DNA of 33,351 nucleotides from Methanobacteriota archaeon (lineage in GTDB: Archaea > Halobacteriota > Methanomicrobia > Methanomicrobiales > Methanoculleaceae): positions 1 through 33,351 of the forward strand of contig JASUSO010000015.1 in assembly GCA_030446015.1 (NCBI GenBank), in the 5' to 3' direction. How positions within the stretch are numbered: position 1 is the stretch's first letter; each line of letters starts with the position of its first letter. Under the pieces are notes generated by a model that was given only the letters and a program-made list of their open reading frames with translations, was not told the origin of the DNA and searched no databases. Shown here piece by piece: positions 1 to 33,351 of this stretch. Position numbers and translations under genes: made by a program.

Positions 1-575
1 ACGGCGATCTTCACGCACTCGCCCGACTGGATGCCCGCCCCGGTCAGGACCTTCACGTCCGGGTTCACCGCCCGGACGGCGTTGACCGACCGCTCGATGA
101 TCCCCGGGTCGGCCTTCGAGACCGAGACGCCGCTCCCGATCAGTTCCGGGGGCTCGATCGCCACGTAGTCGGGGCGGAGGGCTGCGGCGGCGGCGCTCGT
201 CGCGTCGTTGTTCGTGCAGACGACCGACTCGAGGTGGAGCCTTCGTGCGGCCTGGACGCAGGCGTCGATATCGGCGAGCGTCAGGCGGCGCTCGGAGTGG
301 TTGATCAGGGTGCCCCGTGCGCCCGCCGCCCGGACGGCTTCAGGGAGAATATGGCCGGTATGGGCGCCGGGGGTGATTGCATCGATATGCTGGGCGTAGA
401 CCGGGATCGCATAGTGGTGGCTCATCGGGTGAAGCTCGGTGAAGGCCGGCGCGATGCCGATGACGGCTCCGCTCTCGTTTGCCACGGTCTCGGCCGCAGT
501 GGCGATCCGGTGAGCGTTGCTGCCCATGCCTTCCTGATAGGTCTTGAGATTGACCAGAACGAACGGGGAATCCAT
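1..575 (-). CDS. tpiA: Triosephosphate isomerase, archaeal type (3' end beyond window)
   Basis: Interconverts dihydroxyacetone phosphate and glyceraldehyde 3-phosphate in cytosolic glycolysis/gluconeogenesis. The reading frame begins [13 protein letters not shown] and carries the family residues: Asn9 and Lys11 in VNLKTY, the electrophilic His93 in NHSERR, the catalytic Glu141 in AIEPPELIG, and the phosphate-loop-like GAGIQSG near residue 179. About 191 codons are visible. Archaeal TPIs are about 220-225 residues, so roughly 30 C-terminal residues lie outside the window. The ATG at 573-575 was chosen because a GAGGAG ribosome-binding sequence sits about 7 nt upstream and the protein starts just before the first beta strand. 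Dihydroxyacetone phosphate chemistry also feeds the archaeal DKFP route used by the aro operon in this window, but no physical link is visible. Confidence 0.95.
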
Positions 576-581
576 ATCCTT

Positions 582-620
582 TCTCCTCACAGTAAACTAA
601 TATTTACTAGGTCTCCTCAC
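582..620. promoter_or_regulatory. Operator-like symmetric site upstream of tpiA
   Basis: An inverted repeat AGTAAA-CTAATA-TTTACT (591-608) is flanked on each side by the direct repeat TCTCCTCAC (582-590 and 612-620). The AT-rich core could be a TATA element for tpiA, but then the transcript would start almost at the ATG and lose the ribosome-binding sequence. A second AT-rich run near 658-670 is an alternative TATA box. Symmetry plus flanking repeats suggests a regulator site; this is inference only. Confidence 0.4.
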
Positions 621-735
621 GAGCACCCGTAACGGTTTTGTGTAATTTGTTACGGTGATAATAATACCAGCGTGTGCGATCACGCGAGGCATTAAATCGT
701 TAGGTTAAACTCTCTAAGCGTTAAGCATTTTTCGT

Positions 736-1092
736 ATGGGTAGAAGGGATCACCACAGTAGCAAAAAAAAGCATCATCACAGTAACAAAAAGCGGAAATC
801 GAGCAGTTCAACGCTTTCACAAATTTACAAAAAGTTTGAGCGGTTTTCAACGCATCATCCCATTGCCTCAGTTGGCCTATACCTCTTTGTTTCGCTCGTT
901 CTTTTTAGACTCGCGCTCTTCGATCCATCGTTCCGCCTGTATACTCATATCGATGAGATTCGTTTCTGGATTGCTGTCATAGCTGTTATCATGGTTTTCG
1001 TTGCGCTATTGTCAGTTCTCGCATGGTGGAGGCGACATGTACCGGACTTCCACATCAAAGGTACCGGCGACATGACGTGGAAGAACCGATAA
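736..1092 (+). CDS. Orphan small membrane protein with His/Lys/Ser-rich N-terminus
   Basis: Not recognised as a known family. The 118-residue product has a strongly basic, low-complexity N-terminus (about residues 1-26, mostly His, Lys and Ser), then two likely transmembrane helices around residues 43-60 and 76-97, ending in a short basic tail. The basic leader suggests a cytoplasmic N-terminus that could bind nucleic acid, phospholipid or metal, but no motif supports any of these. Base composition is clearly poorer in GC than the surrounding metabolic genes. No ribosome-binding sequence precedes the ATG. The TTAAA run near 703-710 lies about 28 nt upstream, which fits a leaderless transcript. 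It stands alone between tpiA and a repeat element, so transfer or a lineage-specific origin is plausible. Confidence 0.6.
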   Translation: MGRRDHHSSKKKHHHSNKKRKSSSSTLSQIYKKFERFSTHHPIASVGLYLFVSLVLFRLALFDPSFRLYTHIDEIRFWIAVIAVIMVFVALLSVLAWWRRHVPDFHIKGTGDMTWKNR

Positions 1093-1711
1093 ATGCTGCT
1101 GAAAATACCCGTAACTTCCTCTTTTCATTAAAGGTGGTTCGCACGAAAATTACGGTCAAGTTAAAACCGAGGATTGTGCTTATTGGCGTTCCTGAATATG
1201 GATTCCATTGGCTATCGCCATGCACTGCCCCCGCCCCGAGGGGCGGGGGACGACGCTCCGCTAGGAACGACCGTCCGCAGGACGGGAGTTTGAGAAGCCA
1301 TCAGGCTTCGAGGAGCGGAGTTGAAGCACCGAAGGTGCGAATGAGGAGGCCGAAGGCCGGGTGGGGTGGGGGTTACAGGAATCCCTTAGTGGTGAGACAG
1401 GGGAGGGGGTATCCCCCCCTCGAAACTCTTCGAGTTTCTCAAGCTCGCTTCGCTCGCACTTCCCACCTGACGGTGGTCGAGCTCCGTTCCTGCTGAACGT
1501 CGCACTCCCCGTCAGCCCCTCCCCACATGGCGATACCGGGATAAAATCCGTTCTACATTCTGGCTTCTACTACAGCCCAAGTGGGGAAGAACTGTATACT
1601 GTGTTCCGATCACGATATAGCAAATTTGTGCAGACATTTCTTGGAGGAACCCTGTAAAATAGTCTCATCTAGAAAGAAAATGCTTATATGCACATGGCGT
1701 AAGGGGGTTGT
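1093..1711. other. Non-coding stretch around hairpin-array element 1, with possible gene remnants
   Basis: Apart from the repeat at 1213-1535, the two flanks (1093-1212 and 1536-1657) have the lower GC of the neighbouring orphan genes and translate into protein-like stretches: one ends IVLIGVPEYGFHW just before the repeat, the other reads SGEELYTVFRSRYSKFVQTF just after it and stops at 1655-1657. They are in different frames and neither has a clear start. They may be halves of a small gene broken by the element, or chance. Confidence 0.35.
1213..1535. repeat. Hairpin-array element, copy 1 (323 bp, terminal inverted repeats)
   Basis: Bounded by TATCGCCATG (1213-1222) and its exact reverse complement CATGGCGATA (1526-1535). 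Between them lie short perfect hairpins one after another: CCCCCGCCCC-ga-GGGGCGGGGG, CCGTCC-gca-GGACGG, GAAGCC-atca-GGCTTC, GCACC-gaa-GGTGC, GGCC-gaa-GGCC, GGGGG-tatc-CCCCC, GAAACTC-ttc-GAGTTTC, a GCTCGCTTCGCTCGC palindrome and CCACC-tgac-GGTGG. The left arm is purine-rich on the plus strand and the right arm pyrimidine-rich. The centre holds GAGACAGGGGAGGGGG, which is also present in copy 2. No transposase is encoded, so this looks like a non-autonomous element or a structured RNA source. Confidence 0.8.
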
Positions 1712-2047
1712 ATGGATCGGGCTGTGTATATAAGGTTTAATCAAGATTCTATCTCAGTAGAAACAGTTGCGCCGAAGTTTCATCAGGGAAAAGAGGTATC
1801 CGAGCAGATGAGGACGATAATCGGGTTCTTTCTTGGAGAAAACGAAATTACTGGCCTGGTGAAGAAGTCGGATGGAAATGTATACGCACGAATTAAAGGC
1901 GAGATTGATCACACGCATCTTATGGGTAAATATGAGGAAATTCATTTAAACTGGTTGAATTTGATTGATTCTCCGGAAATAGGGTTATCCAGCTCCGAAT
2001 GCGAATGGTGTAAAGAACAGCTTGGCATGATCCGCTTAGTTGAGTAG
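1712..2047 (+). CDS. Orphan hypothetical protein, 111 aa
   Basis: Not recognised. The product is soluble, with no signal peptide or membrane helix, mildly acidic, and has a C-terminal pair of cysteines in CEWC (about residues 97-100) that could bind metal or form a disulphide. The ATG at 1712 follows an aAGGGGG ribosome-binding-like run about 5 nt upstream, and CTTATATG near 1682-1689 could be the TATA box. GC content is much lower than in the neighbouring U32 and aro genes, like the other orphan on the far side of the repeat element. It is convergent with the U32 gene, with 87 nt between their stops. Length and codon use support a real gene; function unknown. Confidence 0.55.
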   Translation: MDRAVYIRFNQDSISVETVAPKFHQGKEVSEQMRTIIGFFLGENEITGLVKKSDGNVYARIKGEIDHTHLMGKYEEIHLNWLNLIDSPEIGLSSSECEWCKEQLGMIRLVE

Positions 2048-2134
2048 TTTACCACATTCGCTGGAGATCAAAAAAGGCAGTGTGCCTAGATTCCTCGCGG
2101 ATTATTCTGGCACAAGTTCTCTTCGTAATCAGCC

Positions 2135-4654
2135 TTACTCCTCAATCCCCCGAACAAAGTGCCCGCCGGTGATGCCGCCGAGCGCCCGCCGTTTCACCTC
2201 GTCCTTGAGCGCGGGAAGGACGCGGGTCTCCCCCCGGGCTACGGCATCAAGCCCCTCCCGGTAGAGACGGGTCATATCCCCGGCGTAACGGGGCCCCCGC
2301 CCCCGGGCGTCGATCGCGACGGCGTCGATCCCCATCCCGGCGATCCGGGGGAGGTGGTCGATGAGGCAGGTCTCGACGGCGTTCGCGATGTAGGTCCGCC
2401 CCTCGCTGTCGGACCGGAGCGGGAAGACACGGTTTCTCCCGTCCTGGAGGCCCAGGAACTCTTCTCCGGCGACCGCCGCCGCAAGCCTGTCCTCGGTCAC
2501 CATCGCCTCGACGTTGCCCTGCACCAGCACCTCGAGTTCAAGGGTATCCCCGGCCCGGGCCGCAAGCCCGGCAAGGTCGTCGGCCGGGAGTTCGGGGGAG
2601 GCCGTGCACCGCAGGAAGAGCGGCGCGAGTTCCGCGGCGGCGCGGTGGTTCCAGAGGTTCAGCCCGGCGGCGCCGTAGAGTGCCATACGGGGTTCAGCCC
2701 GCCGCACCGCATCGGCAGCCCCGAGCCCGCTCACCATCACCCCACGGACGCCTGCATCGTAGAGCGACGGGAGGAGGGGGACCGCCGCGTCGAGGAAGGT
2801 GCGCCGGGTGATCGACGGCCATTTCCAGACGAGATCCGCACCCCCCTCCCGGCAGACGCCGGCGGCCTCTTTGAGGATGCCGGGCGCGGAGACCTCCAGG
2901 TAGACGGTGCGGGCGCCGCCCCGGACGGCGGCCTCCGTCTCTTCGAGGGTACCGGTGTAGACCGCGACCGACGGGACCCGGGGGTTCCGTGGAGCGCTCG
3001 CCGGCCGCTCCAGCGCGGCGATAGCCGCCCCGGCCCGTTCCCGGGCCGCACGCACCGCACCCTCCCCCGGGCGCCGTGCGGCGAGCACGGCCTCCTCGAC
3101 CTTATCGAGGAACGTCCGCCGGATCCGGTTCAACTCGCCGAGCGGGGCAAAGAGCCCGCCGGGGTAATGGAGCGTCAGGTTCCGGATCGCAAACGGCGTC
3201 CCCCCGGTCTTTGTCAGTTGCTCCGCGATCTGCTCTTTTGTGAGCGGCCGGCTCCGTGCCGGCTCCATTGCGAGGTCGGGGCGGTAACGCACCCGGAGCG
3301 GCTCGCTCCCCTGCAGATCGACGACCGCCTCAAGAGAGGGCGTCCCCTCCTCCCAGACGGCCGTCACGTCGAGCGGCACCGGCTGGAGGGGTTTTTCCAC
3401 GATCCGTTTCGCCCGGTCTTCGAGGTCCGCGCTCTTCGTCAGGAAGACCCGGGCGCCGACACTGACGGGCGCGGGGACGGAAAGTTGCACCATGCCGGAG
3501 CGGACGGCGGGGGTACCGCGGACGACCGCTCCTGTGTCGCGGTCGGGGTCGTCGATGCAGAAGGCGAGCCCGTCACCGGAACGCGGCATGAGATCGTCCG
3601 TGAGGCGGACGGCCGCCTCCCGCCGCCGCCGGTCGTAACCGGTGACCGTGCCGAGCGGGACGCCCCGGTTCCCGGGCCGGTCGCGGGCCATGATATCGCG
3701 GGCGCCGAAGATGTAGCCTTCCGTGAACTCCCGGTTGAACGCGAGCGCAAGGTCGCGCATATCCTCCCGCGAGGGCGACCAGTCCTCTCCGGCGGCGATC
3801 GCGTCGAGAGCACGCCGGTAGATGGCCGTCACCGTCGCGACGTACTCCACCGAGCGCATCCTCCCCTCGATCTTGAGCGAGGCTATCGGCGCACGTACAA
3901 GAACGTCGAGGCGCGGGTATACCGAGAGGTCCCGAGTCGAGAGCAGGTAGCGGTCCTCCCCGGGAACGGTGCGGAGGTCCTTCGGCCGCCCGTACTCGTC
4001 CGTCTCGGCGGTCACGAGCCGGTAGGGCTTCCGGCAGGGCTGGGCGCACATCCCGCGGTTCCCGCTCCGGCCCCCGATGGCCGAGGAGAGGAGGCACTGG
4101 CCCGAGTAGCAGTAGCAGAGCGCCCCGTGGGCGAAGACCTCGAGCCCGATCCCCCGCGCCCCGGCATCGGCCGCGATATCCTCTATCTCGGAGAGCGTGA
4201 GTTCCCGGGCGAGCACCACGCGGGAGAACCCCTCTCGTGCTGCCCGTGCCACGCCCTCCCGGTTGTGGATCGCCATCTGGGTCGAGGCGTGGAGGGTGAG
4301 GTCCGGGACGATCTCCCGGGCAAGCGCCGCCACCCCGATGTCCTGCACCAGGACGGCATCGGTGCCGATCTCGTAGAGGTGGAGGAGGTAACGGGCGACG
4401 TCGGGGAGTTCGGCGTCCCGCACGAGGACGTTTACGGTGACGTAGACCCTGACACCGTGGAGGTGCGCGTAGCCTATGGCGGACTCGAGTTCCTCGTCGG
4501 AGAAGTTCGCCGCGTAGTGCCTGGCTCCGAACCGCCGCCCGGCAAGGTAGACGGCATCGGCGCCGGCGGCAACCGCCGCGGCCAGGGCCTCCGGCGACCC
4601 GGCCGGCGCAAGCAGCTCCGGCAGCCCGGACGTCTGATGGTGATCGTGCGGCAT
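2135..4654 (-). CDS. Peptidase U32 family protein, RlhA/YhbU-like, with DUF3656-type C-terminus
   Basis: An 839-residue U32-family protein. The N-terminal TIM-barrel-like region (about 1-330) begins LPELLAPAGSPEAL and contains the family signature EVFAHGALCYCYSGQCLLSS (172-191) followed by GMCAQPCRKPY. Cys180, Cys182, Cys187, Cys203 and Cys207 are candidate iron-sulphur ligands. The long C-terminal half matches the double-length members of the family. Despite the name, characterised relatives are not proteases: RlhA hydroxylates a cytidine of 23S rRNA, and UbiU/V and TrhP act in O2-independent or prephenate-dependent hydroxylation. The archaeal function is not established. An RNA-modification role is inferred. 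It is divergent from proC; the shared TATATA at 4683-4688 would place its transcript start close to the ATG, with almost no leader. Confidence 0.85.
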   Translation of the reverse strand: MPHDHHQTSGLPELLAPAGSPEALAAAVAAGADAVYLAGRRFGARHYAANFSDEELESAIGYAHLHGVRVYVTVNVLVRDAELPDVARYLLHLYEIGTDAVLVQDIGVAALAREIVPDLTLHASTQMAIHNREGVARAAREGFSRVVLARELTLSEIEDIAADAGARGIGLEVFAHGALCYCYSGQCLLSSAIGGRSGNRGMCAQPCRKPYRLVTAETDEYGRPKDLRTVPGEDRYLLSTRDLSVYPRLDVLVRAPIASLKIEGRMRSVEYVATVTAIYRRALDAIAAGEDWSPSREDMRDLALAFNREFTEGYIFGARDIMARDRPGNRGVPLGTVTGYDRRRREAAVRLTDDLMPRSGDGLAFCIDDPDRDTGAVVRGTPAVRSGMVQLSVPAPVSVGARVFLTKSADLEDRAKRIVEKPLQPVPLDVTAVWEEGTPSLEAVVDLQGSEPLRVRYRPDLAMEPARSRPLTKEQIAEQLTKTGGTPFAIRNLTLHYPGGLFAPLGELNRIRRTFLDKVEEAVLAARRPGEGAVRAARERAGAAIAALERPASAPRNPRVPSVAVYTGTLEETEAAVRGGARTVYLEVSAPGILKEAAGVCREGGADLVWKWPSITRRTFLDAAVPLLPSLYDAGVRGVMVSGLGAADAVRRAEPRMALYGAAGLNLWNHRAAAELAPLFLRCTASPELPADDLAGLAARAGDTLELEVLVQGNVEAMVTEDRLAAAVAGEEFLGLQDGRNRVFPLRSDSEGRTYIANAVETCLIDHLPRIAGMGIDAVAIDARGRGPRYAGDMTRLYREGLDAVARGETRVLPALKDEVKRRALGGITGGHFVRGIEE

Positions 4655-4680
4655 CTGTTCCGTACCGTTCGCTCTGGCGG

Positions 4681-4690
4681 CCTATATACC
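4681..4690. promoter_or_regulatory. Shared TATA element between the U32 gene and proC
   Basis: CCTATATACC is nearly symmetric and is the only strong TATA-like sequence in the 99-bp divergent gap. It lies about 28 nt from the U32 start codon, giving a near-leaderless mRNA, and about 70 nt from the proC start, giving a leader of roughly 40 nt with a ribosome-binding sequence. Assignment is by spacing only. Confidence 0.45.
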
Positions 4691-4753
4691 CCACCCCGGG
4701 GCAGAGCGGGTATCCTTTTTTGGCAGGAGAGCAACCTGGAGAGGGGCTACTGT

Positions 4754-5554
4754 ATGGATTACGTAGGAATTATCGGCTACGGGCACATGGGCAGCATGCT
4801 GGTGGACGGGTTTCTCTCGTCCGGCGTGCTCGGCATCGATGAGGTCGTGGTCACGGCGAGGAGCCGGGAGAGCCGGGATGCATGCGCCGCAGCGTGGCCG
4901 GGCATCGGCATCACCGGGACGAACACCGACCTCGCCCGGCGGTGCCGGACGATCGTCCTTGCCGTCAGGCCGCAGGAGACAATGGAGGTCCTCCGCGAGA
5001 TCGTCCCGGTGATGGACGGCGGCGAGCACATCGTCTCGCTCGCCGCAGGCATTGGTCTCGCGGAGATTGAAGGGATCTTTTCGGGCGCGGTCACCCGGGC
5101 CGTGCCGACGATCACCTCCGCGGCCGGGCAGGGGACGACACTCATCTGCCACGGGGGACGGGTAGGCAAGCAAGATGCTCTCCGGGTGGAGGGGCTCTTT
5201 GCGTCCATCGGGAACGTGATGCCCGTCAGGGAGGAAGAACTCCCGGCGGCAACCATCCTCTCGAGCTGCGGGCCGGGGCTGCTCGCCGCCATCATCGAGG
5301 AGCTTGCGGGTGCGACGGCCCGTGCGGGCGGCCTTGCGCCTGACCGGGCACTGGCCCTCGCAGTGGAGACAGCTGCTGCTACGACTACCTACCTCCGGGA
5401 GACCGGCGAGACCCCCGGCGACCTGGTCGGGCGGGTCGCGACCACCGGCGGTGTCACGGAGGCCGGCGCCCGGGTACTCCGGGAACAACTGCCGGGGGCC
5501 TTCGACGAGATGGTCGCCGCCATGCTGGAACGCTACGGTGCGGTGGGGAAATGA
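4754..5554 (+). CDS. proC: Pyrroline-5-carboxylate reductase family protein
   Basis: A 266-residue NAD(P)-dependent reductase; ProC catalyses the last step of proline synthesis, 1-pyrroline-5-carboxylate to L-proline. The Rossmann motif GYGHMG is at residues 8-13. The C-terminal helical dimerisation domain contains VATTGGVTEAG, which corresponds to the family signature normally written SPGGTT. The change of the Ser-Pro to Ala-Thr-Thr is a small departure, so a related imine reductase is possible. The ATG at 4754 is preceded by GAGGGG about 9 nt upstream. A much longer open frame continues upstream in the same phase, but it is only the antisense shadow of the U32 gene. aroD follows 81 nt downstream with its own TATA box. 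Confidence 0.8.
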   Translation: MDYVGIIGYGHMGSMLVDGFLSSGVLGIDEVVVTARSRESRDACAAAWPGIGITGTNTDLARRCRTIVLAVRPQETMEVLREIVPVMDGGEHIVSLAAGIGLAEIEGIFSGAVTRAVPTITSAAGQGTTLICHGGRVGKQDALRVEGLFASIGNVMPVREEELPAATILSSCGPGLLAAIIEELAGATARAGGLAPDRALALAVETAAATTTYLRETGETPGDLVGRVATTGGVTEAGARVLREQLPGAFDEMVAAMLERYGAVGK

Positions 5555-5600
5555 CGGCGGGCCGGGACTCCTCCCGATCGCCGGGCGGCCGCAGGCAGAC

Positions 5601-5608
5601 TTTTAAAT
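5601..5608 (+). promoter_or_regulatory. TATA box of aroD
   Basis: TTTTAAAT lies with its centre about 31 nt before the aroD ATG and is preceded by a purine-containing stretch that could be the BRE. This spacing predicts a very short leader of a few bases, consistent with the absence of a clear ribosome-binding sequence immediately before the ATG. Confidence 0.45.
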
Positions 5609-5635
5609 GATAGGGCAGGAATACATCCGATACCT

Positions 5636-6265
5636 ATGAAGATCGTCGTCTCCGTGGAGGACGCCGCCGCCATCGACGGGGTGGTGGAGTACAACCCGAC
5701 GTTCATCGAGATACGGCTTGACAGGATGGAGGGGGATCTGCTGGACCAGGTCCGTGCAATCCGGGAGAAGACCGATATCCCGCTGATCGCCACGCTCAGG
5801 AGCCGGGACGAGGGGGGCCGGTTTGTCGGCGACGCGGATCTCTGGGCCCGGATCGTCGGGCCGATAGCGCGCTACGTCGATATCGTGGACGTGGAAGCGC
5901 GTTACCGGGATCACGCGCCGTTCATCAAGAGCCAGGGTGTCCAGATCCTTGCGTCGCTCCACACGAACGAGATGCCCACACCGCCGGAGCTCGGGAGGAT
6001 CGAGGAGATGCTCCGGTCGTACGGCGATATCCCGAAGATCGTCGTGCGCCCTAAGACCCGGGACGACCTCTTCGAACTCGTCCTCTTCACCCACCGGGCC
6101 CCAAAACCGATCTGCACGAGCATCATGGGCGCCGAATTCCGCTACGCCCGCGCAATCCTGCCCCTCTTCGGGTCGGAGTTCGTCTTCTGCCATGCCGGCA
6201 CCCCGACGGCCGAAGGGCAGTACCATATACAGGAGATGCGGCAGATTGCGGATCTGTTGAAGTGA
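5636..6265 (+). CDS. aroD: 3-dehydroquinate dehydratase, type I
   Basis: Dehydrates 3-dehydroquinate to 3-dehydroshikimate through a Schiff-base lysine. The 209-residue protein shows the type I pattern: Glu25 and Arg27 in [12 protein letters not shown], general-base His109 in SLHTNE, the Schiff-base Lys134 in DIPKIVVRP, and the C-terminal ICTSIMG...SEFVFCHAG segment that lines the substrate pocket. Length is typical for archaeal AroD. It supplies the one shikimate-pathway step missing from the large minus-strand aro operon that ends 1.5 kb away, so it is split from that operon by a VapBC module and a repeat element. Promoter evidence suggests independent transcription. Confidence 0.93.
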
Positions 6266-6353
6266 GCGTGAGGAATCTCACGGCTCCCTTCACCTTTCTG
6301 ATGTGCACGTCATCGCACCCGCGATTCAGCGAATTTTCCCGGAGGCTCTTAAC

Positions 6354-6378
6354 GTTTATATTCCAGAGATGTATACAT
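6354..6378 (+). promoter_or_regulatory. vapBC promoter with palindromic operator candidate
   Basis: GTTTATATT (TATA centre about 6358) lies 27 nt before the GTG at 6385, the spacing expected for a leaderless transcript. Between them the perfect palindrome ATGTATACAT (6369-6378) covers the region from TATA to start. Antitoxins commonly repress their own operon by binding such palindromes; the link is inferred. Confidence 0.5.
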
Positions 6379-6384
6379 GAAATT

Positions 6385-6612
6385 GTGTCTACAACATCAG
6401 TTTACAGCATCCGTATCGACTCCCGGGTCAAGAAGATGCTCGATGAGCTGGACGATCCCACATGGCAGGATGAGCTCCGTACCTTCATCGAGCAGTCGAT
6501 ACGGAGAAGGCGCAAGGCCCAGCTCCTGGCCCGGGCGCGAGAAGCCCACCGATCCCTGGGTGAGGGCACCCCTGCCGCCGACCTGATCCGGGAGGATCGC
6601 GATGCCCGATAG
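6385..6612 (+). CDS. vapB: VapB-type antitoxin
   Basis: A 75-residue small protein directly upstream of a PIN-domain toxin, overlapping it by 11 nt. It starts VSTTSVYSIRIDSRVKKML, which looks like a ribbon-helix-helix DNA-binding N-terminus, followed by a basic helix (SIRRRRKAQLLARAREAHRSL) and an acidic tail, as in VapB proteins that wrap the toxin active site. The open frame continues upstream to 6262, but that extension is cysteine- and phenylalanine-rich, contains the promoter, and overlaps the aroD stop. The GTG at 6385, placed 27 nt after the TATA element, is therefore preferred and implies leaderless translation. Partner and operon position support the call more than sequence motifs do. 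Confidence 0.75.
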   Translation: MSTTSVYSIRIDSRVKKMLDELDDPTWQDELRTFIEQSIRRRRKAQLLARAREAHRSLGEGTPAADLIREDRDAR

Positions 6613-7015
6613 CGTTGTGCTGGACTCGTGCATCATTGCGGCGGTCTTCTTCCCGGAAGGGGTCACGGAGAAGGCGATCGAGATCGTGGAGAACCACGAC
6701 TGCACCACGGTCGATCTCGCATACGCCGAGGTTGCAAATGTGGCCTGGAAACGGGTTCGCCATTCTGGCCAGGATCAGGGTCTCGTCATGTCCGCGCTGG
6801 CTGATGCTCAGGCGTTCATCCGGGAGACCTGCCAGGTGGTACCGGCCCGCGACCTGATCCCTGCGGCATACGATCTGGCGTGCAGTCACGGGATCACAAT
6901 CTACGATGCGCTCTTTGTTGCCGCTGCGGAGCAGTGCAGGACCTGCCTGGTGACTGCCGACGGCAGGCTTCATGACACGGTGAGAGAGGTGGTGACCTCG
7001 CATCTGGTCCGGTGA
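6602..7015 (+). CDS. vapC: VapC-type PIN-domain ribonuclease toxin
   Basis: A 137-residue PIN-domain protein; VapC toxins are Mg2+-dependent endoribonucleases, usually cutting tRNA or rRNA, silenced by VapB. The acidic active-site set is present: Asp8 in VVLDSCIIAAVF, Glu43 in AYAEVANV, Asp102 in TIYDALFVAAA and Asp120 in LVTADGRL. The start ATG overlaps the antitoxin stop by 11 nt and has GGAGG with 6 nt spacing, so translation is coupled. It lies between aroD and repeat element copy 2. All catalytic residues are intact, so it is probably active. Confidence 0.9.
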   Translation: MPDSVVLDSCIIAAVFFPEGVTEKAIEIVENHDCTTVDLAYAEVANVAWKRVRHSGQDQGLVMSALADAQAFIRETCQVVPARDLIPAAYDLACSHGITIYDALFVAAAEQCRTCLVTADGRLHDTVREVVTSHLVR

Positions 7016-7105
7016 CCACGGGACAGGGAGAAATGATCATGAATTGGTGCCTTCGACGTTTTTCCTGGCGCCGCTTTCAAACTCCTTCCCTGGTCAGTCG
7101 CATAA

Positions 7106-7147
7106 CGGACCATCGCAAGTCCAAGATCTTCGGTCTTCTCCTGCTCC
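7106..7147 (-). repeat. 42-nt dispersed module (minus-strand copy)
   Basis: Read on the minus strand it contains GAGAAGACCGAAGATCTTGG followed by ACTTGCGATGG. Nearly the same sequence occurs twice on the plus strand at 26689-26724 and 26784-26819. It includes the GAAGACC-loop-GGTCTTC hairpin family of the larger elements but has an extra conserved tail, CTTGGACTTGCGATGG, not found in the complete copies. Confidence 0.65.
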
Positions 7148-7166
7148 TGCCTTTTGGCTAGTCGCA

Positions 7167-7570
7167 TATCGCCACACACTGCCCCCGCCCCTTGGGGGGG
7201 CGGAACGACTGCCGGAACGGCAGGAGTTTGAGCACCGCCAGGTGCGATTGAGGAGCGCGAAGCGCGGGCGGTGGGGGTTATAGGGAGCGTTTTGGGTAGA
7301 GACAGGGGAGGGGGCACGCCCCCCTTCCCACCTAGCGGTGCTCAAGCTCGCTCCGCTCGCACCTCGAAGACCTTCGGTCTTCTCGTGCTCCGTTCCTAGC
7401 GGAACATCGCACCTCGCACCCAACGGTGCTCAAGCTCGTTGCGCTCGCACTCCCCGTCAGCCCCTCGCACCTAACGGTGCTCATGCTCCTGCCCCGCACC
7501 TGACGGTGCTCCAGCTCCGTTCCGTTGGAACGTCGCACCCTTCGGCCAGTCGCACTCCCCAATGGCGATA
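7167..7570. repeat. Hairpin-array element, copy 2 (404 bp, terminal inverted repeats)
   Basis: Bounded by TATCGCCA (7167-7174) and TGGCGATA (7563-7570). It has the same architecture as copy 1: GC-rich hairpin after the left end, CTGCC-ggaa-CGGCAG, GCACC-gcca-GGTGC, GCGC-gaa-GCGC, the central GAGACAGGGGAGGGGG with GGGGG-cacg-CCCCC, then GCACC/GGTGC hairpins with loops tagc, caac, taac and tgac, GAAGACC-ttc-GGTCTTC, GTTCC-tagc-GGAAC and CGTTCC-gtt-GGAACG. The right arm is about 80 bp longer than in copy 1 through extra GCACC-loop-GGTGC units. Left-arm units are purine-rich on plus, right-arm units purine-rich on minus. Confidence 0.8.
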
Positions 7571-7721
7571 CTTAGTGGGAAGCCGTGGATGAGGGCACAG
7601 GATACGAAAAGCGAGACCCCGTTCGTTTGGTGGGAGCGTCGGGTAGTATACGGGTTTACGCGACCGACGGGTGCCTGAATTTAAAAGAATTGCAAGCCGG
7701 GGATCCAGGAGCCTGCTTCCC

Positions 7722-8720
7722 TTACTTCCCAAAGTCTCGATACTTCCCCTGCTCAAGCACCGCATCCAGGATCACAAGCGCGAGCATGCACTCCGCGACC
7801 GGGACAATCCGCGGCGCGATGCAGGGGTCATGCCTTCCCTCGACGGTAATCTCCCGCTCCTTTCCGGCGGTATCGACGGTCTGCTGGGCTTTGCGTATCG
7901 AGGGCGTCGGCTTGACGGCAAGCCGGACGACGATATCCTGCCCAGTGCTGATCCCGCCGAGGACGCCCCCCGCATGGTTGCTTGCAAACCCGGCTTCGGT
8001 GATGGGATCGTTCATCTCGCTTCCGAGGAGCCGGGCGGCGCCGAACCCCTCGCCGATCTCGACGCCCTTCACCGCACCGATCCCCATCATCGCCCCGGCG
8101 ATGACGGCGTCGAGTTTCCCGAATACCGGGTCGCCGAGCCCCGCCGGGCACCCGGATGCCGTCACTTCGACGATCCCTCCTACGGAGTCGCCTGCGTCCC
8201 GGGCGGCACGGATCTCCGCTTCCATTGCGTCCGGCGTCGTCGCACCGTGCACCTCGACGACCCTCCCCCTGATCGCGATCCCGCAGGGTTCGAGGCAGCG
8301 GGCCGCCACCGCTCCGGCGGCGACCCGGGCCAGGGTCTCCCGGCCTGAACTTCTCCCGCCGCCGCGGTGGTCGCGAAGCCCGTACTTCGCCTGCCAGGTG
8401 TAGTCTGCATGCCCCGGCCGGAAGACGTCCCGGAGCGCGTCGTAGTCCTCCGACCGGACGTCCTGGTTCCTGACGAGGAGCGCGATGGGAGCGCCGGTCG
8501 TTCGCCCCTCAAAGACCCCCGAGAGGATCTCCACCCGGTCGGCCTCCTTCCGACCGGACTCAAGCGGGCTCTTCCCCGGCCGCCTGCGGTCGAGGTAGGG
8601 CTGGATATCCGCCTCCGTGAGGGGGATGCCGGGCGGACAGCCGTCGACGACCGCGCCCACCGCCGGCCCGTGGCTCTCTCCGAACGTCGTGCACCTGAAG
8701 TTTCTTCCGAACGTGTTCAT
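7722..8720 (-). CDS. aroC: Chorismate synthase
   Basis: Converts 5-enolpyruvylshikimate 3-phosphate to chorismate using reduced FMN. The 332-residue protein begins [20 protein letters not shown], with the conserved GESHG and VDGCPPG at the N-terminus, [14 protein letters not shown] and [13 protein letters not shown] in the middle, and [15 protein letters not shown] plus KPTPSI in the C-terminal FMN/substrate region. It is slightly shorter than bacterial enzymes (about 360) but no motif is missing. It is the last gene of the aro operon; its ATG overlaps the stop of the upstream aroK-aroE gene by 4 nt (ATGA), indicating translational coupling. Confidence 0.96.
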
Positions 8721-10201
8721 GCAAGCATCTCCCGCACCAGTTCCGGCGTGACGCGGATCCCGGTGATCAGCCGGAACTGCTCCGTCGCCTGGTGGACGAA
8801 CATCTCCGTGCCGACGATCGTCTCGCACCCGGCCTCCCTCGCCGCCCGGATAAGCGGCGTCTCCGGCGGGGTGTAGACGAGATCGAAGACCGTCGTCCCG
8901 CGCTCGAGGTCGCCCGCGGCAAGCAGGCTCCGGGTGTCGGGCTCCATCCCGACCGGGGTTGCGTGTACAACCACATCGGCGTCGGCCCCTTTGAACTCTT
9001 CGAGACCGCCCCAGCGGCATCCGAACCGCTCCGCAAGCCTCTTCGCAGCACCCGGTGTCCGGGCGAGCACCGTCACCTCCATGTCGAGCGAACGAAGCGC
9101 GTAGATCGCCGCGGCCGCCGCCCCCCCGGCGCCGAGCACAACCGCCCGGGCGCCCATCCGGTGGACGAGCGGGGTCCTGACCCCCAGCCAGTCGGTGTTG
9201 TGGCCGTACATCCTCCCGCCGCACCGGACAACGGTGTTCACCGCCCCGATCGTCGCCGCATGGTCGTCGACTTCATCCAGGTATCGCATCACGTCGGTCT
9301 TGAACGGGATGGTGACGGATAGGCCCTTCAAGGGAAGGAGAGAGGCGAGATGGATGATGGTTCCCGCATCCGGCCACTCGAAGCGGGTGTAGTGGTAGTT
9401 CATCCCGAAGTGTTCAAAGAGCCTGTTGTAGAGGAGCGGGCTTCTGCTGTGGACGCAGGGGTTCCCGGCGATGCCGCACACCATGAGGCCCGGGTCACGG
9501 TCAAGCATCTCCCGGAGGGTGGAGAGCCCGAACTGCTCAAGGAGGATATCGCGGTCATGATCTCGCGTCTTCGCGTCTTCGCGTGAAACAGGGATGCGGG
9601 GATGGGGATCCTGCCGCACGCGAAGCCGCGAAGTTCGCGAAGGGAGTGGCAGGCTGCGGGAAAACTCCGCATCTTTATGTTTCTCATCCGGGGAGATGCC
9701 GGCTTTCCCGCTGATCTCCCGGACGATCATATCCGCGACCTCTTCCGGCGTACGCCTCCCGGTATCGATGCAGATGTCGGCCGCACCGAGGTAGGCCTCC
9801 TCTCTCTGGAGGAGGAGCGTGCGCACCTCTTCCTCCGGGGGGAGCTCGGTCAGCCCCGGCCGGTCGCTCCCGGCGATCCGCCCGTGGATGACCCCGGGCG
9901 GGGCGGTGAGGAGATAGACCCTGCCGTGCCGCCGGAGGTCGGCGACGTTTGCCGGGTCGCATACCGCCCCGCCGCCGGTGGCGATCACACCCTCCGCATC
10001 CCGGAGCGACGCGACGACCTCCCGCTCCAGGGCGCGGAAGTGCGGTTCACCATGCCGCCGGAATACCTCCGGGATCGGCATCCCTGCCCGCTGCTCCACC
10101 ATCGCATCGGTGTCATAGAACGGCAGCCCGAGGCGATCCGCGAGGATCCGCCCGACCGAAGTCTTCCCGGTCCCCCGGAAACCGATGAGGACGACCTTCA
10201 C
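8717..10201 (-). CDS. aroK-aroE: Bifunctional shikimate kinase - shikimate dehydrogenase (AroK-AroE fusion)
   Basis: One 494-residue reading frame joins two enzymes. Residues 1-165 are a P-loop shikimate kinase of bacterial type: Walker [10 protein letters not shown] (7-15), the Asp pair in DTDAMVE, GGGA (76-79) and DRPGL. Residues about 218-494 are shikimate dehydrogenase: SRSPLLYN (252-259), VTIPFK with catalytic Lys301, NTDWLG with Asp337, and the NADP motif GAGGAAAAA. They perform consecutive steps, dehydroshikimate to shikimate to shikimate 3-phosphate. Many archaea use a GHMP-type kinase instead, so the AroK half suggests exchange with bacteria. The linker (about 186-214) is the in-frame translation of a palindromic repeat. 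GTG at 10199-10201 overlaps the aroA stop by 4 nt. Confidence 0.9.
9561..9645 (-). repeat. CGCGAAG palindromic element inside the aroK-aroE linker
   Basis: Two arms, 9561-9586 and 9617-9645, are imperfect inverted repeats built from the heptamer-like unit CGCGAAG/CTTCGCG, separated by about 30 nt. On the coding (minus) strand the order is CTTCGCGAACTTCGCGGC, spacer, CACGCGAAGACGCGAAGACG. The same arms in the same order and total length occur in non-coding DNA at 31218-31303 on the plus strand. Here it is translated without a stop, giving residues about 186-214, including [10 protein letters not shown]. Confidence 0.8.
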
Positions 10202-11466
10202 AGCAGCCCCTCCCCGTACAGCGCCTCCCAGAACCCGGGGAAGGACTTCTCCACGCATTCGGGGTCGCGGATCGCCATCCCACCGACCGCGAGGCCGAGC
10301 ACGGCGAACGCCATCGCCGTCCGGTGGTCGTCGTGCGGGTCGACGGCCACACCGTGGAGGGGTGCGGGCGTGATCGTGAGGGAGTCCTCCGTAACCCTGA
10401 CCCCCGCGCCCATCCGCCGGAGGGTCTCCGCCGTCACCCCGACGCGGTCGCTCTCCTTGTACTGCAGGTGCCCAATCCCCGTGATCGTCGTCGGCGAACC
10501 GGCGACCGCCGCTACCGCCGCGAGCGTCTGGACGGTGTCGGGAGACGAGGACATATCGATCTCGATGCCGGCAAGGTCGCCCGTCCGCTCCACCGTCACC
10601 GAGTCGGTGCCGGAGATCACTCGACACCCCATCGCCTCGAGGGCGTCGAGGAACCGGCGGTCGCCCTGGACGGAGGTCGGGGAGAGGCCCGTGACCGTGA
10701 CCCTCCCGCCGCAGACGGCCGCGACCGCGAAGAGGTAGGAGGCCGAGGAGTAGTCCCCCTCGACAGGGTAGTCCCTCCCCCGGTAGGCTCTCCCGCTCTC
10801 CACCCGGAACCAGTCGTAGCCCCGCCGCTCGATATGCCCCCCGAACCCGAGCATCACGTCCACGGTCACATCGAGGTACGACCGGGAAGCCGGGGTTGCC
10901 GGGAGCGTGAGTTCCACGTCCTCCTCCGCGTAGGGCGCCGCCATCAGAATGGATGAGACGAACTGGCTGCTGATGCTCCCGTCGATCGTCGTCCTCCCGC
11001 CCCGGAGCCTGCCGGAGATGCGGATGGGCGGGAACCCCGGCTCGCCGACGAACGCGACGTCGCCGCCGAGCGCCCGGAGCGCCCCAGCAAGGGGGCCGAC
11101 CGGCCGCTCGAGCATCCGCGCACTCCCCGTCAGCACCACCGGGTGCCGGGCGAGGAGTGCCGCCGAGGTGAGGAGCCGCAGCGTCGTCCCGGAGTTCCCG
11201 CAGTCGATCGTCACCTCTCCCGCCGTCGGGAAGGTGCCGCCGCAGCCGGCGACGGCGATCTCTCCCGGCAGCCACTCGAGTTGCACCCCGAGGGCCTCGA
11301 GCCCCCGGGCGGTCAGTTCCGTATCGGCCGCCCGGAGCGGCCTTATGACCCGCGTTCTTCCCGAGGCGAGCGCTCCCGCGATCAGCGCCCGGTGGGTGTA
11401 ACTCTTGGAGGGCGGCGCCTCGAACCTTGCGTCGACCGGACCGGTCTGTGAGACGCGGACGATCAT
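10198..11466 (-). CDS. aroA: 5-enolpyruvylshikimate-3-phosphate (EPSP) synthase
   Basis: Condenses shikimate 3-phosphate with phosphoenolpyruvate. The 422-residue protein begins MIVRVSQTGPVDARFEAPPS and contains the active-site Lys in PPSKSYTHR, the loop DCGNSGTTLRLLTS (the family's GNAGTA-type motif), SSQFVSSILMAAP, GDYSSASYLFA, and the late KESDR and DHRTAMAFA motifs. Length fits the family. Although the frame is open much further upstream, the ATG at 11464-11466 is chosen because it starts at the family's usual N-terminus and overlaps the pheA stop by 4 nt (ATGA). It is followed with a 4-nt overlap by aroK-aroE. Confidence 0.96.
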   Translation of the reverse strand: MIVRVSQTGPVDARFEAPPSKSYTHRALIAGALASGRTRVIRPLRAADTELTARGLEALGVQLEWLPGEIAVAGCGGTFPTAGEVTIDCGNSGTTLRLLTSAALLARHPVVLTGSARMLERPVGPLAGALRALGGDVAFVGEPGFPPIRISGRLRGGRTTIDGSISSQFVSSILMAAPYAEEDVELTLPATPASRSYLDVTVDVMLGFGGHIERRGYDWFRVESGRAYRGRDYPVEGDYSSASYLFAVAAVCGGRVTVTGLSPTSVQGDRRFLDALEAMGCRVISGTDSVTVERTGDLAGIEIDMSSSPDTVQTLAAVAAVAGSPTTITGIGHLQYKESDRVGVTAETLRRMGAGVRVTEDSLTITPAPLHGVAVDPHDDHRTAMAFAVLGLAVGGMAIRDPECVEKSFPGFWEALYGEGLL

Positions 11467-12254
11467 ATCGGCACCTCCATGCGGGCGTAGCACCCGAGCT
11501 CCCTGACGGTGGTCATACCCTTGAGTTCCTCTTTTGCTTCCCGCCATCCTTCGGCGATCTCCATATCGATGAAGAACAGGTACTTCCCCATGCCCCGGCG
11601 GGACGGCCGCGATTCGATCCGGGTCAGGTTGATCCCGCGCCGGGCGAAGACCGCGAGGATATCGGCAAGGAGCCCGACCCGGTCGAGTTCGGGGTCGACA
11701 AGGAGGCTGCACTTCGTGGCTCCCGCAGACTCGCGGGGGAGAGCGGATATCTCGATGAACCGGGTGGTGTTCTCCCTGCTGTTCTGGACGTCCCGGACGG
11801 CGATCGGGAGGCCGTAAACCGCTGCCGCCCTCTCCGAGACGACTGCACCGGCGCGGCTCTCTCTCTGCATCGCCATCGCGCTCGCTGCATTGCTGCTCGT
11901 GTGCACGACCTCCACCCCGAGGCTGTCGAGGAAGACGGAGCACTGCTCGTGCGTCTGCGGGTGCGCGTAGATGACCGAGAGGCGTGCGGGGTCTCCCCGG
12001 GCTGCAAGGTGGTGCCGGACGGGCATGTAGGCCTCTCCGGTGATCGAGACGTCGAACTCCAGGAGCCCCTGGAGCGTCTCCCCGACACCGCCAGCCTCCG
12101 AGTTCTCGATCGGTACGAGCCCTTTCGATCCGCCGGCCGCCACACGCTTGATGATCGAGCGGATCGTCGGCAGGAGTTCGATATCGTCCCCGTAGAGCCT
12201 GACCGCGAGTTCGTGGCTGAACGTTCCCGCCGGCCCGAGTGTTGCGACGGTCAT
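11463..12254 (-). CDS. pheA: Prephenate dehydratase with ACT domain
   Basis: Converts prephenate to phenylpyruvate, the phenylalanine branch. The 263-residue protein has a periplasmic-binding-like catalytic region beginning TVATLGPAGTFSHELA and the catalytic Thr in NTTRFIEIS (about residue 165). A C-terminal ACT domain follows (about 178-263: KCSLLVDPELDRVGLLADIL, then the phenylalanine-binding ESRP motif in TRIESRPSRR). The ACT domain predicts feedback inhibition by phenylalanine. There is no chorismate mutase domain, unlike the enterobacterial P-protein. Start and stop both overlap neighbours by 4 nt (tyrA upstream, aroA downstream). Confidence 0.94.
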   Translation of the reverse strand: MTVATLGPAGTFSHELAVRLYGDDIELLPTIRSIIKRVAAGGSKGLVPIENSEAGGVGETLQGLLEFDVSITGEAYMPVRHHLAARGDPARLSVIYAHPQTHEQCSVFLDSLGVEVVHTSSNAASAMAMQRESRAGAVVSERAAAVYGLPIAVRDVQNSRENTTRFIEISALPRESAGATKCSLLVDPELDRVGLLADILAVFARRGINLTRIESRPSRRGMGKYLFFIDMEIAEGWREAKEELKGMTTVRELGCYARMEVPI

Positions 12255-13084
12255 CGGCTCACCACGTGGTTGATGAGGTCGTCGGTCTCTTCCGTTGCGT
12301 CCTGGAGATACGAGGCGTAGTGGCCGGCGTTTTCGGCGAAGAAGTTCCGGAACCGTTCGGCGTCCCCGGACTCGACGATCTCGCGGAGCGTCCGGACAGC
12401 CTCCTCGAACGCGGCGAGCACCTCCGGGACGGCCGGGTTCATCTGCAGGATGTCGCCGTAGAGCCCGGCGTCCTGGGCGAGGAGCCGTCCGACGAGCCCC
12501 ATCTCGATCCGGTAGATGGGGCTCGTGAACCGGAGGGTCTCCGCGACGTCGGCACCGGTCCGGCGGATGGCCTCCGCCTTTGCAAGCGTCCCGAAGTGGG
12601 TGAGCCCCTGGATCACCGCCATCATCCGGTCGTGGTCTTCCGGTGTCGAGAGGGTGATCGCCGCACCCTGGTCACGGAAGACGGAGAGGAGCCCTTCAAG
12701 GGTCTTCGGGCTGCACCTGGCGGGCGTTGCGACGATCGTCTGGCCCCGGAGCGATGCGGCGCCGGGCCCGAACATCGGGTGGAGCCCGATCACCTCCGCA
12801 CAGGAGGCGAGCATCGCCCGGACGGGCTCGGCCTTGAGGGAGGTGAGGTCGCAGAAGACCTGCTCCTCCGAGAGGAGCGGCGCGACCTCGCGGATCACCC
12901 CGATTGTGGCGCGGATGGGGACCGAGACCATGACGAGGTCCGCCATCTCCGCGACGTCCCGGTTGGTGAGAGGGGTCGCCGTCCCCGAGACGACCGTCTC
13001 CCACCCGGCGTCCTCGAAGACCCCGGCAAAGAACCGGCCCATCTGCCCCGTGCCGCCGATGATGCCTGCAAGCATTCCCGTCAC
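12251..13084 (-). CDS. tyrA: Prephenate dehydrogenase
   Basis: Oxidative decarboxylation of prephenate to 4-hydroxyphenylpyruvate, the tyrosine branch. The 277-residue protein starts with a Rossmann fold, IIGGTGQMGRFF (about 8-19), followed by the family motif IGLHPMFGPG with its His-Pro, and a helical C-terminal dimer domain. No mutase or ACT domain is fused. The GTG at 13082-13084 gives the usual 4-nt overlap with the DHQ synthase stop, but its GGAG lies only 2 nt upstream; the ATG three codons later (13075) has an 11-nt spacing. Either may be used; the difference is three residues. Confidence 0.92.
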   Translation of the reverse strand: MTGMLAGIIGGTGQMGRFFAGVFEDAGWETVVSGTATPLTNRDVAEMADLVMVSVPIRATIGVIREVAPLLSEEQVFCDLTSLKAEPVRAMLASCAEVIGLHPMFGPGAASLRGQTIVATPARCSPKTLEGLLSVFRDQGAAITLSTPEDHDRMMAVIQGLTHFGTLAKAEAIRRTGADVAETLRFTSPIYRIEMGLVGRLLAQDAGLYGDILQMNPAVPEVLAAFEEAVRTLREIVESGDAERFRNFFAENAGHYASYLQDATEETDDLINHVVSR

Positions 13085-14067
13085 TTCTCCAGGATCGTCT
13101 CTTTGACGGCGACGCCGAAATGCCGCCCGCCCTCCGCGACGCTGCCGAGCACCGTATCGCCGACCGCGAGGGCGGCGACCGATACGGCCGTCCCGTCGGG
13201 TCTGACGAGCCGGATCGTCTCGGCGTTCTGGAGAACCAGGCTCACCGTCGCGTCGCCGGCCTTCGCCTCGACGAGGAGAAGCGGACGGCGCTCGATCTTC
13301 ACCCTCCCGACGACCGCGTCATGGGTCGTGCCGGTATGCTCTGCGACGAGCACCTTATCGCCCACCGCGAGGTCGGCGAGGTACGCGGTCTTCCCGCCGG
13401 GGAGGAGGATGTAGGCATGCACCGCCCCGGCATTCACCCGAAACGGGCGCGGCGCCACGTAGGGGTTCTCCAGGGTCTCGGGGTGGACCATCAGGAACGC
13501 CGAGGAGGTGTTGCCGACGAGCATCCCTTCCCCGTCGGCGAGGAGCGAGCAGGTGTCGACACAGACCCGGTCGCCCATCCCGACGGGGACGATCCGGGTC
13601 ACCTCGAACGGGACGAGTGGAACCTCCTCGCCGGCGCCGGCGACCGTCTTCGCGACCCGGCGGACTTCCGCAGGGTCGTCGGTCGCAAGGAGGATGCCCG
13701 CCACGCCGCGTTCGAGGACGGTCAGGGCGACCCTTGCCTCGCCGGCGTTTGCGACCGCTGCAACGATCCGGTCGGACTGAGCGACGAGGTTCTCGAGCGG
13801 GATGACCGTCCAGTCCCGCGTACGGACGATTGTATAGCCCTGCCGGGAGAGCCGGAGCGCCTCCTCCTCGGACGCTTTGTCGACGATCTCGACCTCGAAG
13901 ACGTCTTTTCCGGGAACCAGATCGCCGTTCTCTGCGATCGTCGTCACCCGGCCGAGTTCCCGCACCCGCTCTGCGTCGTCCACGACCAGGGCGTCGGCGC
14001 CGCTCTCGAGCGCGGTCGTCGCGAGATCCTTCCTCCACGGCCTGAGATCGACCCAGAACTGCTTCAT
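13081..14067 (-). CDS. 3-dehydroquinate synthase II (archaeal AroB')
   Basis: Makes 3-dehydroquinate from 2-amino-3,7-dideoxy-D-threo-hept-6-ulosonate by NAD-dependent oxidative deamination and cyclisation. It replaces the DAHP-based entry steps in many euryarchaea (Methanocaldococcus MJ1249 family). The 328-residue sequence begins [20 protein letters not shown] and shows the family pattern through SLLADGEGMLVGNTSSAFLM, ENPYVAPRPFRVNAGAVHAY and a beta-rich C-terminal half with two HTGTTHDAVVGRVKIERRPL-like segments. It overlaps tyrA and the upstream ADTH synthase gene by 4 nt each, placing first and late pathway steps in one transcript. Confidence 0.95.
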   Translation of the reverse strand: MKQFWVDLRPWRKDLATTALESGADALVVDDAERVRELGRVTTIAENGDLVPGKDVFEVEIVDKASEEEALRLSRQGYTIVRTRDWTVIPLENLVAQSDRIVAAVANAGEARVALTVLERGVAGILLATDDPAEVRRVAKTVAGAGEEVPLVPFEVTRIVPVGMGDRVCVDTCSLLADGEGMLVGNTSSAFLMVHPETLENPYVAPRPFRVNAGAVHAYILLPGGKTAYLADLAVGDKVLVAEHTGTTHDAVVGRVKIERRPLLLVEAKAGDATVSLVLQNAETIRLVRPDGTAVSVAALAVGDTVLGSVAEGGRHFGVAVKETILEK

Positions 14068-14858
14068 TGCTCCGTCCTCAGGGCTTTTGCCGGATCCGCT
14101 CCCTCGTGCACCACCCGGGATATCGCGGCGATGAACCGGGCGGGGTCGTCGCGCTGGAAGGCGTTTCGTCCCATGCAGACGCCCGCCGCGCCCGCATCGA
14201 TGGCGTCACGGATTGTTCTGAGCGTCTCCATATCCCCGCCCTTCTCGCCGCCGGCGATCATCACCGGCACCGAGCAGGCGGCGGTGATCCGGCGGAACGT
14301 CTCGGGGTTCCCGGTGTAGTTCGTCTTAATGAGGTCGGCCCCGAGTTCTTCCGCCACCCGGACGCAATGCCCGATCGACTGCGGCGAGGTGGGATCGATC
14401 CCCTTGCCGCGGGGGTAGATCATGATCAGGAGCGGTATCCCCCAGCGGTTGCAATCGCGTGCCACCTCGCCCGCCGATTCGATCATCCTCGATTCGTTCG
14501 GCGCGCCGAGGTTGATATGGATCGAGACCGCGTCGGCGCCGAGCGCGACCGCCTCCTCCACGGTGCAGACGATCACCTTGTCGTTCGGATCGGGGTTCAT
14601 CGACGTGCTCGCGGAGAGGTGGACGATGAGCCCGATATCCTTTCCGTGCTTCCGGTGCCCCCCTTTCACCATGCCCTTGTGGAGGACGATGGCGTTTGCC
14701 CCGCCCTCGCTCACCGCGTTGACCGTCTCGGTCATATTGCAGAGCCCTTCGATCTGGCCCATCGTGAACCCGTGATCCATCGGGATGATCACGGCGCGGC
14801 CGGTGTTCCTGTCCATTATCCGCTCAAGGCGGATCTCTTTTCCAATCATATCCATCAC
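14064..14858 (-). CDS. 2-amino-3,7-dideoxy-D-threo-hept-6-ulosonate synthase-like aldolase, paralogue A
   Basis: Class I aldolase of the ADTH synthase / archaeal fructose-bisphosphate aldolase family (MJ0400 / MJ1585). ADTH synthase joins L-aspartate semialdehyde with 6-deoxy-5-ketofructose 1-phosphate in the first archaeal shikimate step. The 264-residue protein begins with [20 protein letters not shown] and keeps the catalytic residues: Asp in IPMDHGF, Tyr in MIYPRGKG and the Schiff-base Lys in [10 protein letters not shown], with the phosphate-binding MIAGGEKGG and CMGRNAFQR. The start is ambiguous: GTG 14858, ATG 14855 (TGATG overlap with paralogue B) or ATG 14846, which aligns best with the paralogue. 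Placement next to DHQ synthase II favours ADTH synthase for this copy. Confidence 0.88.
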
Positions 14859-15652
14859 GTCCGGAGAATCTCAACAGCTTCCTCTGCCGACCGCCCTTCA
14901 TGAATGATCAGTGCGGCGGCACGGATAAGGCGATCGGGCGCCGGGTGCTGGAAGGCGTTCCTCCCGATTGATATCCCGGCGGCACCGCCCTCCATCGCGC
15001 CCTCGACCAGGTCGAGGATCGCTTGATCGTCGGTCTTTGAGCCGCCCGCGACCACGACCGGCACCGGGCAGCCTCTCGTCACTTCGCGGAACGAGTCCGG
15101 GTCACCGGTGTAGACGGTCTTGACGATATCGGCGCCGAGCTCCGCCGCCACCCGTGCGGAGAGTTTGACACTCTCGACATCGTGCTCGTCCGCTACCTTC
15201 CTGCCCCGCGGGTACATCATCGCGAGGAGCGGCATCCCCCACTCCATGCACTCAACCGCGACACGGCCCAGGTCTTCGAGCATCCGTGCCTCGGAGTCGG
15301 CGCCGACGTTGATGTGCACCGAGACCCCGTCGGCGCCCATCTTCAAGGCGTTCGTGACGGTGTTGACGAGCACCTTGTCGTTCGGGTCGGGCCCGATGCT
15401 GGTGCTCGCCGAGAGATGCATGATGAGACCGACATCCCGCCCGTGACCCCGGTGCCCGTGCAGCGCAAGCCCCACGTGGCCGATGACCGCGTTCGCTCCG
15501 CCCTCGGCGACCAGGTCGATGGTTCTCCCGACATCGACCAGCCCGGGAATGGGGCCGAGCGTCACCCCGTGGTCGAGCGGCACGATGATGGTCTTGCCGG
15601 TGTTCCGATCCATGATACGTTCCAGACGAATCTCTTTTCCTCTCATAATCAT
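14855..15652 (-). CDS. ADTH synthase / archaeal class I FBP aldolase family protein, paralogue B
   Basis: First gene of the aro operon and a close relative of paralogue A, sharing [16 protein letters not shown] at the N-terminus. Catalytic residues are present: Asp in [10 protein letters not shown], Tyr in MMYPRGRK, Lys in [10 protein letters not shown], and the phosphate site VVAGGSKTD...SIGRNAFQH. In Methanocaldococcus two such enzymes are needed: one (MJ1585) makes the DKFP substrate, the other (MJ0400) condenses it with aspartate semialdehyde. The pair here may divide labour the same way, but which copy does which cannot be read from sequence alone. ATG 15652 or ATG 15646 is likely; GGAGG lies 3 nt or 9 nt upstream respectively, so 15646 has the better spacing. 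The frame is open to 15679. Confidence 0.86.
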
Positions 15653-15697
15653 AGTCCTCCCCGGATTAAGCGAGTGCAATCTCCGGGAGTATTAAAA

Positions 15698-15710
15698 CCG
15701 GATAAAATAG
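15698..15710 (-). promoter_or_regulatory. Candidate promoter of the aro operon
   Basis: On the minus strand GCTATTTTATCC supplies a TATA-like core about 50-60 nt upstream of the first aldolase start, followed by a second AT run (GGTTTTAATAC) and the GGAGG at 15653-15659. Expected transcript start is near 15679, leaving a leader of roughly 30 nt. No leader peptide, riboswitch or attenuator is apparent in that short leader. Confidence 0.4.
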
Positions 15711-15928
15711 CGATAGAACGCTGCCGCTCCAGAGTTACGGATGTCGGCTGTCGAAAACTGGCAGATCGCTTCTGCACACGCGGCGGCTACTCCGTTAACC
15801 GAGATAAAAGCGGTCACCGGTGAAAAAACATCCACCACGCATTGGCTATATCGTTACGTGTTCTTGTATAAAAATATGCCGGATTTACACGCGGGAAGAG
15901 AATCCGGGACAGGAGATGGCCCGGCGGG

Positions 15929-15933
15929 AAAAA
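15929..15933 (-). terminator. Oligo-T terminator candidate after aMBF1
   Basis: A run of five A on the plus strand (TTTTT on the minus strand) lies 16 nt after the aMBF1 stop, following a GC-rich sequence. Archaeal terminators are often simple T runs, so this is plausible but weak. Confidence 0.3.
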
Positions 15934-15948
15934 TTATGGCGCTTTGCC

Positions 15949-16440
15949 TTATTTCCGGCTCTTTTTGAATGATATGACGTCGCCGACGGTCATGGTCACC
16001 CGGCCGGGCCCGCCCGTGGAGGTGATATCTTCGGCCGAGTCGATCAGCCTGATATTGAGTGCTTTCTCGAGTTTCTTCCGGACGTCGTCTTCGGGGATGA
16101 GATCGCCCTTCTCGATCTTCTTGATCAGGATCTCACGCTCCTTGATCGCCTGTGCGAGGTCGAGCGTGGACCACTCTTTCGCTTCCCGGGCGGCGCGGAT
16201 GCGGTCGGCGTAATCGTCGACGAGTTCTCCTTCCATCAGGTCAAAGACGTCCCGTGGCCTCCTCTTTGCAGCCTGCGGGGCGGCGACTCCCGGCACCTTC
16301 TGCGGGACACCTTTTCGTCGCGGTTGCTGGACTTCTGTACCGTGTTTTGCACATCGAACGCAGACGCAGAGTTCTGCACCCTCGATCTGGATGGTTTTCG
16401 ACGGTCCTTGTATGGGAGCGCCGCATAGTTCGCACTGCAT
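15949..16440 (-). CDS. Archaeal multiprotein bridging factor aMBF1
   Basis: A zinc-ribbon plus helix-turn-helix protein; archaeal MBF1 binds the ribosome small subunit and is implicated in translation, unlike the eukaryotic coactivator role. From MQCELCGAPIQG, Cys3 and Cys6 with CVCVRC (about 25-30) form the N-terminal zinc ribbon. After a basic linker (about 45-65) comes the HTH_3 domain, YADRIRAAREAKEWSTLDLA through EKGDLIPEDDVRKKLEKALN. The ATG at 16438-16440 is chosen over the ATG nine codons upstream because it is the family's standard start and lies a short distance after the AT-rich promoter with no ribosome-binding sequence, fitting leaderless translation. It is divergent from PAN copy 1 with only 57 nt between start codons. 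Confidence 0.92.
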   Translation of the reverse strand: MQCELCGAPIQGPSKTIQIEGAELCVCVRCAKHGTEVQQPRRKGVPQKVPGVAAPQAAKRRPRDVFDLMEGELVDDYADRIRAAREAKEWSTLDLAQAIKEREILIKKIEKGDLIPEDDVRKKLEKALNIRLIDSAEDITSTGGPGRVTMTVGDVISFKKSRK

Positions 16441-16456
16441 AAGTCTCGCAAACAAC

Positions 16457-16484
16457 TTTATATTCATTTTAACCTATATAATTA
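16457..16484. promoter_or_regulatory. Compact divergent promoter of aMBF1 and PAN copy 1
   Basis: Two TATA-like cores lie 57-nt gap-centred: TTTATATT (16457-16464) and TATATAATT (16475-16483). By 26-nt spacing the left core would start PAN near 16487 with an 11-nt leader carrying GAGGGG, and the right core would start aMBF1 near 16453. The promoters would therefore cross, or one core serves both strands. Confidence 0.45.
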
Positions 16485-16497
16485 ATCGAGGGGACCT

Positions 16498-17736
16498 ATG
16501 GGAGATATCGCTCGGCAGGCACCAGAGAAGGATACCGGTGAAGACATCTACCAGTATCTCCTAGAACGGATTACGAACCTCGAAAACCGAAACCTGGAGC
16601 TACGCGAGCAGTACCGCCAGATGGAGTCCGAGAAACGATACGTTGAGACCCAGAAGATCCGCTACGAGCGGGAGCTCCGAAAACTCAAGAGCGAGATCGA
16701 GCAGCTCAGGAGCCCTCCCCTCGTGATCGGAACCGTTACGGACGTTATCGACAACAGCCGGGTGATTGTGCGGAGCAGCGCAGGGCCGCGATTCCTGGTC
16801 CGTACGTCGCAGCTCATCGACCCCGATCTCCTCAAGCCGGGTGTGCGGTGCACGCTCAACCAGCAGTCCCTCGCGATCGTGGACGTGCTCCCCACGAGCT
16901 ACGACGCGCAGATCTACGGCATGGAGCTGGTGGAGTCCCCGGAGGAGACCTACGAGAATATCGGCGGCCTTGAGGCGCAGATCGAGGAGATCCGGGAAGC
17001 CGTCGAACTCCCCCTGACAAAACCGCACCTCTTCGAGAAGGTCGGCATCTCCCCGCCGAAGGGTGTCCTCCTCTACGGCCCGCCCGGCACGGGGAAGACC
17101 CTCCTCGCACGGGCGGTGGCCCACCAGACGAACGCACACTTCCTCCGCGTGGTCGGCTCGGAGCTGGTGCAGAAGTACATCGGCGAGGGTGCCCGCCTGG
17201 TCCGGGAACTCTTCGATCTCGCGAAGCAGAAGGCGCCGTCGATCATCTTCATCGACGAGATCGACGCGATCGGCGCGCACCGGAACGACTCGACCACCTC
17301 CGGCGACCGCGAGGTCCAGCGGACGCTGATGCAGCTCCTCGCGGAGATGGACGGTTTCGACAACCGCGGGGACGTCAAGATCGTCGCGGCGACGAACAGG
17401 ATCGATATCCTCGACCGCGCCCTCCTCCGCCCGGGTCGGTTCGATCGGATGATCGAGATCCCGCTCCCCGACCATCAGGGGAGGCTTGCGATCTTGAAGA
17501 TCCACACCCGGAACATGAACATCGGCGAGGACGTCAACCTCGCGGAGATCTCGCGACTCACCGAGGGCAAGAACGGCGCCGATCTCCGGGCGATATGCAT
17601 GGAGGCGGGGATGTTCGCCATCAGGATGGAGCGCGACGTCGTCAACAGCGAAGACTTCATGAAGGCGATCGACAAGCTCTCGGTGGACTTCGACCGCCAC
17701 CACTTCCACACCACCTTCGGCGAGATGTTCGCCTGA
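16498..17736 (+). CDS. pan: Proteasome-activating nucleotidase, copy 1
   Basis: Hexameric AAA+ ATPase that unfolds substrates and feeds them into the archaeal 20S proteasome. The 412-residue protein has an N-terminal coiled coil (about 22-72, with the conserved SPP break at 72-74), an OB-fold (about 75-135) and the AAA+ domain: Walker A GPPGTGKT (194-201), Walker B IIFIDEID (249-256), the pore-loop-like KYIGEG (226-231), sensor ATNRID and arginine finger region LLRPGRFDR. The C-terminus ends GEMFA. The gate-opening motif is HbYX (hydrophobic-Tyr-any), so MFA has Phe in place of Tyr. Copy 2 in this window ends in a true HbYX. GAGGGG lies 4 nt before the ATG. Confidence 0.93.
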
Positions 17737-17747
17737 GGGTGCTTTCC

Positions 17748-17754
17748 TTTTTTT
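17748..17754 (+). terminator. Oligo-T terminator after PAN copy 1
   Basis: Seven consecutive T follow the stop codon by 11 nt in a 37-nt convergent gap, with further T runs just beyond. This is the simple T-rich terminator type usual in euryarchaea. Confidence 0.5.
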
Positions 17755-17773
17755 AGATTCGCGTCTTTTCTGC

Positions 17774-18979
17774 TCACACACCGGGCAGCATCACGATCAC
17801 GCCTTCGGGGCAGACATGGGAGCAGAGGCTGCACCCGTCGCAGAGGTCCGTCTCGATGATGACTTCTCTGTCCGTTATCGAGATGGCATGGTATCCGCCG
17901 TCGCGGCAGGCCGTTACGCAGCGGCCGCAGGACGCGCACCGCTCCGGGAACCTTCGGACCGCAAAAAGGCGGTCATCCCGGGAGAGGGCCGCATGCGTTC
18001 CGATCCTTTCGAGGGCCCTGCCCCTGAGCGCCGCGACACCGGCAAAACGCTTGCGCGAGAGGTACCCGGCGAGGCCCTCGTTCATCCCGCGGATGATGCC
18101 CGCCCCCTCCCACATCACCGCCGTACAGACCTGGACCGCCGACGCTCCGGCCGCAATGTACTCGGCGGCGTCCTGCCAGCGGGATATCCCGCCGATTCCC
18201 ATAATGGGGACCGGGAGTTCCCGGGCGATCTCCGAGACCATCTTGAGGCCGACGGGCTTGATCGCTGGTCCCGAGTAGCCCCCGTAGGTGCTCGCCCCGG
18301 CAACCGAGGGGCGGGGCTCGAGCGCTTCGAGATCGATGCCCATGAGGCACTGGACGGTGTTGATGGCCGAGAGAATATCGGCGCCGGCGTCAACCGCAGC
18401 CTCCGCAACCGGCACGATCTCCGTCACGTTCGGGGTGAGCTTGACGATCAGGGGGACCGTGGCGACCTTCCGGACCGCACGCGTCACCTCGCGGACCAGG
18501 TCGGGGTGCTGCCCGATAGCCGCACCGACCCCCCGCTCCGGCATCCCGTGAGGGCAGGAGACGTTCAACTCGATCGCGTCCGCCCCTGCGTCCTGGACGG
18601 TGCAGGCGAGTTCCTGCCACTCACCCGGATCAGATGAGGCCATGATGCTCGCGATGAGGACCCGATCCGGGTAGTCATTCTTCGTGGCGGCGATCTCCGC
18701 GGTCCAGTACGACTCATTCTTCCTGCTCAGGAGTTCGATGTTCTCAAAGCCGAGGAGCCTGGCGATCTCGTCCTTCCAGGCCGCAAATCGGGGCGAGACG
18801 TCCCGGATCTCCATCGTATCCGGGGCGATGGTCTTCGTGACCGCACCCGCCCAGCCGAGCCGGAACGCACGCCGGATCTGTTCGCCGGAGGCGGTCGGCG
18901 GGCCCGAGGCGAGGAGGAACGGGTTCTTGAGCGTGAGCGGGCCGACGGTAGTCTCGAGGGCGGGTGCGGGTATTGGCAT
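17774..18979 (-). CDS. preA: Dihydropyrimidine dehydrogenase PreA-like flavoprotein with C-terminal 2[4Fe-4S] domain
   Basis: A 401-residue dihydroorotate-dehydrogenase-fold FMN enzyme fused to a bacterial-type ferredoxin. It starts ETTVGPLTLKNPFLLASGPP and carries ELNVSCPHG with the FMN/substrate Asn-Cys, KLTPNVTE with the flavin Lys, and GIGGISRW for phosphate binding. Near the C-terminus two clusters are encoded: CASCGRCVTAC and CDGCSLCSHVC, each followed by a spaced Pro/Gly. This domain order matches PreA (pyrimidine reduction) and related reductases rather than plain PyrD. The physiological substrate in methanogens is uncertain, and no PreT partner is adjacent. The ATG at 18979 is chosen because the upstream 67 codons are Arg-rich and unlike the family. 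Confidence 0.8.
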   Translation of the reverse strand: MPIPAPALETTVGPLTLKNPFLLASGPPTASGEQIRRAFRLGWAGAVTKTIAPDTMEIRDVSPRFAAWKDEIARLLGFENIELLSRKNESYWTAEIAATKNDYPDRVLIASIMASSDPGEWQELACTVQDAGADAIELNVSCPHGMPERGVGAAIGQHPDLVREVTRAVRKVATVPLIVKLTPNVTEIVPVAEAAVDAGADILSAINTVQCLMGIDLEALEPRPSVAGASTYGGYSGPAIKPVGLKMVSEIARELPVPIMGIGGISRWQDAAEYIAAGASAVQVCTAVMWEGAGIIRGMNEGLAGYLSRKRFAGVAALRGRALERIGTHAALSRDDRLFAVRRFPERCASCGRCVTACRDGGYHAISITDREVIIETDLCDGCSLCSHVCPEGVIVMLPGV

Positions 18980-19025
18980 ATGGTTCTTCCGTATCCGAAT
19001 TGCGCCGGAATACCATATGGTTCTT
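18977..19025 (-). promoter_or_regulatory. Duplicated CATATGGTTCTT motif at the preA start
   Basis: CATATGGTTCTT occurs at 18977-18988, covering the start codon, and again at 19014-19025, 37 bp apart. The outer copy contains CCATATGG, which could act as TATA box on the minus strand and gives a transcript start near 18990. Two identical sites, one at the promoter and one at the start, suit a repressor or simple duplication. Confidence 0.35.
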
Positions 19026-19106
19026 GCCATCGGCCGGGTCCGGCGCCGGCGCTCCGGTTTCGCAGTCCCGTTGACGTCACAATCGGAACGATGGCGGCGA
19101 GGGGCC

Positions 19107-19550
19107 TTACCCCGACGGGTACTCCTCTTCAGCGCACCAGACCTCGAGCACCGTATCCCCAGGCTCCATCCGGTCGGCATACGCCTCCGGCGTCGTACCT
19201 TCGTCCATCCATATGGTGTCGATCATGTGGTCGCCGGAGATCCGGTAGAGGCAGCGGTACCTCCACGGTTTCGCGGGCATCACGGCCCGCTCGTAGATCT
19301 GCCGGGCAAGCCCGGACGAGCAGAATGCACCATATCCGGGCTCGAAAAGAACCTCATCGACGTAACGCTGGATGTACCACCGGAGCTCGGATATGAGGGC
19401 AAGCGCACTCCCGAGCGACGCCGTCTTGATGCGTATGCCGTACTCCAGCCGGTCAGGCTGGTAAAAACGAAGAACGCCCCTGCTCGTCTCGGATTTGAGC
19501 AGGGTGGTGTAGAGGTCAACCCCCTCCAGCTGAATGAGGAGGACGTTCAT
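19107..19550 (-). CDS. Hypothetical protein, 147 aa
   Basis: Not recognised with confidence. The product begins MNVLLIQLEGVDLYTTLLKS, suggesting a beta-strand followed by helices, and contains aromatic-rich segments WYIQRYVDEVLFEPGYGAF and PWRYRCLYRISGDHMIDTIW, with an acidic C-terminus. No membrane helix, signal peptide or known motif is seen. Base composition is the same as neighbouring genes and the frame is clean, so it is probably a conserved methanogen protein. Its start is 127 nt upstream of the preA start and it ends before preA's promoter repeat, so the two may or may not be cotranscribed. AACCTTATCG near 19577-19586 could be a TATA box for a leaderless start. Confidence 0.6.
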   Translation of the reverse strand: MNVLLIQLEGVDLYTTLLKSETSRGVLRFYQPDRLEYGIRIKTASLGSALALISELRWYIQRYVDEVLFEPGYGAFCSSGLARQIYERAVMPAKPWRYRCLYRISGDHMIDTIWMDEGTTPEAYADRMEPGDTVLEVWCAEEEYPSG

Positions 19551-19589
19551 TGCATTATTGTGGGCGCGCGAGGTCGATAAGGTTTCCTT

Positions 19590-19745
19590 CGAGGTTGTGG
19601 CGGGAGTTCGTCATCCCGAAGCACTCTAACTGCAGGGGCTAAGAACCGCCACACGGTCGTGCGGTGCAAACGTGGGAAGGCGAAGGCTCTCGACAACAGA
19701 ACGTTGGAACGCCACCCCTCATACTCCGGCGGCAGAGGTGGGCAA
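19590..19745. other. Non-coding stretch with several stem-loops; possible structured RNA or IS remnant
   Basis: TGTGGCGG (19596-19603) pairs perfectly with CCGCCACA (19646-19653). It is followed by CACG-gt-CGTG, then a single-stranded-looking stretch, then CCACCCCT...AGAGGTGG (about 19712-19741) with one mismatch. No gene fits. The general look (stems plus an unpaired stretch and a terminal stem) recalls the right end/guide RNA region of IS200/IS605 elements, but there is no TnpB nearby and I cannot confirm it. Confidence 0.3.
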
Positions 19746-19768
19746 AAAAGATTGGTAGGACGAAAAAC
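19744..19768 (-). terminator. Double oligo-T terminator after PAN copy 2
   Basis: On the minus strand, GGGGTTTTTCG is followed within 13 nt by ATCTTTTTTGCC, immediately beyond the PAN copy 2 stop codon. Two successive T runs after a GC-rich stretch are typical of archaeal intrinsic termination. Confidence 0.5.
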
Positions 19769-19772
19769 CCCG

Positions 19773-20948
19773 TCAGAGATACATGCGGCTGTCCGGCTGC
19801 GCCGTCGTCTCGCGCTTCACCTTCTTTATTGCCGCGAGGAAGTCGTCACGCCCAACGGCATTGGCATCCCGCCGGATCGCCATCATCCCGGCCTCCCGGC
19901 AGATCGCCTGGAGCTCCGCGCCGGTGGTGTTCCCGGCGAGTTTCGCGAGTTCGGCAAGGTCAACGCTTTCGGCGAGCGACATCTTCGCGGTGTGGATCTT
20001 TAAGATCTCCAGGCGCGCGGCTTCGTCGGGCAGCGGGACATGGATGATCCGGTCGAACCGGCCGGGGCGCAGAAGCGCCGGGTCGAGCATATCGATCCGG
20101 TTCGTCGCCGCCATGATCCGGACGTTGCCGCGGTTCCCGAACCCGTCCATCTCCGCGAGGAGCTGCATCAGCGTCCGCTGGACCTCGGCGCTCCCGGAGG
20201 TCCCGTCGTTTGTCCGCATGCTCCCGATTGCATCGATCTCGTCGATGAAGACGATCGCCGGGGCGCGCTCCCGGGCGAGGATGAAGAGCTCGCGCACGAG
20301 CTGCGCGCCCTCCCCGATGTACTTGTGGACGAGTTCGCTCCCGGACATCCTGATGAACCGTGCCTTCGACTGACGGGCAACCGCCTTTGCAATCAGGGTC
20401 TTCCCCGTGCCGGGCGGGCCGTAGAGGAGGATGCCTTTCGGGGGCTCCACGCCCACGCGCTCGTAGATCTCGGGTTTCGTGAGCGGGTATTCGACCGCCT
20501 CCCGGACCTCCTCGATCTCCTCCTTTAGACCGCCGACCTGCTCGAACGTCACGCTCGGCTGCTCGTCGAGTTCCATGACCCTGACTCTCGCGTCGTAGAT
20601 GTTGCCGATCGTCTTGACGATGGAGAGGGTGTTGTTCACCGCCACCTTCATTCCGGGTTTGAGGGTTCGGTGGAGTTTTTCGTTGACCGCGGTGACGTAT
20701 TCCTGGTTGTTGCCCTGCTGCCGGAGATAGACTTCGCCGTTCTCAAGTACATCGACCACAGCGGCAACAAACAGCGGCACCCGCTTTAACTGGGCGTTCT
20801 CTTTTCGAAGCTGCAAGAGCTCCTTTTCCAGCAACTCGTTCTTGAGTTTGTAATCCAGGATCTGTGCCTTTAGGTCCTGGATCTGGAGAGTAAGCATATC
20901 GTGCTCGCTGCCGGGAGTGTTGCCAATGGTTTCGTCCATGTCACTCAT
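19773..20948 (-). CDS. pan: Proteasome-activating nucleotidase, copy 2
   Basis: Second PAN ATPase in the window, 391 residues. It has an N-terminal coiled coil (about 17-56), an OB-fold with VPLFVAAVVDVLENGEVYL, then the AAA+ domain with Walker A GPPGTGKT (176-183), IVFIDEID, HKYIGEGAQ pore loop, ATNRIDML and LLRPGRFDR. It ends DSRMYL, so the last three residues form a canonical HbYX motif (Met-Tyr-Leu) for 20S gate opening. Compared with copy 1 it has a shorter N-terminus and a lower-similarity coiled coil and OB-fold, pointing to different substrate or adaptor selection. The start ATG at 20948 is about 24 nt from the centre of the palindromic TATA element, fitting a leaderless mRNA. Confidence 0.94.
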   Translation of the reverse strand: MSDMDETIGNTPGSEHDMLTLQIQDLKAQILDYKLKNELLEKELLQLRKENAQLKRVPLFVAAVVDVLENGEVYLRQQGNNQEYVTAVNEKLHRTLKPGMKVAVNNTLSIVKTIGNIYDARVRVMELDEQPSVTFEQVGGLKEEIEEVREAVEYPLTKPEIYERVGVEPPKGILLYGPPGTGKTLIAKAVARQSKARFIRMSGSELVHKYIGEGAQLVRELFILARERAPAIVFIDEIDAIGSMRTNDGTSGSAEVQRTLMQLLAEMDGFGNRGNVRIMAATNRIDMLDPALLRPGRFDRIIHVPLPDEAARLEILKIHTAKMSLAESVDLAELAKLAGNTTGAELQAICREAGMMAIRRDANAVGRDDFLAAIKKVKRETTAQPDSRMYL

Positions 20949-20951
20949 ATA

Positions 20952-20982
20952 GTTGGTTCTCCAACCACATTATAATGTGGTT
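20952..20982. promoter_or_regulatory. Perfect 20-bp palindrome with TATA core between PAN copy 2 and phosphomevalonate dehydratase gene
   Basis: AACCACATTATAATGTGGTT (20963-20982) equals its own reverse complement and is centred on ATTATAAT. Just left, GTTGG-ttct-CCAAC adds another inverted GGTT/AACC pair. The TATA core is about 24 nt from the leaderless-looking PAN start and about 20 nt from the ATG on the other side. The symmetry suggests a bidirectional promoter overlapped by a dimeric regulator site. Confidence 0.6.
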
Positions 20983-20991
20983 AGAGTGATC

Positions 20992-21390
20992 ATGCAGGGC
21001 AGAAGCATATCCAGGGGTATCGGAACCGGGGAACTCCTCGTTTCGTCCGAACCCATATCATTCCTCTCCGGTGTCGACCCCGAGACCGGCATCGTCGTCG
21101 AGCGCGGCCACCCGCTTGAGGGCCAATCCGTCGCCGGACGGGTGCTGGCCTTCCCGTACGGGAAGGGTTCGACGGTCGGATCCTATGTGATCTACGCGCT
21201 GAAACAGAACGGGGTCGCTCCTGCGGCGATCATCAACACGGAGGCAGAACCGATCATCGCTGTCGGGGCGATCATCGCGGGGATCCCCATGGTCGACCGT
21301 CTTCCGCCGGAGTTCTCTGATCTCGCACCCGGTACCACCGTGACGGTGAACGGCGATTCGGGTGAGGTCTCCTGCGACGGGGTTTCGTGA
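20992..21390 (+). CDS. Phosphomevalonate dehydratase small subunit (AcnX small subunit, DUF126)
   Basis: Small subunit of the aconitase-like enzyme that dehydrates 5-phosphomevalonate to trans-anhydromevalonate 5-phosphate in the archaeal mevalonate pathway for isoprenoid lipids. The 132-residue protein has the swivel-domain pattern of the family: GRSISRGIGTGELLVS, PISFLSGVDPETGIV, the highly conserved FPYGKGSTVGSYV (about 54-66), and KQNGVAPAAIIN...AVGAIIAGIPMVDRL. The large subunit (DUF521) is not in this window. The ATG at 20992 is preferred over an upstream start at 20953, because the longer version would translate the promoter palindrome and is not typical of the family. It is followed after 6 nt by a J-domain gene. 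Confidence 0.88.
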   Translation: MQGRSISRGIGTGELLVSSEPISFLSGVDPETGIVVERGHPLEGQSVAGRVLAFPYGKGSTVGSYVIYALKQNGVAPAAIINTEAEPIIAVGAIIAGIPMVDRLPPEFSDLAPGTTVTVNGDSGEVSCDGVS

Positions 21391-21396
21391 GGCACC

Positions 21397-21828
21397 GTGG
21401 AGACCCATTACGAGATCCTGGGCGTCTCCATTGACGCCACGCCCGACGAGATCCGGACGGCCTACCGGAGGCTCGCGAAACAATATCACCCGGATATCAA
21501 CCACGACCCGGATGCGGGCGAGCGGTTCATCGCGATCCAGCAGGCGTACGAGACGTTGATCGACCCCGATGCCCGGGCGCGCTACGACCTTGCACTCCGT
21601 GGCGGCTCCACGACAGGGGCGCATGACCCGTTCCAGCAGTACCGCCCCGGCGGGCAGACAGTCTGGATGCGGGGGTACTCGTGGAGCGGGCAGGCACCGG
21701 CTTCCTGGACCGGCAGGCTCGGCGTCATGCTCCTCCTCTTCCTCGGAGGAGTCCTGATCGTCTTCATGCTTGTCCTCTCGCTCCTCTCCCGCGCCGTCTT
21801 TGGCGGCAGGCGACAGCAGGACTCCTGA
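21397..21828 (+). CDS. Membrane-anchored J-domain protein
   Basis: A 143-residue protein with an N-terminal J domain (about 3-66) containing [20 protein letters not shown] and the HPD tripeptide at 31-33 that stimulates Hsp70 ATPase. A Gly/Ser/Pro-rich linker follows, then one strong C-terminal transmembrane helix (about 108-133, [19 protein letters not shown]) and a short basic tail. The glycine-rich region and zinc fingers of true DnaJ are absent, so it is a DnaJ-like co-chaperone acting at the membrane. The GTG start lies 6 nt after the preceding stop with GAGG 5 nt upstream, so the two genes form an operon. A TTTTT run at 21835-21839 could terminate it. Confidence 0.85.
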
Positions 21829-21966
21829 ACATTCTTTTTATCGGGCGGTTCTCCCATCTCTGGAGCAATCGGTACCGCGATACGGGGGCGGCCGGTCGGG
21901 CCACGAGAAACCTTATCAGGTGAGACCACCTTCGTATCGATAATTAGCGCGAGGTGAACGTGAGCC

Positions 21967-22353
21967 ATGGAGAAAGTGAAACGATACCGGTGCAAGTACT
22001 GCAACTACATCTACTCCCCGATGCGCGGCGAACCCCACCGCGGCATCCCGGCGGGAACCGCATTTGAAGACCTGCCGGAGGACTACGTATGCCCGGTCTG
22101 CGGCGCAACCGGAAAGGGCCAGATCGGGACGTGGGGGTTCGAACTCTGGGAGCCGACCAGGTACGTCTGCAAGATCTGCGGCTACGTCTACGACAAAAAA
22201 CGCGGCGAACCTCTCCGCGGCTATCCAAAGGGCACCGCATTCGAGGACCTGCCGGAGGATTACGTATGCCCGGTCTGCGGGATGGATCCGCAGATCTCGA
22301 GTTTCCACGGCCCCGTCGGCAAATCTCAGTTCGAACCCATCCTGGACGTCTGA
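21967..22353 (+). CDS. Tandem two-domain rubredoxin
   Basis: A 128-residue electron carrier with two complete rubredoxin domains. Domain 1 has CKYCNYIY and [11 protein letters not shown]; domain 2 has CKICGYVYD and [11 protein letters not shown], so all eight cysteines for two Fe(Cys)4 centres are present. Rubredoxins in anaerobes pass electrons to rubrerythrin, superoxide reductase or flavoprotein oxidases. Both domains share [17 protein letters not shown], and the DNA of that stretch (22050-22099 and 22230-22279) differs at only about 4 of 50 positions, pointing to a recent duplication or gene conversion. The start ATG follows GAGGTGAACGTGAGCC, a moderate ribosome-binding sequence. Confidence 0.93.
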
Positions 22354-22621
22354 AGGGGGTAGGGCCCGCCTCTCTCCCAGAACAGCGGGCTTACAGGAGG
22401 ATCCGGTTCCCGGCATGGGGCCGGATCTCTGCGGCAGCGCTCTTTTAAGAATCCCGAACACCCATAGATCCTGGGTCAGTCCGTTCACGCAAAATCGGTT
22501 CTTTCAAATACTGGCCGACGCACCAATGTTAGAAAATACCGGCTGCCCCTGCTCTGGGAAGCCGGCCACAGAGAATGCGGCGTTGAACGATCGCGAGACA
22601 AGCAGCGGCAGATGATGTCGG
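22354..22621. other. Intergenic region between rubredoxin and TPR gene
   Basis: Contains GCCCGC (22364-22369) and GCGGGC (22385-22390), a 6-bp stem with a 15-nt loop that may terminate the rubredoxin transcript, and a possible TATA run CTTTCAAATA near 22501-22510 upstream of the TPR gene. Otherwise no feature was found. Confidence 0.35.
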
Positions 22622-25600
22622 ATGGATTTCTTCAGTAATATTCTGGGTCAGGGTAAGAACGCGAACCCCTCGATACAGCAGGGAACCTCTCAGTTCGAGT
22701 CCGGGAACTACGGCGAGGCGGTGAAGAGTTTCGAGAAGGCGCTCAAGATCGAGCCTGAAAACAGATTCGCCCAACTGTACCTGGGGCGGGCGCTCGCCGG
22801 TCTCGGCAGGGACGGCGAAGCCGTTGTGTGGCTGAAGAAGGCCCTCGAGTCGGCTCCCGACGATGCCGAGACGCTCCGGGTGCTGGGGCACGTCCTCGCC
22901 CGGTCCGGCGAGTACGAGGAGGCGGCGGGGTGCTTCGCGCGGATCGTCAAAGAGCAGCCTGCGGACGCGAACGCCTCGTACTGGTACGGAGAGATGCTTG
23001 AGCGGCTCGGGCGGTATGCCGAGGCGGCATCGGCTTATACCCGGGCGCTGGCGGCAGACCCGGAGAACGTCGTCCTGCGGGAGCGGTGCGGGAGGATGCA
23101 CGAGCGGGCCGGTGACTACCGGGAAGCGGCGGCAAGTTTCGAGAAGATCCTCAGAACGAATCCCGGCAGCACCGATCTGCTCGCCCGCATCGGGACGGCA
23201 TACCTCAACCAGGGCGATTACCCGAAAGCCGCCGGTCTCTTCGACCGGGTGCTTGCTACGGAACCGGAGAACATCGACGCGCTCTACGGCAAGGCCCGGG
23301 CGCTCGAGTATCTCGGTCAGTTCCAGGAGGCCGCCGACTGTTGCGGCGAGATCGTTGCCGTCGAGCCCGAGAACGTCCCCGCCTGGTATCACCGCGGCTC
23401 GATGCTTCTGCGCGCAGGAAAGTATGCAGAAGCGCTGGAGTGCTTCGAGAAGGTCGCCCTCGCCGACCCGGATCACGTCCCGGTGCGTTACGCCATGGGG
23501 ATGGTCTACGACGCCCTCGGCCGTTACGAGCGAGCGGTCAAGAGTTTCGATCATATCCTGAAGCACGACCAGGGTCAGGTCCAGATATGGTATGCCCGCG
23601 GCATGGCGCTCTTCCGTCTCGGCCAGTACTCCGAGGCGATCCGGTCGTTCGATCGCGTGCTTGAGAGCCGGGCGACGACCGGGATGAAGTGGATCGGGGA
23701 CGGCGCCGACCTCGCGCTCTTCGAGCGCGATGCGGGAGTGCCCCGGAGGCAGAAGCCGATAAAGTTCGATGCGTCGAACGAGCGCGTCTACGACTGCCGG
23801 GGAACCGCCCTCCTGCACCTCGGGCGGTATGCCGAGGCGCAGAAGGACTTCGAGCGTGTGCTTGAGGCGGATCCCGGGAACGTCTCCGTCCTGCAGCGGA
23901 GCGCTACCGCACTCCTCCATCTCGGCAGGTATGAGGAGGCGGCACGCTGCCTGGATACGGTCCTTGAGAGAGAGCCGCATAACGCCGTCGCCGCGTCGAT
24001 GAAGGCAGACGCGCTCATGAACCTCGGCAGATACGATGATGCTCTGGCGTGCCTTGATTCGGTGAAGGGGGCCGGCAGCGAACTCCACCTCCTGTACCGG
24101 AAGGGAGACGCCCTCCTGCACCTTGGGCGGTATGTCGAGGCGGCAGAGGCACTCGGAGCCCTTCTCAGCGTCAATCCCACCGATGTGGCAGCGCAGAACG
24201 GCAGAGGAGAGGCGCTCATGCACCTCGGCCGGTATGAGGAGGCACTCGCCTGCTATGACGGGGCGCTCTCGGTCGGCCCGGCCGACCGTGTCGCTCTGCT
24301 CGGCCGGAGCACGGCGCTCGGACACCTCGGCCGCTACGAAGAGGCGCTCGGCTCCATCGCTAGGTTGACGGAGATCGGTCTTGAGGGAGCCGGGACGATC
24401 CTTCGGAAAGCATGGCTCCTCGAAGCCCTCGGCCACTACGACGCAGCCGTCGGGTGCTACGAAGCCCTCCTTGCGGCCGATCCGAAAGCCGGTGGGTACT
24501 CGGCAGGCCTTGGGTTTGCTCTCGCCATGCTCGGGCGGTACGAGGAGGCCGCCGAACGGTTCAAGGTAGCCACGCTTGCGGATCCGAAGAACTACTTTGC
24601 GTGGTTCAACCGGGGCCGGGCCCTGGAGCGGATGGGGCAGTACGCGGATGCGGCGGAATGCTACGCAAAAGTGGCCGAGGGCCGGCCGGAGGATATCGGC
24701 GCATGCTTTGCCCTCGCCGTCACCCTCGCACGGCTCGGCAGACACCAGAAGGCGATCGAGTGCTGCGACCGGGTGCTCGCCGCCGACGCCTCGAACGCCG
24801 CGGTTGCACGGATCCGGGCGGATATGCTTGAGGCCGTCGGCAGGCACGAAGAGGCGGCGGCAGCATACGAGCGTTACCTGAACGTCTCCCCGAGCGACCG
24901 CGACGCCAGGATGGCGTTCGGTATGGCGCTCGAGCGCGACGGAAAGTTCGCCGATGCGATCAAGCAGTACGCGCTGGTGCTCGAGGGCGACGAGCGCGAC
25001 ACCGAAGCGTGGTACACCCTCGAGAGCGCCCTCGTGCACATGGGACGGTACGAGGAGGCGCTTGAATGTTCCGACAGCATCGTCGAGGCGAGCCCGGAGA
25101 ACCGGGCTGCCTGGCAGCGGCGCGGCGAGATCTTCATGTGGCTCGGCCGCTACGCCGACGCGGTGGCGTGCTTCGAGAAGGTGATCGCGGCCGACCCGGC
25201 CGACGTCCTCACCCTGCGAAGGCTCGGCGAGGCCCATGAGAAGGCCGGCAGGTACGAGGATGCCCTCGCCGCCTACACGCAGGTGCTCGACCGGGAACCG
25301 ACCAGCATCGAGACTCTCCATGCCCGCTCATCGGCCCTCATCCATCTCGGGCGGTACAGCGAGGCGGTCAAGTCGATCGACAAGATCATCGTTCTCCAGG
25401 ACGAGAACCCCGCCGTGCTCTTCATGCGGGGGACGGTGCTCGAGAAAGCAGGCAGGTACGACGACGCCCTCGCGAGTTACGAGAAAGCGCTCTCGATCGA
25501 CCCGAAGAACGCGGCCGTCTGGAACGCGGCGGGGAGGCTCAAGGATTCATTGGGACGGCATGAAGATGCCATCAAAGCGTTTGATAAGGCCATCGACCTG

Positions 25601-25828
25601 GGCGGGGAGGATGTCCATACCTTGCTCGCGAAGGGGCTCGCTCTCAGTCACCTGGACAAGCCCGACCGGGCGGCCGCCTGCTTTGATAAGGTTCTGGAGA
25701 TGGATCCCCGCCATGCCCGGGCATGGTATCTGAAAGGGAGGGCGCTTGATACGCTGGGCAGGTTTGCGGAAGCGGTGGAGTGCTTTAAGAAGGCGCTCGA
25801 GAACGGAGGCGGGGGCGAAGAAGCGTGA
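22622..25828 (+). CDS. Giant tetratricopeptide-repeat protein, 1068 aa
   Basis: Almost the whole protein is TPR repeats of 34 residues, roughly 30 units. Each has the signature of Trp/Leu near position 4, Gly8, Tyr/Leu11, the LGRYEEAL-type turn and Pro32, for example LLHLGRYAEAQKDFERVLEA. The only clear interruption is about residues 345-385 (ATTGMKWIGDGADLALFERD), where a non-TPR loop is inserted between units. There is no signal peptide, membrane helix or catalytic domain, so it is a cytoplasmic scaffold forming a long superhelix. Partners are not evident. The downstream FKBP lipoprotein overlaps it by 4 nt. A 930-codon antisense frame inside it is a composition artefact of the GC-rich repeats. 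Confidence 0.9.
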   Translation: MDFFSNILGQGKNANPSIQQGTSQFESGNYGEAVKSFEKALKIEPENRFAQLYLGRALAGLGRDGEAVVWLKKALESAPDDAETLRVLGHVLARSGEYEEAAGCFARIVKEQPADANASYWYGEMLERLGRYAEAASAYTRALAADPENVVLRERCGRMHERAGDYREAAASFEKILRTNPGSTDLLARIGTAYLNQGDYPKAAGLFDRVLATEPENIDALYGKARALEYLGQFQEAADCCGEIVAVEPENVPAWYHRGSMLLRAGKYAEALECFEKVALADPDHVPVRYAMGMVYDALGRYERAVKSFDHILKHDQGQVQIWYARGMALFRLGQYSEAIRSFDRVLESRATTGMKWIGDGADLALFERDAGVPRRQKPIKFDASNERVYDCRGTALLHLGRYAEAQKDFERVLEADPGNVSVLQRSATALLHLGRYEEAARCLDTVLEREPHNAVAASMKADALMNLGRYDDALACLDSVKGAGSELHLLYRKGDALLHLGRYVEAAEALGALLSVNPTDVAAQNGRGEALMHLGRYEEALACYDGALSVGPADRVALLGRSTALGHLGRYEEALGSIARLTEIGLEGAGTILRKAWLLEALGHYDAAVGCYEALLAADPKAGGYSAGLGFALAMLGRYEEAAERFKVATLADPKNYFAWFNRGRALERMGQYADAAECYAKVAEGRPEDIGACFALAVTLARLGRHQKAIECCDRVLAADASNAAVARIRADMLEAVGRHEEAAAAYERYLNVSPSDRDARMAFGMALERDGKFADAIKQYALVLEGDERDTEAWYTLESALVHMGRYEEALECSDSIVEASPENRAAWQRRGEIFMWLGRYADAVACFEKVIAADPADVLTLRRLGEAHEKAGRYEDALAAYTQVLDREPTSIETLHARSSALIHLGRYSEAVKSIDKIIVLQDENPAVLFMRGTVLEKAGRYDDALASYEKALSIDPKNAAVWNAAGRLKDSLGRHEDAIKAFDKAIDLGGEDVHTLLAKGLALSHLDKPDRAAACFDKVLEMDPRHARAWYLKGRALDTLGRFAEAVECFKKALENGGGGEEA

Positions 25829-26337
25829 AGGGGAGACTGATCTACGGCGTCTTCCTGCTCGCGTGCGTCCTGATGCTCTGCTCGGGCTGTATCGCAGGCG
25901 AGAGTGAAGCGGAGCGGGTGAAGTCCGGGGATACGGTGCTGGTCCACTACACTGGCACCCTCGAGAACGGGACGGTCTTTGACAGTTCCGCCGGGCGCGA
26001 ACCGCTCCGGTTTACCGTCGGCAAGGGCGAGGTGATCCCGGGGTTCGATGAGGGTGTCGTCGGGATGCAGGTTGGGGAGGAGAAGACCCTTCAGATCCCG
26101 GTCGACCGGGCGTACGGGCCATACCGCGAGGACCTCATCTTCTCCCTCGACCCTGCCGGGATCGGCGGCGTGGAGAACCTGATGGTCGGTGATATGGTCG
26201 GACTACCCCTGCAGAACGGACAGGTGCTGCCCGCACGGGTCGTCGCCGTATCGGCCGATGCGGTCGTTGTCGATGCGAACCATCATCTCGCGGGCGAGGA
26301 TCTCACGTTTGACGTTCGCCTGGTTGAGATTGTGTAG
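25825..26337 (+). CDS. FKBP-type peptidyl-prolyl isomerase, predicted lipoprotein
   Basis: A 170-residue proline isomerase/chaperone on the outer face of the membrane. The N-terminus (KGRLIYGVFLLACVLMLCSGC) is a signal peptide with lipobox LCSGC, Cys22 being the predicted lipidation site. The FKBP core follows: VLVHYTGTLENGTVFDSS, VIPGFDEGVVGMQVGEEKTL and AYGPYRED, then an insert-in-flap segment (about 110-155) as in SlyD-type archaeal FKBPs, and the final strand LTFDVRLVEIV. The GTG start overlaps the TPR gene stop by 4 nt (GTGA), so they are translated together even though one product is cytoplasmic and one exported. A T6 run at 26351-26356 is a likely terminator. Confidence 0.92.
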   Translation: MKGRLIYGVFLLACVLMLCSGCIAGESEAERVKSGDTVLVHYTGTLENGTVFDSSAGREPLRFTVGKGEVIPGFDEGVVGMQVGEEKTLQIPVDRAYGPYREDLIFSLDPAGIGGVENLMVGDMVGLPLQNGQVLPARVVAVSADAVVVDANHHLAGEDLTFDVRLVEIV

Positions 26338-26454
26338 GAATTGCTCAACATTTTTTCAATCCATTCTGTAGATCGGCCCTTATCACGGTTGCAGCGAACC
26401 CATGCACCACTTTTCTGCGGCCACACCGGCACGGTTTTTCAAGGAGACTGCGCG

Positions 26455-26505
26455 TCTCGCACCTGCCAGTGCTCACACTCCGTTCCCGGCGGAACGTCGT
26501 TCTCC
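26455..26505. repeat. Fragment of hairpin-array element
   Basis: CTCGCACCTGCCAGTGCTCA and CTCCGTTCCCGGCGGAACGT match the right-arm units of copy 2 (GCACC-loop-GGTGC and GTTCC-loop-GGAAC), with a few changes that weaken the first stem. No terminal repeat is present. Confidence 0.5.
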
Positions 26506-26575
26506 AGTGCTTGTATTACTGCCCTTCAAACCTGCTGATTTCTTCTGATTACACAACGCACGGCTTCCGTGGGAG

Positions 26576-26640
26576 TATCGCCATTGGGGAGTGCGACCGG
26601 CCGAAGGGCGGGAGCAGGAGCACCGTAGGTGCGCAGTCCC
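26576..26640 (-). repeat. Truncated right end of a hairpin-array element (reverse orientation)
   Basis: Starts with the terminal repeat TATCGCCAT (26576-26584) followed by TGGGGAGTGCGACCGGCCGA, which is the reverse complement of the right end of copy 2 (7530-7570) with few differences, then a GCACC-gta-GGTGC hairpin. The matching left end is missing, so it is a truncated copy. Confidence 0.6.
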
Positions 26641-26688
26641 CATGAAATCCGTACATCTGGGTAAGCGATGTCCACACAGGACATCTCT

Positions 26689-26895
26689 GGAGAAGACCAA
26701 GGGTCTTGGACTTGCGATGGTTCGTTACGCGGCTGGCCGGAGGCCAGGAACGTGAGCACCGTGAAGTGCAAAGAAACGGAGCAGGAGAAGACCGAAGGGC
26801 TTGGACTTGCGATGGTTCGGAGAACCAGAGTTAGAGCATCGAAAGGCGAATTGCGACTTGGCCGAAGGTGCGACGGATCATGTCCGGGGCTTGGG
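26689..26895 (+). repeat. Two copies of the 36-42 nt module within a degenerate hairpin array
   Basis: GGAGAAGACC...CTTGGACTTGCGATGGTTCG occurs at 26689-26724 and 26784-26819, 95 nt apart, differing at about 3 of 36 positions; a third copy lies at 7106-7147 on the opposite strand. Between and after them are degenerate units such as GGCTGGCC-ggaGGCC and GAGCACC-gtga-AGTGC. Confidence 0.6.
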
Positions 26896-26988
26896 AAGCG
26901 TTGGGGTTCGAGTCGGGCAGCCCCTCAAACCCATCTTCGCGGCGGAATCGACGACGCTTCCCGGAGAAAATGTCAGTGAGGCCAAACC

Positions 26989-28305
26989 TCACTCTTTCGT
27001 CTCCTTCCCGGTCCCCACCGGGGTGACGAGCACCTTATCGACCCGGTGGCCGTCCATATCGAGCACCTCGAACCGAAGCCCGTTCCAGACGAACCGGTCG
27101 CCGGTCTGCGGTGTCCGTTCGAGGTACATCATCACGAACCCGCCGAGCGTCTGATAGTAGCCACGCCCCTCTCCGGGCAGGGTGCCCACATCGAGGAGGT
27201 CGTGGAACTCGTCGACCGGGAGCATCCCGTCGAGGAGCCACGACCCGTCCGGACGACGGATCGCCGGCCCTTCGGGCTGCTGCTCCGGTGACGGAATGCC
27301 GCCGACGATCGACTCCACGATGTCGTGGATGGTGACCAGACCCTGGATACTCCCGTACTCGTCGGTGACGAGGGCGATCCGTGCCCCGGAAGCCTTGAAC
27401 TCGTCGAGCACCGAGAGTGCCGGGACGCTCTCGGGCACGAAGAAGGCGGGCTCGATGGCATTCGACAGATTGGGGGTTTCGCCCGCGATCATCCGCGCCC
27501 AGAGGCTGCGAACCGAGACGATCCCGAGCAGGTTGTCGAGGTGGTCGCGGTAGACCGGGAAGTAGACGTGCCCGGACTCCACCATCTTCCGCCAGTTCTC
27601 TTCAGCGGGGTCTTCGACGTCCACGGCCACGATCTCGGGCCGCGGTGTCATCAGCACGCTGACCCGCCGGTCGGCGAGGCGGAAGACGCTCTCCACCATA
27701 TCCTGCTCCGCTTCCTCGAAGACACCTGCCCGGGTTGCCTGCCCGATGAGAACCCTGACGTCCTCCTCCGTAACCTCGGGCTCCGAGGGTTTCCGAACCC
27801 GAAGCAGCATGAGAACCCCCTCGGTCGAGGCGCTCAGCAGCCGGACGATCGGTGCGGCGACCAGAGAGAGGAGCCATATCGGGCGCGAGACCAGCGACGC
27901 AATCCGTTCGGCGTGAGTCATGGCCACCCGCTTCGGCACCAGTTCCCCGACGACGAGTGTCAGGTAGGTGATGGCGGCGACGACGGTTACGACCGCAAGC
28001 GGGCCGCTGTATGGCTCGAGCACGGGGAATCTGGCAAATACTTCTGCAAGAGGCCCGGCGAGTGTCGCTCCGCCGAAGGCCCCGGCCAGGATCCCGACGA
28101 GGGTAATGCCGATCTGGATGGTGGAGAGAAAGAGCGTCGAATCCCCGGCAAGTTCGAGGGCGGTCGCCGCCCCGGCGTCGCCTTCCGCCGCTCTCTTCTG
28201 CAGGCGTGCCGTTCTTGCAGAGACGAGCGCGAACTCCGCCATCGAGAAAAAACCGTTCACGAGTATCAGGAGGAGGATGATCGCGATATCGGTGGCAGGT
28301 GGCAT
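26989..28305 (-). CDS. CNNM/CorC-type membrane protein with DUF21, CBS pair and CorC_HlyC domains
   Basis: A 438-residue integral membrane protein. The N-terminal DUF21 transmembrane region (about 1-190, starting IAIILLLILVNGFFSMAEFA) has the conserved ALVSAR and VGELVPKRVAM motifs. Two CBS domains follow (about 205-330; VSVLMTPRPEIVAVD through YGSIQGLVTIHDIVESIVGG), then a CorC_HlyC domain (about 345-430). Relatives are involved in Mg2+/Co2+ efflux or Na+-coupled Mg2+ export; the CBS pair likely senses an adenine nucleotide. Neither substrate nor direction of transport can be fixed from sequence. It is divergent from the peroxiredoxin gene. Confidence 0.9.
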   Translation of the reverse strand: MPPATDIAIILLLILVNGFFSMAEFALVSARTARLQKRAAEGDAGAATALELAGDSTLFLSTIQIGITLVGILAGAFGGATLAGPLAEVFARFPVLEPYSGPLAVVTVVAAITYLTLVVGELVPKRVAMTHAERIASLVSRPIWLLSLVAAPIVRLLSASTEGVLMLLRVRKPSEPEVTEEDVRVLIGQATRAGVFEEAEQDMVESVFRLADRRVSVLMTPRPEIVAVDVEDPAEENWRKMVESGHVYFPVYRDHLDNLLGIVSVRSLWARMIAGETPNLSNAIEPAFFVPESVPALSVLDEFKASGARIALVTDEYGSIQGLVTIHDIVESIVGGIPSPEQQPEGPAIRRPDGSWLLDGMLPVDEFHDLLDVGTLPGEGRGYYQTLGGFVMMYLERTPQTGDRFVWNGLRFEVLDMDGHRVDKVLVTPVGTGKETKE

Positions 28306-28416
28306 TGTAACCCTTTTACCGGCAGGAGCCTTAAACCTGCGGGGCTTTGCAGACGGGGGAGGAGCGTCCGTGAGAAATATTTATCGTTGCCGGGGCGGAG
28401 TCCCATCCGGTGATAC

Positions 28417-28905
28417 ATGATGGTCGAGGTCGGCGATCAGGCCGGGGATTTCTCGATACCGGACCATAACGGGAACACGGTCCGGTTATCGGCGTTCCGG
28501 GGGAAGCGGGTTCTCCTCTCGTTCCACCCGCTGGCATGGACCCGTATCTGTGCCGAACAGATGAAGGCGCTCGAGGCGAACAAGGAGGCGTTTGACGCCC
28601 TCGATACCGTTGCCCTCGGCATCAGCGTGGATTCCGTCCCGTGCAAACGTGCGTGGGCCGAGAGCCTCGGGATCAATAAGACCCGACTTCTTGCGGATTT
28701 CTGGCCGCATGGTGCCGTGGCGCAGATGTACGGCGTCTTCGACAGCCAGAAAGGCTACTCCCGGCGGGCGAACATCGTCGTCGGCGAGACCGGGCGCATC
28801 ATCTTTGCCGCGGAATATCCGGCAACGACGGTGCCCGACATGCAGGACGTTCTCGACGCTCTCCGGGCAGTGGAGAGGCGTGTGGAGGTGGCGCCGGGGG
28901 CGTAG
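28417..28905 (+). CDS. Peroxiredoxin (AhpC/TSA-Bcp-like)
   Basis: A 162-residue thioredoxin-fold peroxidase. The active-site pattern PxxxTxxC is present as P38-LAW-T42-RI-C45 in FHPLAWTRICAEQM. Cys45 is the peroxidatic cysteine and Cys76 (SVDSVPCKRAW) is the only other cysteine, so it may be a resolving residue or the enzyme may be 1-Cys. The N-terminus (VGDQAGDFSIPDHNGNTVRL) and C-terminal strand match the family. It reduces H2O2 or organic peroxides and, with the rubredoxin encoded upstream, fits anaerobic oxygen defence. ATG 28417 is followed at once by another ATG; GGTGA precedes them. Its stop is only 12 nt from that of the convergent symporter gene. Confidence 0.85.
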   Translation: MMVEVGDQAGDFSIPDHNGNTVRLSAFRGKRVLLSFHPLAWTRICAEQMKALEANKEAFDALDTVALGISVDSVPCKRAWAESLGINKTRLLADFWPHGAVAQMYGVFDSQKGYSRRANIVVGETGRIIFAAEYPATTVPDMQDVLDALRAVERRVEVAPGA

Positions 28906-28917
28906 CCCGGCCCCCGC

Positions 28918-30213
28918 TCACCCTGAGCCCCGGAAGAAACTCCCCACGAGCGTGATCAGGAGAACGGCCGGGACACCGTAGCGGATGAGCGCCATATAGA
29001 CCGTCTGCTGCCACCCGCAGCCGCCGATCTCTTTACAGATCCGGCTCCGGCTCATGAACCAGCCTCCGACGACGCTCACGAGCAGCCCTGCGACGATGAG
29101 GCCGATCGTCCCGAATGCGTAGTCTGCCAGGTCGAGGAACGGCGTCCCGAGGACCTCGAGGTTTAAGGCGGTGTAACTGAGGGCGGATGGAAGCCCGAGG
29201 AGCATGGCCGCAGCAAAGACGAGGAGCGTGGCACGCTTCCGGGGATAGCCGTAGGAGTCCATCAGCGCCGCCGTCGGGACTTCGAGCATGGAGACCGCCG
29301 AGGTGAGCGCCGCTGCAAAGAGCATCAGGAAGAAGAGCGCTCCGAGCACCATGCCGTACTGGATCTCTGTGAAGGCCGCAGGAAGGGTGATGAACGCGAG
29401 GTTCACCCCGGCCGCGGGGTCGAGACCCGCGGTGAAGACCAGGGGGAAGACCACGAGACCGGCAAGGACGGCAACCAGCACATCGGCGACGGCGACGATG
29501 GCGGCGTTCCGGAAGAGGCCCTCTTTCCCGAGGTAACTCCCGAACGTAAGCAGGATGCCCATGCCCACGGAGAGCGAGAAGAAGGCCTGTCCGAAGGCTG
29601 CGATCCAGACGCCGGGGTCGGTCAGCCGCGAAAAGTCCGGGGAGAGGTAGAACCCTATCCCCTCGGCTGCCCCGGGCTCCGTGAGCGCGATGACCACGAG
29701 GAGCAGGAGGAGCACGAAGAGGACCGGGATGAGGTACCGGGAGAGCCTCTCGATCCCCTCCCTGACGCCGGACCGCACCGTCACGTAGACCGCGAGTCCC
29801 GAGAGGAGGAAGAAGGCGAGCGGGAGGTAAGAGCCGATGAACGCATCGAACTCTATCGGTTGGCCGAGGGCGAAGAAGAGCGCGTACGCGAGCACCCAGC
29901 CCGTGATCACGATGTAGTAGCCGAGGATGAGGCTGACGACGGCGACGATGACGAGACCTGCGGCGGCAAACCGCTGCCGTATCGAGCGGAAGGCGGAGAT
30001 GACCGATGTCCCCGTCGAGCGGCCGATGGCAAGTTCCAGCACCATCAGCGGGAGACCGAAGAAGAGGACGGCGATCAGGTACGGAATAAGGAACGCGCCG
30101 CCCCCGTTCTCGCCCACGATGTAGGGGAACCGCCAGATGTTTCCTATACCCACGGCCGAGCCGATGCTTGCAAGGATGAAGCCAAGGGTTGACGACCACT
30201 GTTCCCGTTCCAT
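28918..30213 (-). CDS. Sodium-dependent neurotransmitter:sodium symporter (NSS) family transporter
   Basis: A roughly 431-residue membrane protein with about 11 transmembrane helices, the length of bacterial/archaeal NSS proteins such as MhsT. The TM1 signature IGSAVGIGNIWRFPYIVGEN contains the unwound Gly-rich substrate and Na+ site, followed by GGGAFLIPY, and later FFSLSVGMGILLTFGSYL of TM6. Substrates in prokaryotes are amino acids such as tryptophan, tyrosine or leucine; the aromatic-synthesis genes nearby do not prove a link. The ATG at 30213 is preferred over GTG 30222 because GGTGA then sits about 6 nt upstream. Confidence 0.9.
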   Translation of the reverse strand: MEREQWSSTLGFILASIGSAVGIGNIWRFPYIVGENGGGAFLIPYLIAVLFFGLPLMVLELAIGRSTGTSVISAFRSIRQRFAAAGLVIVAVVSLILGYYIVITGWVLAYALFFALGQPIEFDAFIGSYLPLAFFLLSGLAVYVTVRSGVREGIERLSRYLIPVLFVLLLLLVVIALTEPGAAEGIGFYLSPDFSRLTDPGVWIAAFGQAFFSLSVGMGILLTFGSYLGKEGLFRNAAIVAVADVLVAVLAGLVVFPLVFTAGLDPAAGVNLAFITLPAAFTEIQYGMVLGALFFLMLFAAALTSAVSMLEVPTAALMDSYGYPRKRATLLVFAAAMLLGLPSALSYTALNLEVLGTPFLDLADYAFGTIGLIVAGLLVSVVGGWFMSRSRICKEIGGCGWQQTVYMALIRYGVPAVLLITLVGSFFRGSG

Positions 30214-30251
30214 ATCACTCACCGTTTGGGCACGGATTCCTCAAGAGTAAG

Positions 30252-30274
30252 AAGGCGTTCCGCCTTTATATGCA
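30252..30274 (-). promoter_or_regulatory. Symporter promoter with adjoining inverted repeat
   Basis: The perfect hairpin AAGGCG-ttc-CGCCTT (30252-30266) abuts the TATA-like TTTATATGCA (30265-30274), which is placed for transcription toward the symporter with a start near 30243. An inverted repeat directly between TATA and transcript start is a typical repressor position. Confidence 0.45.
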
Positions 30275-30387
30275 TCTCCACCGGCGTCGCGACCACTGCA
30301 CTTTTGTAGCGGGTGCCCCCATACACGTGCGGTCCAGAGCAGCATGAGCGTCGGTTCCCGGAAACGTCCCGGCAGGAGGGAGGACGC

Positions 30388-31179
30388 GTGAACGGCCGGT
30401 ACCCGTTCCTCGTCTCGATCCCCCACGGCGGCACCGCCATCCCGCCCGAACTCCACGGTCTCGTCAACCTCACGCGAAAGGAGATCGTCTTCAACAGCGA
30501 CCCCCACACCCGCTGCCTCTACGGGTTCGGCGATACAGTGGAGGCGGTGGTCGACTTCGACGTCTCCAGGATCTTTGTCGATACCAATCGGGCGCCCTAC
30601 GACTACCCGCCGCGGACGCAGGACGGCGTGGTCAAGGTCATCACGCAGGATGGGACCCCGGTCTTCAAGAGAGGGCAGGTGCCCGGCAGGGAACTGATAG
30701 GGGCGCTTCTGAAGAACTACTACCACCCCTTCCACAAACAACTGGCCGCGGCGCTCGATACCCGGCCGATCGAGATCGCCTTCGACTGCCACAGCATGCT
30801 GCCGAGATCGCCGCCGGTCAGGGCGGACGCCGGACGCCCCCGCCCGCTCTTCTGCCTGAGCAACCGGGGCGATCGGAACGGGAGACCGAAACGGGCGGGC
30901 GGCCTTGTGACCTGTCCGCCGGAGTGGCTCCAGACGCTCGCCCGGTCGTTCCAGACGGAGTTCGAGGGCGAAGGGCGGGTTGCGATGAATGACCCGTTCC
31001 GGGGCGGGTTCATCTCGGTGGCTCACTACCGGCGGCGGCGGATCCCCTGGGTCCAGGTCGAGATCAACCGTGGCCTCTACGAGACCGAAGACCGCGAGGC
31101 CGACGAGGCGCACCTCACCGAGCTCCGGGGGCGGATCTTCTCGGCCATCGCCGGGTTCTGGGACGAGGTTTCCAGCTAG
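30388..31179 (+). CDS. N-formylglutamate amidohydrolase family protein
   Basis: A 263-residue hydrolase of the HutG/N-formylglutamate amidohydrolase (DUF861-unrelated, zinc peptidase-like) family. It shows FLVSIPHGGTAIPPEL, the SDPHTRCLYGFGD motif, FVDTNRAPYDYPPRTQDGVV, the metal-binding-type FDCHSM, and the C-terminal VQVEINRGLY. Family members hydrolyse N-formylglutamate in histidine degradation; no other hut gene is nearby, so the natural substrate here is uncertain. The GTG at 30388 is chosen because two successive GGAGG sequences precede it with 4-5 nt spacing and the upstream in-frame extension is unlike the family. Confidence 0.85.
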   Translation: MNGRYPFLVSIPHGGTAIPPELHGLVNLTRKEIVFNSDPHTRCLYGFGDTVEAVVDFDVSRIFVDTNRAPYDYPPRTQDGVVKVITQDGTPVFKRGQVPGRELIGALLKNYYHPFHKQLAAALDTRPIEIAFDCHSMLPRSPPVRADAGRPRPLFCLSNRGDRNGRPKRAGGLVTCPPEWLQTLARSFQTEFEGEGRVAMNDPFRGGFISVAHYRRRRIPWVQVEINRGLYETEDREADEAHLTELRGRIFSAIAGFWDEVSS

Positions 31180-31217
31180 CGCTCAGTGGTAATCCAATAT
31201 TCTACACCCCGGGTTGC

Positions 31218-31303
31218 TCCTTCGCGAACTTCGCGTCTTCGCGCGAGATTACATCATCTTCCCAACAACTGTTGTCTCACGCGAAGGCGCGAAGGCGCGA
31301 AAT
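31218..31303 (+). repeat. CGCGAAG palindromic element in non-coding DNA upstream of recQ
   Basis: Arms TCCTTCGCGAACTTCGCGTC (from 31218) and TCTCACGCGAAGGCGCGAAG (from 31275) flank a 26-nt spacer. Order, unit sequence and total length (86 bp) match the copy inside the aroK-aroE gene at 9561-9645 on the minus strand; spacer sequences differ. Its second arm would translate to VSREGAKAR, like VSREDAKTR in the fusion protein. Confidence 0.8.
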
Positions 31304-31442
31304 CTGTGGGAGTATCGGGATTCATCTCACGCTTCAATTATGACGATTCGATGTATCAGGGAAACCTGCCCAATCCGACTTCATTCCACTGAAATCCTCC
31401 GGGCCGAAGATACTATGCCGGTAGAGCCCCACTTATATAGTG

Positions 31443-32714
31443 ATGGATCGCCTGCACCTGATCCTCCAGCGCTACTTCGGGCATTCTGCATTCAACCCCT
31501 ACCAGCAGGAGATCATCGAAGACCTGCTTGCCGGCCGCGACGTCCTTGCGGTGCTCGCGACCGGAGGCGGCAAATCGCTCTGCTATCAGGTCCCGGCGCT
31601 CATCGGCGACGGTCTCGTGCTGGTGGTCTCCCCCCTCATCGCGCTGATGAAGGATCAGGTCGACGATCTGCAGGCCCGCGGGATCGGGGCTGAAGCGCTC
31701 AACTCTTTCTGTTCCTACGCCGCGACGCGGCGGATCCTCGCGGAACTCAACGAGGGCCTGATACAGATCCTTTACGTCTCGCCGGAGAAGGCTGTCGGCG
31801 ACGACTTTCTCGACCTGATGGCGTCCCTTCCGGTCAACCTGATCGCGGTCGACGAGGCGCACTGCATATCGATGTGGGGGCACCAGTTCCGCCCGGAGTA
31901 CCGGTCGCTCTCGGTGCTCAAGGAGCGGTTCCCCGGGGTGCCGATGGTCGCCCTGACGGCGACCGCGACCCCGGACGTCCGCGACGACATCGCGCGACAG
32001 CTCAATCTTTCGAGCCCTTCGGTCTACGTCGGGAGTTTCAACCGCGAGAACCTCCGGTACGCCGTCGTCAGAAAGGAGGAGAACGCGTACGAACGGCTCC
32101 GCTCCTACCTCCGAAGCCGGAGAGGAGATGCCGGGATCGTCTACATTGCAACCCGGGAGGGGGCCGAGACGCTCGCGGCACGGCTCCGTGCCGGCGGCAT
32201 CCCGGCGCTCCCCTACCATGCCGGCATGACGGCGGGGGCCCGGGCGGAGACGCAGGACCAGTTCATCAGCGGGAAGGTCCCGGTCGTCTGCGCAACGAGC
32301 GCGTTCGGGATGGGGATCGACAAGCCGGATGTCCGGTTCGTCGTCCACTACGATATGCCGAAGACGCTTGAAGCCTACTACCAGGAGAGCGGCCGGGCCG
32401 GACGGGACGGGAAGGCAAGCGACTGCATCCTCTACTACAGCGACGACGATGCACGGCGCCTCAGATCGTTCATCGACCGCGATCTGGCGTCCGAGTTCCA
32501 GCGCGAGGTCGCACGCTCGAAGCTCCAGAGCATGGTCGACTACTGCATCGCTCAGGGGTGCAGGAGACGGGTGCTCCTCGGGTACTTCGGGGAGCATTTT
32601 GAAGGGCCCTGCAACGGGTGCGATGCCTGCACTCCGGCCGGAAAGGCCCGCCCCCGCTCAGGGCGGCGGAAACGCGGCGCCGCCCGAACTGCGTCCGGCC
32701 CGGCCAGAGGATGA
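31443..32714 (+). CDS. recQ: RecQ-family ATP-dependent DNA helicase, short form
   Basis: A 423-residue superfamily 2 helicase that unwinds DNA 3'-5' in repair and recombination. All helicase motifs are visible: motif 0 FNPYQQEII, Walker A ATGGGKSLCYQ, motif Ia VVSPLIALMKDQV, DEAHCISMWGHQFRPEY, LTATATP, and motif VI QESGRAGRDG. The RecQ zinc-binding subdomain follows with CIAQGCRRR...CNGCDAC, but the winged-helix RQC and HRDC domains of E. coli RecQ (about 610 aa) are absent, replaced by a short Arg-rich tail. ATG 31443 or GTG 31440 is possible. TATATA lies only 4-9 nt before the start, too close to be its promoter, so the true promoter is unresolved. Confidence 0.92.
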   Translation: MDRLHLILQRYFGHSAFNPYQQEIIEDLLAGRDVLAVLATGGGKSLCYQVPALIGDGLVLVVSPLIALMKDQVDDLQARGIGAEALNSFCSYAATRRILAELNEGLIQILYVSPEKAVGDDFLDLMASLPVNLIAVDEAHCISMWGHQFRPEYRSLSVLKERFPGVPMVALTATATPDVRDDIARQLNLSSPSVYVGSFNRENLRYAVVRKEENAYERLRSYLRSRRGDAGIVYIATREGAETLAARLRAGGIPALPYHAGMTAGARAETQDQFISGKVPVVCATSAFGMGIDKPDVRFVVHYDMPKTLEAYYQESGRAGRDGKASDCILYYSDDDARRLRSFIDRDLASEFQREVARSKLQSMVDYCIAQGCRRRVLLGYFGEHFEGPCNGCDACTPAGKARPRSGRRKRGAARTASGPARG

Positions 32715-32785
32715 CGGCACCCCTCGCCTACTCCCGGGGGAAACACCTATTACGCATACGACAATAGAGGGGCCCGGGTGTTTCC

Positions 32786-33007
32786 ATGAAGAGATTGACC
32801 CGTTCGACGGCCGACCGGTGGATCGCCGGGATATGCGGCGGCATAGGAGAATACCTTGAGATCGACCCGAACGTCATCCGGGTGATCTGGGTCATCCTCA
32901 CCGTGATCACGGGATTCATTGCCGGGATCATCATCTACATCCTGCTCTGGATCATCCTGCCGGAGGGCGGGCAGGTGCGTCCGGTGGAGACGTTCGGCGA
33001 GGCATAG
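32786..33007 (+). CDS. PspC-domain small membrane protein
   Basis: A 73-residue protein consisting of a PspC domain: KRLTRSTADRWIAGICGGIG with the conserved Gly-rich turn, EYLEIDPNVIRVIWVILTVI, and a hydrophobic transmembrane segment (about 32-58, FIAGIIIYILLWIILP) ending in the characteristic LLW-ILP. In bacteria PspC acts in envelope stress with PspA; stand-alone versions in archaea are of unknown role. The ATG at 32786 is preceded by GGGTG about 6 nt upstream. It lies 71 nt after recQ on the same strand and could be cotranscribed. Confidence 0.88.
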   Translation: MKRLTRSTADRWIAGICGGIGEYLEIDPNVIRVIWVILTVITGFIAGIIIYILLWIILPEGGQVRPVETFGEA

Positions 33008-33351
33008 AGCGACGGGCCGGAACTCGAAAAAATTCAAAGCGTTTTCGAGTAACGAGGTTCCGTAGGAACCGAGTTTAAGCACCGTTAGGTGCGAGTGGCG
33101 ACGGGCGGGGTGCACCCGGGAGACTGCACCCGGTTTTTTGCTGAAAGAGGGGTGGCCGTACGGGCTGGTGATGCGGGACTCACCTCTAGAGTTTAAAGCC
33201 CAACACACTGGACCGTGGGAGCATCGCCACTGGGGGAGGGGCTGACGGGGAGTGCGAGCGAAGCGAGCTTGAGCACCGTTAGGTGCGAGGTGCGATGTTC
33301 CGCTAGGAACGAAGCACGAGAAGACCGAAGGTCTTAGAGATGCGAGCGAAG
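33008..33351. other. Non-coding end of window with hairpin repeats
   Basis: After the PspC gene there is a fragment with GGTTCC-gta-GGAACC and GCACC-gtt-AGGTGC hairpins (33055-33093), a GGGTGCACCC palindrome followed by a second TGCACCCGGTTTTTT run (33108-33140) that may terminate transcription, then the start of another hairpin-array element at 33222. No gene is credible. Confidence 0.6.
33222..33351 (-). repeat. Hairpin-array element, copy 4 (reverse orientation, cut by window end)
   Basis: Starts CATCGCCA, one base different from the terminal repeat of the other copies, then runs GGGGAGGGGCTGACGGGGAG, GCGAGCG-aa-GCGAGC, GCACC-gtt-AGGTGC, GTTCCG-ct-AGGAAC and GAAGACC-gaa-GGTCTT. Read on the minus strand it follows the right arm of copy 2 (7335-7480) unit by unit with few substitutions, ending at the window edge in the middle of the GCTCGC unit. 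Confidence 0.75.

Follow-up and report, generated by a model that had tools for sequence, protein, structure and literature searches.

In Haloquadratum walsbyi, the small mobile repeats SMR-A and SMR-B are short and non-coding, possess inverted repeats, and are accompanied by neither a target duplication nor a related transposon; their mobilization is considered enigmatic, and SMR-A copies favor near-terminal palindromes in other elements as insertion sites (available extract of PMC3119063). In yeast mitochondria, GC clusters, for which no dedicated enzyme is known, fuse with one another and become shuffled (accessible passages of PMC4478555). Among REP palindromes, the GTAG type has been linked to RAYTs, and CGTC repeats seem to lack a dedicated transposase (accessible passages of PMC2817692 and PMC3733652).

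The locus analyzed here lies in a window of 33,351 nucleotides, that is, the whole stretch of DNA examined, from a Methanoculleaceae archaeon (GenBank assembly GCA_030446015.1, contig JASUSO010000015.1). The element in question is a base repeat that carries four double-hairpin modules, one of them nested in a hairpin loop of another, and we consider it likely that base and modules are two layers of small non-coding mobile DNA that together form a composite element. No description of such a repeat was found in the literature searched, where most subscription-journal papers were absent, and the accessible parts of two M. marisnigri genome papers (PMC3035220, PMC2686161) contain none.

Anatomy and distribution of the base repeat

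The original prediction had singled out 1213-1535 as a chain of tight hairpins enclosed by exact 10-bp terminal inverted repeats. These inverted repeats are present in the window sequence (Table 1), and the interval contains eight non-overlapping perfect hairpins (stem of 5 or more, loop of 2-5), whereas 1000 dinucleotide-preserving shuffles gave 1.57 on average and never more than 7. Folding of 1190-1560 yielded z scores of -3.9 (RNA, plus strand), -6.2 (RNA, minus strand) and -3.8 (DNA, plus strand), with none of 100 shuffles equally stable in any of the three modes. The direct repeats in 1000-1800 are exclusively two-copy and 8-16 nt long, which agrees with the predicted exclusion of a CRISPR. 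Neither of the flanking ORFs (736-1092 and 1712-2047) has a Pfam match. In our reading, the copy comprises 11 stems, three belonging to the base and eight to the four two-hairpin modules, with one right-arm stem being weak; in the DNA fold of 1190-1560, the split arms of the outer left module pair around the nested module. That the interior combines a base repeat with a second family of modules, which are inserted both in the base and in each other, is new with respect to the original prediction.

Table 1. Parts of the element copy at 1199-1553 and further copies in the window
Feature	Position	Strand	Remark
Left outer end, decayed type A, consensus CACGG[AC]TTTCC-n6	1199..1212	+	copy classed A-A
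Inner terminal inverted repeat TATCGCCATG	1213..1222	+	
Base hairpin a, CCCCCGCCCC/GGGGCGGGGG	1228..1249	+	covarying pairs in 35 base copies
Outer left module, 5' part; first hairpin split by nested module	1250..1265	+	unsplit in own-genome copy L005
Nested double-hairpin module, in loop of first hairpin of outer module	1266..1313	+	same nesting in L115, L097
Outer left module, 3' part, second hairpin CACC/GGTG	1314..1340	+	
Base hairpin b, GGCC-GAA-GGCC	1348..1358	+	alternative allele GCGC/GCGC in other copies
Base G-run and conserved center GGGTGGGGTGGGGGTTACAGG...GAGACA	1359..1399	+	
Base hairpin c, GGGGAGGGGG/CCCCCCC	1400..1419	+	
Right-arm module, GTGCGA...CGA along the minus (G-rich) strand	1420..1459	-	
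Second right-arm module	1460..1505	-	tandem with first right-arm module
Base tail TCCCCGTCAGCCCCTCCCCA	1506..1525	+	
Inner terminal inverted repeat CATGGCGATA	1526..1535	+	
Right outer end, decayed type A, reverse complement	1536..1553	+	
Second window copy, span 404	7167..7570	+	adjoins 3' end of chorismate synthase gene; right outer end to ~7588
Minimal derivative: type A end, TATCGCCATTGGGGA, one module, type A-like end	26559..26653	+	
Partial third copy, type B end	33196..33351	-	cut by contig end

The base consists of a core of ~147 bp between TATCGCCA and TGGCGATA, with three hairpins, plus outer ends. Scripted assignment of right ends delimited 114 copies, among which 140-149 bp is the commonest size class (21 copies); 63 further left ends, chance matches included, had no right end within reach. 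Thirty-five base copies of 130-152 bp could be aligned with a mean column identity of 77%, sharing hairpin a (CCCCGCCCC/GGGGCGGGG), hairpin b (GGCC/GGCC or GCGC/GCGC), the G-run, the conserved center, hairpin c and the C-rich tail. As boundaries of the family, the predicted limits of 1213 and 1535 fall short, with conserved sequence continuing past TATCGCC for ~24 nt in type A and ~31 nt in type B. Type A (cCCC.tgCACGGcTTTCC) occupies 81 left and 29 right ends, and type B (CCCgGTgCAGTGGACCGTG) 16 left and 46 right ends; the unclassified ends (52 left, 4 right) include chance bacterial matches and ends with intervening modules. The 93 full copies comprise 34 of A-B, 17 of A-A, 11 of B-A and 3 of B-B configuration, in addition to 28 with an unclassified left end.

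Incomplete and rearranged forms also occur. In half elements (L011, L071, L076, L096, L127, L139, L157, L168 and L174), the family sequence extends from the left end to roughly GGGGTGGGGG and gives way to unique sequence, and a truncated element at ~1590-1620 of L033 (G000:C32) leads into sequence with the hairpin CCCACGAGTTCAGTCGTGGG, which presumably resembles the right end of IS605/TnpB. A tandem array of the base (L268, 1075-2304; period 260, 4.7 copies) was observed in G024, a genome free of CACC-allele modules in which matches elsewhere are similarly spaced. Inspection by eye of alignment A1 (columns 17-24 and 58-67) revealed that the hairpin a allele, CCCCCGCCCC or CCCGCCCCC, tracks the G-run allele, GGGCGGGGTG or GGGCGGTG, a possible sign of long-range pairing in an alternative fold. 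A G4 motif lies on the minus strand of 28 of the 35 base copies and on the plus strand of 2, and is absent from both window copies tested.

Dispersal of the family was assessed with the 323-bp sequence as query, and the predicted further bounded copies do exist. In the source genome (a 2.1-Mb assembly in 105 contigs, 90% complete), 129 HSPs were obtained at E values up to 10, and the left-end pattern matched 28 times at up to 3 mismatches (21 times at 0-1), against 8 matches of a reversed-pattern control. Several copies sit at contig ends, so that the assembly seems to break on them and the copy number is a lower bound. Across 61 genomes, one per species, DNA matches were detected in 37: 33 of 35 in the genus, which is probably Methanoculleus, one of two from other genera of the family, and three of 24 from other families, the latter with one weak match each. 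A left-end scan of the named collection returned at least 115 stretches, mostly from Methanoculleus and Methanomicrobiales bins, 11 of which are bacterial and look like chance matches. The query had no match among phages and plasmids, and the exact CACC-allele module motif was not found in the viral_contigs collection.

Two further repeat structures of the window were recorded. Long inverted repeats at 16868-17676 and 19821-20629 (406 and 381 nt, 71-73% complementary) are perhaps paralogous genes facing each other. Diverged direct repeats at 22700-25800 are spaced at multiples of ~102 bp, which we assume would suit TPR-like coding repeats.

Probable insertion of double-hairpin modules

The module is a unit of ~45-50 bp with the layout GTGCGA-H1-GGAGCNTGAG-H2-CGA and with TGCGA/AACGA...GGAGCNTGAG...CGA as flanks. 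The second hairpin of 251 modules comprises 72 stem strings, dominated by CACC/GGTG (112), AAGACC/GGTCTT (20), AAACTC/GAGTTT (13) and AAACCC/GGGTTT (8), the rest being rarer. When counted by the CACC allele with up to 1 mismatch, the module motif is present in 30 of the 35 genus genomes (up to 107 copies each, 80 in the source genome); beyond the genus, it occurs 15 times in G035 and in none of the other 25 genomes, and a reversed control returned no hit in all 61.

Alignment of 110 elements to the base yielded 118 insertions of 30 nt or more, 97 of which fall into four short intervals (base positions 33-36, 57-61, 111-115 and 129-132); another 10, at 25-30, probably represent the first site displaced by the alignment, and several of the 118 do not represent modules, the alignment having wrongly joined L067, L073 and L179 to genes or neighboring elements. 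Within somewhat wider intervals, 107 of 112 modules are oriented along the G-rich strand: on the plus strand at the two sites of the left half (46/47 and 10/12), and on the minus strand at those of the right half (34/36 and 17/17). Of the five exceptions, four are false joins (L179, L073) and the fifth is a piece that lacks linkers. Because modules read along the G-rich strand, which is opposite in the two halves, the window copy flips its strand composition at the center; the predicted asymmetry is thus real and reflects a switch in module orientation. A G lies just upstream of 95 of 117 non-tandem module starts, in a context that is G-rich anyway.

Nesting was found by script in six cases, compared with 77 un-nested hairpins. 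The window copy comes in addition, since its outer module begins with a variant that the script missed. L115 and L097 are nested in the same manner as the window copy, and L094, L122, L129 and L136 in other ways; some of these cases share a genome (two from UBA208, three from MH98A), so that events are fewer than cases.

The base requires no modules, as G024, G030 and G002 are rich in base HSPs (79, 64 and 27) with 0, 5 and 1 modules, respectively; HSPs overcount elements, and many in G030 are left halves only. The gain or loss of a module is clean at a single orthologous site: L148, L176 and L072 contain the same element within conserved flanks, with a 51-bp module at GGGCGGG^GTGGGGG that is missing in L176. 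For the base itself, a joined-flank search among loci and alignments returned no clean empty site, because spacers outside the element diverge too fast.

Elements at orthologous spacers in several species also fit old loci reshuffled by recombination. By eye, the spacer between aroD (3-dehydroquinase, Pfam) and aroC (chorismate synthase, Pfam) contains an element with both inner ends in 9 of the 17 genomes in which it was readable, and remnants or none in the rest. In L195 (G032), the element is inverted relative to L182 and L181 together with ~30-45 bp of outer flank, as judged by eye, suggesting an inversion at the repeat. In the window, the region between aroD and the second copy (6262-7015) also encodes two overlapping small ORFs, the second with a PIN domain, which are likely a VapBC-type toxin-antitoxin pair; by eye, the pair is also seen in L184, with remnants in L198 and L208.

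Such observations bear on an explanation that dispenses with mobile modules and ascribes the variation to replication slippage, template switching and gene conversion within old intergenic palindromes. It would account for the small number of stem alleles (the three commonest being 112, 20 and 13 of 251), the shared orthologous sites, the inverted aroD-aroC copy and the tandem base arrays. Against it speak the occurrence of modules with conserved linkers at non-homologous positions, in one orientation and inside each other, and their absence from 5 genus genomes and from all 25 others apart from G035. We regard this explanation as unlikely.

Candidate movers and gene context

For the composite element favored here, both the traces of insertion and the possible enzymes were surveyed. 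Among 51 de-duplicated copies, the best diagonals of a target-duplication scan scored 3.4-3.8, against 3.7-4.1 for 95% of 50 re-pairings, with element boundaries uncertain by some bases. No autonomous partner was recognized: all 92 type A ends examined (three genomes, up to 1 mismatch, next to TATCGCC, 26 nt read by eye) lead into G/C-run or hairpin sequence of the family interior, and none into a recognizable gene. Of the predicted non-autonomous transposon, a bounded, repeated and non-coding element with a hairpin interior is supported; a standard transposon is not, as neither a target duplication nor a protein-coding partner was found.

A classical MITE, mobilized by the DDE transposase of an unrecognized insertion sequence with the same ends, would likewise have terminal inverted repeats, dispersed copies and no room for a transposase, and no gene was found inside the elements. 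Against this stand the lack of a duplication signal, the uniform passage of the 92 type A ends examined into the family interior, and the frequent mismatch of end types (A-B in 34 and B-A in 11 of 93 copies). In addition, M. marisnigri is tabulated with 3 transposable elements in the accessible part of PMC2686161 (the column being assigned from the shared 1790 Pfam genes). This origin appears unlikely.

Palindromes near both module ends, insertion with defined orientation and target, and an intergenic, convergent preference of the kind reported for REPs (accessible passages of PMC3733652) would suit an origin as REP/BIME-like palindromes with a Y1 transposase (RAYT) as mover, or as PATE-like fusions of IS605 ends. 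However, Y1_Tnp exceeds the cut-off in only 6 of 35 genus genomes, and module counts in five of these six are 0-2. Among the 23 genomes with 20 or more modules only one has it, leaving 22 of the 23 module-rich and 29 of the 35 genus genomes without a match over the cut-off; the source genome has a sub-threshold match. Genomes with Y1_Tnp tend to have fewer modules (Mann-Whitney p = 0.007), and a Y1-driven origin is judged quite improbable. The reverse transcriptase domain RVT_1 was detected in 3 of 35 genus genomes (2 of the 23 module-rich ones) and IS110 in 7 of 35 (3 of 23). Being missing from most module-rich genomes, Y1, reverse transcriptase and IS110 are discounted as general movers. A diverged transposase outside these three families could exist, and an unrecognized enzyme and a repair- or replication-based route both fit and cannot be told apart.

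Gene context was determined with our own codon-usage gene caller for 99 of the at least 115 named loci, after dropping 12 as chance matches and 4 shorter than 3 kb; one dropped locus, L133 from a Euryarchaeota bin, looks real in hindsight. The 114 left ends lie in 45 convergent, 32 tandem and 7 divergent gaps, at 28 locus ends and, in 2 cases, within a predicted gene. Gaps of 150 bp or more that lack an element number 24 convergent, 87 tandem and 42 divergent. The enrichment between convergent genes (45 of 84 placed elements versus 24 of 153 gaps; Fisher p = 2e-9) carries an optimistic p value, as orthologous sites were left unmerged. In tandem gene pairs, elements run in the direction of the genes in 15 cases and against it in 17.

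This distribution, with only 7 elements in divergent gaps, would be expected if selection maintained the element where genes converge, as a transcription terminator acting in both directions or as an insulator. Nevertheless, avoidance of promoters alone would give the same skew, which REPs show too, 32 of the 84 placed elements occupy tandem gaps without a preferred orientation, and element-free spacers exist (L202, L210). Selection for such a function seems to us improbable.

The original prediction had also allowed for a structured RNA, and a non-coding RNA or 3'-UTR element under selection on RNA folding would agree with the strong folding and with the 6 of 29 consensus base pairs in which both sides have changed among the 35 aligned base copies. 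However, the window contains no Rfam match at gathering scores, and an excess of G-U wobble pairs is lacking in both layers: stem mismatches number 11 GT versus 14 AC in the base and 19 GT versus 24 AC in the 251 modules, where the script also scores 65 G-A pairs if the stem is allowed to run into the loop. The balanced orientation in tandem gene pairs and the existence of tandem arrays and truncated halves also argue against this reading, which we hold to be very unlikely. DNA-level repeats tolerated at gene ends fit better than a conserved RNA.

Proposed spread and relation to known systems

With these alternatives in view, the composite of base and modules may be pictured as follows. Tens of copies of the base, often located where genes converge and sometimes arranged as tandem arrays, are dispersed on Methanoculleus chromosomes and would form a first layer. 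The modules would make up a second layer, entering the base next to its G-runs and reading in a single direction along the G-rich strand; they also adjoin one another in tandem or lie within each other's hairpin loops. The data directly show the dispersal, the independence of the two layers, the favored positions and orientation, the nesting, and a module that differs in presence at one orthologous site. We infer that folded single-stranded DNA is what moves, and that a trans-acting activity delivers it to sites next to G-runs; this activity would be distinct from any recognizable Y1 transposase, reverse transcriptase or recombinase of the IS110 kind. Stem alleles might then spread and be swapped through recombination between copies. 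Such a history needs no host function, and elements at convergent gene ends may incidentally act like terminators. A more specific version, which we put forward as doubtful, regards the modules as a self-nesting DNA hairpin parasite of ~46 nt. Its fold and linkers, rather than its stem sequence, would be what is recognized, and insertion would be strand-specific, next to G-runs or within the loops of earlier copies. The responsible activity would belong to none of the Y1, reverse transcriptase and IS110 families, and might be normal replication or repair on exposed single strands.

Classical MITEs share with this element terminal inverted repeats, dispersal and a length too short for a transposase (available extract of PMC3119063), but the present family differs from them in the absence of a target-duplication signal and of a detected parent transposon, and in its interchangeable A and B ends. 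The likeness to REP/BIME sequences lies in high-copy intergenic palindromes that are often grouped and common between convergent genes (accessible passages of PMC3733652). REPs, as described there, are single palindromes of 20-40 bp with a GTAG or CGTC tag, whereas the modules are paired, nested hairpins with two kinds of linker, archaeal and without the tag. PATEs likewise combine near-terminal palindromes with the lack of both target duplication and transposase gene (available extract of PMC3119063); they are, however, related to IS605-type transposons, and most module-rich genomes here are without a Y1 transposase.

The SMRs of Haloquadratum resemble the base in having inverted repeats, no detected target duplication and a size too small for a transposase, and resemble the modules in their preference for palindromes of other elements as insertion sites; no related transposon is known for SMRs or was found here. 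The likeness is one of description, drawn from the available extract on SMRs, and differences are apparent: SMRs are highly uniform at ~80-110 bp, whereas one layer here is a variable, self-nesting double hairpin, and their insertion target is IS605/PATE, whereas that of the modules is the base repeat. Mitochondrial GC clusters and hairpin elements are also proliferating intergenic hairpins (accessible passages of PMC4478555 and PMC2800124), a matter of resemblance only, and the GC clusters differ in their putative target duplication and in belonging to organelle DNA (PMC4478555, same passages).

The genus provides a natural series of elements with no, one, many and nested modules, in isolates with sequenced genomes, through which the spread of enzyme-less palindromic repeats such as CGTC REPs, Haloquadratum SMRs and mitochondrial GC clusters becomes testable by strain comparison and gene-content correlation. 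As far as the accessible parts of the cited reports describe them, the closest known systems are the small mobile repeats of Haloquadratum and the mitochondrial GC clusters.
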